Positions 1-64,000 of a stretch of 64,000 nucleotides of DNA are shown here, in pieces. Positions within the stretch are counted from its first letter, which is position 1; every line of letters starts with the position of its first letter. The notes beneath the pieces were generated by a model. The model was not told the DNA's origin. It worked only from the letters and a program-made list of their open reading frames with translations, and ran no database searches. The stretch comes from a virus: IMG/VR virus record IMGVR_UViG_3300028388_003025, positions 1 to 64,000 of that record. One strand, written 5' to 3'. Both the position numbers and the translations under genes were made by a program.

Positions 1-255
1 GTAATTACTTGCGTCATTGTTTAGTGAATAATATAGTTCTTCTTTTGCTTTGTAATATGTTTTGCAATCAACTGCGCCTCCAAACATAAATGCCCCGAAG
101 CTCCTCTCGTGTTCTTCATTCCTGAGATCACTTAGTCCAAATTCTATTTTGTCTAAGTCTTTATCACTCATTGATGTGTTTGGTGAGCGAGTAGTAACGC
201 CCTTTAGTTTGCATTGTATTTTAAATCTGCATTCCAAACAAAGATTATCACTCAT
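1..255 (-). CDS. Small CX2CX5C-motif protein, 3' end outside window
   Basis: This leftward gene is open from its ATG at 255 to the window edge, so its C-terminus is missing. Residues 6-15 read CLECRFKIQC, the CX2CX5C signature that recurs in six other genes here. Four cysteine-type ligands would suit zinc or an iron-sulfur cluster, but only three are visible. The gene overlaps the end of the upstream gene by eight bases, so it is probably translationally coupled. Function unknown. Confidence 0.7.
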   Translation of the reverse strand, partial: MSDNLCLECRFKIQCKLKGVTTRSPNTSMSDKDLDKIEFGLSDLRNEEHERSFGAFMFGGAVDCKTYYKAKEELYYSLNNDASNY

Positions 256-568
256 TTTGCTTTCCTTTTTTTGTTTCAAAATAATTATTTGCAAAATACA
301 TTACATATTGTGGTACGCCATTCTTCTTTGGCAGCCTAGAATGTCTTAATAGCTTTCTAAACTTCCATATAGTACACCAGAACGTTCTCTTGTATTCACC
401 ACCTGGATATTCTGCTATCTGCAGAATAGGACCAAGCTTGGCCTCAACCATGTACCAGAAAGAATACATCTCATGGAAAGAATCGCCTTCTTTAAGATTA
501 AATAGCCCAACTCTTTTGTGAGTTTCTTTTGAAAACTTATCAGTAACATTTGGTATATTAAGGCCCAT
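248..568 (-). CDS. Hypothetical protein, 106 aa
   Basis: An AAAGGAG ribosome site lies a few bases before the ATG. The product is a basic soluble protein with many aromatic residues (FWYMVEAK, FWCTIWKF) and no membrane segment. I do not recognise a family. It sits in the leftward accessory operon directly after the AcrVA2-like gene, 11 bases downstream of its stop, so the two are probably co-transcribed. Confidence 0.7.
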   Translation of the reverse strand: MGLNIPNVTDKFSKETHKRVGLFNLKEGDSFHEMYSFWYMVEAKLGPILQIAEYPGGEYKRTFWCTIWKFRKLLRHSRLPKKNGVPQYVMYFANNYFETKKGKQNE

Positions 569-579
569 GAGTTACTCCT

Positions 580-1638
580 TTATAATTCGTAGTTAATTTT
601 CTCTGGTACTTTACCTTCGCCTTTGATGTACGGCTCTATGAAAATCCACTTATGATCACTCGATGTTCGCTTGCCAACCTTCTGAAATCTTAAGTGACCA
701 CGCACAGCAAAGGTCTTGTCATTAAACCTAGTGAATGAATGATCTTTGCCTATGTATTTGGTAAGTGAGGTTGGTGTCTTTACATTTCTGCCTAATACAT
801 ACTTCTCTAGTATGTCTTTATGCTTATTTTTACGTGCATATTTCTTTGATTCGTATAATTTTCTTACATCACCACGCTTTTCTATGCGTTCAATGTCTTT
901 ATTGACTGATGTTGCATACATCATGGTTGATATTACATAAGAGAATATCTCTGCACTTTGCGATTCATTCTTTGCGTTTCGTATGTCATCATCATGACCT
1001 TCTGTTAGCTTTGATATGTAATTGAAAGATGAAATAGCATCTTCAACAGTAGTGTCTGCGTGCTTAAATTTAAATGTGAAGAAATAGAAATTAGCGTTTC
1101 CATATTCTTCTGCATTCTTTGGTTGTGATGCAACCATTCCTCTGATCTCCATATAGTGTTTACTAATTGTGGCAGCTGCTGGATCAACCGCTTCATCATA
1201 TGTTGTTACTGCTTCATAGTCTATTGTGTCTATGTCTCTATCTATATGTATATATACTCCTGAAGCTACCTGATCCTCACCATTAAAGTTAACTATAATA
1301 GTATTGTCTATAGGAAATTCTAAAAAGAAATTCTTATGAGGGTACATAATATCTTTAGCTTTCAACTTGCCTGGCCTAGACAATCTTAACATATCATGAA
1401 TGGCTGGTGATATTTTGTATGTTCGTCCCCCTGACATGTACATATTATATGCATGAAATGGGAGGATGCTGTATACAGATAGTTGTTCTATGCCTAGTCT
1501 TAAAGTGGCGGCCTCCCCAGATACAGCTCTGAAGCATTCCTCGTAGGTAATTCGACTTTTACCCTTAAAGTTCTCAAGGAATGAAGCCATTAGCTCCGCC
1601 CTAAGCATATAACCTATTGTATATTCATAGTGATTCAT
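580..1638 (-). CDS. Possible AcrVA2-like protein, 352 aa
   Basis: The C-terminal 40 residues carry VRGHLRFQKVG, then WIFIEPYIKGEG. This resembles the RGH...W..P ending of AcrVA2 (a Moraxella anti-CRISPR that lowers Cas12a by acting on its mRNA) and of many phage proteins placed in that family. The middle of the protein (PHKNFFLEFPID, then GVYIHID) also fits the general layout of AcrVA2 relatives. The length of 352 aa is close to the 322 aa of AcrVA2. I infer the relationship from remembered motifs only, and most relatives have no tested anti-CRISPR activity. The start overlaps the previous stop as ATGA, indicating coupling. Confidence 0.55.
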   Translation of the reverse strand: MNHYEYTIGYMLRAELMASFLENFKGKSRITYEECFRAVSGEAATLRLGIEQLSVYSILPFHAYNMYMSGGRTYKISPAIHDMLRLSRPGKLKAKDIMYPHKNFFLEFPIDNTIIVNFNGEDQVASGVYIHIDRDIDTIDYEAVTTYDEAVDPAAATISKHYMEIRGMVASQPKNAEEYGNANFYFFTFKFKHADTTVEDAISSFNYISKLTEGHDDDIRNAKNESQSAEIFSYVISTMMYATSVNKDIERIEKRGDVRKLYESKKYARKNKHKDILEKYVLGRNVKTPTSLTKYIGKDHSFTRFNDKTFAVRGHLRFQKVGKRTSSDHKWIFIEPYIKGEGKVPEKINYEL

Positions 1639-1871
1639 TTTAAAAACCTCACATTAGTGATGTGTGTGCGAGCAGCAGTGTAATTTTTATAGTTGCGCCA
1701 CTCTTTATTGCAATTGTATACAATGAAAGCGTATTCGTCAGACTGAACCGTCTTGATACGGCCTAGCTCTTCTCTGCCACCACCATCGTTTTGATAGATG
1801 ACATACCTGCCCTCATCACTTTTCTTAAACGCTGTCGAGTTCGTATTTACAATTTTCAATTGCCTCCTCAA
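1635..1871 (-). CDS. Hypothetical protein, up to 78 aa
   Basis: A small basic protein with no recognised domain. There is no ATG near its start. The reading frame opens with TTG at 1871, and a second TTG at 1859 follows an AGGAGG by only three bases, so the exact start is uncertain. It overlaps the end of the upstream gene by about 45 bases and its stop overlaps the next start as ATGA, so it is embedded in a coupled operon. Confidence 0.6.
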   Translation of the reverse strand: MRRQLKIVNTNSTAFKKSDEGRYVIYQNDGGGREELGRIKTVQSDEYAFIVYNCNKEWRNYKNYTAARTHITNVRFLK

Positions 1872-2082
1872 GCTCTTTTATCCTGTCGTTTTGTTTAACA
1901 ACCTTAGGATCTTGTGTGTCATCAGGAGAAAGTGCTTTTGTACATAGGTATTCCTCAAGCCAGTAGGTATATTCTTCTAGTGATAAGATGCCACTGTCAT
2001 ATTGTAATGCAACTGTCTTTAATGCTGGGTGATAGCTTGCGACTGGGCGAACGCCAGTCTTTTGGTATACTGTAGAGCTCAT
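1825..2082 (-). CDS. Hypothetical protein with C-terminal coiled coil, 85 aa
   Basis: A clear AGGAGG lies six bases before the ATG. The C-terminal third (KQNDRIKELEEAIENCKYEL) has the heptad pattern of a short coiled coil. The N-terminal part holds tyrosine-rich helices (LEEYTYWLEEYL). No family recognised. Confidence 0.7.
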   Translation of the reverse strand: MSSTVYQKTGVRPVASYHPALKTVALQYDSGILSLEEYTYWLEEYLCTKALSPDDTQDPKVVKQNDRIKELEEAIENCKYELDSV

Positions 2083-2097
2083 ACTGTCCTCCTATAT

Positions 2098-2127
2098 AAA
2101 CAAAATGCAGAGACTCTGCCCTGCATT
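2098..2127 (-). terminator. Probable Rho-independent terminator
   Basis: On the minus strand AATGCAG and CTGCATT form a seven-base stem, followed by a T-rich stretch (TTGTTT). It lies between the NrdD-like mini-gene and the next operon gene, so it may attenuate rather than end transcription. Confidence 0.45.
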
Positions 2128-2150
2128 ATAGTTTTAGTATGTGTTGCTTC

Positions 2151-2315
2151 TTATTTCTTTGTCAAGTCTGTGCACATTGCTTTCTGTAATGAGTACGTTT
2201 TCCTGTCTTTAAACTCTCTACGCTTGCCTATGTTAAAATTAACTACGGGCCTAAAATACCCCACTATTCTGGAATAAACCTCGGTTGTTCTGTTACATTT
2301 AGTTGCTTCTGTCAT
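2151..2315 (-). CDS. NrdD C-terminal-like mini-protein, 54 aa
   Basis: An AGGAGA ribosome site precedes the ATG. Residues 12-42 (TEVYSRIVGYFRPV, then NIGKRREFKDR) match the C-terminal segment of class III anaerobic ribonucleotide reductase (NrdD), which usually reads like SRVTGYYRPV..WN.GK..EF.DR. Full NrdD is 600-700 aa, so this is a stand-alone tail. Similar short proteins are annotated in other phages. Its role may be to complement or modulate a split or host NrdD, but that is inference. It has cysteines at residues 7 and 48 only, not a full zinc site. Confidence 0.7.
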   Translation of the reverse strand: MTEATKCNRTTEVYSRIVGYFRPVVNFNIGKRREFKDRKTYSLQKAMCTDLTKK

Positions 2316-2353
2316 TGTTTCATCTCCTTTTCTTTATTGTTTCAAAACGAAAG

Positions 2354-2374
2354 ATTATAATATCAAATTTGATA
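2354..2374 (-). promoter_or_regulatory. Possible promoter with palindromic operator
   Basis: The minus strand has a perfect TATAAT (2354-2359). Immediately upstream is a 14-base perfect palindrome, TATCAAATTTGATA (2361-2374), in the place of the -10/-35 spacer. No good -35 is visible. This layout suggests a repressor-controlled promoter for the NrdD-like gene. Confidence 0.4.
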
Positions 2375-2399
2375 TGCTGATGAAATGATATAAGTCAAA

Positions 2400-2567
2400 T
2401 TAGGTAGATTTATTTTGATCTTCTAGCTTTTTTATCTTGTCTTGTACCCAAGCAAGTGCCGCTAGCTCACCATCTCTGACAGTGCAGGCATGCACATCGC
2501 CACCAAGGTCTTGGTCGTTAAGGTCGTACATATATTTATCTACATATCTCTTTAATGTGTCTAACAT
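2400..2567 (-). CDS. Hypothetical protein, 55 aa
   Basis: A GGGGGA ribosome site precedes the ATG by four bases. The acidic N-terminal half leads into a C-terminal helix (WVQDKIKKLEDQN) of coiled-coil character. No family recognised. Confidence 0.65.
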   Translation of the reverse strand: MLDTLKRYVDKYMYDLNDQDLGGDVHACTVRDGELAALAWVQDKIKKLEDQNKST

Positions 2568-2580
2568 ATTGTCCCCCTTA

Positions 2581-2928
2581 TTAAATCACGAACTTTGGCG
2601 CCTGACTAGGAACTAGTTCTTCCTTTGCTATGATCTTTACAGGCTCATCGCCCTTGCGACCCATGGTTGCAACTTTTAATTGCCTTTGGTCAAGCTCTTC
2701 CTTGGTAAGTGCGACATAAAACCCTGGACATTGTGTTGCTGACTTAACATATAAACTTTTAATGTCAGTAAGCTCGTCTTTAAATCTTTTTATCTCCATG
2801 TTTGAGTAAATGCTACCATGTTCGGCGATCTCTTCCCTAGAAATCTCTTTATATCCGTCCATGTTGTCCTTGATTCCAAGTTCAATGGCTTTATCTACGT
2901 CCATTCCGATTATCATATTATTCCACAT
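2581..2928 (-). CDS. Hypothetical protein, 111-115 aa
   Basis: Two start codons are possible: ATG at 2928, or ATG at 2916, which lies about ten bases after AAGGA and fits better. The product is soluble and charged, with no recognised motif. The N-terminus overlaps the upstream membrane-protein gene. Confidence 0.65.
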   Translation of the reverse strand: MWNNMIIGMDVDKAIELGIKDNMDGYKEISREEIAEHGSIYSNMEIKRFKDELTDIKSLYVKSATQCPGFYVALTKEELDQRQLKVATMGRKGDEPVKIIAKEELVPSQAPKFVI

Positions 2929-3274
2929 CCTTGCTTTTTAGAGTTAGTATTAAGGCTAATTTTATCATGCATTTTGCTTTGTATACATCTAAAAGTATCT
3001 CATTAACTATAACATTTAATATAAATACAAACGATAAAGCTGCGTGCATGTATTCCTTGATTGATATATAAAATAATAAAGAGAGTGAGAACAGAATCAT
3101 AAAGCTCCAGAACATTATTGAATCTTTGCTTATATATGAGCGCTTAAACTTCGTGTCGTGTTTGTCAAAGACAAATTCGTCTCTTGTTTCTGAATAGAAT
3201 AGAGACCCTTCTGATTCTTCGTACAGCTTTATGTATATATCCTTAGTTCCGTTCTTCATTTTATATTTTTTCAT
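2918..3274 (-). CDS. Membrane protein with two transmembrane helices, 118 aa
   Basis: GGGAG precedes the ATG. Residues 1-50 are hydrophilic and would be cytoplasmic or outside. Two hydrophobic helices follow close together (about residues 53-70 and 76-92), forming a hairpin in the membrane. Two-helix phage membrane proteins can be superinfection-exclusion or lysis-control factors, but nothing here identifies which. Confidence 0.65.
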   Translation of the reverse strand: MKKYKMKNGTKDIYIKLYEESEGSLFYSETRDEFVFDKHDTKFKRSYISKDSIMFWSFMILFSLSLLFYISIKEYMHAALSFVFILNVIVNEILLDVYKAKCMIKLALILTLKSKDVE

Positions 3275-3285
3275 AATTAACTCCC

Positions 3286-3591
3286 TTATCTTATTGGATC
3301 AGAACAAATCTGAGCAGCTTTTTTGTAAGTGACTCTGATGTGTTGGTTTTCGTTCTTCCTGTATTGATTGGTTAGTATCCTTGTAAGGGTAATATCATGT
3401 ATAAACATTGCTCGTGCCGACTTCTTGCCTAAAGCTTTTAATGTGCATTCAAGCCAAAGATCGCACTCATTGCACACTTTTTCTTTACTTGCTAATGGCG
3501 TAATCAATGTAAAGAAGTCGTCAATAGCGAAGCTTGAGTTCTTTCGATCAACTTTATCCTTTATTAAGTACGGCAACTTCCTTTTTGTCAT
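3286..3591 (-). CDS. CX2CX5C-motif protein, 101 aa
   Basis: The frame can open with GTG at 3615 or ATG at 3591. I chose the ATG because GAAAGG lies nine bases before it. The motif CNECDLWLEC in mid-protein is the CX2CX5C signature of the local family, and a further cysteine lies near the C-terminus (QICSDP). The C-terminal half is basic. It overlaps the upstream gene, which carries the same motif at its N-terminus, so the two may be old duplicates. Confidence 0.65.
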   Translation of the reverse strand: MTKRKLPYLIKDKVDRKNSSFAIDDFFTLITPLASKEKVCNECDLWLECTLKALGKKSARAMFIHDITLTRILTNQYRKNENQHIRVTYKKAAQICSDPIR

Positions 3592-4168
3592 CAGCTTTAG
3601 CCTTTCTGTATTCACACTCGCCTATGAAGGCACGCTTTATGTTGTTAATCTTCTCTTCAAACAACTTTAATGTAGAATATGTTTCTTCAACTTCACTAAA
3701 GTCTATCTCTCCGTTTAGATAAACATCTTCACCCTCTGGTGCTGGTCCTTCATATATATTTGACTGAGAGTCAGTCATGTGCTCGTATCTATACTCATCT
3801 ATATCAAATCCCTTAATGGATTTTCCTTGATGGCTATATATTATAGCATGACCACCAGATCTGCCATTCAGGCCTATGTAATACCCGGTTTCTGTATGGA
3901 ATTCGTGTATCATGTCTCCAAGTGTATAGTCACAGAATGCATTGTCATCTATTATCTCGAATGCATAATCCATCAGGTCGTTAGGTACAAATTTATATAT
4001 CTTTACATTAATACTTGCAGTATTCATGTTGTTCCATGAGTTCATGATTGGATATGAGTCAAAGGATGTGATATATTCACACATCTCCTTGATTTTTTCA
4101 GTGCATTTGTCCTTGTCTTTGCTCTGCAATATGCAGGCTATTTTATGTACGCATTCTTTACATTCCAT
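3554..4168 (-). CDS. CX2CX5C-motif protein, 204 aa
   Basis: The protein begins MECKECVHKIAC, so the CX2CX5C motif is at the extreme N-terminus. Extra cysteines follow at about residues 22 and 30, making a possible four- or five-cysteine metal site. The middle (YYIGLNGRSGGHAIIYSHQG) is glycine-rich, and the C-terminal third is acidic, then basic. It is the second longest member of the local cysteine family. Function unknown. Confidence 0.7.
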   Translation of the reverse strand: MECKECVHKIACILQSKDKDKCTEKIKEMCEYITSFDSYPIMNSWNNMNTASINVKIYKFVPNDLMDYAFEIIDDNAFCDYTLGDMIHEFHTETGYYIGLNGRSGGHAIIYSHQGKSIKGFDIDEYRYEHMTDSQSNIYEGPAPEGEDVYLNGEIDFSEVEETYSTLKLFEEKINNIKRAFIGECEYRKAKADDKKEVAVLNKG

Positions 4169-4200
4169 GCCTGCCTCCCTTTTGTTAAGCTAATCAAAGG

Positions 4201-4581
4201 CTATCCAGCTTTATTAAGCAAATGAGAATCTTGATATATGTTACCAATTACTTCTCTGTTTTGAACAAATATAATTTCTTCTTTAGCTTTCTCCCCAGTT
4301 GTTATATCAATACTGCCACACTCAATAACAAAACTGCCGTTAAGGAATCCGATCATTCTTTTTTGATTAAACTTGTCAACAACAACGTCGCCCTCAAAAA
4401 CCTCAACACCGTTCTTGTCTTCTAATCCTGTAAATAGTATTTCACCAATAACAATATAGATAGAGGGGGCAATATATCCTCCAGATTGTCTACGTAAACT
4501 TTTCAAAGTAATTGGCTCACTTAATATAAGTTCTCCTGTCTTTGTGTTTTTTAAAACATATTTAAACTTAATCTCTCTCAT
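4201..4581 (-). CDS. yopX: YopX family protein, 126 aa
   Basis: The start MREIKFKYVL, the central TGLEDKNGVEVFEGDVV and the closing REVIGNIYQDSHLL are the three conserved blocks of the YopX family (PF09643), common in phages of Gram-positive bacteria. Members have an SH3-like beta-barrel fold and no established biochemical role. Length is normal for the family. Its start overlaps the upstream stop as ATGA. Confidence 0.88.
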   Translation of the reverse strand: MREIKFKYVLKNTKTGELILSEPITLKSLRRQSGGYIAPSIYIVIGEILFTGLEDKNGVEVFEGDVVVDKFNQKRMIGFLNGSFVIECGSIDITTGEKAKEEIIFVQNREVIGNIYQDSHLLNKAG

Positions 4582-4886
4582 CTGCTGTCTTCCTTTTGTT
4601 TTTGTGCGAAAGCACCTTCAAGCACCATAGACAAGTAATCCATTTGATAAACAGGAGATTCAGTAACATAATGCTTGTTGTCATTTATATAAAGATACCC
4701 ATCTTTGGTTATTTTTATTTCTGAAAGAGGGTATAGCTCTCTAATTTGTTTGACTTGATAATCTACGGTTGCTTGACTTGCCTTTTTCGCCTCAAAAACA
4801 CCTAAGTTGTGTCTTCTCATAGAAATAAAAGTAACTGCTGTTATCATAATGTAAAAACCTACAACCCCAACTGCTATTGTGCTCAT
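4578..4886 (-). CDS. Single-pass membrane protein, 102 aa
   Basis: Residues 4-22 (IAVGVVGFYIMITAVTFIS) form one transmembrane helix or uncleaved signal anchor, followed by MRRH, which would hold the rest in the cytoplasm by the positive-inside rule. The soluble part has a KDGYLYINDNKHYV hairpin-like segment. A similar YVYIND phrase occurs in the small membrane protein ending at 5650. Function unknown. Confidence 0.65.
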   Translation of the reverse strand: MSTIAVGVVGFYIMITAVTFISMRRHNLGVFEAKKASQATVDYQVKQIRELYPLSEIKITKDGYLYINDNKHYVTESPVYQMDYLSMVLEGAFAQKQKEDSR

Positions 4887-4963
4887 CTCCCTGCCTCGCT
4901 TTCTAAGTTTTTGCTATATTAATTACAGACCATGTTGTTATTATTGGTTGATGACGAATTTCC

Positions 4964-5446
4964 TTACTTAGATAGATCTAAATCTCTACCAGTTACTAAG
5001 AACTTAATAAACCATCTTCGTTTCTTCCTGTCTGATAAGTCAATTATCCATTCATAGCCATCTTCTGTAGATATGACTGCATTTGTATAATTGAAATCAA
5101 AATGCCCTTCATATCCTCTAAAGAATATGTAGCCAAGCTTATAGTTGTCACTGTGAGCAACAGTGTTGCGTATATTTTTTAGGCCTTGGCGCATGCCTTC
5201 TTTGTCTTTAACACTCATTGCTTTTTTATCATATATATCAAAGTTATATATGTTTCCAGTTTCATCTGCGATGTGGATTATTTTTCTGCCGTCTTTATAT
5301 GTAAGCGTATAGTTACAAAAGATTGATACAGTATATATATGCTCGTTAGGAGCAGCGTCATGTATCTTGCCCAAGAAAACGCTCTCTAAATTAGCGAATA
5401 CTAATGACATTAATATTAATAGTCCAATTATTATCTTCTTAATCAT
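4964..5446 (-). CDS. Probable exported protein, 160 aa
   Basis: The N-terminus MIKKIIIGLLILMSLVFANL is a classical signal peptide or membrane anchor with a possible cleavage after VFA. The remaining 140 residues are hydrophilic, beta-rich and contain one cysteine. No domain recognised. A phage protein placed in the host envelope is plausible. Confidence 0.65.
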   Translation of the reverse strand: MIKKIIIGLLILMSLVFANLESVFLGKIHDAAPNEHIYTVSIFCNYTLTYKDGRKIIHIADETGNIYNFDIYDKKAMSVKDKEGMRQGLKNIRNTVAHSDNYKLGYIFFRGYEGHFDFNYTNAVISTEDGYEWIIDLSDRKKRRWFIKFLVTGRDLDLSK

Positions 5447-5519
5447 TTTCCTTCTCCCTCTCTTTGATTGCTTCCAAGAATTCGTCGCTTAGAAAGCCTA
5501 AGATTACTGCTTCTAACAT
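5439..5519 (-). CDS. Micro-protein, 26 aa
   Basis: An AGGGGGA ribosome site stands five bases before the ATG. The peptide MLEAVILGFLSDEFLEAIKE is an amphipathic helix and then ends in a charged tail. The stop overlaps the start of the exported-protein gene, so it may act as a coupling leader. Confidence 0.5.
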   Translation of the reverse strand: MLEAVILGFLSDEFLEAIKEREKEND

Positions 5520-5537
5520 GTGTTCCCCCTGTCACTC

Positions 5538-5648
5538 CTATAATATAATTAAATGTTCATTGCTTAAGTCTTCGCATTCGCGTAAGAATGTCTTCGTTGC
5601 TATCAATATGCCTAAAATAAACCCTATTGCTAGTATTACCTTCTTCAT
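5538..5648 (-). CDS. Small membrane peptide, 36 aa
   Basis: A GGGGGAAG ribosome site precedes the ATG. Residues 4-18 (VILAIGFILGILIAT) form a hydrophobic helix after MKK, so the peptide is probably membrane-inserted or secreted. It lies among four consecutive small membrane or exported genes (4578-5835). Confidence 0.55.
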   Translation of the reverse strand: MKKVILAIGFILGILIATKTFLRECEDLSNEHLIIL

Positions 5649-5649
5649 T

Positions 5650-5835
5650 TTACTTCCCCCTGTCGTTTATATATACATATCCTCCATTGGCTGTGTGATT
5701 GTAGGTCTTGACATGCTGTGACTCCGCCCGGCGGATTGCCATCTCATGGTCAAGGTCGTGAAACAAATGTTTCATGGTGAATAATACAAACGCTGAAGCA
5801 ATTATTACTATAATGCTTATTATTATTGCTCTCAT
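5650..5835 (-). CDS. Small single-pass membrane protein, 61 aa
   Basis: I start this gene at the ATG at 5835, because GAGGAG lies seven bases before it. An upstream in-frame ATG at 5889 has no ribosome site. The helix AIIISIIVIIASAFVLF spans the membrane, and the rest is hydrophilic with histidines. The ending GGYVYINDRGK echoes the YLYIND segment of the 102-aa membrane protein. Confidence 0.6.
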   Translation of the reverse strand: MRAIIISIIVIIASAFVLFTMKHLFHDLDHEMAIRRAESQHVKTYNHTANGGYVYINDRGK

Positions 5836-5836
5836 G

Positions 5837-6535
5837 TTACAACTCCTCAATAGCTTTATCTCTGATAAGAACTTTATCATAGATGCCAATTTTATTATCT
5901 TTAATTACTATTTCTGAGAAATCTCCTTTTTCTTCTCCGTCTATGTCTAAATTCCCATTCATTATACCATCGTTAGGAATAATTATGTGCTGTCTAATGA
6001 AATATAGCCAGCTGCCTATCTCGATGGGCCCCATTTTGTTAAGTGAATAGTCCTGCATCTCTATATGTAGGTAATCATTGTTATTTACTATAATGAATGG
6101 CCAATATGCTTTAGGCGTATGATTATCAATGTATTCTGTATCAACAGATTCATTATATATTGCAGAGATCTTATGTTTAACGTCAGATAATGATGTGTCG
6201 TGAACTAAATTGTTCATCTGATAGGATAAACACTTTTGTTCTTGTGCTCTGTCACCATCCTTAGCTTTTATCATTAAACACTCTATTTTATTATCGCAAT
6301 GTTCACAGCCTAGCGCTATCTTTCTATTGAATAAGTTAAACTTCTTCATGAAAGGATGCTTAGCCTGTGTTGCTAAGTCTTCTTTAGATAGTACATGCTT
6401 AGTTGTCCTGTGTTCTGTTAGATATAACGTTGAGTTAGCATCAACTATCTGTAACAGGTCCCACATCTTTGGTAAGTTAGCCTTATCCTTGGCAGTGATT
6501 TCGAATTCGCCATGAAAATCAAAGTAATAACTCAT
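5837..6535 (-). CDS. CX2CX5C-motif protein, 232 aa
   Basis: The ATG at 6535 is chosen because GGAG precedes it and it overlaps the upstream stop as ATGA. The N-terminal 45 residues (YYFDFHGEFEIT and following) look like a small alpha/beta domain. The CEHCDNKIEC motif follows at about residue 80, and a fourth cysteine appears 16 residues later (KCLSY). That spacing is shared with the plus-strand member near the terminase. The C-terminal half is beta-rich with NGNLDIDGEEKGDFSEIVI. Longest member of the cysteine family; function unknown. Confidence 0.7.
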   Translation of the reverse strand: MSYYFDFHGEFEITAKDKANLPKMWDLLQIVDANSTLYLTEHRTTKHVLSKEDLATQAKHPFMKKFNLFNRKIALGCEHCDNKIECLMIKAKDGDRAQEQKCLSYQMNNLVHDTSLSDVKHKISAIYNESVDTEYIDNHTPKAYWPFIIVNNNDYLHIEMQDYSLNKMGPIEIGSWLYFIRQHIIIPNDGIMNGNLDIDGEEKGDFSEIVIKDNKIGIYDKVLIRDKAIEEL

Positions 6536-6783
6536 TTCGACCACTCCGCTCTTAATCCGCATTGTATTCCATAGTGTGTGATAGCAATGAGTGCTGTTGC
6601 AAATGCTGCCTCGCTTATTGGCATGTTTGCAACAATCCTGAAGTATGCAAAGAGAAATGGTGAACCAACTATTAATATAACTTCTGCTATTATGGAGGAT
6701 AGGCCCCAGAAAATAATGCTAGCGATAATGAATAGCATTATAAATAAAGACTTAAATCCTAAGGTAATTACTTCTATGATCAT
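6532..6783 (-). CDS. Membrane protein, 83 aa
   Basis: AAGGAG stands nine bases before the ATG at 6783. An in-frame GTG nine bases upstream would sit on the ribosome site. Two long hydrophobic segments (residues about 8-28 and 30-50) and a weaker third one suggest a polytopic peptide with a basic C-terminus. Its size would suit a holin-like or exclusion protein, but there is no endolysin next to it. Confidence 0.6.
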   Translation of the reverse strand: MIIEVITLGFKSLFIMLFIIASIIFWGLSSIIAEVILIVGSPFLFAYFRIVANMPISEAAFATALIAITHYGIQCGLRAEWSK

Positions 6784-7031
6784 GTCGTCCACTCCTTTAG
6801 TGCTCTGCCAGTTGTGCGATCGTAATCGTGCATCTTATACAGCTCTTCTTCAACTGACGTGTTGTTTTTCAAGCACTCTTTTACTGCTAATGACTCCGTA
6901 TATGTCATCGGAATGCCGTGACTTGGCCGGGGCTTGGGCTTTTCTTCTGGTTTGCTTGGCAGTAAGCCCTTCTTGTGCAGTCCTGTAAGAATATACATAA
7001 GCTCTTGTTTGTTTAGCAAGTTGTTCTCCAT
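6780..7031 (-). CDS. Hypothetical protein, 83 aa
   Basis: AAGGAG precedes the ATG by nine bases. The protein has an N-terminal helix, a proline- and lysine-rich linker (PSKPEEKPKPRPS) and a C-terminal helical part with LKNNTSVEEELYKM. It overlaps the 3' end of the upstream reading frame by 182 bases in another frame, which is unusual. Its strong ribosome site and natural composition favour it as real. Confidence 0.65.
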   Translation of the reverse strand: MENNLLNKQELMYILTGLHKKGLLPSKPEEKPKPRPSHGIPMTYTESLAVKECLKNNTSVEEELYKMHDYDRTTGRALKEWTT

Positions 7032-7380
7032 CTACTATACTCCTTAACTTTGAGGCTCTCTCTTTAGAGATTTCAAATTGATGGCATTGTATATAACAAA
7101 TGTTCTTCCATGCCGCCGTGTCATTTCTTCGCATGTACTGAAAGCTGAACATGTTTTTTGTTGTTGTATCATTTGACATTGATGCAGAAGCATAAACAAT
7201 TCGTATATTTCTGGCATCATTAAGAATGCATTCTAATTTTCTCTGACATAGCATACAAAAGTTATGACTATGTATGGACTGATGTATATCTAATCTTCCG
7301 AGATCTATTTGGGATCCGTCTTTATGGATTAGATACTGTATTGGTAAGTGATCGTTACAATTATACAAAGTTATTGACAT
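6850..7380 (-). CDS. CX2CX5C-motif protein, 176 aa, 3' part overlapped
   Basis: The cysteine motif CMLCQRKLEC is at about residues 42-51. The first 115 residues look like normal protein. The last 60 residues are translated from the same DNA as the start of the next gene, and are rich in Thr, Arg, Ala and Lys with no clear structure. A lost stop codon or frameshift at about 7030 may have extended the protein. Confidence 0.6.
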   Translation of the reverse strand: MSITLYNCNDHLPIQYLIHKDGSQIDLGRLDIHQSIHSHNFCMLCQRKLECILNDARNIRIVYASASMSNDTTTKNMFSFQYMRRNDTAAWKNICYIQCHQFEISKERASKLRSIVDGEQLAKQTRAYVYSYRTAQEGLTAKQTRRKAQAPAKSRHSDDIYGVISSKRVLEKQHVS

Positions 7381-7383
7381 TGG

Positions 7384-7674
7384 TCACTCCTTATGCTCTC
7401 TTTCTTTCTGCTCTGCACATATCTCTCTTAATAATGTGACATGCATGTCGATAGTTTCTTTGTTATTTGTATGATAACTAAGTACAGATGTCTTGCCAAG
7501 ATGTTTCCTTAATGATTCTCTATTGACAGCAATTGGCTTGCCATTGAATAGATAGTCTGAAAGCAGGCATTCAAGCTTATTGTCGCATCCCTCACATATT
7601 TCTTTCGCAATATCTTCGTTTATTTCTGATATATACCTAGAAATTCTATTGTCTAGTTTGAATTGCAGCCACAT
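7384..7674 (-). CDS. CX2CX5C-motif protein, 96 aa
   Basis: The ATG at 7674 follows AGGAGG at five bases. The open frame continues to a GTG at 7695, but the ribosome site argues against it. CEGCDNKLEC is nearly identical to the motif of the 232-aa member (CEHCDNKIEC). No fourth cysteine follows closely. The C-terminus is basic and acidic-mixed. Confidence 0.68.
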   Translation of the reverse strand: MWLQFKLDNRISRYISEINEDIAKEICEGCDNKLECLLSDYLFNGKPIAVNRESLRKHLGKTSVLSYHTNNKETIDMHVTLLREICAEQKEREHKE

Positions 7675-7691
7675 GTAGACCTCCTGTATAG

Positions 7692-8033
7692 TCACCCTGT
7701 ATGAGCTTTCTCACGGCTTCTTGCCCTCAACATTTTCATATAGTGTTTATTGCACAATCCTTTTGCATGATGAACATTGTTACACCGAGGCACACCACAA
7801 ATATCATGCTTTCGATTTTTCTTTCCGTTTTGATGGATCTTTGCATGTTTTTGATGAGTTAGAACAATTAGATTTTCAATTCTATTGTCATCCCTTATTC
7901 CGTTAATGTGATGAATTGACTCGTGCTTACCTAATTTGCGACCTAGGTGCTTTTCCATAATTAAACGATGTTCATATTCCCACCGCCTAATTTTATTATT
8001 CCAAACTCTATTGTATCCTTTGTATTGTGGCAT
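7692..8033 (-). CDS. HNH homing-type endonuclease with zinc finger, 113 aa
   Basis: The HNH nuclease core is visible: [16 protein letters not shown] at residues 40-55 with the catalytic His pair at 41-42 and Asn 50, then HQKHAKIH at about 60-67. The C-terminus has a zinc-binding C-X4-C-X9-C-X2-H finger (Cys79, Cys84, Cys94, His97), typical of free-standing phage HNH endonucleases. It is driven by its own consensus promoter whose -10 box ends six bases before the ATG, and it has no ribosome site. This fits an inserted selfish gene with leaderless expression. Confidence 0.9.
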
Positions 8034-8039
8034 ACAATG

Positions 8040-8068
8040 ATTATACGCTACACTATATCAAAAGTCAA
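8040..8068 (-). promoter_or_regulatory. Consensus sigma70 promoter, leaderless start
   Basis: On the minus strand TTGACT (8068-8063) is followed after exactly 17 bases by TATAAT (8045-8040), and the HNH start codon begins six bases later. Transcription would begin at or next to the ATG. Confidence 0.8.
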
Positions 8069-8111
8069 TGCTATTCTGCCACCGGCAATATTATTATATT
8101 AAATATCATGA

Positions 8112-8221
8112 TTACCCTGAATATTTTGTACTACTACATTGAGGACAAACTATTGTCCACATTTTAAGCACTTACAAGTCCTATATACTTCACTATCTTC
8201 TATGCCTACAAAATCTCCCAT
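8112..8221 (-). pseudogene. Frameshifted zinc-ribbon mini-protein
   Basis: From the ATG at 8221, which overlaps the upstream stop as TAATG, 23 codons are open to a TAG at 8150 and end CKCLKCGQ. In the -1 frame the DNA continues with IVCPQCSSTKYSG to a stop at 8112. Together they would make a 35-residue zinc ribbon with CXXC and CPXC knuckles. This suggests a one-base change, a sequencing error, or a -1 shift on the TTAAAA run at the KCLK codons. Confidence 0.5.
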
Positions 8222-8433
8222 TACTCTTGACCTCTCATGATCTCAAACCATTCCTTATCGATAGAGTCTAGGTTGTTTGCCTCAAATGTTTTGAGGATGT
8301 AATCCCAAACGCCCTTCTCGGCCTTGTTTATCTCAGTAACCATGGCCTCTGCGTAGCATTCGATGGAATCTTTTACGCCTGGGATAGGCTTGTTGGCGTC
8401 GAGTAATATCTTTATAGCTTGATGTATGTCCAT
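8221..8433 (-). CDS. Hypothetical protein, 70 aa
   Basis: A small acidic, mostly helical protein with no recognised family. It directly abuts the upstream gene, and its stop overlaps the start of the zinc-ribbon frame. The run of tightly packed genes supports a single transcript. Confidence 0.65.
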   Translation of the reverse strand: MDIHQAIKILLDANKPIPGVKDSIECYAEAMVTEINKAEKGVWDYILKTFEANNLDSIDKEWFEIMRGQE

Positions 8434-8706
8434 TTATTCTTTCCCATCTTCAATGTCTTTAATTAAATCTGTTAAAGCTGAGACAGCTCGTTGTCCTGGC
8501 ACTAACTCTTCGAGTGGTGTGCCATCAGCATAATGTTTAATAGCTTTGTGTACTGCCTCATACGCTCTGTTATATACATCGGTATGCTTTGCGCCAGTTA
8601 ATCCAACCCTGTTAAGTGCAGTGTTAACGTTATACATGAATGGTTCGACTCTTTCGTCGCCTGACCACCATGACTTTGGTGGGTTAACTATTTCTTTGCT
8701 GTCCAT
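8434..8706 (-). CDS. Hypothetical protein, 90 aa
   Basis: I start at the ATG at 8706, preceded by AAAGGAG at six bases. The open frame extends upstream without a ribosome site and would overlap the receiver gene. The sequence has PPKSWWSGDERVEPF near the N-terminus and helical segments later. No family recognised. Confidence 0.68.
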   Translation of the reverse strand: MDSKEIVNPPKSWWSGDERVEPFMYNVNTALNRVGLTGAKHTDVYNRAYEAVHKAIKHYADGTPLEELVPGQRAVSALTDLIKDIEDGKE

Positions 8707-8731
8707 TACGCGCTCCTTTTTTATTATCTCT

Positions 8732-9118
8732 CTATCTATTGTCGTAATCCTTATCCCATAAATTTGTGAAATCAAAGTGCATGATGTCGCCCTTGCATAT
8801 GCCTAGACTCGCGCCGGACTGTACCATTATCTCTCGATAGCTTTTGCTACTACTAGTAGCTATTATGAATGCGGTTGTTATATATTTTGTATATTTAATT
8901 AGCACGTCAAGACCTGTGGACTTACCGCCAAGGTTACAGTCTAACAGTATCAGATCGTAAGTGTGATTTATAATTTGGTTGATTGTTTCTACATATGTTA
9001 AAGCTGTATCAATGTTCTTGAAGCCCTGTTGGGTGAGATACATCTCCAGTAACATATTAATAGGTCCATCATCCTCAACGATTAAAACTCTCTTGTCTGC
9101 AAGTATCTTTGTGTTCAT
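8732..9118 (-). CDS. Stand-alone CheY-like receiver domain, 128 aa
   Basis: All receiver landmarks are present: the acidic pocket E15-D16-D17 in VLIVEDDGP, the phosphoacceptor D60 in DLILLDCNL, the switch T88 in IIATSSS and the conserved K109 in GICKGD. The protein is only a receiver: no output domain follows. In bacteria such proteins act by phosphorylation-dependent binding to partners. A phage copy could sequester phosphate from, or mimic, a host two-component regulator. Ribosome site GAGAGG precedes the ATG. Confidence 0.88.
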   Translation of the reverse strand: MNTKILADKRVLIVEDDGPINMLLEMYLTQQGFKNIDTALTYVETINQIINHTYDLILLDCNLGGKSTGLDVLIKYTKYITTAFIIATSSSKSYREIMVQSGASLGICKGDIMHFDFTNLWDKDYDNR

Positions 9119-9296
9119 GATTACGCCTCTCTCTTAGAATACGTTCCAATTTATACACTTCTCTAACAAAATGGATCGCCGTTTTGTTATCTTCTTCAGC
9201 AATAGCTGTATCTCTCCTTATTTTGGCATATTTTATGTATGATTTGATTACGTCTTCTCGGTTGACTGGATTATTTTCTTGGTAAGCTTTTTGCAT
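9075..9296 (-). CDS. Hypothetical helical protein, 73 aa
   Basis: AAGGAA stands before the ATG. The protein is highly charged and helical (YKLERILRERRNHEHKD), possibly a coiled coil. Its 3' end overlaps the receiver gene by 44 bases, so the two are likely co-translated. Confidence 0.6.
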   Translation of the reverse strand: MQKAYQENNPVNREDVIKSYIKYAKIRRDTAIAEEDNKTAIHFVREVYKLERILRERRNHEHKDTCRQESFNR

Positions 9297-9408
9297 ATTC
9301 TGTTTCCTTAGTGTATTTAGATAACAATCTTAGTCTATGTTTCTCGCACAGGCAATAGCCTAGCACTGTGATGACAGCTTTGTCCCCACATAAATAACAT
9401 GTTTCCAT
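9271..9408 (-). CDS. Zinc-finger mini-protein, 45 aa
   Basis: AAGGAG precedes the ATG by eight bases. The peptide begins METCYLCGDK, and CLCEKH follows at residues 19-24, so Cys4, Cys7, Cys19 or Cys21 and His24 could hold one zinc ion. The C-terminus is basic. It overlaps the next gene by 26 bases. Small treble-clef proteins like this are common in phage early regions. Confidence 0.6.
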   Translation of the reverse strand: METCYLCGDKAVITVLGYCLCEKHRLRLLSKYTKETEYAKSLPRK

Positions 9409-9524
9409 AACAAACTCCTTATAATTCGCGAAGCGCCCTTAACTACCGTCGCAATAAGAATAGCCAAATCATAACCAATAAACCGCCTAGTCCATGACTC
9501 TGCCTGGACAATGCTAAGAGCAAT

Positions 9525-9564
9525 AAAAAAGGGTGTATAGCATTGCTAATTGGCCATACACCCT
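9525..9564 (-). terminator. Rho-independent terminator
   Basis: On the minus strand a nine-base perfect stem (AGGGTGTAT with ATACACCCT) is followed at once by TTTTTT. It ends leftward transcription from the 9.6-11.5 kb genes, separating them from the operon below 9.4 kb. Confidence 0.8.
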
Positions 9565-9634
9565 AATCGTCAAGCGCTAAGGGGGCTTGAACTGCCACGC
9601 CCTGTTAATCTCAAACTAGTCGGAGCAAATTAAA

Positions 9635-9955
9635 CTAAAGTACTGTGTCAGCCTCTTTAGCTTCTGCTTCTTCTTCCTTCTTAGGAAGGAAGATAGATAC
9701 TTCGCCAGTGTCTTTAACGAATACAGATACGTTTCCAACAAACCAACCGTTATCTTTCTTTGTTCTGAATAAAGGGAATTGATTCTGTCCTTCTTTATTC
9801 AAAACTGCAACATATTCGTTGCCAGATTTCGACGTTCTCTTAATTAACTCGTAGTTAATTTCTAGATTACCAAGCTTTTCTCCTTGGGTTTCTTTATTTA
9901 CTACCTTATCAGTAGTAAATTTCATTACGTTCGCGTTCTCTTTTGCTCTATCCAT
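9635..9955 (-). CDS. Hypothetical protein, 106 aa
   Basis: GGGAG precedes the ATG. The central part is beta-rich (NEYVAVLNKEGQ, GWFVGNVSVFVKDTGEVSIF) and the C-terminus is an acidic tail (KKEEEAEAKEAD). This layout recalls small single-strand DNA-binding or DNA-mimic proteins, but I see no family signature. Confidence 0.68.
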   Translation of the reverse strand: MDRAKENANVMKFTTDKVVNKETQGEKLGNLEINYELIKRTSKSGNEYVAVLNKEGQNQFPLFRTKKDNGWFVGNVSVFVKDTGEVSIFLPKKEEEAEAKEADTVL

Positions 9956-9965
9956 GGGTTTCTCC

Positions 9966-10121
9966 CTATTTGTTCATAAATGATTGAATAGCTCTCGCCT
10001 CTGCTTCTAATAGAGTTGCTAAATTACAGGTCTCATACTCTCCTGTCTCATGGTTTCTATAAGAAGTTTCGCAAATGAATAAGTTTTTAACACTGTTGTT
10101 AACTTTTGTTACCTTTATCAT
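9966..10121 (-). CDS. Hypothetical protein, 51 aa
   Basis: AAGGA stands six bases before the ATG. The peptide has an N-terminal beta-like part, two cysteines (FICETS, ETCNLA) and a C-terminal helix. No family recognised. It is directly upstream of the 106-aa gene with ten bases between. Confidence 0.6.
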   Translation of the reverse strand: MIKVTKVNNSVKNLFICETSYRNHETGEYETCNLATLLEAEARAIQSFMNK

Positions 10122-10160
10122 GTCAAGTCCTTTCTATGCGAGCGAAGCGAGCTGCGATTT

Positions 10161-10189
10161 AAAAAATTCAACTCACTCCACTCTGAGTT
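10161..10189 (-). terminator. Possible Rho-independent terminator
   Basis: On the minus strand AACTCA pairs with TGAGTT over an eight-base loop, and GAATTTTTT follows. It sits just after the 370-aa gene. The stem is only six bases, so termination may be partial. Confidence 0.5.
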
Positions 10190-10195
10190 AGACAC

Positions 10196-11308
10196 CTACT
10201 TGGTAAGTGCTACGGCTGACTCAAGAACCTCTACGTAGTTGTTCTTATTGATTGCCGTTACTTTAATGTCTTCAACAAAGTGACTGACTCCTTCGGACTC
10301 TAACCACTCACATTGCTTGTTAAAATCCTTAATCTTGTTGGCTTTTCTTATTAAATTCACTGCATTCTTTACAGTCTTGAACATATCATCTACTAAGCCA
10401 ACGGATAGTGATGCTATATTGCCAACAGTTAGTAAGTCTTCCTCTCTCTCGCCACTAGAATTCTCTGTAGCGATGAGCAAGTCTGTTAGATTGAATTCCT
10501 CTCCTTCTGAGTCGTTGAAATTGATTAATGGTCTATCAAAATCAACAGGAACTCCTGCAAATTCTAGAATAGTTGCGCAAAACGCTGACTCTTCTGCATT
10601 TAATTTACTTCCTGACTTGATTGCATACTTATCTTTCTTCAGATAGAGCTTTGACTTCAGTGTAGGAATGTCAGGGATGATATTAGCCTGCTCGGCTAGC
10701 CTGTATCCCTCTTTTACTAAATATAATGTAGTAAGCTGTGCTATTTTTCTCTCGCCAGCTACTATATTGTATGAAGTCTCTTCGTTAAGCTTGTGAGATG
10801 CTCCATTGCCTAAGTCTATAAGACCTAAAGCTTCTTGTGTATCATATTGACCACTGATGAAGTCGTGTTCTCTGAAGGAACCATCTGATAAGCTATCAGT
10901 GTGTTCATATTCTTTGATTTTACGACCTTCACTTAAGGATGAACCATATTTCTTGTTGGCACGAGAAGGTGCCACTCGATTCATTGTCTTTCCATGAGGT
11001 AAGATGCATTTAGCCTTAGAACTATAATAGAATATGTCTTTAAGTCCATCTAATAGCTTGGTAACACCAACTTTAGCTTCTCCTTTACGCATTATTCTAT
11101 ATCGAAGCTCTTTAGACGCTTCAATCTCACGTTCTCTGGCTAAGCCAGATGTTTCTAGGATTGTAACAACACGTTCTATGTCGTTAGCATCCCTAATTCC
11201 GAAATCAGGTCTTATACTATACGTACGACCCAGCTCGCATATTCCTTCGAATATCTCAAGATATCCTTCATACATAGCCTTGATGTTCTCTATTCTATTA
11301 CTTTCCAT
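10196..11308 (-). CDS. Hypothetical protein, 370 aa
   Basis: AAGGAG precedes the ATG by nine bases. The protein is soluble and mostly helical. It has a basic middle (MNRVAPSRANKKYG), an acidic patch (NFNDSEGEEFNL) and no nucleotide-binding loop or metal motif that I can see. It is the longest gene in the leftward region and the second gene after the candidate origin region, so an early DNA-transaction or takeover role is possible, but this is only positional inference. Confidence 0.72.
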   Translation of the reverse strand: MESNRIENIKAMYEGYLEIFEGICELGRTYSIRPDFGIRDANDIERVVTILETSGLAREREIEASKELRYRIMRKGEAKVGVTKLLDGLKDIFYYSSKAKCILPHGKTMNRVAPSRANKKYGSSLSEGRKIKEYEHTDSLSDGSFREHDFISGQYDTQEALGLIDLGNGASHKLNEETSYNIVAGERKIAQLTTLYLVKEGYRLAEQANIIPDIPTLKSKLYLKKDKYAIKSGSKLNAEESAFCATILEFAGVPVDFDRPLINFNDSEGEEFNLTDLLIATENSSGEREEDLLTVGNIASLSVGLVDDMFKTVKNAVNLIRKANKIKDFNKQCEWLESEGVSHFVEDIKVTAINKNNYVEVLESAVALTK

Positions 11309-11403
11309 TTGTCTAACTCCTTATGTTTTATTTACATAACCCATATTTACATGCGGGCTTGTCGCCCTCTTTTCGTTAAGTGCGAGGCGAAGCCGAGCCT
11401 TCT

Positions 11404-11505
11404 CTATGACTCAGTCAACGCATCGTAACAATCTGCTATGTCTACATAGCTATTCTCGATAGACAATTCTTCGTACTTATCTATCAACTTCTCTGTAAGT
11501 GTCAT
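11404..11505 (-). CDS. Micro-protein, 33 aa
   Basis: A very strong AAAGGAGGTGA ribosome site precedes the ATG. The acidic peptide is helical (LTEKLIDKYEELSIEN). The same AAAGGAGGTGA site begins the genes at 12964 and 13159, suggesting that all are strongly expressed early genes. Confidence 0.55.
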   Translation of the reverse strand: MTLTEKLIDKYEELSIENSYVDIADCYDALTES

Positions 11506-11661
11506 GATTGCTCACCTCCTTTCTTTTCGCTCGCTTATCAACATCACTGCTCAGCAACTGCACGGACAAGTCAAGGCCGAGTCGATGCTCTGCAGCGACG
11601 AGCTCTGTATAGCCTTGACCCGTGCTACAATTAAGCGGTGATGATGATGAGATATATCCTA

Positions 11662-11691
11662 GTAATCACCACTAACTAGTGTGGTGATTAC
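11662..11691. promoter_or_regulatory. Perfect 11-base inverted repeat
   Basis: GTAATCACCAC and GTGGTGATTAC flank the spacer TAACTAGT. There is no T-run on either side, so an operator or initiator site is more likely than a terminator. It lies about 160 bases upstream of the 33-aa gene start. Confidence 0.55.
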
Positions 11692-11712
11692 GCCGTGAGT
11701 GTTCGAGAATGT

Positions 11713-11836
11713 AATGCAATGACTCTTGTATGACTACTCCAAGACTCTGCCTGGACTGACTTTAATGCAATGCAATGACTAGCTTTAATGCAATGCAATG
11801 ACTCTTGTATGACTACTCCAAGACTCTGCCTGGACT
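11713..11836. repeat. Two 45-bp direct repeats
   Basis: The 45-base unit at 11713-11757 recurs exactly at 11792-11836, a period of 79 bases. Between and inside them a 21-base unit with TTTAATGCAATGCAATGACT recurs at 11760 and 11783. The copies are identical, which implies recent duplication or functional constraint. Confidence 0.85.
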
Positions 11837-12221
11837 CTGCGAGGACTGAAGGCGTAAGCCTGAAGTCCGAGCGTTGTTTAAAATTGAACACCGGCAAGTA
11901 TAGGTTAACACTGAACATGAATTATTATGCATAGCCGATCGTCTCTCAAAAAGTTTCTGAGAGCGCATAACCACTATATACTTGCATGTAGTTATCTATA
12001 CGTATGGATAGATAAGTAATAAAATAAAATAAAAGATCAGATATTGGGTTTTTTCAGGTTTTTGATGTTGTTAATGCATAATTATTCAAGAGAATAATTG
12101 GCCTAGATTCCTGTAAATCTGATCACTGACATGAATAAATTATTCATTCGTGAAAAATAGCATTTTTTGTGGTCGATTGTTGCATATGGTCTACTGTTCA
12201 ATACTGCACAGCGGAGTCTAG

Positions 12222-12230
12222 TTATCCACA
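12222..12230 (+). promoter_or_regulatory. DnaA-box match
   Basis: TTATCCACA is the consensus 9-mer bound by bacterial DnaA. It stands next to an A-rich tract. Related TATCCA sites lie at about 12265 and 12299. A single perfect match can be chance in 64 kb, so only the cluster gives weight. Confidence 0.4.
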
Positions 12231-12571
12231 AAAAAATTAAATCGATATGCCAAGAAAACAATTATCTATCCACGCGTGTAAATAATTTTTCCTGATTTAT
12301 CCATACGCGTGACTGGATAAATTGGGGATTTCCACTGCACGTTTTATCAGTGGTTGGTAATATTCAAATAAATATGCCAAGGTTAATCTATACTGTACAG
12401 CATAAGTCAATGCGAATGCATAGAATATTCATTTAAAGTGCACTGAACATTGGGAAAGTTTGTAAACATTCTTGGCATTTAAATTGCATTTATTTATTGT
12501 AGATGCAAGGGGGAGTCTAGGCGGAGTCGAAGCATGTGCACTGAGGGGGTGCTGGGCATATGCAGGGACTT

Positions 12572-12661
12572 GGCAGTGGCAAGGCGGCGCAGCTGCCGAG
12601 CCCTGCCTCGCATACGCCGTGACTCAGGCAGTGCCAAGGCGGCGCAGCTGCCGAGGCCTGC
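12572..12661. repeat. GC-rich 35-bp direct repeat
   Basis: A 35-base unit with GGCGGCGCAGCTGCCGAG occurs at 12572-12606 and 12627-12661 with two mismatches. Its base composition is far richer in GC than the surrounding phage DNA, suggesting an acquired segment or a structured element. Confidence 0.75.
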
Positions 12662-12745
12662 AGACAAACACCAAAGAGCTTACGCCGTGACATTCCATGA
12701 GCAGAGCCCTAGAAAGTTCCAGGACTCTGCCGAGCAATGCCTGGC

Positions 12746-12964
12746 CTAGTCTTGCGACTCGCCAGTGCTGATGAAGTCAAGCTTCTGCTGGTCTGCTATG
12801 AATGACATTGCTGCCTGCTGCTTTGGTCTGCGCCCTTTGTTTGTAAAGATGGCGCTTAGTGCTGCAGGAGTGATGCCTAGTTCATTAGCTGTCCTATAGA
12901 AGTAATCCTTGTACTTCTTTTTGTTTGCTTCCAATAGCTTGTAAGCTTTTACTTTAAGTGACAT
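12746..12964 (-). CDS. Small helix-turn-helix-like protein, 72 aa
   Basis: The ATG at 12964 follows AAAGGAGGTG. An in-frame GTG lies within the ribosome site and is rejected. Residues 25-55 (TANELGITPAALSAIFTN, then KGRRPK) have the pattern of a helix-turn-helix of the Cro/C1 or ArsR-like kind, and many basic residues surround it. A regulator or origin-binding protein next to the repeat region is plausible. Confidence 0.6.
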   Translation of the reverse strand: MSLKVKAYKLLEANKKKYKDYFYRTANELGITPAALSAIFTNKGRRPKQQAAMSFIADQQKLDFISTGESQD

Positions 12965-12997
12965 AGTGTTCACCTCCTTTCTTTGCTGAGTCTTGGC

Positions 12998-13159
12998 CTA
13001 ATCTTCCCACTCGAGGTTCATGCCTTTGATTTGGCATTGAGTGTTTGGATCTGGCTTACGTACATGCTTCTTTGTAGTCTTGAAGTAGACTGTGTTGCCT
13101 TCGCGTTGCACTTCCACAATTACGTTGTCATCCTGAGATACATATGTAATATTTCCCAC
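12998..13159 (-). CDS. Hypothetical protein, 53 aa, GTG start
   Basis: AAAGGAGGTGA stands before a GTG at 13159, which is the only in-frame start near it. The peptide is beta-rich (ITYVSQDDNVIVEVQREGN) with a basic middle (FKTTKKHVRKPDP). No family recognised. Confidence 0.62.
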   Translation of the reverse strand: MGNITYVSQDDNVIVEVQREGNTVYFKTTKKHVRKPDPNTQCQIKGMNLEWED

Positions 13160-13938
<779 letters not shown>

Positions 13939-14096
13939 GTGGTTTCACCACCTTTCTTTTTAAGAGTATATAATATGATGACATGTCTACGACCCCCCGT
14001 CAGGCCGGTACACATATAATACATATATAAGTACATATACCTGTAAAAATACTTTTTGACCCTACTTTTTACAACTATGGAAATTTTCCACTGGCG

Positions 14097-14125
14097 TTGA
14101 CGGTGAGTTATTGCGGGTGTATCAT
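14097..14125 (+). promoter_or_regulatory. Rightward promoter of the protease/head region
   Basis: TTGACG and TATCAT are separated by exactly 17 bases. A short leader with AGGAG follows and leads to the M16 gene at 14152. It marks the switch from leftward to rightward transcription. Confidence 0.7.
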
Positions 14126-14151
14126 TTTCTTGGAAGACAGGAGCGCCCAAT

Positions 14152-15366
14152 ATGAATATAATAACAAAGACAAGCGAAACAGAGCTAGCAGGTTTCTCAA
14201 TGGTGTATTACGGATCAGCGCTTAATGAGCATGCACCATGCCAGGGCATGGCTACAGGCACACGCGGTCTGGCACATCTATTCGAACACATGGGCGTCAA
14301 CCAGTATAAACATTTGTTTGCAGAGATGGAATCTCGCGGCATATACTTCAATGCATCTACATATGATTATAAGATAGTCTTCTATATTCACGGCCTTGTT
14401 GATGACATATTGGAAATTGCACCACAAATCTGTAAACTTATTCTGTCTCCACTATCTGCAGACAAGGGACGCTTCGAGGCAGAGCGCTCTGTAGTTATCC
14501 AGGAATATAAAGATAAGTTTATTAATCCGCGTACAGCAAACATAAACAACTTCGAGCGAAAGTTTCTAAAATATTATGGAGCAATAGGTGCTCTTGAAGA
14601 TTTGCAAAATTTCCCGTACGAGGATGCAGCTGGGCATTATGAGCATCTATTCCATTCTCCTGACGAAATCATAATCGTCGCACCACCAGGAATACATGAG
14701 TCTACATACTCTGACCAAATCATTGAATCAATCGCCCCATTCCTTGGGGATGTATCTGTTGGACCCGAGTTTATGACAACTGACCAGAGATATGACAAGA
14801 TGCTTACGCCAACTTATAACCCGAAAGGATATGCGAGCGAGCCGCTGGAATCTTCTCATTCCCTAGATAAAACTCCAATAATATACTCTTGGCCATTGAT
14901 ACCTGCAGAAGATGCACCAGCTGTTGTGTTTCTTGCAGAGTTGTTTGGTGGATCACTAGAATCACCAATATATAAAGAGGTTCGAGAAAAACGCGGCTTG
15001 GCTTATTTCTGTGCCGCTTACGTAAACCCATATGGATCAAAGGCAATGTTCATGATCGATACCATGACATCGCCTGATAATCATGAAGAGATGAATATCG
15101 CAATCCGTGAAGCTTTCGATAATGCTGAACAGAAGATCTATGACCGCTTTGATCAAACAATTAACTATGTAAAAAAATGTCGCCGAAAGCAAGAGATTAA
15201 CTCATATGAATCCCTAATGACATCAACTCCAATGTATAGCGCATATGAAGCCGTAGAGGCAGGGATAGACAGAGAGACTGCAGTCTATATCTTTATGAAG
15301 TATATGCACCCGTCATTAGCCATGGTTACGCATAATAGTGTAAGTCAGGGATATCTTTCCACTTGA
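14152..15366 (+). CDS. M16 family zinc metallopeptidase, 404 aa
   Basis: The inverted zinc motif HXXEH is present as H42-L-F-E45-H46, and the glutamate-rich segment ERSVVIQEY at about residues 111-119 supplies the third ligand. The C-terminal half has the REKRGLAYFCAAY segment that carries the substrate-binding Arg/Tyr pair of M16 enzymes. At 404 aa it is like the one-subunit processing-peptidase type. M16 enzymes cut peptides enclosed in a chamber. In this phage it may mature virion proteins, degrade host peptides or process the modified peptides encoded later. AGGAG precedes the ATG. Confidence 0.9.
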   Translation: MNIITKTSETELAGFSMVYYGSALNEHAPCQGMATGTRGLAHLFEHMGVNQYKHLFAEMESRGIYFNASTYDYKIVFYIHGLVDDILEIAPQICKLILSPLSADKGRFEAERSVVIQEYKDKFINPRTANINNFERKFLKYYGAIGALEDLQNFPYEDAAGHYEHLFHSPDEIIIVAPPGIHESTYSDQIIESIAPFLGDVSVGPEFMTTDQRYDKMLTPTYNPKGYASEPLESSHSLDKTPIIYSWPLIPAEDAPAVVFLAELFGGSLESPIYKEVREKRGLAYFCAAYVNPYGSKAMFMIDTMTSPDNHEEMNIAIREAFDNAEQKIYDRFDQTINYVKKCRRKQEINSYESLMTSTPMYSAYEAVEAGIDRETAVYIFMKYMHPSLAMVTHNSVSQGYLST

Positions 15367-15392
15367 ATTCAAAAACTCGTACATGCTAGAAT
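15363..15392 (+). promoter_or_regulatory. Promoter with leaderless start for CPBP gene
   Basis: TTGAAT and TAGAAT are 18 bases apart. The start codon at 15399 lies exactly six bases after the -10 box, and there is no ribosome site. Confidence 0.55.
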
Positions 15393-15398
15393 GCACAC

Positions 15399-15938
15399 AT
15401 GTTAAACCCTTGGTTAATAGCACCATTAATTCTCGGCTACGGCACGGCGGCTGCATGGCTGCTGCGACTTTTTAAACCGACAACTAAACTGAATCACCTC
15501 GGCAATCTTTCAACAGGATTTTCTGTAGCATTTGGCGAGGAGCTAATCTTTAGATATGGAATCATGCATTTATTTCTAATAAACTATATTGGCCTTGATC
15601 CAAACATTGCATTGATAACTAGCGCGTCAATCTTCAGCATACTCCACTTTCTTGCAGGCATGTACCGCAATGGTATTGAATATGATACGGACATAGAATT
15701 TATCATGATAGCTATAGGATTGTTTCTATTAGGCTGTGTGACCGGTAAGTACTTCTTAACATCAGGCAATATAATAAATGGAATGATATTTCACGCAATG
15801 GCTATCTTTGCTGTACAAACGTTGACTGGCATCATGAACAATGAGGGTGCGGCTAACAAATGGATAATTGACAATGGTCATCAATTCATTCGCCTTCCAT
15901 ACGCTTGGGCGATAATGATTCTTTTCCTAATCAAGTAA
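15399..15938 (+). CDS. CPBP-type intramembrane metalloprotease, 179 aa
   Basis: Two signature motifs of the CAAX-protease/bacteriocin-processing (CPBP, PF02517) family are seen: E47-E48-L-I-F-R52 (EEXXXR) and F79-S-I-L-H83 (FXXXH). A third histidine (H132, in GMIFHAM) sits where the family has HXXXN, but the Asn is absent. Several hydrophobic helices make it an integral membrane protein. In bacteria such proteins cleave prenylated peptides or give immunity to self-produced bacteriocins. Its pairing with an M16 peptidase suggests a joint peptide-processing or envelope role. Leaderless start. Confidence 0.85.
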   Translation: MLNPWLIAPLILGYGTAAAWLLRLFKPTTKLNHLGNLSTGFSVAFGEELIFRYGIMHLFLINYIGLDPNIALITSASIFSILHFLAGMYRNGIEYDTDIEFIMIAIGLFLLGCVTGKYFLTSGNIINGMIFHAMAIFAVQTLTGIMNNEGAANKWIIDNGHQFIRLPYAWAIMILFLIK

Positions 15939-16286
15939 ATGAGTATCAAAAAGATAACAAGAGAGTTATTAAAGGGCAAGAAGTGGCTACCAGTAACTTA
16001 CTCAACAATATATGGAATGTTAATACCAATTGCTAAGAAGCATGGCTACGCATTGGCATTGCATGGCTCTATGGTTCGAGACCTAGATCTTGTCGCAGTT
16101 CCTTGGACCGCGAAAGCAAGTAGTCATAGAAAGTTAATTGGATCAATAAAGAAAGCAATCGGATCGCCACAGACGATAAAGAATATATTAGACGATGTTG
16201 GCATCAAGCCACATGGCCGCAAGGCGTATACAATACTTAGTGGCGATAACACTTGGATTGACTTAAGCATCACATCCCTTATATAA
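15939..16286 (+). CDS. Nucleotidyltransferase-like phage protein, 115 aa
   Basis: The core YALALHGSMVRDLDLVAVPW has the GS...DXD arrangement of a minimal nucleotidyltransferase fold. I recall the same phrase in many small phage and plasmid proteins of unknown role. The protein is short and may lack the third acidic residue. The start codon follows the CPBP stop directly, so it is translated in tandem. Confidence 0.65.
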   Translation: MSIKKITRELLKGKKWLPVTYSTIYGMLIPIAKKHGYALALHGSMVRDLDLVAVPWTAKASSHRKLIGSIKKAIGSPQTIKNILDDVGIKPHGRKAYTILSGDNTWIDLSITSLI

Positions 16287-16303
16287 TATTCATGCTCGCA
16301 AGC

Positions 16304-16331
16304 ACGAACGAACGAAACGAACGAAACGAAA
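16304..16331 (+). repeat. CGAA/CGAAA short tandem repeat
   Basis: Alternating CGAA and CGAAA units lie in the 60-base gap before the 140-aa gene. A 16-codon frame (16292-16342) runs through them with a TATAAT four bases upstream. It could be a leader peptide, but I do not claim it. Confidence 0.6.
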
Positions 16332-16347
16332 GAAGGAAGTGATTTGA

Positions 16348-16770
16348 ATGAAGGATAAAACGTCTAAAGACGAGTTTGATTCCACGCTCAAGAAGGTAGC
16401 CAAGCAAACGTTTGATACCTCAGCAGTTTGGGAGATGCTCGCAGATCTCAAGTATTACGCAAAGGATATGTTAGAAGGCAAGGGCATGTCCTCGAAGAGT
16501 CCATTACTATTCAGTCTTAATGTCATAAAGCCATCCAGGCGAGAGCTTGACAAGATTCTCATAGATGAGAATGGTAATTATCGCGAAACAATACGCGGAG
16601 AGCAGATAGCCTCTGTGTATCATTACTTAGAGCACTCGGCAAGAGAATTCTCTAATTATGTACACAGCAAGGAAGAAGATGCAGAATATTTCTACACACA
16701 TGTAATGTCATTCATATGGAGAGCCATGAATCGAATTGATGAGAATGTAGTGTTCTGCGCCGCATGTTAA
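16348..16770 (+). CDS. Hypothetical protein, 140 aa
   Basis: AGAAGGAAG lies upstream of the ATG. The protein is soluble and helical, with TLKKVAKQTFDTSAVWEML near the N-terminus and the ending VVFCAAC. No family recognised. It is the last gene before the probable noncoding RNA. Confidence 0.65.
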   Translation: MKDKTSKDEFDSTLKKVAKQTFDTSAVWEMLADLKYYAKDMLEGKGMSSKSPLLFSLNVIKPSRRELDKILIDENGNYRETIRGEQIASVYHYLEHSAREFSNYVHSKEEDAEYFYTHVMSFIWRAMNRIDENVVFCAAC

Positions 16771-16798
16771 TTAATTAGCCTGGTGTTTGCGAGCACCA

Positions 16799-16826
16799 TT
16801 GACAATTTAATTCATTAGTATATAAT
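16799..16826 (+). promoter_or_regulatory. Perfect-consensus sigma70 promoter
   Basis: TTGACA and TATAAT, both perfect, are separated by 16 bases. This is the best promoter in the window, yet no start codon with a ribosome site follows within 300 bases. It therefore points to an RNA gene. Confidence 0.8.
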
Positions 16827-16832
16827 ACATTC

Positions 16833-17135
16833 CGCAAAGTAAATGTTTGGTGGCCGAATAATGTGCTACGCAGGCATAAGGCACAGTTATTGATGGAGGT
16901 AACAATCCATTACCCAACGTCAAGTGATGAGGGAGAGGTAGCTGGTTCCCGCCCGTAGAAATCAACATGGACAGGACAGTCTTGCAAAATGATAACTACT
17001 GCGGAAGGGCGATAAGTTGAAAGACTAGGTTTAGGTGTTTGCTGGACTTGAGCAATTGTATTGTGGGAAGCCATGATACAGCCAGGCTTGAAAGGCGGCA
17101 TGTAGATATTTCTTTCCCTAACATTTACTTTGTTT
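16833..17135 (+). ncRNA. Probable structured noncoding RNA, about 300 nt
   Basis: The predicted transcript starts just before CAAAGTAAATGTT (16835-16847) and ends just after its exact complement AACATTTACTTTG (17120-17132). This gives a perfect 13-base closing helix. The interior is richer in GC than the phage average and has local hairpins, such as GGTAA/TTACC at about 16898-16914, GGGA/TTCCC at 16931-16950, GTGC/GCAC at 16863-16884 and TGCT/AGCA at 17040-17054. I do not recognise tmRNA, RNase P, 6S or a group I intron. It lies between the head-region start and the packaging genes. Confidence 0.65.
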
Positions 17136-17176
17136 CTTAATATTCATGCTACTATATATAGAGTGATTAATAATGC

Positions 17177-17205
17177 TTGACTCTATGACTTCTTTTGCAT
17201 AAAAT
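17177..17205 (+). promoter_or_regulatory. Promoter with leaderless start for packaging genes
   Basis: TTGACT and TAAAAT are 17 bases apart. The ATG at 17212 follows the -10 box by exactly six bases. Confidence 0.75.
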
Positions 17206-17211
17206 ATTCAT

Positions 17212-17514
17212 ATGGTTAATCAAATAAATGAGACACCTCTACAACTAGTGTTAAGAACAGCAACTAACGCTATTGCAACTAAAGACAAGACCTTAATGCC
17301 GGAATGGGATGAGATCTTAGCAATTGAGTTAATGACTGCAGATAGCAGAATGGAAATGCCGATGGTCCTTGATTATGTTAACCGAGGCTTAATAGGCAGG
17401 TTCTTTAAAGCATTCTGTCCTACATTATTAGAATACGTATTAGAGAAGGCTGTTAGCATGTATGGCATGCAGCCGAAGGGAGAAGAGGATGCCAGTCCAG
17501 AAGAGAAAGAATAA
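17212..17514 (+). CDS. Hypothetical packaging-region protein, 100 aa
   Basis: A small helical protein with no ribosome site, expressed from the leaderless promoter just upstream. The C-terminus is acidic (KGEEDASPEEKE). It overlaps the next gene's start. Position suggests a packaging or small-terminase partner, but I see no helix-turn-helix. Confidence 0.65.
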   Translation: MVNQINETPLQLVLRTATNAIATKDKTLMPEWDEILAIELMTADSRMEMPMVLDYVNRGLIGRFFKAFCPTLLEYVLEKAVSMYGMQPKGEEDASPEEKE

Positions 17515-18199
17515 ATCAGTCGGCGATGGAGTCCGCGCAGAGTCAAGGCGTCAGCTATTGAGCTTAGCGCTGCATCTTGCAGGGAAGCGATTCGGACCTG
17601 ACTTAAAGAGTTCATTAGCAGTTCACAAGTGTGGAATGAAATATTTTCTAGACAACGTTGCATTTCCATATGTAGTCTCTGCTTTATTGAAGGGAGACTT
17701 CCCTGACGACATGTTAAAGTATTTAGTTGATCCTGTAGACCCTAACACTGGAACGCATATTATTGACAAGGTTCAAGAAGATGCGCGTATAGTTAAGGTT
17801 GATTCTACTACTGGCGAGGTACAAGGTAGTGCAGAGCTAGACATGGCGATGGATACTGTCGAGACTGCAATGATAGATAGCGCATTAGAGTCTGACCTTA
17901 AAGATGTCACAGTTAATGACACTAAGCAAGATATTGATATGGTCGAGTCTGAAGAAGACTCTATTACTAAAATAGATGAGGATCTTTCAGAACAACTCGG
18001 ACCACTTCCCGAACTGGAAGAAAAAGGGCAGGGGCTCCCCCCAGCATCTGCCCCTCCTCTCAAAGCTGAGGAGTATATTGAGGATGATGAAGAGATTGAT
18101 AATGTATTAAACAATCTTGATGTGTCGGGGATACCTGAGACACCTGAAGAAGCAGTCACCTCTACTTACAGCGTAGAGGAATTAAAAGGATTTGTCTAA
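17489..18199 (+). CDS. Hypothetical packaging-region protein, 236 aa
   Basis: The ATG at 17489 is preceded by GGGAG at seven bases, and in-frame starts further upstream lack a site. Residues 1-20 are very basic (MPVQKRKNKS), then a helical domain follows to about residue 90. The rest is a long acidic, disordered-looking tail with IDEDLSEQLGPLPELEEKGQ. The stop overlaps the next start as TAATG. Function unknown; a terminase small subunit or regulator is possible. Confidence 0.65.
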   Translation: MPVQKRKNKSVGDGVRAESRRQLLSLALHLAGKRFGPDLKSSLAVHKCGMKYFLDNVAFPYVVSALLKGDFPDDMLKYLVDPVDPNTGTHIIDKVQEDARIVKVDSTTGEVQGSAELDMAMDTVETAMIDSALESDLKDVTVNDTKQDIDMVESEEDSITKIDEDLSEQLGPLPELEEKGQGLPPASAPPLKAEEYIEDDEEIDNVLNNLDVSGIPETPEEAVTSTYSVEELKGFV

Positions 18200-19296
18200 T
18201 GACTCAGGGGGGCGCTAAAGACAAACATACGGACTTAGCCAAGAAAGATGAGCTAGACCTAGCTGCATTGTTCGTTAGTAACAGAACAATTGCTGAAGGA
18301 CCTTATGGATCTGCAAGAGGATCCGATTGGCCTGACTATTGGTGGTATTCAGTTCTTTCATTAGAGAATTCTTTAGAGCGGAAGATATGTGGAGCTAGAA
18401 TCACTAATGGCGATGTATGTTTAGAAGATCCTGGCGATAATGATAGATGTGCCGAACATGAGCACTTCACATTCCATGCACCTAATCCTGATGGAGCCTA
18501 TTCCCTAGATGCTGCAAAGAACTTCCTTATAAGTAGGATATCTCATTCCTTTGTAAAGAAATGCAGTAGCGCGTGCGTGATGATAGGCGAATGCCAGAAT
18601 CCTCCTAAGGGAGAGCCATGCTTTAGAGAATTAGATGTTTACAACAATATAATACTGCATAAGCTTGCAGACAGTGTTAAGGTTGGCATACCGTTAACCT
18701 TTACTCAACTGATAGGATTAAGGCGATCAGCTATCAACGAGATCCAGATGTTGCGTAACGACGAGTTAATTGCAAGAGAAGGCACTACTGTTCGGCTAGA
18801 GAAACTAAAAGAGACAAGGTATGGTACAGAGTCTGAAGAGACGTACATTGTTAATCCAGCCTTGATGGCTAACACATATTTAAACAAAGAGAACAAGGAC
18901 TTGATGAGAGAGTCCCTAATGACGTCGAAGGTACAACATGAGAGTAAGATCGCAGAGAAGAACGCAGAATCCAAGAAACTCAATGCTGCTTCTAAAGAAA
19001 AGGCTGCAGACATACTTGAACATGTATTAAAGGAAGTTAATGACATGCCTGCGCAGATTCCAGGCGTTGGCTCGATGGATGAGGTATTAGCTGCGCATGC
19101 TAACTCGAATGCCAAGGTTACCGACGATCATCTCAACGAAGAGAAGAAGACGATTGATATAGAGCCCGAGCAGAGTCCAGGCGAGTCGGTCGCTGTTGAA
19201 GGGCAGGTTGTAGTAGATGAAGACAACAACCCTTCTGTAATAGATGAAGAAGGAAACTTGAGACCATTGCCAGGCAGAGCGGAAGCGGAGATATAA
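18199..19296 (+). CDS. Cysteine-rich packaging-region protein, 365 aa
   Basis: Residues 60-145 hold many cysteines: ICGARI, VCLEDPG, RCAEHEH, then KKCSSACVMIGECQ and GEPCFRE. This looks like one or two zinc or iron-sulfur sites. The middle part has a helical LRRSAINEIQMLRNDELIAR segment that could bind DNA, followed by an alanine- and lysine-rich helix and an acidic tail. It sits between the start of the packaging operon and the large terminase, so a small-terminase role is a fair guess but unproven. Confidence 0.65.
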   Translation: MTQGGAKDKHTDLAKKDELDLAALFVSNRTIAEGPYGSARGSDWPDYWWYSVLSLENSLERKICGARITNGDVCLEDPGDNDRCAEHEHFTFHAPNPDGAYSLDAAKNFLISRISHSFVKKCSSACVMIGECQNPPKGEPCFRELDVYNNIILHKLADSVKVGIPLTFTQLIGLRRSAINEIQMLRNDELIAREGTTVRLEKLKETRYGTESEETYIVNPALMANTYLNKENKDLMRESLMTSKVQHESKIAEKNAESKKLNAASKEKAADILEHVLKEVNDMPAQIPGVGSMDEVLAAHANSNAKVTDDHLNEEKKTIDIEPEQSPGESVAVEGQVVVDEDNNPSVIDEEGNLRPLPGRAEAEI

Positions 19297-19764
19297 GTGG
19301 CCGTGACAATTGCGATAACTGAGAATAGCAAGTATACAGTAGATACTGCATCATCTTCCGAGATTATGCCGCGACTCCGCCGTGACTCAGTATGTGTTGA
19401 GTGTCCGAGGAAATTCGAATGCCTTATGGGTGAAAACCAAAAGGAACCTATAACGTTGCTAGGTGATAGCGAATGCTTCCACAGAATGGTAGCCGACAGG
19501 ATTGCGTCGATCTATGATGCTGGCGAGACCATTATTTATAGTCTAGAGGTATCATTCGACAGGTTACTTAGCGATAAGCGCAAGGACAATGGATTGTCTG
19601 TATGTGTAAAGATCGTGAGCAGCAAAGACAAGCTTAACCTGTGCATTGAGGCAGTTTTCGGATATGACATCATTATAAGACAAGAACTCATGGATAAAGT
19701 AATTATGACTCATAACACGTTCGGCTATACCTCATCAGAGTTTGTAACTAAGGTAGAGCGCTAA
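19297..19764 (+). CDS. CX2CX5C-motif protein next to terminase, 155 aa
   Basis: A GTG start follows GCGGAG at eight bases. The motif CVECPRKFEC at about residues 33-42 is the same as in the leftward cysteine-family genes, and a fourth cysteine follows 16 residues later (SECFHRM). That makes CX2CX5CX16C, as in the 232-aa member. It is the only family member on the plus strand and among virion genes, so the family may not be restricted to early functions. Confidence 0.72.
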   Translation: MAVTIAITENSKYTVDTASSSEIMPRLRRDSVCVECPRKFECLMGENQKEPITLLGDSECFHRMVADRIASIYDAGETIIYSLEVSFDRLLSDKRKDNGLSVCVKIVSSKDKLNLCIEAVFGYDIIIRQELMDKVIMTHNTFGYTSSEFVTKVER

Positions 19765-21546
19765 ATGGTTTTAGAAGTAGACAATTATAAGCTAGAGTAC
19801 GAGGGAAATAAACTTTATCTCCCTCTTACCGACTTATTAAAGAACGAACCTCACCAGACGGAGCCATATCATCCTCAAGGTATATATATAAGAAACAAGA
19901 TGGTCAGGAAGATAACTGACCGTACCGATCTTGACCAGGCGGGCAAAGATTCCCTATTAAGGAAGTTAGACAAGCGAGTATTTACATACGACCACTTCAG
20001 GACAGACACTGGCGAACGGATGGAGCTTCGACCTTATCAGGTAGGGCTAGCAAATACATGGGCACCTAACATAGCGAACCAATCAAGTCGATCAGTAGGT
20101 AAATCAACTTTAATCGAAGTTGAGGCACTATGGGGCGCGGAAGTATTCCCGGGGTTCCAGACATTGATAGCAACTCAGGGTGAGTCGCAGCTATATCCTA
20201 TTATGGAGCGTATTATATATAGAATAAACAATGATCCATACTTAAAGTCTCAATTGGCAAAGAAGCCGGTACGTAATCCTAAGTATCACATAGTATTCAA
20301 GAACGGTCACCAGATATGGGGATCTATCGCTGGGCCAGACGGAACAAACTTTAACGGGCTTCATGTTCACAGGATATTGGTTGATGAATCGCAGATCATG
20401 ACGAAGAAGGCATGGACTGAGTTATGGCGTTGTCGAAACATGGGATCGTTAACTTCAATTAGAATTATGGGCGTGCCTAACGGATTACGGGACAGAAAGT
20501 TCTTTGACCTTACTAACGACCGCAAACATTGGGAGTGGTTTCATTTTACTCAGTGCATGTTACCTGAATCTAACTTCAATGAAGTAATTAGTGGTGCGAA
20601 GGAATATTCCGACATCGGCTACCCTGACTTTAACAATCCTGATTTCCTTCAGCAGTTTCTTGGATTGCATGCGGTACCTAGTAGAACTGGTATTGATTTC
20701 GATGCATACCTTAAAACAATAAAAGAATATGCTTTCTATCAGATCATTGATATACCTAGGTCAGTATTCCCAGAGATCATAACTGAAGACCCAGAACCGA
20801 TTGCAAGATCGTTCATGGACTTTGCTGGCGATCAGGTAAAGGAGATCGACCATTTTATTAAAGACGAAGGGGTTAGCAAGATATTTGCTGGGGCTGACCT
20901 TGGTTATGCATCCGACCCTACAGAAGTAGTATTATTTTACGAAGACCCTGCTAATAACAATAAGTTAACTGCGATGTGTAGATTCCACTTCGAACGTATT
21001 GATTATCCAATCCAGTGTGCATTACTAGAATTTTTATTCAATCGCTACCCGATAGTTCGAATGGGCATCGACCTTGGTAACAATGGTCTTGCTGTCCATC
21101 AATTCATGATGGCTAAGTCGTCAAAGTATTCCGAGCGGCTGCGAGGCTTCTTCGCCAACCAGAAGATACTAGTTGGGTACACTGCCGACGATCATGAACA
21201 GATAAGGCAGATGAAAGAGTTTACTACATCAAAGATAAACTCACTTTGCATATCTGATTCAATTACATACAAGCGAGACAAGTTCCGTACCGATCAATAC
21301 TCTAATGTAGTATATAGAATAACATCTGCAGGTAACACTGTATTTCCAAAGGGTAATGATCACATCCTTGATGCCGACAGGTGTATGGTAGCGGCATGGC
21401 ACTTATATAGAGAACGCTTAGAAGAGGGTGGTGGTGAAGGAGCGCTTGATCAAAATTTCATTGCATCATTAAAGACGAAGTCACATTTATCTAACAATCC
21501 ATCTGGAAGTAAGATTGCAGGTGTTGGGATATTGCCATCAGTTTAG
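19765..21546 (+). CDS. terL: Terminase large subunit, 593 aa
   Basis: The ATPase has a Walker A variant SSRSVGKST (residues 107-115) and a Walker B ILVDE with D207-E208. The C-terminal RNase H-like nuclease supplies acidic residues at D378 (GADLGYASDPT), D436 (GIDLGNNG) and D536/D538 (LDADR). Together they form the motor that fills the capsid and cuts concatemeric DNA. Length is normal for the family. It directly abuts the upstream cysteine-motif gene. Confidence 0.95.
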   Translation: MVLEVDNYKLEYEGNKLYLPLTDLLKNEPHQTEPYHPQGIYIRNKMVRKITDRTDLDQAGKDSLLRKLDKRVFTYDHFRTDTGERMELRPYQVGLANTWAPNIANQSSRSVGKSTLIEVEALWGAEVFPGFQTLIATQGESQLYPIMERIIYRINNDPYLKSQLAKKPVRNPKYHIVFKNGHQIWGSIAGPDGTNFNGLHVHRILVDESQIMTKKAWTELWRCRNMGSLTSIRIMGVPNGLRDRKFFDLTNDRKHWEWFHFTQCMLPESNFNEVISGAKEYSDIGYPDFNNPDFLQQFLGLHAVPSRTGIDFDAYLKTIKEYAFYQIIDIPRSVFPEIITEDPEPIARSFMDFAGDQVKEIDHFIKDEGVSKIFAGADLGYASDPTEVVLFYEDPANNNKLTAMCRFHFERIDYPIQCALLEFLFNRYPIVRMGIDLGNNGLAVHQFMMAKSSKYSERLRGFFANQKILVGYTADDHEQIRQMKEFTTSKINSLCISDSITYKRDKFRTDQYSNVVYRITSAGNTVFPKGNDHILDADRCMVAAWHLYRERLEEGGGEGALDQNFIASLKTKSHLSNNPSGSKIAGVGILPSV

Positions 21547-21590
21547 ATTGAATTGGTGATTGATTTATTATATGATAGAGGGAGCGAAAA

Positions 21591-21797
21591 ATGAATAACA
21601 AGAAAATAAAGCAGAGGCCGGTAACGTCTCCGCCTCCAAAGGAGAATAAAATATTTTTAAGCAAGGCGCAAGCCGAACTTTTAAAATTCATGGAGGAAAA
21701 GCTTTATGGCAAGTTGACTCTAGTAATAGAGAAGGGCGAGCCGAAAAGAATATTGAACGCCGAGTATTCGATAAAACTAAGGAATAGTAGTATATAA
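21591..21797 (+). CDS. Small paired protein A, 68 aa
   Basis: AGAGGGAG precedes the ATG. The core LSKAQAELLKFMEEKLYG, then LVIEKGEP, matches the following gene (ISDRQLGLLKFIEAF, then SFENGDP), so the two are diverged duplicates. Position between terminase and portal is consistent with a head-assembly helper. Family not recognised. Confidence 0.65.
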   Translation: MNNKKIKQRPVTSPPPKENKIFLSKAQAELLKFMEEKLYGKLTLVIEKGEPKRILNAEYSIKLRNSSI

Positions 21798-21798
21798 T

Positions 21799-21963
21799 AT
21801 GGCACAACAAGAAGAGTTAGTATTTATTTCGGACAGGCAGCTTGGCCTATTAAAATTTATTGAAGCCTTCGATGCCGACAGTGGAGCTATCGAAATTAGT
21901 TTTGAGAATGGCGACCCAGTTATAATCTCTATGGCAGAGAAGGAAGAGAAGGTACTTAGTTAA
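21799..21963 (+). CDS. Small paired protein B, 54 aa
   Basis: The gene starts two bases after the stop of its neighbour and ends in a TAATG overlap with the portal start. It has no ribosome site, so it relies on coupling. It shares the helix-then-strand pattern of the 68-aa neighbour. Confidence 0.62.
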   Translation: MAQQEELVFISDRQLGLLKFIEAFDADSGAIEISFENGDPVIISMAEKEEKVLS

Positions 21964-23636
21964 TGTTTGAAGAAATAAGAAAGACTTTCAAGCCTGGTGG
22001 TTTTAATAATTTTGGGAAGCCCACCAAGGCACCAAACCCTAGACTGCCATATAGCCAAGTAAACAAGAAGCCATCTTTACTGGATAAGATAAAGAAGGTA
22101 AGACCAAAAGAAGTTACTGAACCTGATTATATAGTAGGCAAAGGCAAGATCAATGGCATAAGACCAAAGTCACATGCAACTGACCCTGGCCTTGATGCAT
22201 TAAAACAAAAAGAGACATTATACTTCCCAACCTTCGAAGATAGTATATACACATTAACAAAAGCGAAGGCAAAGCTTTATCGCTTCATGCGAGACACTAT
22301 TCCTGATATTGATGCAGGTATCTGGGCATGGACTAGAATTTGTGACACAAAAAGAAAATTAATTATAAATGGCGGGACTGACATTCAAAAGGCTAAGGCT
22401 CTTGAGATTGTCAACATGTTGGATGAACGTTTATATGAACATGACTTCGTTAAGGCATCTGGTTTTGATTTATTATCAGGCCGTGCATTCATGGATATGT
22501 TCACTACTGGATCATCAGCTGGTGAGGTATGGATTGGCAATGGTGGTAGACAAGTTAACAAATTCCTGACAGTACCACCTGAGAGTATAAGATTTAAAAG
22601 AAAGAACAGAGTTGAAGTTGAAGCGTACCAATATTGGGAGTCTTCAAACAAACTTGCGAAGTTAAATAAGAATACCTTCATATATATGCCACTCAATCTA
22701 GAGAGTGCAGAGCTTTATGGTAAATCAATGTTAACTTCTATTCCATTCGTTTCATTAATACAAAATCAATTAATGAGAGACATGTCTGCAGCAATGCACA
22801 ATGCTGGCTACACAAAGTATCACTATTCAATGACTCCACCTCCAAAGTTGGCTGGCGAGTCAAAGGACGCATACACACAAAGAATCTCTAGCCAGTTCAA
22901 TGAATTCATTATGCAAATGACTAAACTGAATCCAGAAGACAACATTGCTACTTATGACAACATAGACGTAAAGGTTCCTAGCGGAAGCGGTGGCGGTGGC
23001 GGCAGCGCAGTAGTCTGGTATGATTCGTATAAAGCGGTAGAGGAACAGATCATATCTGGGTTAAAGCTTGCGCCATTCATGATTGGTAGAAACTATGACA
23101 CCACCGGCGAATTTGGTACAGCACAGTATGATTTAATTTTAAGAAACGCAACTGCAGTTCAAAGAATAGTTGGAAACATGCTTGCCTGGTTAGCAAACTT
23201 AGAGCTAGCAATGAAAGGTTCTCCATGCCGAGTCCAGATTGAGTATGACAACACTCGTACGGTTGGTGCGCTGTTAGAATCACAAGCTGAGCTAATGAGA
23301 ACAAAAGCTACTATAATAAAGCGTAATGAAGGAATCTTATCTCAGAAAGAAACTGCCGAGGAGTTAGGCTATGATCAATACGATCATGATGGACCTAACC
23401 CTAAATTTATGAACTCGCAAATATCAGTTGACCAAGTGGGAGACACAATGCCTACTAATGGCCAGGCTTCGCTAGACAATATGTCTGAGCAAGAGATATT
23501 AAGATTAACTGATCGTGACATATTGGATATGAATTTAGATGCAAAGACGATTCGTGAGATTAGACTATTCAAAAGAGATGAGGCTAGCAAAAAACATAGA
23601 CACATCGAAGAGACTCACGATATTGATTTTGGCTAA
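21963..23636 (+). CDS. Portal protein, 557 aa
   Basis: Position directly after the terminase, the length, and the central helical stretch (YGKSMLTSIPFVSLIQNQLMR) match the portal family. A long stem helix and a clip-like region with PSGSGGGGG follow. The product would form the dodecameric gate for DNA at one capsid vertex and dock the terminase. The C-terminus is basic with KRDEASKKHRH. Confidence 0.85.
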   Translation: MFEEIRKTFKPGGFNNFGKPTKAPNPRLPYSQVNKKPSLLDKIKKVRPKEVTEPDYIVGKGKINGIRPKSHATDPGLDALKQKETLYFPTFEDSIYTLTKAKAKLYRFMRDTIPDIDAGIWAWTRICDTKRKLIINGGTDIQKAKALEIVNMLDERLYEHDFVKASGFDLLSGRAFMDMFTTGSSAGEVWIGNGGRQVNKFLTVPPESIRFKRKNRVEVEAYQYWESSNKLAKLNKNTFIYMPLNLESAELYGKSMLTSIPFVSLIQNQLMRDMSAAMHNAGYTKYHYSMTPPPKLAGESKDAYTQRISSQFNEFIMQMTKLNPEDNIATYDNIDVKVPSGSGGGGGSAVVWYDSYKAVEEQIISGLKLAPFMIGRNYDTTGEFGTAQYDLILRNATAVQRIVGNMLAWLANLELAMKGSPCRVQIEYDNTRTVGALLESQAELMRTKATIIKRNEGILSQKETAEELGYDQYDHDGPNPKFMNSQISVDQVGDTMPTNGQASLDNMSEQEILRLTDRDILDMNLDAKTIREIRLFKRDEASKKHRHIEETHDIDFG

Positions 23637-23642
23637 TTTGTT

Positions 23643-23720
23643 ATGTTATACTTTAACATATCCGAGAAGAGCGAGCGGCCTTCCGAGATACCAAATATAA
23701 AAATGGAGGTCCGCGCTTAA
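23643..23720 (+). CDS. Possible 25-aa leader peptide
   Basis: An ATG at 23643 opens 25 codons whose stop overlaps the next ATG as TAATG. A ribosome-like GGAGG lies inside it and would also serve the following gene. There is no ribosome site for the leader itself, so it may be chance. Confidence 0.3.
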   Translation: MLYFNISEKSERPSEIPNIKMEVRA

Positions 23721-26461
23721 TGGATATTAAAAACATAACCGAGCTTGTTGCACAGCGCAATGACATTTCTCTTGATCAAAAGTTTAGACAGAAGGCAGAC
23801 GAAGGTGACCTTTCACTAATAAAACAATTCGCACTAGATCAGGAGATCACAACGGAAGATGTACATGTTCGTGCAATGTACTTATGTAACGACTTAGTCG
23901 ATTACTACTTTACTAGATTTGACGAAGCAGACTTGGATGCGATAGCAGAAATGCTACCTGGCCAGTCAGTTATTGTTGGACACAAGAGAGAGATGGCACC
24001 TATTGCTAGATTTTATAAAGCAGAGAAGGTAGTTCGTACTGATAAGAAATTCATTAACGAAGAGACTGGCGAAGATGTTCGTTGGATCAAAGCTTACTTC
24101 TATTGGCCAACTGGTGTAGAAGGTTCTGAAGATATGAGAAAGAAAATTGATACAGGTGTATGGAAAGAGATTTCTATATCATGGTCATATAAAAGATGCG
24201 TATGTTCTATCTGTGGCAAAGACATGTTACAAGGAATGGCTGCACTATTTGCTGACGAAGATGAAGATGTTTGTAAGCACAGACTTGGAAAACAATACGA
24301 AGGCAAACTTTGCTACGGTACTGTAAAAGATATTACAAAAGTATTGGAAGGATCTGTTGTATTTAAAGGCGGACAAAAATTTACTGAATTAGCTTTCGTA
24401 AGATCTGCTGATGGACAAGAAGTTAATATAGAAGATGCTGATCCTGAAGTAAGAGATCTAGCTAATGGTACAATGGAATTCTATAAACAAAGAATACTAG
24501 GCGCAAATCCTGATGGCGAACCAGCAAAGAATGAATTCAGACATATGGCAAGAGCTTTAGAAGAAGCTAAAGTATCTAGCCCAGTATGGTACAACAAAGA
24601 AATGAAAAGATTCTTCTGCGCAGAGTCAGACAGAGATATTGTTTCTTCTATAGTAGAAGGCGCAAGATTTGTTGAAGGTGTTTCTGAAACACAGGACTTC
24701 ATGCGTGGCGAGTCCGAGGGAATCGTATCCTGCTTGGCTGCTCCTGTGGATAAGCAGCCTGGCATCTATTTCAAACCAACTAAGCCTCATCGTAGATATG
24801 ACGAGTCAAATGAATACTACAAGGCCGACAGATTAAGAGAGCTAGTTGGCTCTTATATGTTGTCGCCAAAGTATGATGGTATTCGTCTTACTGTTCATAA
24901 ATCTGAGAACGGCGAGATCAGAATGTTTACTATGGGTGGCATGGAAGTTGCTCGCAAATTCCCAGCCATAGTAGAGCAAGTTAGAGGTTTTGATCCAAAG
25001 ACTTTAATCCTTGACGGTGAATTAGTTAGAATTAATAAAAACAAAAGAACAACTCATGCAGATGTTTCTTCATATATAAACAATCCTAACTCAGACATTG
25101 ATCACAGAACATTTACATTCAAAGCTTTTGATATGGTATATCTAAATGGTGAAGATGTTTCTGAGAAACCATTATCTGAAAGAGTTCATTTATTAAACTC
25201 TAATATTCAGACTACTGCAAATGTTAATAGAGTAGCTAACATGACTGCTCAAAGCGGTGAAGAAGTTGTTAGCATGATTGACCAAGTATCTTCTAGAGAA
25301 GGTGCTGTGATAAAAAAATCCGACGCGGCTTACGCAGAGGCTCGAACTTGGTATAAATGGAAGCGTCAAGCAGAATTTACTGCAAGAGTTTCTAAAGTTA
25401 ACAAGGTAGATTCTAGCAGATTTACATATAATATTTCTGTACTAGACGAGAAGGATAATTTGGTTGAAGTTGGCAGGACTTATCAGACTGGTGTTGAGGC
25501 AGAAGAAGGCGACAATATCAGAATGTCAGTTGCTTACATTAAAAAGAATGAAGATGGCTCATTAATGATTTCTGAGCCTAACGTAGTTTGCAAAATGTTT
25601 GAATCAATCGAGCCAGATTCTATGATTACTATAGAAAGAATCATGGAAGAGTATGACGAAGATCGTCAAGGCAAGATGAAGAAATGCCCTAAGTGTGGGA
25701 TTTCTGTTGCTGCAGATGCTAAGGTTTGTCCTAAGTGTGGATATAAATTCACTGAAGACACTGGTAAGACTGATAAGAAAACAGATGAGCCTAAGGAAGA
25801 ATCAGATGATTCTAAATCTATAGTTGATGACCCTAACAAAACAACTTATAGAATAGAACACCATTGGGATTCTGCAGAGCAATTCAGAATTCTTGAAATT
25901 AATAAAGAAGGAAGATATTTCAACGTCGTTATCCAAGGGGGGATCAACGACGATTTAAGCAAACGTTCAATGAAGCGTGTTGATTTACATGTTGACCTAT
26001 CTATTGATGATAACAGAAAAATCAAAACGAAAGAAAGACAGGACCTACCTGATAGAGCGTTTGCACTAGTATATATGAAGGATGGACAGAAGGTTCGTAA
26101 GCTTCCGTTACATAATAGCAAAGTTTCTTCTGGACATACCTGGACAGGCGAAGATGTTGAGAGAGCGCAGGTATCTTCTGCAGCTCAGTTGATCTCAAAG
26201 ATTAAAGATGCACCAGATGCCAAGATAAGAATGGCTAAGAAGCATATCGATAAACATCTTGAAGCCTTGAATGAAGAAGGTATAGAAACGAAGAAGCGAG
26301 AAATATGTAATGGAGAAGCCAAGGTCGAGGTCTTGACAACCGGCGAGATCCGTGTAGAATTAATTAACACTAAACGTTCAGGCATTACAGAGAGATTTCT
26401 CCTGCAGCCTGTACGAATCAATGGCAAAATTGATTACTACTACAAGGCTATCCAAAGCTAA
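23720..26461 (+). CDS. Prohead-protease-like / ATP-dependent DNA ligase fusion, 913 aa
   Basis: Residues about 45-230 resemble a phage prohead protease: VIVGHKREMAPIARF with a candidate catalytic His, GVWKEISISWS with a candidate Ser, then a Cys/His cluster (CSICG, CKHRLG). Residues about 360-640 form a full ATP-dependent DNA ligase: motif I K384-Y-D-G-I-R, motif III LDGEL (D432, E434), FKAFDMVYLNGED, motif IV EGAVIKK (E527), motif V WYKWKR (544-549), and an OB-like part. A zinc ribbon (CPKCG, then CPKCGY, about 656-677) and a domain like those at the end of phage head-protease polyproteins (LPDRAFALVYMKDGQ) follow. It lies in the classic protease slot between portal and scaffold. Confidence 0.85.
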   Translation: MDIKNITELVAQRNDISLDQKFRQKADEGDLSLIKQFALDQEITTEDVHVRAMYLCNDLVDYYFTRFDEADLDAIAEMLPGQSVIVGHKREMAPIARFYKAEKVVRTDKKFINEETGEDVRWIKAYFYWPTGVEGSEDMRKKIDTGVWKEISISWSYKRCVCSICGKDMLQGMAALFADEDEDVCKHRLGKQYEGKLCYGTVKDITKVLEGSVVFKGGQKFTELAFVRSADGQEVNIEDADPEVRDLANGTMEFYKQRILGANPDGEPAKNEFRHMARALEEAKVSSPVWYNKEMKRFFCAESDRDIVSSIVEGARFVEGVSETQDFMRGESEGIVSCLAAPVDKQPGIYFKPTKPHRRYDESNEYYKADRLRELVGSYMLSPKYDGIRLTVHKSENGEIRMFTMGGMEVARKFPAIVEQVRGFDPKTLILDGELVRINKNKRTTHADVSSYINNPNSDIDHRTFTFKAFDMVYLNGEDVSEKPLSERVHLLNSNIQTTANVNRVANMTAQSGEEVVSMIDQVSSREGAVIKKSDAAYAEARTWYKWKRQAEFTARVSKVNKVDSSRFTYNISVLDEKDNLVEVGRTYQTGVEAEEGDNIRMSVAYIKKNEDGSLMISEPNVVCKMFESIEPDSMITIERIMEEYDEDRQGKMKKCPKCGISVAADAKVCPKCGYKFTEDTGKTDKKTDEPKEESDDSKSIVDDPNKTTYRIEHHWDSAEQFRILEINKEGRYFNVVIQGGINDDLSKRSMKRVDLHVDLSIDDNRKIKTKERQDLPDRAFALVYMKDGQKVRKLPLHNSKVSSGHTWTGEDVERAQVSSAAQLISKIKDAPDAKIRMAKKHIDKHLEALNEEGIETKKREICNGEAKVEVLTTGEIRVELINTKRSGITERFLLQPVRINGKIDYYYKAIQS

Positions 26462-26491
26462 TATTAATATCCGTAAGAGAGGAGAATGTAA

Positions 26492-27115
26492 ATGAAAGAA
26501 GAAATGGAAAAGAGAATTAACGAAGCAGAAGCTTTATCTGAATCATTGCTTGAAACTTCTGATAAAGAGTTTAAGCGTGAAGATGGCGAATTAGATATCG
26601 ACATCGCAACAGAAAGAGTTGCTGAAGGTTCTAGAGTTATTGGAGAACTTGTTGAAGCTGTTCGCACATTGGACGCTGAGGCAGAAGAGGTTCGAAAAGA
26701 GCTTGAAGAATTAAAGCCTAAATCAGAGGCTGCTCAAGAATTGGTTCGTTCTGCACAGAATGAAACAAGAAGATTGTTGGGTGTTGTTGCTACTACAAGA
26801 AACGATGAGGATTCTAAAGCTAAGCTTGAAGATTTCAATAAGCGTGTTGAAGAAGGTAGCATTGAAGTATCTGAGGTTCTTGAACTTCAGAAGGCTGCTC
26901 GTGTTGAATATTATGACATGTTCCCACCTGCAGTAGTTACTCGTGCATTCAATCCTGATGCGTGTCCAGAATGTGGCACCGAAAGAGCTGACGGCATTGA
27001 AGAATGTAAAGAGTGTGGATTGAAATTCGAAACTGAAGAGTCTGAAGAATCTAAAGCTGACAAAAAAGAGTCTGCTGAAAGATCTTTAAACATCGATAGT
27101 TTCAAAGTTAAATAA
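26492..27115 (+). CDS. Scaffold-like protein with zinc ribbon, 207 aa
   Basis: GAGAGGAG precedes the ATG. Residues 1-110 are an acidic coiled coil, as in capsid scaffolds. A compact segment follows with CPECG and CKECG (about residues 163-183), forming a zinc ribbon, and the tail is acidic. Position between protease and capsid genes supports scaffolding. The same ribbon type is in the preceding fusion protein, so the two may interact or share ancestry. Confidence 0.65.
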   Translation: MKEEMEKRINEAEALSESLLETSDKEFKREDGELDIDIATERVAEGSRVIGELVEAVRTLDAEAEEVRKELEELKPKSEAAQELVRSAQNETRRLLGVVATTRNDEDSKAKLEDFNKRVEEGSIEVSEVLELQKAARVEYYDMFPPAVVTRAFNPDACPECGTERADGIEECKECGLKFETEESEESKADKKESAERSLNIDSFKVK

Positions 27116-27129
27116 AGGAGGAAAACAAA

Positions 27130-27573
27130 ATGGTTGGAATTAATGAATTTGATTTAGATAAAGCACAAGCAGATCACGTTGCTTACTTTTGCGCTAATAC
27201 TGGTTTGACAGCTGCAGACGTTGGTAAACCTGCTAAGCTTGAGGCAGTGACTGCTGCTGGGGTTACAAAGGGGCTTTTCAATATTGCTGGAGATGGCGAA
27301 GCTATCTACGGTAAAATCACTGTTATCAACGTTCTTAAGAACGATTGGAACTCTGGATCTAATGCTAGCGTTGCAAACGATGGTATTACTGTTCAGAACA
27401 AAGGGTTTGCTACATTTGAATATGATGCTACTGGAGTTGCCTTAGCTATTGGTGAAAGTATTGTTGGAGACGCTGCTGGTAAAGTGCAAGGCGCTGGAGC
27501 AGTTGGACCACATATCGTTCACGAGATTGATACAAACAACGAAACTTGTGTCGTTGAATTAAACGCTGGATAA
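27130..27573 (+). CDS. Capsid decoration/stabilisation protein, 147 aa
   Basis: AAAGGAGGA precedes the ATG. The glycine- and alanine-rich, beta-type sequence without cysteines in its core, and its position just before the major capsid gene, fit a lambda gpD-like or related head-decoration protein. I identify it by position and composition, not by a signature motif. Confidence 0.65.
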   Translation: MVGINEFDLDKAQADHVAYFCANTGLTAADVGKPAKLEAVTAAGVTKGLFNIAGDGEAIYGKITVINVLKNDWNSGSNASVANDGITVQNKGFATFEYDATGVALAIGESIVGDAAGKVQGAGAVGPHIVHEIDTNNETCVVELNAG

Positions 27574-27587
27574 AGGAGGAGAAACTA

Positions 27588-28670
27588 ATGAATACTAAAT
27601 ATTTGGAAAAGATTAAAGAATACATCGGAGCAGATGCATTCGATCTAGAACTAGGTAAAGACATTTACTCTAGAATAGGTTCTGTAGACGAGGAGTCTGG
27701 CCGCATGGTTGGATCTCTTTCTGATGCTCTAGAAATCATGGATCCTTCGGCTCCTGATTCTAAAGTAGACGCTTTTGAAAGACAGTTAATGAAGAGAGGT
27801 CTTATCGTAGATGGACCTAACGCTGTAACTGTTGAGCGTTTTTACTCAACTGAGGACAGTGCATTATTGTTCCCAGAGTATATCGACAGACAAGTTCGTA
27901 TCGGTATGCAAAACTATGGTCGTATTGATGATATCGTTGCGACAAGAACAAGAATCGATTCTGATTCTTACAAAGCTATTAGATTGGACCTAGCTTCTCA
28001 GGCTGACCAATTTAAGCTTAAGCGTGTTGGTGAGGCTTCACCTTTCCCAACTGCTACATTATCATTGAGCTCTAGCGACATTCATATTTATAAGTTTGGT
28101 CTTGAGCTTCAGTCTTCTTACGAGTCTATGAGACGTCGTAAAGTTAACACTCTTGATATTCACCTACAACAAATTGGTGCATACATGGCAGACTCTAAAT
28201 TTTCTGCAGCAGTTGATGTTGCGGTTAATGGTGACGGTAACAGTAATCCAATCGATACTGTTAACACTTCTACAACTGGTGTTCTTACTTATGAAGACTT
28301 AGTTGACTTCTGGTTTTCTATCACTCCATACGAGATGAACAAATGGTTAGCTCGTAAGGATGTATGTACAACTATCTTAACTCTACCTGAGTTTAAAGAT
28401 CCAATGGCTGGATTCACTTTCCAAAAGACTGGTGAATTGGTTACTCCATTCGGTGTACAACTTGTTCCTGATTTCACTGACACTGTTGATGCCAACAAAA
28501 TCATTGGTTACGACCAAAGAAACTTCATCGAAGAAGTTTATGAGCAAGACATGTTAACTGAATCAGAAAAAATCATCTCTCGTCAATTAGAGAAGATGGT
28601 AATGTCTGAAGTAGCTGGCTACGCTAAATTGTTTAACGAAGCCGGTAAGATGTTAGACATCGCTTGGTAG
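27588..28670 (+). CDS. Major capsid protein, HK97 fold, 360 aa
   Basis: AAAGGAGGAG precedes the ATG. The N-terminal 75 residues are charged and helical, like a delta domain or scaffold segment that the protease removes. The rest is beta-rich with an E-loop-like region, then the P-domain (LTYEDLVDFWFSITPYEMNKW) and the A-domain near FGVQLVPDFTDTVDANKIIGYD. This is a standard order for HK97-type capsid proteins. It is the likely main component of the head. Confidence 0.88.
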   Translation: MNTKYLEKIKEYIGADAFDLELGKDIYSRIGSVDEESGRMVGSLSDALEIMDPSAPDSKVDAFERQLMKRGLIVDGPNAVTVERFYSTEDSALLFPEYIDRQVRIGMQNYGRIDDIVATRTRIDSDSYKAIRLDLASQADQFKLKRVGEASPFPTATLSLSSSDIHIYKFGLELQSSYESMRRRKVNTLDIHLQQIGAYMADSKFSAAVDVAVNGDGNSNPIDTVNTSTTGVLTYEDLVDFWFSITPYEMNKWLARKDVCTTILTLPEFKDPMAGFTFQKTGELVTPFGVQLVPDFTDTVDANKIIGYDQRNFIEEVYEQDMLTESEKIISRQLEKMVMSEVAGYAKLFNEAGKMLDIAW

Positions 28671-28699
28671 TCAGATACCTAGTTGATTAGATAACTCGT

Positions 28700-28730
28700 A
28701 GGGGGCCTGACTATGGGCCCCCTCTTAGTA
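28700..28730 (+). terminator. Strong hairpin after capsid gene
   Basis: AGGGGGCC and GGCCCCCT form an eight-base GC-rich stem with an eight-base loop. Only CTTAGT follows, so termination may be partial and mainly set the ratio of capsid to downstream messages. Confidence 0.65.
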
Positions 28731-28741
28731 AAGGAGGATTT

Positions 28742-29077
28742 ATGTCTGATATTAAAATTGTAAAAGGAAGAATAACAAAGCCTAATTGTCAATTGTGGGA
28801 CAGAGCAGCCACTGGTGGTAGAAAGATCTACAACTATAACAGCGGAATCGTTGATGTTGAAATAACAAGAAATGTTATTAGCTGGGTTGAACAAGGCTTG
28901 ATGGAGTTGGTGAAAGATGATACTCCTGTGGTTAAAGAAGATGATGCTAAAGTTGTTGAAGAGCCAGTTAAGGAAGTTGTTTCTGAGCCTGTTGTTGAAG
29001 AAGGCGAAGAAAAGACCGAAGAGCCAGCACCAAAAAAAGCAAGTAAAAAGAAAAGCAAAAAGAAAAGTAGCGAGTAA
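28742..29077 (+). CDS. Hypothetical head-connector-region protein, 111 aa
   Basis: AAAGGAGG precedes the ATG. A folded N-terminal half (VKGRITKPNCQLWDRAATGG) is followed by an acidic stretch and then a lysine-rich C-terminus (PKKASKKKSKKKSSE). The basic tail could touch packaged DNA. No family recognised. Confidence 0.62.
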   Translation: MSDIKIVKGRITKPNCQLWDRAATGGRKIYNYNSGIVDVEITRNVISWVEQGLMELVKDDTPVVKEDDAKVVEEPVKEVVSEPVVEEGEEKTEEPAPKKASKKKSKKKSSE

Positions 29078-29079
29078 CA

Positions 29080-29622
29080 ATGGAACTAGTTGCGTCTGAG
29101 CTTGAGATAAGAGAGAAGTCTCTTTACAAGGATTGGGGCTCAATTGATCCAATGCTTGTCATTAATGTATCTATGGAGGCACAGGATGTTATTTCTGTAT
29201 ACCTAGATACGCCATGGTCAGACAATTCAATTTCTGAGTTACGCGATAACAAACAAATTAAACTAGCACACGTCTTATTGGCGTGTGCTTATTTGTATAG
29301 AGACAAAGCTGTTGAGGCTACTGAAGATAAAGTAACAGAAGAGGTTGGCCCTCTTTCTGAAACTGCAACTGACAGAAACCTTGACTTCTTAAAGTTATAT
29401 GAAAGATGGGAGGCTATGGCATGGAAACATCTCATGGCATATATAAATACTGACGAGCCTCCAGTTTCAAATCCTGATCTATTATCAAAGATGTTGCCAA
29501 CATATATAGAGAGACACCCAAGAGCATATGCGGGAACTGTAAGCGGAGTAGCTTCAGGATCATCAATTGTGGGTAGAGATGCTCAAAGAGTAGTATCCGA
29601 CGGCGACGTCAATATGGTATAA
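29080..29622 (+). CDS. Head-tail connector protein candidate, 180 aa
   Basis: Mostly helical with acidic and aromatic residues. Position after the capsid gene and before tail genes suggests the adaptor or head-completion protein. I do not see a definite family motif. The start follows the upstream stop by two bases. Confidence 0.6.
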   Translation: MELVASELEIREKSLYKDWGSIDPMLVINVSMEAQDVISVYLDTPWSDNSISELRDNKQIKLAHVLLACAYLYRDKAVEATEDKVTEEVGPLSETATDRNLDFLKLYERWEAMAWKHLMAYINTDEPPVSNPDLLSKMLPTYIERHPRAYAGTVSGVASGSSIVGRDAQRVVSDGDVNMV

Positions 29623-29623
29623 T
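29618..29623 (+). promoter_or_regulatory. -10 box with leaderless start
   Basis: TATAAT ends exactly six bases before the ATG at 29630. No clear -35 is visible. It lies inside the end of the upstream gene. Confidence 0.5.
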
Positions 29624-29629
29624 CTATCC

Positions 29630-30358
29630 ATGTCTGGATGGGATACAGCACAAAAATATAAATTTGATGATTACATATTTGATCAGCGGATGCGTGTGTC
29701 TATTTTAAAGACTGATCCGACAAGCAATGGCGCAACAACTATTGAGGTTCATCTTGGATTTAAAAGCAAAGACAAGAATGCTGTAATGGCCTCTTACGAA
29801 AAGGCTAGGCAAATGTTTTTCAAAACAGGATTAAAGTCTGGAAAGTTTTATTACAAATCAGATACTGAATATATTAATGTAAACATAATAGAGAAGGAAG
29901 AGATCCTTCATCCTAAGGGCAAATCGTATTATGTAAGATTAAAGATGGCTACAGAAGATGATCAAAACATTAAAGAGATAGAACATAAAGAAGAGATTAT
30001 AACCATAACTTCATCCAATAATACCCATATATTTAAAACAGTTTCAGATATAACAAACTGGCTACCATTCAAAATGGAGCTAGACATACAGAATAATATG
30101 AGCTACATAGAGATTTATCTTAACGGAAAAGGTCTAGGGTTTGAGTACAGCTTATTGGCTGGAGACATAGTAAAGATAGATACATCAATAGGAGAGTATT
30201 CTGTATACAGGGGTGGAAGCTTAATTGCAAAGAGAAGATATGATGGCGATAACTTAATGATAGTTCAAAACACAAATGAATTTAGCTTTGGCTCAAGCAT
30301 TACCGATGCAGATACTGACCTATTCAATCTTAAGATAGATGTTGAGGAGAAAATATGA
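29630..30358 (+). CDS. Tail/neck protein with C-terminal beta-sandwich, 242 aa
   Basis: There is no ribosome site, so this start is judged leaderless. The N-terminal half resembles distal-tail-type ring proteins, and the C-terminal half (MSYIEIYLNGKGLGFEYSL, then SIGEYSVYRGG) looks like a galectin-type sandwich. Position in the neck region allows a neck or tail-completion role. Its stop overlaps the next start as ATGA. Confidence 0.55.
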   Translation: MSGWDTAQKYKFDDYIFDQRMRVSILKTDPTSNGATTIEVHLGFKSKDKNAVMASYEKARQMFFKTGLKSGKFYYKSDTEYINVNIIEKEEILHPKGKSYYVRLKMATEDDQNIKEIEHKEEIITITSSNNTHIFKTVSDITNWLPFKMELDIQNNMSYIEIYLNGKGLGFEYSLLAGDIVKIDTSIGEYSVYRGGSLIAKRRYDGDNLMIVQNTNEFSFGSSITDADTDLFNLKIDVEEKI

Positions 30359-31029
30359 TACATGAAATTATTGACCGCTGGACTTCATACTTCCAATCAA
30401 GAAGAGAACTAAAATCTTATACAATAAATTATGACTCAGTAAATGTTGGTGCAGTATCATCAAATGGATACAATGTAATCTTTGTTCCTTTTGCAAAAAC
30501 AAATAAGCAAATGCCAGAGAGTGAAGGTAGGTATCCATCTTACGATATAGTTGTTAGAGTTATTGCATCTGGATCGAGCGAAGAAGATGCAAGTAGGCGT
30601 GCAGAAAGACTTGCTACAAAGCTAGAGGCTTTGTTCATGGCCAATAGAAAACTCTTTGATAGATCAAAGATATTTAAAGGCAATGCATATTATTTAAACA
30701 ACACTGATGTGATCGGCAACGCATATCCAGAAGATGTTCGAGGCATTACGGAGGGAAGGTCTGGAACTCTTCAAAAAGAAGTTGACCTATTTGTGCGCTG
30801 TTATAGGGATGAATACTTGAATTCAATACCAGGTGAGAGACCGGTCAAAGCTCCTGGCGATCCTGACGTGCCAGTAGACAAAGATGAATATCTTGGATGG
30901 TATATGCCAGAAGATCAATCCCTTTACTATAGCGGCCTTGACCCATCAAAGATAAAAGTCTCATTCAGCAAAGAGAATGAACTAGCAATGGTATTTGATT
31001 TAGATACAGGATTGATTGAAAGTAATTAG
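30355..31029 (+). CDS. Tail terminator-like protein, 224 aa
   Basis: The first 165 residues have the alpha/beta pattern of a tail-terminator or neck protein (SYDIVVRVIASGSSEEDASRR). The last 50 residues are a proline- and acid-rich extension. Position just before the sheath gene is typical for this class. Coupled to the upstream gene by overlap. Confidence 0.6.
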   Translation: MIHEIIDRWTSYFQSRRELKSYTINYDSVNVGAVSSNGYNVIFVPFAKTNKQMPESEGRYPSYDIVVRVIASGSSEEDASRRAERLATKLEALFMANRKLFDRSKIFKGNAYYLNNTDVIGNAYPEDVRGITEGRSGTLQKEVDLFVRCYRDEYLNSIPGERPVKAPGDPDVPVDKDEYLGWYMPEDQSLYYSGLDPSKIKVSFSKENELAMVFDLDTGLIESN

Positions 31030-31058
31030 TTGCATTTTGATTTTCAATGATTTATAAT
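31030..31058 (+). promoter_or_regulatory. Sheath-gene promoter
   Basis: TTGCAT and TATAAT are 17 bases apart. The transcript would begin at about 31065 and carry a hairpin leader of about 65 bases. Confidence 0.7.
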
Positions 31059-31082
31059 ATTATTAATTCAAAGAGGACAGGG

Positions 31083-31125
31083 ATACCGCCCTTTGAGAAA
31101 TCAAAGTAATTTGAGAGGGTGGTAT
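31083..31125 (+). promoter_or_regulatory. Leader hairpin masking the sheath ribosome site
   Basis: ATACCGCCCT (31083-31092) pairs with AGGGTGGTAT (31116-31125) with one G-U pair. An inner CTTTGA/TCAAAG stem with a GAAA loop stacks within it. The right arm contains the ribosome site of the sheath gene (GAGGG), so translation would be inhibited unless the hairpin opens. Confidence 0.6.
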
Positions 31126-31129
31126 ACAG

Positions 31130-33235
31130 ATGACAACTAGAATAATTCCTGGAGTATATTACGAAGAGATAGAAGATAACGTAGTATCGATTAACCAGTT
31201 GCCTTCAGGCGTTGTTGGTATTGTTGGAACAGCAGACAAAGGTCCGCTTAATACTCCAACAAGAATAACTTCATGGGAGCAATTTATCCAAGTATTTGGA
31301 GGCTGGAGAGACGAGCTAACTGGGCCTGCGTCTTATCTTTCTGTTCGTAGACAGGGTGTTGAAGAAATCTATTTTTCAAGAATAGCTGGCTCAACAAAAG
31401 CAAAAGCAGCACAAGACTTCAATCAGGCAGGATCGGTAAAAGCTACTTACACGCTTCCGACTCGTGCTGGTGGAGCAGGCGTTGAATCAACGTTGACACT
31501 ACAAGATGATGGAGCTACTGATCTTATAACTATAACAGCTATAGAGGCTGGCGTTAGTGAAGACAGTATTCAAATCACAATCACAGACGGAACATCAGTT
31601 GGCTATAGCAACGTATCAATTGCTAAGACTGGATTCAATACAGAAACATATTCAAACGTAAGAGTTAAGACTGGCGACAGCAGAGACCTTACAGCACTTA
31701 TTAATAATAACTCAAAATTAGTTACAGCCGTAGCGCTTGCCGATGATGAAACACTAGCTAACATAGCAGCTACACCACTTGCTGGTGGCGCCGATTCTGG
31801 TTTGGATTCAATTAGCATTACTGCAAAACAAGCGGGCACAGAAGGAAACAGCATTACTGTTAAAGTTGATCATGGAGATACTGCTGGAAGAGTTAATGTA
31901 TTGATCACTGATGGTACTACTTCAGAGCTTTTTGAAGACGTTTATCTTGACGGTGTTGGAAATAGAAACTTAGTTGCAATAATAAATGCAACATCATCTC
32001 TTGTAACTGCAGAGCAAATTGCTACTACAGGCACAGGGCCAGATAACAATCCTCACACACAAGTGGCTACAGCTCTTGTTGGTGGAACAGCAGCAACTGT
32101 TGCATTCACTTTAACAGCTGCAGAATATGGTAAGTATGGCGATTCGCTGAAGGTTTCAATAACTGCAGCAATCTCTGGTGGATATAATATAATACTTGTT
32201 GATGCTACTACAAACGCTGTATTGGAAACATATACCAATGTACCGTTCGCAGATGTTGTTACTACAATAAATGCATCTTCTGAATATGTTGTTGCAACTG
32301 CAGGAACATTAGCGGCACTTGAAGAAGTTGATAGCGTTTATCTTGCAGCTGGAGACAACGGCGCAACTACTGTTGATTCTGATTATATTGGAACTGTAGA
32401 TGCTAACGGAAACCGAACGGGGCTATATGCACTATCAGGAGTTGATGTAATAACTATGCAGGTTGCAGCACAGCAATCTTCTACAGCAATTAACCAAGCC
32501 AATGTTTCAATATGTGAATCAGAGGGTGACAGAACTGCTATCATCTCTCTACCTAAAGATTCAACTCTTGCAGAGGTTAAGACTAAGGCAGCATTGACTG
32601 ATTCTAAAATCACTCAACAAGCATGGCCATGGAAAGTTGCTACACATCCAGTTACTGGTGAAGATCTAGTTCTTGCACCTGCTGAATTTTTAGCTGGAAC
32701 ACTATGTGCAAATAAAGTTAATTCATCTCCAAGCAACAAAGCAATACTTTGGGCTTATAGAGATTACAAAGAATTTGGTCCTAACTCTAATGAGATGGCT
32801 GAGCTAATACAAGCAAGAGTAGTTCCTTCCGCAAGAAAGAAATCTACACTTGATCCTACTGGAAGATTTGTATGGATGTCTGGACTTACAACAACGTCTT
32901 CTGTCCATAACAAAGACAAACAGATTTCTGTTATCAGACCATTCTTAAACATTGTTGAAGGAATCGTAGAAGGTCTTGACCCATACGTTTCTGAAAACAA
33001 TACACCATACTTGAGAGCAGCTGTTAGATATTCATCTAAGAGATATTTAGAGGGATATGTTAAGAGCGGAACTTTATCTAGCTATTCTCTTAAGTGTGAC
33101 GCAAGCAACAATACAGAAGAAGATTCTCGTAACGGTTATCTGTATGTTGATATTGATTTATATTTTACTTATCCAGCAGACTTTATAACTCTTAGAGTTA
33201 AAAGAGACCCTGCCGGAAATATTGAAGCAGCATAA
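31130..33235 (+). CDS. Tail sheath protein, 701 aa
   Basis: The N-terminus TRIIPGVYYEEIEDN and the segments GVVGIVGTADKGP and ITSWEQFIQVFGG are typical of contractile tail sheaths. The C-terminal third contains the sheath core ending in IDLYFTYPADFITLRV. Three related domains of about 80-95 residues lie between (about 133-215, 229-310 and 326-404), an expansion absent from shorter sheaths. They may form the outer face of the tail. The protein contracts to drive the tube into the host. Confidence 0.9.
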   Translation: MTTRIIPGVYYEEIEDNVVSINQLPSGVVGIVGTADKGPLNTPTRITSWEQFIQVFGGWRDELTGPASYLSVRRQGVEEIYFSRIAGSTKAKAAQDFNQAGSVKATYTLPTRAGGAGVESTLTLQDDGATDLITITAIEAGVSEDSIQITITDGTSVGYSNVSIAKTGFNTETYSNVRVKTGDSRDLTALINNNSKLVTAVALADDETLANIAATPLAGGADSGLDSISITAKQAGTEGNSITVKVDHGDTAGRVNVLITDGTTSELFEDVYLDGVGNRNLVAIINATSSLVTAEQIATTGTGPDNNPHTQVATALVGGTAATVAFTLTAAEYGKYGDSLKVSITAAISGGYNIILVDATTNAVLETYTNVPFADVVTTINASSEYVVATAGTLAALEEVDSVYLAAGDNGATTVDSDYIGTVDANGNRTGLYALSGVDVITMQVAAQQSSTAINQANVSICESEGDRTAIISLPKDSTLAEVKTKAALTDSKITQQAWPWKVATHPVTGEDLVLAPAEFLAGTLCANKVNSSPSNKAILWAYRDYKEFGPNSNEMAELIQARVVPSARKKSTLDPTGRFVWMSGLTTTSSVHNKDKQISVIRPFLNIVEGIVEGLDPYVSENNTPYLRAAVRYSSKRYLEGYVKSGTLSSYSLKCDASNNTEEDSRNGYLYVDIDLYFTYPADFITLRVKRDPAGNIEAA

Positions 33236-33247
33236 GGAGGTTAGAAA

Positions 33248-33964
33248 ATGGGTTACAACTTTTCTAGGGAAGCACAGTTAAGGGAATTAGACAGATTAAA
33301 AGCCCCTCTAGTTGGTAAGGATGTCGTAATTGAGATTCACGTACCGACAGACGCTGCTGGAAATCCATCCACAACTGGTGGAACTACAATGATTTACAAG
33401 GGACAGTATACAGACGTTAGTAGATATACCAACTCTCGTATTGTTGAATATGTTGAGACTGGGTATTCTACTCCGCTTAACATTGCAACAAACTATAGTT
33501 TTGGTGGAACGCTTGCTAAGGGTGACGTTGATGATGTTTTATCTCAAATAGCATTTGGTACTACAAAATTAACAAGATCTGGTGGACGTTTATTTAATAG
33601 TCCTGGCGATGCAGGAAACGATGTTCCTCCAACAGAAACTATTCTTGATGGTGATAGACCATATCTTACAAACGCTACTGCGTATGACAACTGGCAAAGA
33701 TCTTCACAGTCAGCAATGACTATCAATCCTTATATCTTAAAGATATTTAAGGCTTATACTGGTAGTGCAGGTGAAGATACTGTAAGGTCTGGAACCCCAT
33801 CTGGCGGAGAGTCAATTGATTTCTCTAAAGATTATGGTAGGGTTCATATCTATGAAGAAGTAGTATTCTCAAACTTCAGAGCAGTTTCAAATGCTGGATC
33901 AGACATATCAACTCACGTAGTTGATTGGTATGCATCTGGTTGGGAAATACAAGAACTAGCTTAA
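33248..33964 (+). CDS. Tail tube protein, 238 aa
   Basis: AAGGAGG precedes the ATG. Its position after the sheath and its beta-rich sequence (GGTTMIYKGQYTDVSRYT, ending STHVVDWYASGWEIQEL) fit the inner tube protein of contractile tails. It is somewhat larger than minimal tube proteins. Many copies would stack to form the DNA channel. Confidence 0.82.
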   Translation: MGYNFSREAQLRELDRLKAPLVGKDVVIEIHVPTDAAGNPSTTGGTTMIYKGQYTDVSRYTNSRIVEYVETGYSTPLNIATNYSFGGTLAKGDVDDVLSQIAFGTTKLTRSGGRLFNSPGDAGNDVPPTETILDGDRPYLTNATAYDNWQRSSQSAMTINPYILKIFKAYTGSAGEDTVRSGTPSGGESIDFSKDYGRVHIYEEVVFSNFRAVSNAGSDISTHVVDWYASGWEIQELA

Positions 33965-33970
33965 TAACAT

Positions 33971-34018
33971 ACCCGGCAAGCCTCTTGATAATGCTCAAAT
34001 GTGCCGGGTTTTGTTTTG
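33971..34018 (+). terminator. Rho-independent terminator after tube gene
   Basis: ACCCGGCA and TGCCGGGT form an eight-base perfect stem, followed by TTTGTTTTGT. It ends the abundant sheath-tube transcript. Confidence 0.85.
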
Positions 34019-34045
34019 TCAACACATGACTATTTTATTCAACGC

Positions 34046-34074
34046 TTGCGTTACTGAATAATTAATTATATAAT
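34046..34074 (+). promoter_or_regulatory. Promoter for tail chaperone genes
   Basis: TTGCGT and TATAAT are 17 bases apart, just after the terminator. Confidence 0.65.
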
Positions 34075-34107
34075 TCATTCATATTAAAATACATGGAGGA
34101 ATTACTT

Positions 34108-34455
34108 ATGGCAGAAGAAAAGAAGACAGCAAAGAATCCGGTTATAGAATTACCAATAAGCAAGAAGAAGATAGAGCTACGAATAGCAACTGGTAAGGAC
34201 GAGGTCAAGGCTAACAATGTTAAGCCTATAAAGGCTGGCGATCCAGAATCTTATGTTGCAAATAGACGTGCCTTGCTTTGCTCTACTGTTGTATCTGTTG
34301 ATGGTGAAGCTGTTGCTTTTGTTTCTGATAATCTTGACGAGTTACCGCTTAGAGATAGAGGCGTTCTAGAAACTGCATACCAAGCAATCAATGAAGTAAC
34401 TGAGCAAGACGAATCTGCAGTTAAAGAGGTAGTTAACCCTTTTTTCGGAAAGTAG
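34108..34455 (+). CDS. Tail assembly chaperone, short form, 115 aa
   Basis: I start at the ATG at 34108, which follows GGAGG at eight bases. An upstream in-frame ATG at 34093 overlaps that site. The product is an acidic helical protein of the lambda gpG type that keeps the tape measure in solution. It ends just after a slippery sequence, so most ribosomes would make this form. Confidence 0.8.
   Translation: MAEEKKTAKNPVIELPISKKKIELRIATGKDEVKANNVKPIKAGDPESYVANRRALLCSTVVSVDGEAVAFVSDNLDELPLRDRGVLETAYQAINEVTEQDESAVKEVVNPFFGK
34440..34446 (+). promoter_or_regulatory. -1 frameshift slippery heptamer TTTTTTC
   Basis: The codons CCT TTT TTC precede the stop TAG by three codons. Slipping one base back allows TTT TTT CGG AAA and then reads through the downstream frame. 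TTTTTTC fits the X-XXY-YYZ rule of -1 sites. Confidence 0.85.
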
Positions 34456-34898
34456 TCGTAATCGGGGATGTCGCTGGTTTCGGCTTAAGTGAAATACTAG
34501 ACCAAAGTTTAAAAACAATAGAGAGCTTATACATAGCTTCTGTTGACTATGGTAATCTTGAAGGCAAAGGTCAACAACAAGAAGCTGAGCAATCTCCTGA
34601 GAATGTCATAGACGAAGCAATCCTTGCTGGTGATATAGTAAAGATAAAAGACGGCGATCCTGATGTTGAAAAAGAAATAAAGAAATGCATCGATAGTTAT
34701 GAGAATTTAGGAATAGAAGTTGATCAAAAGATGCGCGAAGAAATATCTAAGAAGTTTTACTATAGATCATCTAACCCAGATGCCAACATGATAGTAGGAA
34801 CAAGCATGACTCTTGCAGAACTTAAGTCACAAACTCCTGTTATAGATAATAAGGAGAACTTTGAAGCAGGTAAAGCACAGGTTCAAGCACATAATTAA
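34446..34898 (+). CDS. Tail assembly chaperone, frameshift extension, 150 aa
   Basis: This frame has no early start codon and no ribosome site, and it begins exactly at the slippery site, so it is made only as a fusion to the 115-aa protein (34108-34898). It contains VGDVA-type hydrophobic residues at first, then acidic helical sequence (KKFYYRSSNPDANMIVG). The arrangement is the gpG/gpGT pair upstream of tape measure genes in long-tailed phages. Confidence 0.85.
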   Translation, partial: RKVVVIGDVAGFGLSEILDQSLKTIESLYIASVDYGNLEGKGQQQEAEQSPENVIDEAILAGDIVKIKDGDPDVEKEIKKCIDSYENLGIEVDQKMREEISKKFYYRSSNPDANMIVGTSMTLAELKSQTPVIDNKENFEAGKAQVQAHN

Positions 34899-34901
34899 TG
34901 C

Positions 34902-34907
34902 TATAAT
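34902..34907 (+). promoter_or_regulatory. -10 box with leaderless tape measure start
   Basis: TATAAT ends exactly six bases before the ATG at 34914. No good -35 is visible. No ribosome site precedes this large gene. Confidence 0.5.
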
Positions 34908-34913
34908 TAACCC

Positions 34914-37900
34914 ATGGCTTTTGATAATATCGATGAACTTCAGTTACGCCTGCAACAACTTGAGGGCAAGATATATGGCGGCACAAGTGGCGAAGACATA
35001 TTAGATCTTTTTGAAGAGAAGGAAGAACTTGAAGGAAAGCTAGCGCGTGCAAAGTCTTTTATCTCAAATACGACTGACTCTGATTATCCAAATCTATATT
35101 TAGAAAATACTATATACGATCAAAACAAAGCAAATCTGCAGAAGATGATCTCACAGCAGGAGACAGAACTAATTCATGCTGATAATTCTTTTAAGTCAGA
35201 ATCATATAAAGAATTTTTAAGAAAAGATATTTCCACAAAAAAGAAAACTATAGACAAGATGATGGGCAAGAGCGTTCCACTAACAAAAGAGTTTAGTAAT
35301 TTTTATGGCGAAGACATTTCTATAAAAAATAAAACACATTCATTAATAGATACGCACGGAATAGGCAGGGCCTATCAAAGGTTTCTTAAAGATATGGAAA
35401 CTGGAAAGGTCTCAAAAATAGATTCTGCTACTGGGATTGCATATGATAAAAACATGCTAACTCCTGCAGACATATTTAAAGATGCAAGATCTGCGCTTGC
35501 TGGAGCTGTAACTAACATGTCTGGCAAGAATGATGACATTGTCCCAATAATAATGGCTAGATCAAATGCATTTGATTTAGCAACTATAACAGAGGCTTTT
35601 ACTGACCCGTATTCTAAGCAATCAAGAATGGTCGACATGATAAGAGATGGTAGCGTGAAGCTAGCTGGCGATCCAATATTAGTTAACAAGTTATCTTTAT
35701 ACAACGCAAACAAGCTTGAAAGGCTTAATGATACTGAGATAGAGTTCTTCAGAATGATGGAAGGGAATAGGTTGAAGTTTACTCCTATCGGAGCCAGGGC
35801 TGCAATGTTTCCTGAAGGCAGAGCAACATATGTCAAGAATAGAATAACAAAAGGGAAAAATATATCAGCAATAGGATTGTCTAGACTAAGGGGGTTAGAC
35901 AGCGCTGCATCATTTTCTGGCGCGTCAAATATAATCGACGAGTCGGTGACAGCCTATAACGAAGTATTTAAATACATTGCAAATAATTTCTTTGGCAACG
36001 TTGGCGCAAAGGTTGAAAGAGTTGATAGGCTTTTTGACGAAATATTTTATGGCAATCCAGAAGATGGGGCAAAAAGATTAACGAAGTTTATATCCAGAGA
36101 AAGCATTGCCCAGCCAATAAGAGAGAAGATAATTGAATCAATATATGGATACAAGCCATCTAAGAGACAAATAAGGGCTGAATATAAAAGCATATCAGAG
36201 GCTGTAATATCCTGGGTTAGAGGAGAAAGAGTATTTCCAAATACAAAAACTATAGGGACAGGATCTGAGCCAGGCAAGCAGTATATAACTGGAGATTTCA
36301 GGACAGTAATGTCTAGGTCAGCAATGAGAAAGAAAGCTACACAGAAGTTTATACCTACAGGTCACGACATGAGAGCGTTTATTAGCGCTAGAGAGTCGCA
36401 GCTTATAGAGAAAAAATTCCTGCTAAAAGAAGATAAGTGGAGTTTGTGGACTGGAATATTTACTAAAGATACTGACGAGATAAAAGAGGTTACTCAAAAG
36501 ATATTAAAAGAAGAACCATATGCTGCTCTTGGTGGTGGATTCAAATCGGCAAATAGAACTATAAACGAAATAATAAGAGCTTCATTCATGGCGGAGTCAT
36601 CGCTAGACATTGACGAAGCTAGGGATATATTCCTTGCCAGCAGAGCTGCAAACTACTCTCAAGATAGTAAGAAGTTCGCTTCATATGCAAGAAGAACAAG
36701 AAGCATGGGATACGATGATTTCGTTTCTATGTCAGAAAGATTTAGAACATATAGAGGTCGCGGGGATTCATTAAGAAATTTACAAAGACTAACCCTTCAA
36801 GGCTTTAGAAATATGAATTCATTAGAGTCTTCTGCTAAATCATATGGTTATGATGCGCTTATAAGTAGAATAGCAAAAAGTTTAGATAGAGATTTAATAT
36901 TAAAGACAACAGAGTCAGACGTAGGAATGGATATACTTGATAGTGTGAAAGGTATAAACCTTAGACAAGCTGCAGTTGAGCTGCTTTATGATCAACTGTC
37001 AGCATCTGGAGTGTCATTAAAGAATGTTAAGTCAAAGAGGGCAGAGCTTTCAAAGACAACATTGCACGGCATGATAAACCCACTACTGCTTAGAGACAGG
37101 GGAACGAATAGATTTGCTGGAAGAATGTTGTTCGATATTCCTGACAGGGCCGCAGGGCAGGTTGGTGATTTTGCTTCTGAATATTTAAAGATATTTAAAA
37201 ACAACCCTGGATTATTTTCATCAATGATGGATGTGTCTGGCTTAAACTTAATGGCGCAGCCAATGAACAAGGCTGGCGGTTTTACAAAACAGAATATAAA
37301 CATGCAGCTTAACGATGCTAAGGATTTTATTTCAAAGTTTATTGATCCATCATCTGGTAAGGCTAGGCAAAATATGACGTCTAGAGACAAGGTTATGTAT
37401 CGTATGTTCATAGGCCAAAGTGGATCACAAATGATTGAAGACATAGATAAATATAAGCAAAGCCTTTCTGAGGCAAGGCCAGCAATAAATGATATTGTGG
37501 CAAATGCAAATAGAAATAATAAGCTAAAAAGAATAATGACAAATCTATCTTCAATCGATAAGGCTGATCTAAACAGGATAGATTCGACATATTCTGAAAT
37601 GGTTGACAACATGAAGCTTCAGGTATCACTGCTTGGTGGCGACCCGAATTCAAAAGAGTATTCAGATTTTATAGTTGATGAATCTGCGCGGGCATTAAAC
37701 AGAATAGTAATGGGTTCTAACATGGACAATATATTTACTGCCAAGCTAAAGATGGTGCTTGATGAAAACGATTTAAAGGTTGGCAATAGGCTTGACGTTA
37801 GACGAAACACATATAGCAATCTTAGGGATAAAAGGCTAATAGGTTTTGACTTAGAAACACACGGAACAAAATATTCTCAGGGCGACGTTTACCAATTTGG

Positions 37901-40900
37901 AGCTACAGTAAGAAGAAAGGGAAAGACTACTAACTTTGCCGTAACATTGCCATTCACGTTTAAGGAAGGCGGGAAGAGTTCTGCACTTGTTGGGGCATAC
38001 ACTGGAACACAAGGGCCATCAAAGAAAGATCTTAGAAGATTAAGATCATTAAACAAATATATATCTGGACTTGATCCAGATCTAGCTGGAACATATTTTG
38101 CAGCTTACAATGCAGAGTTCGACTTAAAGAAGCTAGACTCCTGGATAAATGCTGTCGAGGGTTCTGCAGATGGACTTACTGCTGACCCATACTATCAAGA
38201 GTTAAAGAAGTTTCAGAAGTTTGTTGGCAGAGCCACTAGAAGAGGGAAGACAATCGATGTATTTGATGTTGTAAAAAATGTCAGCATAAATGACAAGTCA
38301 TTTAGGACGTCTACTTCTCTATCGCAAACAAAGGTAGCGTCAATGCTTGGCATAATGTTCTCTAATGCTCATGACGCTGGTGCAGACACGAAGGCAATGA
38401 TAGATGTTTTACTTGAGCTAGAAAAGAAACATGGGAACTTGTTTTCATATGGTGCACATAAGGGGAATAGATTTGTTGGCTCGGTAGAAGCTGGGGCAGG
38501 CTTCCTAGGAACAATGACAAAGATGTATGACATTGCAGATGAAGTTGCTAAGAGGCATGGGTCAAGCAATTACGAAAGAAGGCAATTCATAAAGATGATT
38601 GAAAAATCAGCTAGGTCAACAATGACAAAAGCTGTAAGGATTGTGTCAGAGAAGTCTATGTTCGAGCACGGCAGAGGCGCCAATGTTGGCGACAGCGTGA
38701 TGGATATGACCAAGGCCAGAAGGGTAGAGGTTGCACCAGAATCTGTTGGCGCAATAAAGGAAATGCTTATTGATATAGCGAGTATAGACAATAAAGATTC
38801 CTTTAGAGCTCTATTAGACAGGGGCTTCAATAGTGGGGTTAACAAGCTTTATCAAAAGGCGTACCAACTGGTAGAGGGTGATAGAGAAGTTGTTAGCCTA
38901 ATGAAGTATCTGCCTACTAGAAGAACAAAAACAAGTAGCAGTCAAGTAATACAAGAAGTGGTTAAGAGGATAAGATCTGGAGCATTAACCAACACAAGGC
39001 AAATAAAGGGTGCAATGCCTAGGATTATATTTGATCTATACCTTGAAAGCATAAAGCCAAAGAAGGAATTAAGGGCGACACAGTCATTTATAAAAGGTTC
39101 ATACACAGTAATGAAAGGTATTGGCAACTCAATAATGCGACGCGGAATCCCGACAGACGCAGAGGTGGCAGAGAATGTCAGAGCCCTTAGGGCCAATAAG
39201 GCTTACTCATATATATATAAAACTGCTGGAGATATAGAAGACAGGCTAATGGCTGCTTCAAGAAAGTATATAGAACCAATAACAGAAACAATAATGAAGC
39301 CTATCAATTTCTTTGCTGATAAGGAGTATGAAAGATTCGTTTCCTCTAAAGGATTTGGGAAGATAGACGATTTACTATCAGCATCTGGAAGCGCTGATGA
39401 TATGCAGAAAGTTTTAGAACATAGAGCTAGACTACATAGGAACGCTTTTAAATACAAACATATAAACACTGCATTCAAGGGAGTGAAGAGTGGACTTGGT
39501 AAAGTTGGTAGAGTGATTGGGCTTGGTGGAAAGCTAGGATTAAATATTCTAGACGCATACCAATTTGCAGATTCTGTATCAATGTTGTTTGGAAAGTCTG
39601 TGCACTTAAAGGGAATGCGCCCTGTACTTATAGATTCTAAAGAGGCGGCTAGACATGCCGTTATGTCTGGTGCGTATGAAAGCGAAAAAGACTTTAATGC
39701 ACAGAGAATATATGGAGCATTTTGGACAGCAAAAGGAATAAAGATGGGCGGCACAGGCGTTAACATATTCCTAAGAGGAGCAGGCAAAGGTTTAGCCAAG
39801 GGAGCCCTAAAAGGTCTTGGTAAAAAAACAATATCAAAATTCGGTATAGGTGCTGGGCTTGCTATGATACCAGTCGTAGGCCCATTTTTAGCTGGTGCAT
39901 ATGGTATTGCAATGGGAATATCAATGGCTATAGACATTGTTGGCCTTGGCCAAATGTTCATGGGTGGCCAAGGCTTTTCTACTCTAGATATATTTAGGAC
40001 AGCTACAGCATATAAGTATGATTCACTAGGTCGAGAGTACACAACTAGGGAGTGGTCTCTCTGGGCAAAGATGCGTGGTCACACTGCGCCTGGATATGCC
40101 GACGACTCTTCAAGCGGTATAAAGCTGCTTGGTGCAGCAGCAGCAATAGCTGCATTCAATGCTCATGGATCAATGCGTACACATAATGTCTCTGATATAG
40201 AAGACTTAATGGGTGCTACAGCAAAAAGAGCATTGATAAAAGACCAGTCAAGCGCACTGCTTAATAGCCTAGAACAAGTTTTCAAAGGGGGAGTCGAAAC
40301 AAAAGACAAGAAAGCTTTTAGGTCAATGTTAATTGATACACAGCGTCGCCTAAAGAAAGAGGTAGCAACAGGATTAATACCTGAATTTGAAGGTACCTCA
40401 ATAAGGCGTCAGTTAGTTAAAATAAACAGGATGCATAAAGCTGGGTATGAAGGGGGCACAGTTAGCGCTGAGCTAGTAAGAACACTTGCCGATGCTAAAT
40501 ATTACATGATGTTCGATAAATACAGAGGCATGAGCATCAAGCAGCGAGACTCGTTGAGACAAGTAATGTTCTCTGAAGATCTAAAGCCTTATCTAAACGA
40601 ATATAAGCATGCATTGTCAATGTCTGTTAACTATCTAACATCAGGAAGTGAAGGAAAGATAGCAGATATATTTAAAGATAATAATATGCTTGGCGAAGTA
40701 GCCTCAATTATTGGCAAGCGTGGAGACAAGAGAATAGATTCTAGTTCGTATGAACATATGGTAGATCTAGTTAAGTCTCAGTTAAAGGCAAAGACTGATA
40801 AGTTACAGAGAGTTCAAAACTTAGCAACTCAAGGCAATGTTGGCTATGAGGCAAACTTACTGAGAAAGGCATACATAAGTTCTGGGTTTTATAAGTCAGA

Positions 40901-43900
40901 TGCAGTTAAGCAATTAAAAGGAACTATAAACCTTTATGATATGACTGGCGAGTTTGGCAATCCAGGAGAATTTAAACGCTTTGTTAGTCAGTATAAAAAC
41001 GTTAAGACTGCAGGGAAATGGCTTGCAACTAGTCTGTGGTTCACTCCAGTAGATAAGCTTGCTGAAGCATATTATATTGGATCGCTACCTGAAGAAGACA
41101 GAGATGAAAGGCAGAGAGCCGCTGCTGCAAAGATAATGACGTTTGGCCCACTACAGGGATTCAATGTTCTAACTGCTGGGGCAAATAAGAATTCAAGCAT
41201 TCAGACTGTAATGATGAATATGGATGCTGTTGAGGGTGTAAAGAATCCATTAGTTGGCATAATGATGTCATTTTACTTTGGCCAAAATAATGACATATAT
41301 TCAAAGAGCTCAAGATATAAGTCAGGGCCATTCAAGGATGGAGGAATGCTTAGTGGGATTAAGTTAGCTACTGCAGAGGCGCTTAATACAGCAGCAACAA
41401 CTACGCTTGTTGTTAAGGGTGCGGAAGTTGCTGGTGACTTTCATACTTCTAAACTATCAAAGCTAGACAATCCTACTGTATTGCTTTCATACCACAAGAA
41501 CCGTATGCACTCATTTTATTCTGAAGGAAGCAATGTTAAGAAATTGAGATCACAGATAATAAAACTAAAACAATCAATCGTTGAAGGAAAGGTTGATGGA
41601 GGAGAATCTAAGAAGATAATTAAATATTATGACAAGATGATAGCTGACTTAGATAATTTAGATTATTCAAAATTCAAGAAAGCAATTGATAAAGACTTTG
41701 CACAGATGACTGATATGATAAAGACTAGGTATAAGGATGCGAATGAACATATATTAACAAGCACTTTCAAAGAGAACATGGATGATAGTACGAAGTATAT
41801 GTCGTCTTTCTATAAGTCATTTACAATTAGAACAAGACCAGAGGGCATGCCATCTACTACCGCTACAATAATGACACAAACTATTATGAAAGGCTTAGGC
41901 CTTTCGCCTAGAGATAATCAAGCAATTAATGCTGCATTCAATTTAGGCAGCATGGCATATATGGCGCTAGCATCTGCGACAATAGCTAATGCTAATTATG
42001 GATACGACACGTATGCTACGAATGCTTATATAGATGGATTAAAAGCCTTGCATTATATGGAAGAAAATATTGCTGGAGATATAGCAAATATTCCTCTTGC
42101 AAACTTGCCAATGAATTTAAGAAAGTCACTAGGCTCATTTTTAGATGAGAGAACCAGAGAGCTTAATAAAAGCAGAACAGGAAAATTGTTAAGGCTACCT
42201 GGAATTAATAAGTCACAAATGTTCTGGCAGGACGTAATGGGCCTTGGTCTATCAAGGGGCAATAAGAAACTTACAACAATGCAAGCTGCAACTAGAGCTG
42301 GTTATACTAGAGAGCAGGTTTTAAAAATGATCGCCCAGTATAGATCAGAAGCTCTAATGTCTCCGACCAAGAAGGTTTTATCGTATTCTGCAGAGGAAGG
42401 TAAGTTGTCTAAGCTTGGCATTGACAATAAGATGAGGAAAAAGTTAGGCCTTGATGAATATACTTTGGATAAGATGGAAAAGCTTGCGCAGTCAGGATTG
42501 ATTTCAGATCCAGGAACCTTTGTTAATAAGCGCGCATTGTTTTCATTACAGAAGAAGAAAGTCCACGGAAGCCTAACCTTCGCTGAAAAGAAATTGTATA
42601 GGGAACTAGTTGGTGCGTATACTGGCGGAGTAAGACAATATGAAGGTTATGAGAAGTTGTTTTACAAGCCAAGATATGGACTAGAAATGTTTGCAAAAGA
42701 GATTGAAATAAATAGCATATACTCAAATGCAGTTAACCCAAGCGGAAGTCTAGACTTTGCTTCGCTTCTTCAGGACGCAAGCATTAAAGAGCAACAGACA
42801 TTTATGAATACAAATATGTGGACGCCGCTTCAAGATGACAATACTTCGCTTGCAGTTGAAGGCCACAAAAACTTTGTTGTTTTGTCATCACTTGCATTGT
42901 CTCGTGATCCAGACTTTAGAAAAAGATTTGAGAATATATCAAAGAAATACAACGTGGTAACTGGAACAACTGGCAAGGGTGGAATGAGAGACGCAATAAA
43001 CATAGCCTCTTTCCTAATGCATAAGAAAGGCGATTATAAGGGAGCTGCAGATATATCAGACAGGTTCTGGTTTGGAGATGCGAATAGAGCCGTTGAAGAA
43101 GCTAGGATGTTTAATCTTGGCAGTGAATACCACGACCTATGGAAGTCACAAATGAATGACGCAGAAGCTATGCGTAAGACATTATCTGATTCTGAGTTCT
43201 ATGATTTTATGGTTGAGTCATCTACATATATTGCATCTAAAGATAAAGCGCTAGCAAATTTCTTCGTTGGTTCAGATGACAAAATGCTTAAAGAGGTTAA
43301 GCGCCGAATGTTCTTTAAGTTCGGTGAAGACAAGAAGTCAATGAGGATAATGGAAGACCCAGTAACTGGCAAGGTAATATTTAAACCAGGCGGACGAAAG
43401 ACGAGAAAGAGATTCGTATTCGATAGGCGTAGAAATATATTTAAAAACTATAGCTACTCAAGCGGGTTTAATGGCGCTGGGTTTAAGCCAGATAGCTATC
43501 ATAACAAGATGGTTCAGGCATACCTCAAGATAGATGAGAACTTGCTGTATACTGCACAATCATATGTTATAAGCCTAGATAAGGACGATGTAGTTCCGAA
43601 AGAAATGAAAAATGCGCACATCGTAATCGAGCAGGGCAACGCAGAACACTCTCTTGCCTTTAATCCGGAAACAAATGAATGGCATGTTCAGGTAAGAAAT
43701 ATAGACCCACAACTAAACTATGAAGAAAAGAACAGGTTCTTTACTCGCCACAACTATAAAAAACAGCTTACTGCTGAAGCGAAAACTCTTGTATCTATGA
43801 AGACAGATTTACAGGAGCTTTCTAAAGCGGTATCTCGTGGGTCAGTAAATGAAGAAGGTGAATTTGAATACGTTCCAGGCAAGTCTCCTCTATCTAAAGA

Positions 43901-44210
43901 TAAGGGGCATGCAGCAAAGATGCAGCGAGTATTTAACAGATTAAAGACAGAGGCCAAATACGTAAGAGATGATAATAGCAGACGAACAGAAATGGAGAAT
44001 AGCCAAGCTGCTGTGAAATTAATGATAGAAAAATTGAGACAAATTGGAGGAATAAACAAGGAATCAAAGAAGCTAAAAAAGATGGCTAATAAATATTGGC
44101 TAGATTTTATGTCTTTTGATTACTATTCTAAAGACAGCTTAGAACAACTTATAACGACAGACATATCAGAAATAAGCTATAATAGTCTTAACAAGGTGGT
44201 TGTATATTAA
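34914..44210 (+). CDS. Giant tape measure protein with DEDDh exonuclease domain, 3,098 aa
   Basis: Length, position after the chaperone pair and long helical composition identify the tape measure. At about 1.5 angstrom per residue it would set a tail near 460 nm, though non-tape domains may shorten this. A DnaQ-like 3'-5' exonuclease is embedded at about residues 972-1180: exo I IGFDLETHG (D979, E981), exo II AAYNAEFDLKKL (D1070), exo III NAHDAGADT (H1153, D1158). This is a full DEDDh set. Further on, about 1640-1690 is a hydrophobic stretch (GLAMIPVVGPFLAGAYGIAMG) that may enter the host membrane. The rest is coil-rich and ends in a beta-type region. Confidence 0.92.
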   Translation: MAFDNIDELQLRLQQLEGKIYGGTSGEDILDLFEEKEELEGKLARAKSFISNTTDSDYPNLYLENTIYDQNKANLQKMISQQETELIHADNSFKSESYKEFLRKDISTKKKTIDKMMGKSVPLTKEFSNFYGEDISIKNKTHSLIDTHGIGRAYQRFLKDMETGKVSKIDSATGIAYDKNMLTPADIFKDARSALAGAVTNMSGKNDDIVPIIMARSNAFDLATITEAFTDPYSKQSRMVDMIRDGSVKLAGDPILVNKLSLYNANKLERLNDTEIEFFRMMEGNRLKFTPIGARAAMFPEGRATYVKNRITKGKNISAIGLSRLRGLDSAASFSGASNIIDESVTAYNEVFKYIANNFFGNVGAKVERVDRLFDEIFYGNPEDGAKRLTKFISRESIAQPIREKIIESIYGYKPSKRQIRAEYKSISEAVISWVRGERVFPNTKTIGTGSEPGKQYITGDFRTVMSRSAMRKKATQKFIPTGHDMRAFISARESQLIEKKFLLKEDKWSLWTGIFTKDTDEIKEVTQKILKEEPYAALGGGFKSANRTINEIIRASFMAESSLDIDEARDIFLASRAANYSQDSKKFASYARRTRSMGYDDFVSMSERFRTYRGRGDSLRNLQRLTLQGFRNMNSLESSAKSYGYDALISRIAKSLDRDLILKTTESDVGMDILDSVKGINLRQAAVELLYDQLSASGVSLKNVKSKRAELSKTTLHGMINPLLLRDRGTNRFAGRMLFDIPDRAAGQVGDFASEYLKIFKNNPGLFSSMMDVSGLNLMAQPMNKAGGFTKQNINMQLNDAKDFISKFIDPSSGKARQNMTSRDKVMYRMFIGQSGSQMIEDIDKYKQSLSEARPAINDIVANANRNNKLKRIMTNLSSIDKADLNRIDSTYSEMVDNMKLQVSLLGGDPNSKEYSDFIVDESARALNRIVMGSNMDNIFTAKLKMVLDENDLKVGNRLDVRRNTYSNLRDKRLIGFDLETHGTKYSQGDVYQFGATVRRKGKTTNFAVTLPFTFKEGGKSSALVGAYTGTQGPSKKDLRRLRSLNKYISGLDPDLAGTYFAAYNAEFDLKKLDSWINAVEGSADGLTADPYYQELKKFQKFVGRATRRGKTIDVFDVVKNVSINDKSFRTSTSLSQTKVASMLGIMFSNAHDAGADTKAMIDVLLELEKKHGNLFSYGAHKGNRFVGSVEAGAGFLGTMTKMYDIADEVAKRHGSSNYERRQFIKMIEKSARSTMTKAVRIVSEKSMFEHGRGANVGDSVMDMTKARRVEVAPESVGAIKEMLIDIASIDNKDSFRALLDRGFNSGVNKLYQKAYQLVEGDREVVSLMKYLPTRRTKTSSSQVIQEVVKRIRSGALTNTRQIKGAMPRIIFDLYLESIKPKKELRATQSFIKGSYTVMKGIGNSIMRRGIPTDAEVAENVRALRANKAYSYIYKTAGDIEDRLMAASRKYIEPITETIMKPINFFADKEYERFVSSKGFGKIDDLLSASGSADDMQKVLEHRARLHRNAFKYKHINTAFKGVKSGLGKVGRVIGLGGKLGLNILDAYQFADSVSMLFGKSVHLKGMRPVLIDSKEAARHAVMSGAYESEKDFNAQRIYGAFWTAKGIKMGGTGVNIFLRGAGKGLAKGALKGLGKKTISKFGIGAGLAMIPVVGPFLAGAYGIAMGISMAIDIVGLGQMFMGGQGFSTLDIFRTATAYKYDSLGREYTTREWSLWAKMRGHTAPGYADDSSSGIKLLGAAAAIAAFNAHGSMRTHNVSDIEDLMGATAKRALIKDQSSALLNSLEQVFKGGVETKDKKAFRSMLIDTQRRLKKEVATGLIPEFEGTSIRRQLVKINRMHKAGYEGGTVSAELVRTLADAKYYMMFDKYRGMSIKQRDSLRQVMFSEDLKPYLNEYKHALSMSVNYLTSGSEGKIADIFKDNNMLGEVASIIGKRGDKRIDSSSYEHMVDLVKSQLKAKTDKLQRVQNLATQGNVGYEANLLRKAYISSGFYKSDAVKQLKGTINLYDMTGEFGNPGEFKRFVSQYKNVKTAGKWLATSLWFTPVDKLAEAYYIGSLPEEDRDERQRAAAAKIMTFGPLQGFNVLTAGANKNSSIQTVMMNMDAVEGVKNPLVGIMMSFYFGQNNDIYSKSSRYKSGPFKDGGMLSGIKLATAEALNTAATTTLVVKGAEVAGDFHTSKLSKLDNPTVLLSYHKNRMHSFYSEGSNVKKLRSQIIKLKQSIVEGKVDGGESKKIIKYYDKMIADLDNLDYSKFKKAIDKDFAQMTDMIKTRYKDANEHILTSTFKENMDDSTKYMSSFYKSFTIRTRPEGMPSTTATIMTQTIMKGLGLSPRDNQAINAAFNLGSMAYMALASATIANANYGYDTYATNAYIDGLKALHYMEENIAGDIANIPLANLPMNLRKSLGSFLDERTRELNKSRTGKLLRLPGINKSQMFWQDVMGLGLSRGNKKLTTMQAATRAGYTREQVLKMIAQYRSEALMSPTKKVLSYSAEEGKLSKLGIDNKMRKKLGLDEYTLDKMEKLAQSGLISDPGTFVNKRALFSLQKKKVHGSLTFAEKKLYRELVGAYTGGVRQYEGYEKLFYKPRYGLEMFAKEIEINSIYSNAVNPSGSLDFASLLQDASIKEQQTFMNTNMWTPLQDDNTSLAVEGHKNFVVLSSLALSRDPDFRKRFENISKKYNVVTGTTGKGGMRDAINIASFLMHKKGDYKGAADISDRFWFGDANRAVEEARMFNLGSEYHDLWKSQMNDAEAMRKTLSDSEFYDFMVESSTYIASKDKALANFFVGSDDKMLKEVKRRMFFKFGEDKKSMRIMEDPVTGKVIFKPGGRKTRKRFVFDRRRNIFKNYSYSSGFNGAGFKPDSYHNKMVQAYLKIDENLLYTAQSYVISLDKDDVVPKEMKNAHIVIEQGNAEHSLAFNPETNEWHVQVRNIDPQLNYEEKNRFFTRHNYKKQLTAEAKTLVSMKTDLQELSKAVSRGSVNEEGEFEYVPGKSPLSKDKGHAAKMQRVFNRLKTEAKYVRDDNSRRTEMENSQAAVKLMIEKLRQIGGINKESKKLKKMANKYWLDFMSFDYYSKDSLEQLITTDISEISYNSLNKVVVY

Positions 44211-45265
44211 TGCCAATTAGCTACGATGATTATATGAGTAAGATAGAGACTTCTGGCAGTAAGTTCACAACAGGCTCTGCATATTCTTTTTCTGTTACAG
44301 GATCAGGGTACTCGTCTGTATATGCATCTAACAATGCAAGTAAACAGAATTTATCTGCATCGAATGTTTCAAAGAAGATAGGTGTGGGCCCTGAGGGCAT
44401 ATCCCACCTAGGAAATGCTAGTGCATTTGGCAAGTTCAAAAGAACAAGTATAGAAAGAAAGTATCAGGCAGATACAGAATATTATATAAGGAAAGACTAT
44501 ACGAAAGCCGTAACAACAATGCAGACCTATTCCGATTATGGTTCTGGGCCATTAGGGAAAGCAAATAGGAATATATTTGATATGGGTGAGCTTACCTATT
44601 CAAGAACAAGTACCCGCAGGACATATGACACAGCTTCTTCTAAGCTTCCAAACCACATGAACCCAACTGCTCTTGATGACACTTCGTTTCAGTATGGTGT
44701 TACTGGATCTACATTTGCAAAGATAAATACATCAAATCCATATAAATCAATGTCTGTTCTCTACAGCATGCAATTGATCAATACGGATACCAAACAGGTA
44801 GATTCGGATCTAGTCAATAAGTATTTCAGTTCTGCTACAAAGGATCCAACTGTATTTTCTAACGCTGTAAAAACGTTTAATCAAATAGAAAAGAAAACTC
44901 GTGCCTTGCGAAAGTCTGGAGAGCTACCAAAGGGAGATGGCGGGACGGCAACATTAGGTGCAGATGCAACAGAAGATGGTGTGTCTTTCTATTACTTAGA
45001 TAAAGATGGCAAAAAGCTAGAGGTTGCAACAATGCCAAACGTCTCGCCAGAGGATGCTGAAATAATAAGCATGGTTAAGGCTGGCGCACTTGCTGGCTCT
45101 ATCGATAATGGTTCCAAGACTTCAAATCCATACTATAGGCTTTTGACTTCTGGAAGTATAGACGCCAAGAAATTGGACATAGTAATGAAGCACGGCTTCC
45201 TTTCTAACGCAATGAACATTTCTGATGCATCGTTTGCATCAATTAACAAGATATTTGTGATATAA
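44210..45265 (+). CDS. Tail protein, 351 aa
   Basis: It overlaps the tape measure stop by one base. The N-terminal 100 residues are rich in Ser, Tyr, Thr and Gly and look flexible. Later parts are mixed helix and strand. It may cap or bind the tape measure C-terminus. Family not recognised. Confidence 0.65.
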   Translation: MPISYDDYMSKIETSGSKFTTGSAYSFSVTGSGYSSVYASNNASKQNLSASNVSKKIGVGPEGISHLGNASAFGKFKRTSIERKYQADTEYYIRKDYTKAVTTMQTYSDYGSGPLGKANRNIFDMGELTYSRTSTRRTYDTASSKLPNHMNPTALDDTSFQYGVTGSTFAKINTSNPYKSMSVLYSMQLINTDTKQVDSDLVNKYFSSATKDPTVFSNAVKTFNQIEKKTRALRKSGELPKGDGGTATLGADATEDGVSFYYLDKDGKKLEVATMPNVSPEDAEIISMVKAGALAGSIDNGSKTSNPYYRLLTSGSIDAKKLDIVMKHGFLSNAMNISDASFASINKIFVI

Positions 45266-45266
45266 T
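45261..45266 (+). promoter_or_regulatory. -10 box with leaderless start
   Basis: TATAAT ends six bases before the ATG at 45273. It overlaps the stop of the upstream gene. No consensus -35 is visible. Confidence 0.5.
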
Positions 45267-45272
45267 TATTCC

Positions 45273-46274
45273 ATGGCATTTGTAGTAAATAAGATAGATT
45301 ACACACAGGCTAGGGATAATCTCAAGCAAGTAAAGCTTTTTGGCAATCCTATAGATATAGGCCCAGGAAATCAAAAGTGGCTTGACGAAGCTGCAAAGAA
45401 AAACTCTAAGGTAAATCAGTTATCATCTATATTATTAGGAAAAGAAAAAGATGCAGTAGTTCTCGAAGAGTATACTGGCAATAAAGATAATGGCAGATAC
45501 TTTGTATTTGTTGAATATAAAGATTGGCAGAACCAACAACGAAGAGGCATCACTGGTGATGGCAACATGATATTGTCTACCATGAGTGAAATAGAATTTA
45601 CAGACTCTCAGGTTCTACCAGATGTAAATGTTCCTGGCATGGGTGCAATAACAATGAACATGGGGCCTAATGCTAAGTATATAAACTTTAAAGGTATGTT
45701 TATGTTTGACAGGCCAGAAGAGTCTGTCGCTTGGCTGGAAGAAAGAAAAGATTCTGGGGCCGTATTTAAATTTCATTACAAGAATTGGCATAGATATGCA
45801 ATGATTGCCAGATTAAATTTTAAAGCTGGCAAAAATCATGAGCATATATCTTATGAGATAGGGTTAAAGTTCCTCTCGTTCGATCAGGAAGATGTAGTTA
45901 ATATTGTAAAAGATTCATCTAAGAGAACTAGGCTATCAGAGTTTGCTATGTCTGAAGTCTCAGGAAGATTATTATTAGCATATGCCGACGCTGCAGCTTC
46001 TGTTACTGGCCTTAATGATAAGGTTGATGAGTTCAGTGCATTTCTAGAAAATGCTGAAAAGAATTTCGGCTTCATATCATCAGTAATATCTGGTGCAAGT
46101 AACTCAATGAATGTTTTATTGCAGAACAATGTCTTAACAAAGGCAGCAAAAGAAACAAAAAGAGTGCTAGGCAATGCTACTGCAGATTTAACTAAAAGCC
46201 TTAATGCTGCTGGTAATTTTAATAAAACTATTGACAATGCTGTTTCAGATATAAAATCTAAACTAGGATTCTAG
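45273..46274 (+). CDS. Baseplate/tail-tip protein, 333 aa
   Basis: There is no ribosome site. The middle part (FDRPEESVAWLEERKD, then RYAMIARLNFKAGKN) is beta-rich and resembles tube-like or hub-adaptor domains. The C-terminal 90 residues are helical. Its place between tape measure and hub suggests a baseplate adaptor. Confidence 0.6.
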   Translation: MAFVVNKIDYTQARDNLKQVKLFGNPIDIGPGNQKWLDEAAKKNSKVNQLSSILLGKEKDAVVLEEYTGNKDNGRYFVFVEYKDWQNQQRRGITGDGNMILSTMSEIEFTDSQVLPDVNVPGMGAITMNMGPNAKYINFKGMFMFDRPEESVAWLEERKDSGAVFKFHYKNWHRYAMIARLNFKAGKNHEHISYEIGLKFLSFDQEDVVNIVKDSSKRTRLSEFAMSEVSGRLLLAYADAAASVTGLNDKVDEFSAFLENAEKNFGFISSVISGASNSMNVLLQNNVLTKAAKETKRVLGNATADLTKSLNAAGNFNKTIDNAVSDIKSKLGF

Positions 46275-46283
46275 GAGACATTA

Positions 46284-48218
46284 ATGACTACTGATCTTGT
46301 AAATAATTACAACGCAGCTTCTGACTTCTTGCAGAATGCAGAAACTATCTTAGGATCAAATCTATTATCTCAGGTAGTTATAAACAGGCTGAATGGAGTT
46401 ATAAAAGATCAAGACAAGGCTGATTATTTTAATGCAATTAAGTCTGGACTATCAAGTGTTCAGGAAGAGTTAACACTCGTAGACACTGGTGAGTTTTCTA
46501 GCTTTACACAATCAGAGAAACTATCACCGCCTGGTGCATTGTATGGCAATGAGGATGAAGTAGTTTCTCCAGGTGTTGCTGAACAAGCTTCGTTCAGCGT
46601 AATGCATCCAAATGTTCTCGATTACGATATACCAGTAGCTGGCTCAACACCAAAGCCTGGGTATTTAATGTTCTACATAGGACAAGACACAAGTCACTCA
46701 CACTTAATGGCATGTCAAGGCTTGGCTCCGCAATCTTTTACAAAGCACGTAAACGTCCTTTCAGTTCCAAATATAGGCGAGAGCAATGAATTTGAAACCT
46801 CTCCACAACAGATAGCCTATCCATTTGTTATGAAATATAGTAACTCTGTTGATCCACTTGAATATAAATATTTAATATTTTATGCGTCAGAGAATCAAAA
46901 CATAGACGGGACACTGGATAGCACTTGTGATATACGTGTAGTGAAGTGGACAGGAGAAATAAACCCTGACACAGGAGACTTTACATATAACGGAAATAGC
47001 ACTATAGACGCGGTGTCTATAGATGTTGATGGTAATAAAGTATTTTCTAGTGGTGATTTAGTATTAGAGCATACAGCTGAGGTGCCTAGCCTTTATGCTC
47101 CATACGCAGAGTATGAAGAATCTACAGGCATTGTACACATATGGTACACAGGTCTCGATGCACAATCTGCAACGTCTGCAATCTATTATACTCAAACTAC
47201 TATAGCTAACTTAACAGCTGGCACGCCATCATTAGTTGCATTGTCTCCAGTACCATTCATTTCATTGCAAAGAGGAAGTGATGGATTGATTGCTGCAAAT
47301 GAATCCATCTTTAGAAAAGACGGGTCGACATTATCATTAGGCAATCATTGTATAGCATTTAAGGGAAAGCTTTTAGCTAGAGGATCAAGGCAGTATAGGC
47401 ATTGCTGGCTGAGTGTTGAAGCATTTTCTGAGGCTGGCGATTCAGAGTACATATGTCTACATGCAATAACGCCAACAGAAGTAATTACAGAGAGTTACAA
47501 TCCTAGCCCACAAATACATAGTATAGTTGGCGACAAAGACGATTTCTCTTCAGCAATATCTAGATGTTATGCTCCTGCAGTCTACTCTGTTAATGGTGAA
47601 GATACTTTTTATACTTGGTGGACGTCTGGTTCAGAATCTAAAAGCTTTATAGCATTTGCTGGAAACAAAACACTAGCATCTAAGTATTGGGCAGAGACAC
47701 CTGCGTCTGTTGTGTTCAATGAAATGCAAGGTCAAGAGGCGGCTAGAGCATTGGTTGACTCATCTAATGAAGGTCAGACAAATAACTTTTATGTATTTAA
47801 GGCTGGAGAGTCAAGCGCTGAAGTGCCGATGAACATACCGGAATTTCCGATAAGCTTAACTGTACCTGAGGATATTTATAATTTTGATATAGACAAATCC
47901 ATTAAGATGACAACACAGGCATCAATCGATGCTAAGGAGCCTATTGACAGCTCCATAAGTTCTAGCAAGTTTGATAGCTATACTGGCAGAAGCCAACAAA
48001 GAAAAGACGTCTACTTAGAGGGCTATTATGTTTGTAAGCCTGGCGACACACTTGATAGGATAGCCTCTTTGTATTATAAAGACTATATAAAGGATGACAT
48101 CCCATTCGGAGTTATACAATACGCCGGAATGATTTCAAGCGTTAATGGCGACATAGATGACATAGACATAACTCCAGGACTTAAGCTTAACATACCAGAT
48201 CCAAGAGAGTTGAAATGA
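46284..48218 (+). CDS. Baseplate protein with propeller-like domain and LysM, 644 aa
   Basis: AGGAGA precedes the ATG. Residues about 120-500 show repeated blades (GYLMFYIGQDTSHSHLMA, GIVHIWYTGLDAQ, DTFYTWWTSGSES) like the five-bladed propeller of glycosidase families 43 and 32. I cannot confirm catalytic acids. Residues about 580-644 are a LysM-like domain (GYYVCKPGDTLDRIASLYY) as used by baseplate proteins to hold neighbours or bind peptidoglycan. The propeller may bind host glycans. The stop overlaps the next start as ATGA. Confidence 0.65.
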   Translation: MTTDLVNNYNAASDFLQNAETILGSNLLSQVVINRLNGVIKDQDKADYFNAIKSGLSSVQEELTLVDTGEFSSFTQSEKLSPPGALYGNEDEVVSPGVAEQASFSVMHPNVLDYDIPVAGSTPKPGYLMFYIGQDTSHSHLMACQGLAPQSFTKHVNVLSVPNIGESNEFETSPQQIAYPFVMKYSNSVDPLEYKYLIFYASENQNIDGTLDSTCDIRVVKWTGEINPDTGDFTYNGNSTIDAVSIDVDGNKVFSSGDLVLEHTAEVPSLYAPYAEYEESTGIVHIWYTGLDAQSATSAIYYTQTTIANLTAGTPSLVALSPVPFISLQRGSDGLIAANESIFRKDGSTLSLGNHCIAFKGKLLARGSRQYRHCWLSVEAFSEAGDSEYICLHAITPTEVITESYNPSPQIHSIVGDKDDFSSAISRCYAPAVYSVNGEDTFYTWWTSGSESKSFIAFAGNKTLASKYWAETPASVVFNEMQGQEAARALVDSSNEGQTNNFYVFKAGESSAEVPMNIPEFPISLTVPEDIYNFDIDKSIKMTTQASIDAKEPIDSSISSSKFDSYTGRSQQRKDVYLEGYYVCKPGDTLDRIASLYYKDYIKDDIPFGVIQYAGMISSVNGDIDDIDITPGLKLNIPDPRELK

Positions 48219-50182
48219 TTGAGAATTACATAGAAGATATAAGAAAAGGACTTAATCCACTTGTCTTTGTCAAGATATCCAAGTCAGGAATTGATTATAC
48301 TCAAGATAATGATGGAGATATAGATACTGTAGAGAAGATAACTATCTCAGACTTATTTGATTCGACTAAAAAGAATATAAAGTTTTCTGAAATAATAGAC
48401 AGGGCCCAAGAAAAGGCTTCTTTACTTCCAAAGAAAACCAGCGTTAAACAGCTAGACAAATATATAATAGGAGATTTGCCAGGGCATCCAGGTAAGCACG
48501 TCTCTATCGCAGAGACTGAAGAATATTTAGAGCTAAATAATATATTCTCACTAAAGGTAGAGAATAATCAAGAATCAATGGCGGATACATTTAGGTTTTC
48601 TATTCCTTTATCATCAATGTATTTTGACTCAAAAAATGCATCAAAGATATTTACATATATTAAAAAGCTAGTATCAACGCTTCAAACAAAGGAAGAGATA
48701 GATAGCAGATCAATCAACCAACAGTATACACATCTCAATAAAATGAAAAGCTCTGGTAGATATGTTGAAATATATTATGGATATAAGGAACAGATCCCAG
48801 ACGGAGAAGAAGTTCATGATGTCTACGACCAGCACTTTAGCAGGTTCGTTGGGTGTGTTGACTTTTGTTCTGTAAATGAAATATATAATATAATTAGTTT
48901 TTCTGGCAGAGATCTAGTTGGGCTAATGATGGATATAAAGTCTTCTGTAGACTTTTCTCAAAGCCTAAAGAATGTGTCATCTGTAGTAAGAACAAGCGTA
49001 ATGAAAAACACAGGCTTAGTCCTGCTTGAAAATACTTATACTGACTGCATGATTAAAGGCACAAAAAAAGAAAGAGTTAAAGACTCAATACTTACAACCC
49101 AAGGCCAGATAACTAGCTTCTTAAAATCAGTTAGCACTACTGGAGAGAGATACGAAGAAGAAACAGGAAACATATTTGAAATAGCTGAAAAAGTTTTTGA
49201 TCCAGAAAAGGCTGGGGATTCAAATCAAAAAGAAATAAACAGGTATGCGCAAGCAGCGAAAGCCTTTCATAACTCATACGGAAATGAAGCTATAAATTTT
49301 TGGGATATATTACAATTTGCAGCGACAATAACAAACCATGTTGTATATCTAATACCAGGAACAAATATAATATATTTTGGAATACCTGACTACTCACTAT
49401 CAAAGGGTTCTATAAATTTGCCAAGCAGAGATACCAATACTGGTGCAATATCTAATGGCAAAGAAGTCAATACACTTCAATTTAGATATAGTATGCCTGT
49501 GTCAAAACATTCAAAGAAGATATTGGTTGCAACATCATCATCTAATGCTGGAGGATATTATTCTTATGTCATATGCCCTAAAGAGATATTGGGAACAGGC
49601 GGAACTGTGTCTTCATTTGTTAGCGACCTAAAGGCAAAGCTTAATGCTTTTGCAGCTAAAGATTCTAATGTAAATAAATCATCTCTTGCTACAGATTTGA
49701 TGTACAGAGTAAAGACCAAGGATGGCTTTCAAGACTATTCAATAATATTTGCGGCTACTGGCAGTAACTTTGGAGATGCTAAAGACTTGTTTAGGTTCTC
49801 TTCCATAGTTGCATACAAAAGATTATTGGTTGATACAGTAAAAATAAATGCCATGGTTATTGGTGATGGCACGATTAATACAAGTTATGCGTCTACTATA
49901 AAAAATGCTTCAATTCTTGAGAGAATATTTAATTATAATGATACAACACTTGTTAATGATACTGAATATAATGGTGTAAAGTTTAAAGTGGCAGAAGCAA
50001 CGCATGAATATACTTCAGAAAAAGGATTCTTCACAAATCTATTATTGGAAAAATCTTTCCTTGAAGATATGAGAAGCACATCTACAGGGTTAGATAATGG
50101 AATTTATTGTATAGAGCTTCAGTTAGACCAGGAAACAGTTGCTGGCCTTAGTCAAGATAAAGGAAGCAGGATATATAACTAA
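48215..50182 (+). CDS. Baseplate hub protein, 655 aa
   Basis: Size and position match the gpD/gp27-like hub that links tube and spike. The N-terminal part has SKSGIDYTQDNDGD, and later HFSRFVGCVDFCS, YNIISFSGRDLVG suits the hub beta-barrel domain. It overlaps the spike gene start by one base. Identification rests mainly on gene order. Confidence 0.7.
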   Translation: MIENYIEDIRKGLNPLVFVKISKSGIDYTQDNDGDIDTVEKITISDLFDSTKKNIKFSEIIDRAQEKASLLPKKTSVKQLDKYIIGDLPGHPGKHVSIAETEEYLELNNIFSLKVENNQESMADTFRFSIPLSSMYFDSKNASKIFTYIKKLVSTLQTKEEIDSRSINQQYTHLNKMKSSGRYVEIYYGYKEQIPDGEEVHDVYDQHFSRFVGCVDFCSVNEIYNIISFSGRDLVGLMMDIKSSVDFSQSLKNVSSVVRTSVMKNTGLVLLENTYTDCMIKGTKKERVKDSILTTQGQITSFLKSVSTTGERYEEETGNIFEIAEKVFDPEKAGDSNQKEINRYAQAAKAFHNSYGNEAINFWDILQFAATITNHVVYLIPGTNIIYFGIPDYSLSKGSINLPSRDTNTGAISNGKEVNTLQFRYSMPVSKHSKKILVATSSSNAGGYYSYVICPKEILGTGGTVSSFVSDLKAKLNAFAAKDSNVNKSSLATDLMYRVKTKDGFQDYSIIFAATGSNFGDAKDLFRFSSIVAYKRLLVDTVKINAMVIGDGTINTSYASTIKNASILERIFNYNDTTLVNDTEYNGVKFKVAEATHEYTSEKGFFTNLLLEKSFLEDMRSTSTGLDNGIYCIELQLDQETVAGLSQDKGSRIYN

Positions 50183-51060
50183 TGCAAGGATATACTTACG
50201 AAGGTGCAATATCAGACCTAACTGCAATGGACTCAATGCCAGGGACTTATACTCGTCGCGGAGATGTTCAAGGCAAAGTCCATAGTATTGCAAAGAACGC
50301 TACAACAAGCATCAGAGCCTTCAAGGGCTTTGTGGTTAGCGATAGGCCTTACACAAACTCTGATGGTATTGCATTAATGAAGGTAAGGAATCCCAGGTCG
50401 CTAACAATAGAATGTAAGTTATCTACACCTATAGGCGGTAGAGATAGAGTAAGGGACTACACTCCTACAAAGGGAGATGTTGTTTACTGTATTCACTGCA
50501 TGGATGATGACTATCCAATTATTTTCGCATTTCCTAATGGACACTCAGGTAATAGGCAGTGGGCAAGACTTGAGCCTGGCGAAGAGCGTGATGTTTACAG
50601 AAATAAAACATATATGTGGCATAAGATAAATGGTAGTTGCAACTTTAATATTCGTAATAATTATTTATTAGAAGTTGCCAATGACTTTAAATCTATAATC
50701 AAAAACAATTACACACTTGAAGTTAAAGATACTATCAATATATCTTCAGTAGATAGGACCTGGATATACGCAGGCTCATTCCTTAATCTTAAATCAGCTA
50801 AGAATGTTAATATAAGATCAGAGTGGTCTTCTATAAATATGCGTGCAGCTAAAAACTTTTGGGCCCAGATAGATGGAAAAGTTGAGCTGAAATGTGCTAA
50901 TATACTACTAGGGGCTAGTGAAGGACATGAGTTGGCGCTTAAAGGAACGACAGCGCAGCTTGAGTTTAATACTCATACGCATATAGGTAATTTAGGTTTT
51001 CCTACTGCACCACCAACTGTCCCAATGAATGCGTTAGCATCGGAGGTAAAAGTTGTATAG
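50182..51060 (+). CDS. Baseplate spike (gpV/gp5-like), 292 aa
   Basis: An OB-like domain around DGIALMKVRNPRS, with PTKGDVVYCIHCMDDDYPI, is followed by a run of short strands (NYLLEVANDFKSIIKNNYTLEV, broken at about residue 180 onward) that would make a triple beta-helix. The histidine-rich HTHIG near the end suits a metal-bound tip. The product is the membrane-piercing spike. Position after the hub agrees. Confidence 0.75.
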   Translation: MQGYTYEGAISDLTAMDSMPGTYTRRGDVQGKVHSIAKNATTSIRAFKGFVVSDRPYTNSDGIALMKVRNPRSLTIECKLSTPIGGRDRVRDYTPTKGDVVYCIHCMDDDYPIIFAFPNGHSGNRQWARLEPGEERDVYRNKTYMWHKINGSCNFNIRNNYLLEVANDFKSIIKNNYTLEVKDTINISSVDRTWIYAGSFLNLKSAKNVNIRSEWSSINMRAAKNFWAQIDGKVELKCANILLGASEGHELALKGTTAQLEFNTHTHIGNLGFPTAPPTVPMNALASEVKVV

Positions 51061-51466
51061 TGTCCCTAATGATATAATGCTTGACACAGAAACGAACGAA
51101 CTTACGTTTAATGCTCGTGGCGATCTAATGACAGCAGCTGACCTCGTTGGTGAAGATAATAAGATAAATGCAAGCGTTAAGCAATGGGTTAGAAATAGAA
51201 TTTTACTTGATTACTTAAATGGACACCCAGAGCTTGAGAGTTTAAATAACTATGTAAGCGAATTAAATACAGACAATCTAGAGGTCTCAACGCTTTCTAC
51301 TATAAATAAGTATATAGAAACTGCGCTTCTTGAGAATGAGTTCATAGAATCTGTATCAGTATCAACATCTCAAGATAAGGAAGACTTATCTTTGATATTA
51401 AATATAGATTATGTTGTATATGCGTCAGCATCTACTGATAGTTTACAAGCAATTTGGGAGGTTTAG
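51053..51466 (+). CDS. Baseplate wedge protein (gpW/gp25-like), 137 aa
   Basis: A TTG start follows GGAGG at seven bases. No ATG is better placed. The sequence NDIMLDTETNELTF, then NARGDLMTAAD and VKQWVRNRILL, fits the gp25-like family, which begins sheath assembly on the baseplate. It overlaps the spike gene end. Confidence 0.72.
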   Translation: MYSVPNDIMLDTETNELTFNARGDLMTAADLVGEDNKINASVKQWVRNRILLDYLNGHPELESLNNYVSELNTDNLEVSTLSTINKYIETALLENEFIESVSVSTSQDKEDLSLILNIDYVVYASASTDSLQAIWEV

Positions 51467-51467
51467 G

Positions 51468-52571
51468 ATGGGATTTTTACCAATAGGGCTGGAGCTTTTA
51501 ACTTATGACCAGATAGTCAACGATATAGTTGATGTATTTGATGCAGAGGACAAACATGCTACAGACGCAAGAACAATAGGATCAGTTCAAAGAACATATA
51601 TAGAAGCTATAGCGTTACAAATATTTAAGATACATAACAGACAAAGAAAATTAATGTCTCGTCCACACTGGGCATCGGCATCTGGTAAAGATCTAGATGA
51701 TTTAGCTGCAGGATATGGGCTCACAAGGGAAGATGCATCAAAATCTTCTGGTCCATTAACCTTCTATAGAAGCACAGCAACACAGCCAATCCTAATTCCT
51801 GCAGGAACAAGGGTAGTTAGACCAGCCTCTGGTAGCGTTGAGGAGCTTGGATACTATACATTGTCAGACGTATATCTAGGCATTGGCGTAGCGTCTCAAA
51901 CAGTTGATGTCGAGGCGGAGTCTACAGGAGAAGTTGGAAACACTGGCATAAGAACAATTACACAAACTAGCGTAGCGGGAATCACTGGCGCTTATAACCC
52001 ATCTGAATATACTAATGGCAGAGACATAGAAAGTGATGATGAGTTAAGAAGAAGATTATCATTGCTGTTTGCATCAATGCAGAAAGCAACTATTGATGCA
52101 ATTAAATTCGCTGCATTCTCAGTGGCTGGAGTTGACTCTGTTGTTATATCAGAGAATGATCCATACCCTGGATATATAAAAGTATATACTTCAGACGAGA
52201 ACGGTATTCAAACGCTGAGCACAAAGCTTGCCGTTGAGGATGCTATAGAGGAATATAAAGCTGCAGGCATTACTGTTGTTGTAGACAAGCCTCAAATAAG
52301 ATATGAAGCAATAACTGTTCAGGTCAATATAGTAGATCCAACATTATATGTAGATGTAAAAGACGAACTTGAACTATCTCTAACTAATTGGCTTAATCAG
52401 TTTGCCATGGGAGAAGCATTGTTAATATCAGAGATAATTGCAAAACTTCATGAGAGTTCAAATGTTTATAATGTTGAGTCAGTAGTTGCACCAGCGACAG
52501 ACATAGAGCCATTAAACAATCAAATAATAAGGCCATCTTCAATTAATGTGGAGATAACAAATGCCGCTTAA
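51468..52571 (+). CDS. Baseplate J-like protein, 367 aa
   Basis: The ATG at 51468 follows GGGAGG. The frame is open further upstream but without a site. ASGKDLDDLAAGYGLTR and the segment IPAGTRVVRPASG, then VEAESTGEVGNTG and RDIESDDELRRRL, are the classic baseplate J (gp6-like) blocks. The protein forms the wedge ring. Length is usual for the family. Confidence 0.9.
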   Translation: MGFLPIGLELLTYDQIVNDIVDVFDAEDKHATDARTIGSVQRTYIEAIALQIFKIHNRQRKLMSRPHWASASGKDLDDLAAGYGLTREDASKSSGPLTFYRSTATQPILIPAGTRVVRPASGSVEELGYYTLSDVYLGIGVASQTVDVEAESTGEVGNTGIRTITQTSVAGITGAYNPSEYTNGRDIESDDELRRRLSLLFASMQKATIDAIKFAAFSVAGVDSVVISENDPYPGYIKVYTSDENGIQTLSTKLAVEDAIEEYKAAGITVVVDKPQIRYEAITVQVNIVDPTLYVDVKDELELSLTNWLNQFAMGEALLISEIIAKLHESSNVYNVESVVAPATDIEPLNNQIIRPSSINVEITNAA

Positions 52572-53685
52572 TAAGTTTCTAGAGTCAACAGTAAAAGTAG
52601 ACAAGACTACTGCGCTGAAGGTTCTGGAATCATTGCCAGAGCCAATGCAACCTACGTTATTAAAGAATGGCGCTGGTATACTAGAGAGTCCTACATACTT
52701 ATTTCTCCACAAGCTTTTCAAAGACTATGTGGATAAGTTTAATCAAGAATATAATGAGATGTATAACGGGCTGACGCTTAAGACTGCCTATGGGTTTTGG
52801 TTAAAGATGTATGGAGCTTCTGTAAACATTGCACCTATATCTGGAGAGACTATAGAGAATCAATATACCTCAGACGAGACTGTTGTAGTAGAAGTTGATG
52901 AAATAGTTAAGGTTGTTTTAGGGCATTCAGCTGGAGGAGCTGAGCTTCATTATTATAAAAGACTTAATACTCAGCTTCCGTTAACAGACTTATCAACAAT
53001 TGATTTCACTTCTTTAGACTGGCAAGATGTAACTACATATGATGAACCAGAGGCTACATTTAAAGCAAGAATAATAAATGAAATATTTAAAAACAAGGTA
53101 TCAAATATTGCAATCAAGGATGCACTGCAACCTTTTTCCTCTACTGAGGTTTTTGTTCTTGATAAGCTAGGAGCTTCGGCATCTTCAAGCATTGGAATAC
53201 AAACAATACCGTCCGAACTCCCATTCCTTTCTTATGACGAACAAGAGATATACACTTCACTATCTTCAGATATTGATTCATCAGTGCTTACAATCCAGCT
53301 TGATGACACTTCGTTCTTCCCAGACTCTGGCGTGATACAGATCGGTCAGGAGTATATGTTATATAGTTCAAAGGATTCTAGTAATATATACGTAGAAGAA
53401 AGAGGATATGCAGAAACTTCTGCAGCTCCTCACTATGCAACAAATAGAGTTTACTATGCTACTAGATTTTTTAATATGTTTCTCGATGCCTTTAATGTTT
53501 TAGGTGGCCTAACGACAGACGCTGATGGAAATCCTGCTGTAAGCGGTGCCTTTGAGTTTGATATATATATCACACCATATCCCAATACTGACAATACAAT
53601 AAAGACAATTACTAATATCGTCAACTCTTTTAAAGCATCTGGAACTAAGTTCAATCTTAAAATCGGGTTGCCCTATAGTGGCTAG
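52561..53685 (+). CDS. Baseplate/tail protein I-like, 374 aa
   Basis: Position after the J-like gene and the segment DYVDKFNQEYNEMYNGLTLKT suggest a protein that links the wedge to the fibres. It overlaps the J gene by 11 bases. The C-terminal part has TPYPNTDNTIKTITNIVN, a pattern seen in such proteins. Family assignment is moderate. Confidence 0.62.
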   Translation: MPLNKFLESTVKVDKTTALKVLESLPEPMQPTLLKNGAGILESPTYLFLHKLFKDYVDKFNQEYNEMYNGLTLKTAYGFWLKMYGASVNIAPISGETIENQYTSDETVVVEVDEIVKVVLGHSAGGAELHYYKRLNTQLPLTDLSTIDFTSLDWQDVTTYDEPEATFKARIINEIFKNKVSNIAIKDALQPFSSTEVFVLDKLGASASSSIGIQTIPSELPFLSYDEQEIYTSLSSDIDSSVLTIQLDDTSFFPDSGVIQIGQEYMLYSSKDSSNIYVEERGYAETSAAPHYATNRVYYATRFFNMFLDAFNVLGGLTTDADGNPAVSGAFEFDIYITPYPNTDNTIKTITNIVNSFKASGTKFNLKIGLPYSG

Positions 53686-53697
53686 AAAGGTTATAAT
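53668..53697 (+). promoter_or_regulatory. Promoter with leaderless start for fibre genes
   Basis: TTGCCC and TATAAT are 18 bases apart. The ATG at 53704 follows the -10 box by exactly six bases. Confidence 0.55.
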
Positions 53698-53703
53698 TAG
53701 AAT

Positions 53704-54162
53704 ATGCCAGGCTCATTAATTACAGTTCGTGAATACACAGAAAACGACACAGAGATGTCCATCTTTGACTTCGGTTATATAGCTCAAGATCAGATAGGAT
53801 TCTCTAAGCGATTAGTAATATATAACAACTACGATGCGCTTGCTAACGTTGGTGACGCACTAGCTGTTAATATATGTGCCTATGACGATGAAGACAAGAA
53901 CGCTGCAACAGAGCCAATAGTTGGTAAATGGATAGAAGCTAGACAAGTTGAATACAATGGCGTAGCTCTTGATGATCAGCCTTGGACTCCGATAGGCGGA
54001 TCAAATAAGCTTCTGCTTCCTTATAACTCAGCGAAGATAAATGGATCTGACGGAGAGCGTGGATCAAGCACTATTATAGAACTGAGGATGAATATTCCTC
54101 ACGACATTACAATATATGGCGAATACAAACCGTATATATGCCTAGAATATGAGGAAGCTTAA
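53704..54162 (+). CDS. Fibre-region protein, 152 aa
   Basis: No ribosome site. The protein is beta-rich and acidic (SIFDFGYIAQDQIGFSKRLV). It precedes the large fibre gene and overlaps it by one base, so it may attach the fibre or act as its chaperone. Family not recognised. Confidence 0.6.
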   Translation: MPGSLITVREYTENDTEMSIFDFGYIAQDQIGFSKRLVIYNNYDALANVGDALAVNICAYDDEDKNAATEPIVGKWIEARQVEYNGVALDDQPWTPIGGSNKLLLPYNSAKINGSDGERGSSTIIELRMNIPHDITIYGEYKPYICLEYEEA

Positions 54163-57100
54163 TGGTAAAAGGTAAACAAGTATACTCAGCTGGTGAGCTA
54201 TATACAACGTCAGCAGTAAATCAAGAACAATTAGATAGAGAGATTGGAGATAGCAATCTAATATCAGACCTTATAACCAAGGGCAAGGTAATAATTGGAG
54301 ACACAGGCTTAAAGGGAGTTGCTGGATCTTCAGAATTTTCTATAAACCCAGGCACGGCATATGCATTGCAGAGTAATGATATTGTAAGGCGTATAGCCCT
54401 TGAATCTTTTATTGAATACGAGCCTCAAATGTCTGTTGATAAGAACACAGTTGTTGTGGATCACAAGATAAAACCTGGCGGCACAGTGAGAGTTTACAAA
54501 GCTTTCGCAGCAAACAGATTCATCGAGATGGAATCAGTTGGCGAAGGCGATGGGACTATCGCTCAATTTGATTTACAATATGTTTCCGATGGCGACGATG
54601 CTGATCCTAATTTTGTATATATAAACGAGAACGCTATCGATCCTTCTAAGTGGTTCTTTACAACTGGATCTAATGGTCAGTCTCAAAAAGCAATTAAATT
54701 TAATCAAACAACTTCAGAGATAGAAACAGATAACGCTCAGGCAGATTGGAACCTGACAGGGCTTATATTAAAACTATCTCTCTTTAATCCAGCAACACTC
54801 AGCTTTATAAACGTAGATGTTAACTTTGTTGGCGCGAATCCGCTTGCAACTAATGATGTTGTTGCGCAAATTCAATCAGCAATAAACAATGCTGGCATGA
54901 ATCCTTATTATCAAGCGACGACAAGCGCAAGTAAGATAAGTATATCAAGTATAAATACAGGCTTTGACAAGAGAATTAAAATAATTTCAAGCGGTAGCAC
55001 AGCAATAGGCGTTGGGCTTCTAGAATACAGTGGAGCAAATTTAGACACAGAGGTTGCTGGCTCTGGTGAGGTTACATTATATGATAGGGTTTATTGTTCT
55101 TACACTAGATATTATAAGGATTATTATGGAAGCTTTAGCTTAACCGACTATAAAACAATAACGCTTAATGATGATCTAACTAGTGAAGAGGATCAGAATG
55201 AATCAATTCCAGTTATCGTAGAATATGAGCCAGACCTTACATATTATTATGGTGGTGATGAATACTCAATAGCAGCTCTGCCATCTAGTGGTAATAGCCG
55301 ATATGATTTAGTATACATCGAGTTTAAAGAAGATAAAAAATACCATGAACAATTCTTTTTCAATACTGATACATTAGCACCAGAAAGAAAAACATCTCTA
55401 TCTAGAAATGTATATAGTTATGAGATTAAAGTTTTATCAGCAGCAGAGGCCGCTACGAATCCTCCGCATGTTGATATTGACGATTTATTAAATTCATCAA
55501 CTGGTGTTAGTCCATATGCCATACCACTATTTGAGGTTCTAGTAACTGATGCTGGCGCTGTTTCTATAGAGAATAACATTATAGGTTCGGTTACTGGCAC
55601 TCAGGACGTAAACTATTTAAGACTATCTGACTATAGGTTCTATAATTCAAACCTAGATAATTTTAGACGAAGAGAAATTGATGTTCCAATAAAAGAACAA
55701 TGGACAGTCACTACAGGCAATTCAACTCAGATATTAAACTTTGACGAAGAGTATGGATATTGCATAGCAGATGATTATGTTACAGTTGCTGACCAGAACC
55801 CTAGTGGAGATCTTGTATATAGAGATGCAGCTGGAGCTCCTGCGGCAGAAGATATTGATAACTTAATATTCGCAAAGATAACAACAGCAACTCCTGGTTC
55901 CGAAGAAGTCACGTTCTATCGTGGCGATCCAAATGGAACTCTCGGTGTTGACTATAATGTATTCACAACAGCTTCAAATGAAGACTGGATTCTTAACTAC
56001 TATATAAGATCAACGATAGAAAGAATGCCTGTTGATATTTTAAAAACACTATCAACAAACGGAATGGCAATAGATTCTGGCGCATTAACTGAAACAGCTA
56101 AGAACTTAAGAAAGCTTAGGGTAGACTTTAATACTGTAATGAACGGCAAGCTTACCTATATTAAGAGTTTGCAAGAAATAAAATGGACAGCAACCAGATT
56201 CTTATTTAGAGACATAGATGGTTCTTCTGTCAATACTCTAACAGCCAGTGCGGCCAATGTTGCAATAGCTGACGGAGAATATGCTTATGTTATATTTGAC
56301 AGAACTGGCGCCACTGTATTAAATGATGAAGTAAAAGTGGACTCAAACCCTTGGGCCCTACATCCTGATTATGAAAACGATTTAATAATTCTTGGCGTAA
56401 GAGATGGGCAAGACTTCTTTTATGCAAATGATTCTAATAGTGGTACTGGCGGTGGCGGAGAGTGGGTTGAAGAAGTCAATGCTCCAGCCACAATGACTGG
56501 TTCAAATCAGCTAGTTATACCAGACGCAGACGACGTTGCTGATTCTATATATTCTATTGGAAGGTTTGTCAGAATTGAAACAGTTGAAGGACTGGGTGCT
56601 GAAAATTATTACTATGCTCAAATATCTGCAGTAGCTAGTGCTCCACCAAACTTCACAATAGATATAGAGAATGTTCAAGATAAAGATGGAACATCACAAA
56701 CAATTACTAGCGGAGCTACAATATTATCTTTTAAATATGTTGCCATGCAGATGAAATATATGGGAATAAACAATGATGTCAACCCACAGAACAAAGCCTT
56801 GCTAGATCACGTAAGTGACTTTTCAATTCACAATTCTTTTAAATATGTATTTAACACAGAGAATCTTTCATCACAAATTGGTGTAGGGGGATCCGGATTA
56901 TCCTTTACAATGACTTCTGATGGAGAGACAGACTCTATAGTTGTATATCATAATGGTGTTTTACTTGATCCTGCAAGTGAGTATACTGTTAATTCAACAA
57001 ACTCTTTTACAATTATTGGCAACGTTGATCCTGATGATAGCGTTTTCGTATCATATGCACTGCTAGGTCAGGAGCAAGGATTCGTGTTTAATGAAGACTT

Positions 57101-57956
57101 GGGCGTTCAAGGCATAGGAAGCGTGTTCACAACAGCACAAGAATTCGTTCCATCATCTATAATGGTATTTAGGAATGGCGGTTATTTAACCTTAGGTAGT
57201 ACTCCAAATGGATATACTGTAACAGATTCAAATGAAATAACATTAGGCAGTGCTTTGACTGCTGGAGAAACTCTTGTTGTGCACTATGATATAGCTGGAG
57301 GAGATACGAACTTTGTCATATTCAATGAGAACGTTTCTAGTCAAGCACCAGGATCTACATTCTCTTTAGTCAACGCGTTTTTTCCAGACTCATTAATGGT
57401 CATAAGAAACGGGCAGGTACTAACACAAGGAATAGACCCAGGAGACTTTACGGTTTCTGGAACAAGAACATTTACCCTCAATACTCCAGCAGAAAGCTGG
57501 GAATCTATAGTCGTTACATACAATAGACAATGGACTACAGTTGCTGCACTTATAGATTTAACAGATGTAAATCTAGAAAGCCCTGCAGAAGGAGATGTTC
57601 TTACATATAATGCAACTTCTGAGAAGTGGGAAAATACAGTTCAAAAAGAATATATTACGCTTAAGGCAATGGTTCCTTCAGTAAGTTCTTATCTAGACAT
57701 AGCATCTATTCCTTGGGACGGAACTATAACTGGAGTAAAAATCAAGTGTGACCAAGGTACTGCAAACTTAACTGCTAGTCTATATAAAAATGGCGCCAGC
57801 TTAGTCGCTGGACCGACAGCATTATTAAATAATAACTGGACAGATCCAGGCCCATTGGCAAACACGTCTGTTGTAATAGGGGATACACTTAACTTAGATG
57901 TTTCTTCTTACACAACAGGAACAGTGTTACTTATTGAGGTTGAAATAACCCGATAA
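54162..57956 (+). CDS. Large tail fibre protein, 1,264 aa
   Basis: An N-terminal attachment part is followed by many beta-rich segments. Three tandem repeats of about 78 residues lie at about 897-1123: FNTENLSSQIG, FNEDLGVQGIG and FNENVSSQAPG begin the copies, and each ends near VVYHN/VVHYD-like strands. A linker ALIDLTDVNLESPAEGDVLT typical of phage fibres follows. The C-terminal 90 residues could be a carbohydrate-binding sandwich. It probably recognises the host surface. Confidence 0.8.
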   Translation: MVKGKQVYSAGELYTTSAVNQEQLDREIGDSNLISDLITKGKVIIGDTGLKGVAGSSEFSINPGTAYALQSNDIVRRIALESFIEYEPQMSVDKNTVVVDHKIKPGGTVRVYKAFAANRFIEMESVGEGDGTIAQFDLQYVSDGDDADPNFVYINENAIDPSKWFFTTGSNGQSQKAIKFNQTTSEIETDNAQADWNLTGLILKLSLFNPATLSFINVDVNFVGANPLATNDVVAQIQSAINNAGMNPYYQATTSASKISISSINTGFDKRIKIISSGSTAIGVGLLEYSGANLDTEVAGSGEVTLYDRVYCSYTRYYKDYYGSFSLTDYKTITLNDDLTSEEDQNESIPVIVEYEPDLTYYYGGDEYSIAALPSSGNSRYDLVYIEFKEDKKYHEQFFFNTDTLAPERKTSLSRNVYSYEIKVLSAAEAATNPPHVDIDDLLNSSTGVSPYAIPLFEVLVTDAGAVSIENNIIGSVTGTQDVNYLRLSDYRFYNSNLDNFRRREIDVPIKEQWTVTTGNSTQILNFDEEYGYCIADDYVTVADQNPSGDLVYRDAAGAPAAEDIDNLIFAKITTATPGSEEVTFYRGDPNGTLGVDYNVFTTASNEDWILNYYIRSTIERMPVDILKTLSTNGMAIDSGALTETAKNLRKLRVDFNTVMNGKLTYIKSLQEIKWTATRFLFRDIDGSSVNTLTASAANVAIADGEYAYVIFDRTGATVLNDEVKVDSNPWALHPDYENDLIILGVRDGQDFFYANDSNSGTGGGGEWVEEVNAPATMTGSNQLVIPDADDVADSIYSIGRFVRIETVEGLGAENYYYAQISAVASAPPNFTIDIENVQDKDGTSQTITSGATILSFKYVAMQMKYMGINNDVNPQNKALLDHVSDFSIHNSFKYVFNTENLSSQIGVGGSGLSFTMTSDGETDSIVVYHNGVLLDPASEYTVNSTNSFTIIGNVDPDDSVFVSYALLGQEQGFVFNEDLGVQGIGSVFTTAQEFVPSSIMVFRNGGYLTLGSTPNGYTVTDSNEITLGSALTAGETLVVHYDIAGGDTNFVIFNENVSSQAPGSTFSLVNAFFPDSLMVIRNGQVLTQGIDPGDFTVSGTRTFTLNTPAESWESIVVTYNRQWTTVAALIDLTDVNLESPAEGDVLTYNATSEKWENTVQKEYITLKAMVPSVSSYLDIASIPWDGTITGVKIKCDQGTANLTASLYKNGASLVAGPTALLNNNWTDPGPLANTSVVIGDTLNLDVSSYTTGTVLLIEVEITR

Positions 57957-57969
57957 GCTCTGATATAAT
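57940..57969 (+). promoter_or_regulatory. Promoter for downstream fibre genes
   Basis: TTGAAA and TATAAT are 18 bases apart. Unlike the leaderless cases, an AAGGAG site and a short leader lead to the ATG at 57988. Confidence 0.6.
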
Positions 57970-57987
57970 TTAAGTAAGGAGAAAATT

Positions 57988-58191
57988 ATGACAAGAGAAG
58001 GTTTAAGAGAAGTACAAGTAGCATTCTATTGGGGCGCTAAAACTGCAGCAGAAATAACTACAATAGAAGGATCGGGTGATGCAGCTGCTGGAGACCTTGT
58101 TTACAATAGCGACGACTCTTCCCTTCTTGTTTTCAATAGTACGTCTGGAACATTTGTAGCTCCATATGCCGAATGGTTCCCTGGTTCATAG
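57988..58191 (+). CDS. Small fibre-tip-like protein, 67 aa
   Basis: AAGGAG precedes the ATG by nine bases. The middle part AAGDLVYNSDDSSLLVFNSTS is a short beta hairpin motif common in fibre accessory proteins. It could trimerise on or cap the fibre. Confidence 0.62.
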   Translation: MTREGLREVQVAFYWGAKTAAEITTIEGSGDAAAGDLVYNSDDSSLLVFNSTSGTFVAPYAEWFPGS

Positions 58192-58210
58192 TAAAATCTT
58201 GGAGGATTAA

Positions 58211-58813
58211 ATGAGTAATTTTGATATAAAAGAGATACAAGACAAACTTGATCTAGACTTTAAAAGTTTTGATAAAGGCAATGCCCCACAAGATGTTTTG
58301 TTTAACTATAAAGGTGAAAGCACAGAGAATAAGATAGAACTTTTCAAGCTTCTATTAACTCATGGCGCTGTCTTAAACAGCTCAATGCTTTCAAATCTTT
58401 GGTTTTTAATTAGATCTGGAGCAGACTTGTCAGATGATTTCTTTAAGTTAGATGCCGTATGGTTCAATGATCTTGAAGAATTTCTTGATATAAAAATAGA
58501 ATTGAAAAAAGAAATAGATATATTCACAAGAGAACTTGTTAAGTATTACCTTGCAGTTATGGCCTCTGCTTCATATGAAATGGAAGGCTCTGACGAAGGA
58601 GCCGAAGGAATTCCTTATACATTCCAAAGAGTATTGCTAAGCACTGACTTATTTTCTTTATCAAATTTAGTATACAAGGTTGATTTAAATACAAAAGATT
58701 TACCAATAGTTTCAGGCTCTGTAAAAATATTGAGTGCACTTGTTGGTAAAGCTAAATTTATAATGAGCTTTGCTGAAGATGTATTAAACAAATCTGTAGA
58801 GGTAGATAGGTAA
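58211..58813 (+). CDS. Hypothetical protein, 200 aa
   Basis: GGAGG precedes the ATG. The protein is helical and acidic, with no membrane segment. Its last base overlaps the next start. Placement at the head of the poly-serine cassette suggests a chaperone or partner, but I see no recognised domain. Confidence 0.65.
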   Translation: MSNFDIKEIQDKLDLDFKSFDKGNAPQDVLFNYKGESTENKIELFKLLLTHGAVLNSSMLSNLWFLIRSGADLSDDFFKLDAVWFNDLEEFLDIKIELKKEIDIFTRELVKYYLAVMASASYEMEGSDEGAEGIPYTFQRVLLSTDLFSLSNLVYKVDLNTKDLPIVSGSVKILSALVGKAKFIMSFAEDVLNKSVEVDR

Positions 58814-59406
58814 TGGCGCCAACTATATCATATCAAGCAGTAATAGATGCAGTCTTGGCAGACATAGAAGCTAAGTGTTCTAATGTTGGAACAGACACTG
58901 TTCCTGCAGCTGCTAAAAGCGCTGTATATTATTCTGAGTCCGGAACCTATGATCTTGGTGGAGCTTTTGAATTAGGCGCGGGGATCAATTCTGTCCCTAC
59001 AATTTTAAACCTAGTTGCCGCAGCTACTGTTCAAACACAGCTTGATGCGTTTTTATTACTACATGGCATGGACAGTGCTAGTGGCAAGATGACATCCAAG
59101 TTCTTTTTTAGACTAATAAGTTTATTGGCATGCTTTTATTCTGCAAGAGTAGTACATGCAACATATGCTGCAGGTCAAAGTCTTGTTATATATAACTCAG
59201 GCGCTGTAACTTATAATACTCCAGTTGTCACTGATGATCAGAACCTTGTAACAATTACAGATATAAACGATTTAATAACAAACTTTAAAGATAATTATTC
59301 TAATGTTGACAACATTGCAAACCTAGGCTATTACACTTCTGCTACTAGCAGCAGTTCTAGCAGTTCTTCGTCGAACTTTATTGCCTATTTTAATTTAAAT
59401 GGATAA
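58813..59406 (+). CDS. Poly-Ser-tailed protein A, 197 aa
   Basis: The body is helical and alanine-rich, with FFFRLISLLACFYSARVVH and the phrase NSGAVTYNTPV. It ends with nine consecutive serines and then NFIAYFNLNG. The next gene has a homologous body and almost the same ending, so they are paralogs. The C-terminal peptide may be a recognition or attachment signal for the modifying enzymes encoded just downstream. The body may be a small virion or fibre-tip protein. No known family. Confidence 0.72.
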   Translation: MAPTISYQAVIDAVLADIEAKCSNVGTDTVPAAAKSAVYYSESGTYDLGGAFELGAGINSVPTILNLVAAATVQTQLDAFLLLHGMDSASGKMTSKFFFRLISLLACFYSARVVHATYAAGQSLVIYNSGAVTYNTPVVTDDQNLVTITDINDLITNFKDNYSNVDNIANLGYYTSATSSSSSSSSSNFIAYFNLNG

Positions 59407-59419
59407 GGAGTATATATAA

Positions 59420-60115
59420 ATGTTTCCAAACTTGAAGACCTACGGACAACTATATGACGAAGGATTGGCTTATGTAAAAAGCATCTGCAAAAATATAGAC
59501 AGCTACGATGTGTCTGTTCCAGACTCCTTGAAACACGGAGCAATATTAACGAGAACTGCTCCACATAACTTGATTGACCCAGCCGTTGCAGCAACCCCAG
59601 CCCAGGTAGATTTAACACAGACTGCTATTGCCGCAACATCAACAGCAACAGTAGACTCTCAATACCAGGCATACTTCAATGCAAATGGTTTTACTACTGC
59701 ATCATCTACGTACGCAAACACTAAAGCAATCGTTAATTACATTTCACTTCTTAGTGCGTTTATAACTGCAAGATGCGTCACTGTAAAGAATCCAGAAGCT
59801 CCAGCAGAAGCTGAGGTTATGTATGACGATGGAGCTGTAACATATCCAACAACTGTAGAAAACAAATATAGTATTGATTACATACAAGAAGAAGATTTTG
59901 ATGCTCTTTACTCTACGTTCTTTGACTCAATGTCCAGCACTTTGAAGGTTCAGTTCGTAAGCTCTGCAGCAGCACTTAGCTCATCTTCATCCAGTTCGTC
60001 ATCATCTAGTTCGTCAAGCTCATCTAGCTCATCATCGTCTAGTTCTTCTAGCTCATCATCATCTAGCAGTAGCTCTAGCTGTTTGTTTGTAGCGTATTTC
60101 AACCTTAATGGATGA
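59420..60115 (+). CDS. Poly-Ser-tailed protein B, 231 aa
   Basis: AAGGAG precedes the ATG by nine bases. The body matches protein A (AYFNANGFTTAS against AFLLLHGMDSAS, and DDGAVTYPTTV against NSGAVTYNTPV). It ends with 34 consecutive serines and then CLFVAYFNLNG. The serine run uses all six codons (TCA, TCT, TCC, TCG, AGT, AGC), so the amino acid is conserved rather than a DNA repeat. A single cysteine follows the run. The stop overlaps the radical SAM start as ATGA, so production is coupled to that enzyme. Confidence 0.75.
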   Translation: MFPNLKTYGQLYDEGLAYVKSICKNIDSYDVSVPDSLKHGAILTRTAPHNLIDPAVAATPAQVDLTQTAIAATSTATVDSQYQAYFNANGFTTASSTYANTKAIVNYISLLSAFITARCVTVKNPEAPAEAEVMYDDGAVTYPTTVENKYSIDYIQEEDFDALYSTFFDSMSSTLKVQFVSSAAALSSSSSSSSSSSSSSSSSSSSSSSSSSSSSSSSSSCLFVAYFNLNG

Positions 60116-61029
60116 GCTCCTATTTAAAGATTTTACAGTTTCTCTTATGGGAGAACTGTAGTAACGGGTGCGAATTTTGTCTGTTTAAAGATGGCAATTT
60201 TTACAATGAAGAAGAAAAAATATCCTCTATAGACAATGCTATTTCTATAATAAAGAAAAAAGAAACTATTGATAAGTATGACGGCGTCGGACTGATAGGC
60301 GGCGAGGTCCTTGAAAGACAAACTCCAGACGTTGAGTCTAAGTGGTTTGAATTAATAGACTATATAAATAGTAGCGAATATAAAACAGTGTGGCTAGCAA
60401 CCAGCTTATTGTATAAAGATAATTCTTTACTGCATGAAACAATAAACAGGCTTAAAGATGTACACATATATCTATGTACAAGCTTTGATGTTGAAGGTAG
60501 ATTCAATGAGATTAAAAAAGAAAATTGGCATAAGAATATAGCATCAATTGATTACGATAATGTCACGATCCACACATCAATTATATTAAATGATTCACTT
60601 ATTGATGCATTTAATAATCATAAGCGCCTTTTAGATAACGTACCAAACTTTAGCTTTATTGCCCCGCAATTAAATGCTACAGAACATTGGGGAAAAGATC
60701 TTAAAGACTATAATAGCCTTTTGAGAGAGCTACATAACACATATCACCCCGGCTTCTTTATAAAGAACAGGTCAGTTTTGTTAAAATTTGTTAGAGAATT
60801 TTTTATGCATTATGGTAAGAATATACTTAAACATTCAATTGAGATTAAAACGCATAGTTATGATACAATAATACCAAGCAGATTTTCTGAAGACTATTAT
60901 AAAGACAAGTGGTTGTCTTCAAGCAAGTTTAACCTTGGCTGTGGCCACGAGAATTATTCTAAATTTTATTTAGACTCAGACAAATGTGTGTTTTGTGATA
61001 TTGAGGAGGTTCTTAATTGCTTAGAGTAG
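60112..61029 (+). CDS. Radical SAM enzyme 1, 305 aa
   Basis: The CX3CX2C cluster motif is C16-S-N-G-C20-E-F-C23, which binds the [4Fe-4S] cluster and S-adenosylmethionine, and GLIGGEV supplies the GGE motif. The C-terminus has CGHENYSKFYL and CVFCDIEE, a further cysteine set that may hold an auxiliary cluster. The enzyme would make 5'-deoxyadenosyl radicals for hard chemistry on a peptide or small molecule. It overlaps the poly-Ser gene by four bases and the carbamoyltransferase by 13. Confidence 0.9.
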   Translation: MSSYLKILQFLLWENCSNGCEFCLFKDGNFYNEEEKISSIDNAISIIKKKETIDKYDGVGLIGGEVLERQTPDVESKWFELIDYINSSEYKTVWLATSLLYKDNSLLHETINRLKDVHIYLCTSFDVEGRFNEIKKENWHKNIASIDYDNVTIHTSIILNDSLIDAFNNHKRLLDNVPNFSFIAPQLNATEHWGKDLKDYNSLLRELHNTYHPGFFIKNRSVLLKFVREFFMHYGKNILKHSIEIKTHSYDTIIPSRFSEDYYKDKWLSSSKFNLGCGHENYSKFYLDSDKCVFCDIEEVLNCLE

Positions 61030-62594
61030 AATTAAATAAAGACGAAGAGTCTGTAATTAATTGCTACCAAATGTATCATGACGCTATAACAACAATACTA
61101 AGGCCAGACGGAGAAGTTATATCTATAGAAGAAGAGAGGCTTGTAAGAACTAGACATGCTTTAAGAGATGTGGCCAACCCTAACAAACCCTTTTTAGACT
61201 CTGAGATACTATGTAAAAGAGTCTTCCACAATGATAATGATGGCTATTTAAAAGAAGTATATGCTAACGAGTATGATCACCATATAGCTCATGCATATGG
61301 AGCATTAACACAAAGCGGTATGTGGGATCAGGCTGCAATATTGGTTGTAGATGGTTGGGGTAAGGACATCAACACAGAAGAGTTTAATAGTATAGCAATA
61401 TTCTCTGCAAATAATGGTGAGATAGAAACAAAAAGAGTCTATGATATAGCTTATTCTATAGGCGTCATGTATTCATACTCAAGCGAAATGGTATTCAAGC
61501 ATGAGTTTACAGAAGGAAAGTTTATGGGACTGGCCACGCATGGCGATGCAAAGTCTGTGCCAAGGCTTTATACTATTGACGAAAGTACTGGAGATATATC
61601 TTATTACAGTGAGGCATACCCAATAAAAGAAGAACACAAAGTCCACAACAATGGCTGGAATACTCACTTATTGAACTGGATCTATAATGAGGTATATCCT
61701 CTTTGCAATAGCGATGCAGATTTCGCAGCAACAATCCAAAAAGAATTTGAGCTAATTATGTTTGAACTTGTTAAGTATATTAAGAATACTGTAGGTGGTG
61801 ACCGCTTAATAATAAGTGGAGGCTGTGGTCTTAACTGTACGTTTAATGGCAAGTTGCTGGCAGCTAATATATTTAAAGATGTCTACATCCCACCTATGTG
61901 TACAGATCAAGGAAGTTCTATAGGTGTTTTATCTGCATATAAAAAGCAGAATATAAACAAGACACTTAAATATAATACTATAATCCATCCATTGCCGGAT
62001 GATATTAAAGAAGTAGATATGGAGTGGGTGGCTAACATGCTCAAGTCTGGCAAGATAGTTGCATGGTTTGAAGGTGGCTCTGAATATGGGCCAAGAGCAT
62101 TATGCCATAGAAGCTTGCTTGCTGTCCCTAACAAGAAAGATGTAGCAGACAAGGTTAACAGAATAAAAAACAGGGAGTTGTGGAGGCCGTTAGCTCCCGT
62201 AGTTCTTGATACAGAGTTTGAAAAGATGTTTGATTGTAAGCCTGGCGTGCTACACGAATTCATGCTTTCAACAGAGACTGTCAGTGAAGATTATAGAGAA
62301 AAGGTGCCGGCAGTTCTTGCTAAAGACAATACTACAAGGCCACAAATACTCTTTAATGATTTAGACAATTCTGTATTGTATTCTATTATGAAGTCATTTG
62401 ACTTGCCTGTGTTACTTAACACATCCTTTAATGACAGAGGAGAGGCAATATGTGAGTCTCCAGGGGATGCTATAAGGTTTGTAAACAAAAGAGATAAAGA
62501 AGATGTGGTGCTTATATTCTGTGACGGTAATAAGATTTATAACTATGCTAGAATGTCTAAACCACTATTCAATGGAGATACTGATGGCAAGTAG
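61017..62594 (+). CDS. Carbamoyltransferase, NodU/TobZ family, 525 aa
   Basis: A TTG start follows GAGGAGG. The N-terminal Kae1-like half has DHHIAHAYGA, the metal-binding HXXXH. The C-terminal half has FEGGSEYGPRALCHRSLLA, LWRPLAPVV and LLNTSFNDRGEAI, all family hallmarks. Such enzymes use carbamoyl phosphate and ATP to carbamoylate hydroxyl groups, for example on sugars, through a carbamoyl-adenylate. Here the target could be serine, a sugar on serine or a product of the radical SAM enzymes. Confidence 0.95.
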   Translation: MLRVELNKDEESVINCYQMYHDAITTILRPDGEVISIEEERLVRTRHALRDVANPNKPFLDSEILCKRVFHNDNDGYLKEVYANEYDHHIAHAYGALTQSGMWDQAAILVVDGWGKDINTEEFNSIAIFSANNGEIETKRVYDIAYSIGVMYSYSSEMVFKHEFTEGKFMGLATHGDAKSVPRLYTIDESTGDISYYSEAYPIKEEHKVHNNGWNTHLLNWIYNEVYPLCNSDADFAATIQKEFELIMFELVKYIKNTVGGDRLIISGGCGLNCTFNGKLLAANIFKDVYIPPMCTDQGSSIGVLSAYKKQNINKTLKYNTIIHPLPDDIKEVDMEWVANMLKSGKIVAWFEGGSEYGPRALCHRSLLAVPNKKDVADKVNRIKNRELWRPLAPVVLDTEFEKMFDCKPGVLHEFMLSTETVSEDYREKVPAVLAKDNTTRPQILFNDLDNSVLYSIMKSFDLPVLLNTSFNDRGEAICESPGDAIRFVNKRDKEDVVLIFCDGNKIYNYARMSKPLFNGDTDGK

Positions 62595-63540
62595 CGAAGA
62601 TAAAAGTTGTAGACCTTTAGGTATTCAAGTATGGAATGATTGCTCAAATAATTGTAGCTTCTGTGTACAGAAGCACTTTATAAAAGAAGTAACGCCACTT
62701 CACAAGAAGAAGCGATCAATAGGCCTAGCAATGTCTCAGGTTCTAAACAACGATATAATAAAAGAATATCAAGGAGTCATGCTTATAGGTGGCGAGATAT
62801 TTGGAGGCCAATTAAAAGGCCTTTATTCTGACTGGTTTGATCTGCTTGAGGCCTTCAATACTGCAGGATTAAAGCATGTAATACTACAAACAGGCCTCAT
62901 GTATGAAGATGTTTCAGATCTTATCGAGTCCTTGGCCATAGTTAAAGATATAGAACAGGTAGTTATATCGACTTCATATGATACGCTAGGCAGATTCTCC
63001 AAGAAAACTAAAGACATTTGGGACAAGAATTTGTTGCTACTAGAGAAGCTAAAGAAGAAGTATAAGTTTCAGATCAATGTTTCTGTAATAATGACCCAAG
63101 CATTCATTGATGAGTATCTAGCTGGGAACTTTGTACACCCTAAAGGGGCTGACAGAGTTAGCTTATGCATCCCTCATATGTTTTCTGACCACCGTGATGC
63201 TCTTGATAATCCAGATCAATACTCGGACAAACTAAGAGATAGTGAATGTGAATACTCTGACAGGTTTTTGCCATTAAGGGATATTGATAAGCTTGCAGAG
63301 TTTGCTCACAAGTTCTCTGCCCAGTATGGATATGGAGGACTTGGCAGCTTTATAGAGTCAGCACAAGATATAATTCCATCATTTACACAAGACAATGATG
63401 TAGAACCTACCGACTTCATGCCTCGTAGTAGATGTGGGCACCTATTGATAGCACAATGTTATTCTGACAGCAACGAGTGCCTTGCTTGTGATCTTGAAAA
63501 ACTAATACCAAATATAAAGGAGTTGGCAAAGAATGGATAA
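62584..63540 (+). CDS. Radical SAM enzyme 2, 318 aa
   Basis: I choose the ATG at 62584, which follows GGAG at seven bases. A longer frame from 62503 overlaps the carbamoyltransferase more. C20-S-N-N-C24-S-F-C27 is the cluster motif and LIGGEIFGG the GGE motif. WNDCSNNCSFC matches WENCSNGCEFC of enzyme 1, so they are paralogs. The C-terminal CGHLLIAQC and CLACDLE give extra cysteines like those of enzyme 1. The stop overlaps the next gene's start. Confidence 0.9.
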   Translation: MASSEDKSCRPLGIQVWNDCSNNCSFCVQKHFIKEVTPLHKKKRSIGLAMSQVLNNDIIKEYQGVMLIGGEIFGGQLKGLYSDWFDLLEAFNTAGLKHVILQTGLMYEDVSDLIESLAIVKDIEQVVISTSYDTLGRFSKKTKDIWDKNLLLLEKLKKKYKFQINVSVIMTQAFIDEYLAGNFVHPKGADRVSLCIPHMFSDHRDALDNPDQYSDKLRDSECEYSDRFLPLRDIDKLAEFAHKFSAQYGYGGLGSFIESAQDIIPSFTQDNDVEPTDFMPRSRCGHLLIAQCYSDSNECLACDLEKLIPNIKELAKNG

Positions 63541-64000
63541 GTCTTATTGCGCACACCTAGATTCAAACTCTATGTTTGTTCGCTTCAAGGAGAATAGTTC
63601 TGACTTAATCTTTAGCTGTTGTAGTAACAGGGCTACAGATAACTTTGGCGATAAAGAATGTACTATCTCTTGTGATAACAGATCTGAAAATATAGATATG
63701 AAAAACGTATTAGGCATAGGTGCATACGGCAAATGTAATATACAGTGCAGGTATTGCAACTCTTCTCAGGTAGAGGTTAGTAGCGACTATTATGATATAC
63801 TTGAAAAGAATATATTAGAGCGACTAGACCTTTCAAAAGTAGAGAAAATGTTCTGCGGTAGTGGAGAGCTTTTCTGTGACGAAGGTTTGCAGTCCTTATA
63901 CAAGAAGATATTAGCAATAAATCCAAACATTAAGGTTGTTATAGAAACAAATGGCATAGCATGGGACGAGAGTATTTTAGATAATATAGGTATGACAAGC
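63533..64000 (+). CDS. Radical SAM enzyme 3, partial
   Basis: The gene starts at the ATG 63533, about ten bases after AGGAG, and runs out of the window. C68-N-I-Q-C72-R-Y-C75 is the cluster motif, and CGSGE stands in for GGE. An N-terminal set of cysteines (FSCCSN, CTISC) before the motif differs from enzymes 1 and 2, so this is a distinct subtype that may carry an extra cluster or zinc. The C-terminus is unseen. Confidence 0.85.
   Translation, partial: MDKSYCAHLDSNSMFVRFKENSSDLIFSCCSNRATDNFGDKECTISCDNRSENIDMKNVLGIGAYGKCNIQCRYCNSSQVEVSSDYYDILEKNILERLDLSKVEKMFCGSGELFCDEGLQSLYKKILAINPNIKVVIETNGIAWDESILDNIGMTS

Follow-up and report, generated by a model that had tools for sequence, protein, structure and literature searches.

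The record that carries this locus is linear and 79,120 bp long, and its bases 1 to 64000 form the window, the 64,000-nucleotide stretch that was analysed. The phage is contractile-tailed, with a recognisable portal, major head protein, tail sheath, and baseplate wedge. The genes for the last two are located upstream of a 1264-aa ORF on the + strand (54162 to 57956), which encodes a large tail-fibre-like protein with a weak PHROG match and lies directly upstream of, and outside, the cassette described here. Near the head genes, a 913-aa ORF (window positions 23720 to 26461) gives a partial-length match to an ATP-dependent DNA ligase profile (PHROG 114).

The cassette spans record coordinates 58211 to 70594, extending beyond the end of the window. 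All of its genes are on the + strand, and most adjacent pairs overlap or abut. They encode a helical protein (A200), two poly-Ser paralogs, a TobZ-like carbamoyltransferase, two glycosyltransferase-like proteins, and eight radical SAM (rSAM) enzymes; a single unnamed family accounts for six of the eight. A200 (58211 to 58813) is a 200-aa, all-helical conserved partner whose homologues lie beside poly-Ser genes in relatives. Poly-Ser protein 1 (58813 to 59406) consists, by family alignment, of a domain of ~180 aa, 9 Ser residues in a row, and the C-terminal sequence NFIAYFNLNG; poly-Ser protein 2 (59420 to 60115) has the domain, 34 Ser residues in a row, and the C-terminal sequence CLFVAYFNLNG. 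These are followed by an rSAM gene (60112 to 61029) with CSNGCEFC and GGE motifs, assigned by alignment as a divergent member of the CGHx6YxDSDxCxxCD family and basal in its tree, and by the gene for an accessory NodU/TobZ-type carbamoyltransferase (61017 to 62594). The next rSAM gene (62551 to 63540; CSNNCSFC) falls in the same family by alignment and tree, and its start is uncertain, the ORF being open from 62503. An rSAM gene of another type, with a QueE/MoaA-like barrel (63533 to 64336, of which the window holds 63533 to 64000; PF04055 E value, 1e-13), crosses the window's end. Beyond it are an rSAM-like gene with CX4CX2C (record 64351 to 65094), an rSAM gene (65066 to 66025), rSAM alpha (66026 to 66940), two glycosyltransferase-like genes with an RGTDY motif (66944 to 67768 and 67761 to 68627), rSAM gamma (68627 to 69688), and rSAM beta (69698 to 70594). 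Lysis-type and tail-fibre-like genes come after beta: a 148-aa ORF and small ORFs, an M15-like peptidase gene (71717 to 72181), and the tail-fibre-like genes.

A first-pass annotation of the window had described two poly-Ser-tailed paralogs, three rSAM enzymes, and a carbamoyltransferase, joined by overlapping starts and stops. Every gene that it named is present in the order given, on the + strand, and both paralogs bear the Ser runs. Most neighbours overlap or abut. The extent needed correction: the cassette starts one gene earlier, with A200, and past 64 kb, where the end was to be sought, it continues through five more rSAM genes and the RGTDY pair to 70594.

The tract of 9 to 34 Ser residues is ended by a short conserved hydrophobic motif, [F/Y][I/V][A/G][Y/H/F]; in most relatives, the Ser tract also contains scattered Cys residues, and it has an F-I-A-Y-M-like end. 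AlphaFold modelled poly-Ser protein 2 with pLDDT values mostly above 80 over residues 11 to 140 and a disordered Ser tail, and a search with the predicted structure gave no meaningful match to the domain's fold in PDB or BFVD. A C-terminal run of eight or more Ser/Cys residues, the criterion used for the control count, ends none of the 213 ORFs taken from control phage loci and none of the 62 window ORFs outside the cassette, which excludes a chance origin of the tails. Codon slippage was also rejected as their source. In the window and its relatives, 22 tracts together encode Ser by 302 TCN and 144 AGY codons, with both boxes mixed in nearly every tract. Identical adjacent Ser codons number 88, a count below that of every one of 200 shuffles (mean, 109; range, 89 to 131). 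Triplet slippage would enrich identical codons, and the opposite is seen; the amino acid run itself therefore appears to be maintained. Gene position suggests that the poly-Ser protein is part of the virion. Companion paralogs of the tail protein that have no Ser tract are encoded beside the tailed copy at relatives' loci L030 (12820 to 13542), L039 (10780 to 11346), L041 (10700 to 11260), L055 (7665 to 8303), L057 (5104 to 5676), and L059 (18152 to 18745), and may form hetero-oligomers with it.

AlphaFold predicted A200 as all-helical (pLDDT, 86), and the predicted structure had no fold match in PDB. The A200 gene (58211 to 58813) is part of the conserved cassette unit.

The CX3CX2C proteins at 60112, 62503, and 63533 match PF04055 with E values of 1e-3, 2e-4, and 1e-13, respectively, and two proteins of the window cassette score above the PF04055 cut-off. 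All three sites are intact, as the first-pass annotation had read them. CX3CX2C and GGE are invariant among 68 members of the rSAM family, which places it in the radical SAM superfamily, and its hallmark, found in six of the eight cassette enzymes, is the C-terminal CGHx6YxDSDxCxxCD motif. A tree of 79 members contains three supported clades, alpha, beta, and gamma, with SH-aLRT values of 100 for both alpha and beta. Among 17 records, the window included, alpha is present in 16 (absent in G016, which is cut at a contig end), beta in 16 (absent in G010, likewise cut), and gamma in 13, the window among them. By this distribution, the three clades are the core of the cassette. Conserved C-terminal cysteines number four in alpha and three each in beta and gamma. 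Beta has an extra cysteine in the barrel region (Cys181) in 15 of 16 enzymes; alpha and gamma have none.

The best relative of the rSAM profile among solved structures in PDB is EpeE/YydG (8ai3; hmmsearch E value, 3e-9; profile positions 4 to 181), followed by viperin-like enzymes (E value, 1e-4). EpeE acts on Val and Ile, not on Ser. It abstracts the alpha hydrogen, has a cysteine donor that returns one, and contains a second Fe-S cluster (PMC8326336). Its locus in Bacillus subtilis, yydFGHIJ, resembles the cassette in having a related rSAM barrel and a ribosomal substrate encoded next door, and its second Fe-S cluster has a parallel in the C-terminal cysteine cluster of alpha, beta, and gamma. 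The two differ in that EpeE is a single enzyme acting on a short secreted peptide, whereas the phages carry 3 to 9 paralogs and the putative substrate is a Ser/Cys homopolymer on a folded tail-region protein. The EpeE alignment is remote, covers the barrel only, and ends before Cys223; the aligned region does not allow Cys181 of beta to be matched to Cys223.

The residues of the tract bear on a different chemistry, in which the rSAM enzymes would oxidise Ser/Cys at C-beta, as anSME does, to formylglycine aldehydes that could be aminated, glycosylated, or reactive with host amines. The SPASM domain of anSME has seven cysteines, against the three or four C-terminal ones conserved here. Ser and Cys are exactly the two residues that anSME converts to formylglycine, using two fully ligated auxiliary clusters (PMC8326336), and DegT or other aminotransferases are present in some cassettes. 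The closest structure, however, is that of EpeE and not of anSME, and the few C-terminal cysteines fit poorly with two such clusters; we regard this chemistry as unlikely, albeit the best placed of the alternatives.

All rSAM scores in NCBIfam were far below every cut-off. Sub-cut-off matches to the maturases PapB, SkfB, CbpB, and HxsC (the last for 6 of 68 members), together with the 1 to 8 Cys residues in the tracts of most relatives, would accord with thioether or carbon-carbon cross-links inside the Ser/Cys tail, as in sactipeptides or ranthipeptides, that produce a rigid tip. In the window, however, one tail holds a single Cys and the other none; Cys is therefore unnecessary, and cross-linking seems improbable. 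The matches to HxsC recall HxsABCD, in which a repetitive Ser-containing region is encoded beside the paired rSAM maturases HxsB and HxsC. That likeness is limited to a Ser-containing repetitive region next to rSAM genes: the cassette has neither His-Xaa-Ser repeats nor any HxsB/HxsC match above the NCBIfam cut-off, and HxsABCD is not a phage system.

The carbamoyltransferase belongs to the NodU/TobZ type, as first proposed, with matches to both Pfam domains (Carbam_trans_N, PF02543, E value, 4e-26; Carbam_trans_C, PF16861, 7e-44), PHROG 1601 (4e-84), and TobZ (3ven; 1e-46) and with intact HHxAH and NTSFN motifs. Its gene is found in the window and in 5 of 15 other records and, on that count, is accessory and not core. 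Also variable are glycosyltransferases (GT2), DegT aminotransferases, and a GDP-mannose-dehydratase-type enzyme. The glycosyltransferase-like call for the pair in the cassette is based on RGTDY/TED motifs and on one relative located among polysaccharide genes, and a profile search of the pair against PDB gave nothing usable. A recurring protein of ~335 aa, resembling a NifS-like PLP enzyme weakly (E value, 0.04), is encoded at L030 (6606 to 7658), L032 (7198 to 8202), L034 (12263 to 13303), L035 (6987 to 7994), L039 (3764 to 4777), and L041 (15628 to 16566); its lysine motif reads TAHAL, and it therefore probably does not form a normal PLP Schiff base.

These accessory genes permit two readings in which the rSAM enzymes leave the peptide alone. 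In one, the Ser tail would only be glycosylated, and the rSAM enzymes would remodel the sugar nucleotide or sugar. The two RGTDY proteins, with their relative among polysaccharide genes, and the GT2 and carbamoyltransferase genes of G008 and G012 agree with it, but in many cassettes (e.g., G1, G3, G5, G6, G9, and G11) the stretch that was examined shows no recognised glycosyltransferase next to the rSAM genes, and the relative of the rSAM profile acts on a peptide. We judge it as improbable as cross-linking. In the other, the enzymes would synthesise a sugar or a small molecule destined for either the host envelope or the phage, the poly-Ser protein being a neighbouring adhesin or linker in fibre regions that swap as blocks. 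Carbamoyltransferases without rSAM enzymes are common in cyanophages, some of them near fibre genes, and G012 has GDP-mannose dehydratase-type, GT2, and DegT genes. Against this, the sugar genes vary while A200, the tail protein, and the alpha and beta enzymes are constant, and phages without detectable capsid kinship yield the same set in reciprocal searches; of the alternatives, we consider this the least probable. Cyanophage carbamoyltransferases of the TobZ/NodU type (PHROG 1601) belong to the same enzyme family as that of the cassette, and their loci were rejected as the same system because the records tested have no cassette-family rSAM gene.

Relatives were sought in IMG/VR and GTDB with a DNA pattern of the C-terminal rSAM motif, a search blind to poly-Ser (motif information, ~42 bits; expected chance matches, well under one). 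In IMG/VR, the motif occurs in 16 stretches of 11 records, with 3 to 9 paralogs each. A Ser/Cys-tailed homologue and an A200 homologue lie beside the rSAM genes in 10 of these records, and the eleventh (G010) is cut at a contig end. Both the tail protein and A200 are present in each of the four GTDB hits (the Desulfovibrio isolate An276, Bacilli from rumen and from rabbit, and one uncultured bacterium); three of these hits are bins, whose contigs may derive from phages and not from the host. One bin, G015, was dismissed as a counterexample, with the tail protein and A200 (the latter recognised by eye) on other small contigs. Overall, 14 of the 15 records found through the rSAM motif carry both genes, the other being cut by a contig end. 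Conversely, a tail-only search found three records, each with adjacent rSAM genes, and the same 11 records came back from a scan that used an alpha profile and different peptide patterns. The association of the rSAM cluster, the tail protein, and A200 is well supported.

These counts bear on the first-pass proposal that the enzymes act on the Ser-rich tails. It would have been contradicted by relatives carrying the enzymes without poly-Ser proteins, and none were found, or by a nucleotide or cofactor pathway continuing past 64 kb, which is rejected, with rSAM and glycosyltransferase-like genes there instead. The part that it gave the carbamoyltransferase is reduced to an accessory one. As a whole, the proposal is partly supported, and the altered host binding or virion protection that it envisaged would be a possible benefit.

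Single-protein searches with the window's rSAM enzymes and carbamoyltransferase identified no close relatives in IMG/VR or INPHARED; INPHARED yielded only distant carbamoyltransferases, and the alpha and beta enzymes of a relative had no INPHARED match. A search by the window's own AYFNLNG end gave four matches, all attributed to chance. The alpha enzymes share 46 to 70% identity with the sequence in the first row of their alignment, whereas no other cassette record contains a match to the major head protein of the window; the cassette therefore seems to move between phages of anaerobic gut bacteria that look otherwise unrelated. Tail-fibre families neighbour it in several relatives. It is rare and sporadic: one genome has it among the 288 in the family to which the Desulfovibrio host belongs, and one among the 43 in the order that includes a Bacilli bin; the sample comprises 17 records, several of them fragments, and exact-pattern scans can miss divergent relatives. 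In G004 (L033, 2267 to 12609), two modules follow each other and together comprise four Ser-tailed proteins, two homologues of A200, five rSAM genes, and a carbamoyltransferase. A different array of 6 to 8 CNxxCxxC-type rSAM genes, at L039 (12640 to 19936) and L043, L042 (7854 to 16685), and L059 (4383 to 15827), surrounds a 208- to 239-aa protein with a conserved N terminus (IQKVTANNIVG...ATYHSGN) and a Cys/His-rich end (CHxNCYxxRxRR) and may be another tail-protein modification cassette.

Phages with many rSAM genes have been reported before. Campylobacter phages CP220 and CPt10, also from gut bacteria, encode 11 to 12 rSAM proteins, which were termed highly unusual and for which a role in host metabolic fitness was proposed (PMC2853527). 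CP220 has neither an rSAM gene of the cassette family nor a Ser/Cys tract and was rejected as the same system. The cassette resembles RiPP clusters in having a Ser/Cys tract with an FIAY-type end, the presumed substrate, beside rSAM genes; the equivalent of a leader would be the folded domain of ~180 residues. Maturation of ribosomal products by rSAM enzymes is of a known kind. In the literature searched, which mostly excluded subscription papers, we found nothing linking phage rSAM enzymes with poly-Ser tails, and a multi-rSAM maturation system reserved for the Ser/Cys homopolymer of a phage tail-region protein seems undescribed there.

The constant partners are the tail protein, A200, and rSAM enzymes akin to a peptide-modifying enzyme, and action of the rSAM enzymes on the tract is therefore the simplest reading. 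We consider it probable that they mature the Ser/Cys tail of the tail-region protein, with optional decoration; we infer the tail's role as substrate, the type of reaction, the location in the virion, and the benefit. The cassette would be a mobile maturation unit for a protein encoded next to the tail fibres. Its substrate would comprise a folded domain of ~180 residues and a disordered C-terminal Ser(/Cys) tract, on which alpha, beta, gamma, and further rSAM copies would act. They would probably recognise the protein by its folded domain or by the FIAY(M/F) motif at its end, and A200 would probably serve as a chaperone or adaptor. Epimerisation is the leading chemistry because EpeE takes an alpha hydrogen and a cysteine gives one back. 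If the tail is matured by rSAM enzymes, epimerisation as a main reaction is a possibility short of probable: EpeE-like hydrogen abstraction at Ser (or Cys) carbons would convert many residues to the D form. The extra conserved cysteine of beta could return the hydrogen, making beta the best epimerase candidate. Alpha and gamma have no such cysteine, so that no more than one of the clades agrees with the known mode of epimerisation. The carbamoyltransferase, glycosyltransferases, DegT aminotransferases, and GDP-sugar enzymes could optionally decorate the Ser hydroxyls or a sugar on them, and the resulting tail surface would resist proteases or be adhesive.

Radical-enzyme modification of tailed-phage structural proteins is seemingly undescribed. 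At somewhat less than even confidence, we suggest that the cassette is a mobile multi-enzyme phage system that converts an encoded Ser/Cys homopolymer, borne by a tail protein of the virion, to a new biopolymer (e.g., poly-D-serine, optionally carbamoylated or glycosylated), unlike described phage modifications. The presence in the same records of a second cassette type, whose proteins have Cys/His-rich tails, hints at a general principle. Now that the likely substrate and the enzymes that recur with it can be named, the role of gut-phage rSAM clusters can be put to the test with a single protein and three enzymes. A tract that proved to be epimerised or otherwise rebuilt would be an unnatural homopolymer encoded by a gene, of use in chemistry, and would represent a new principle by which phages in anaerobic guts vary or protect their surfaces.
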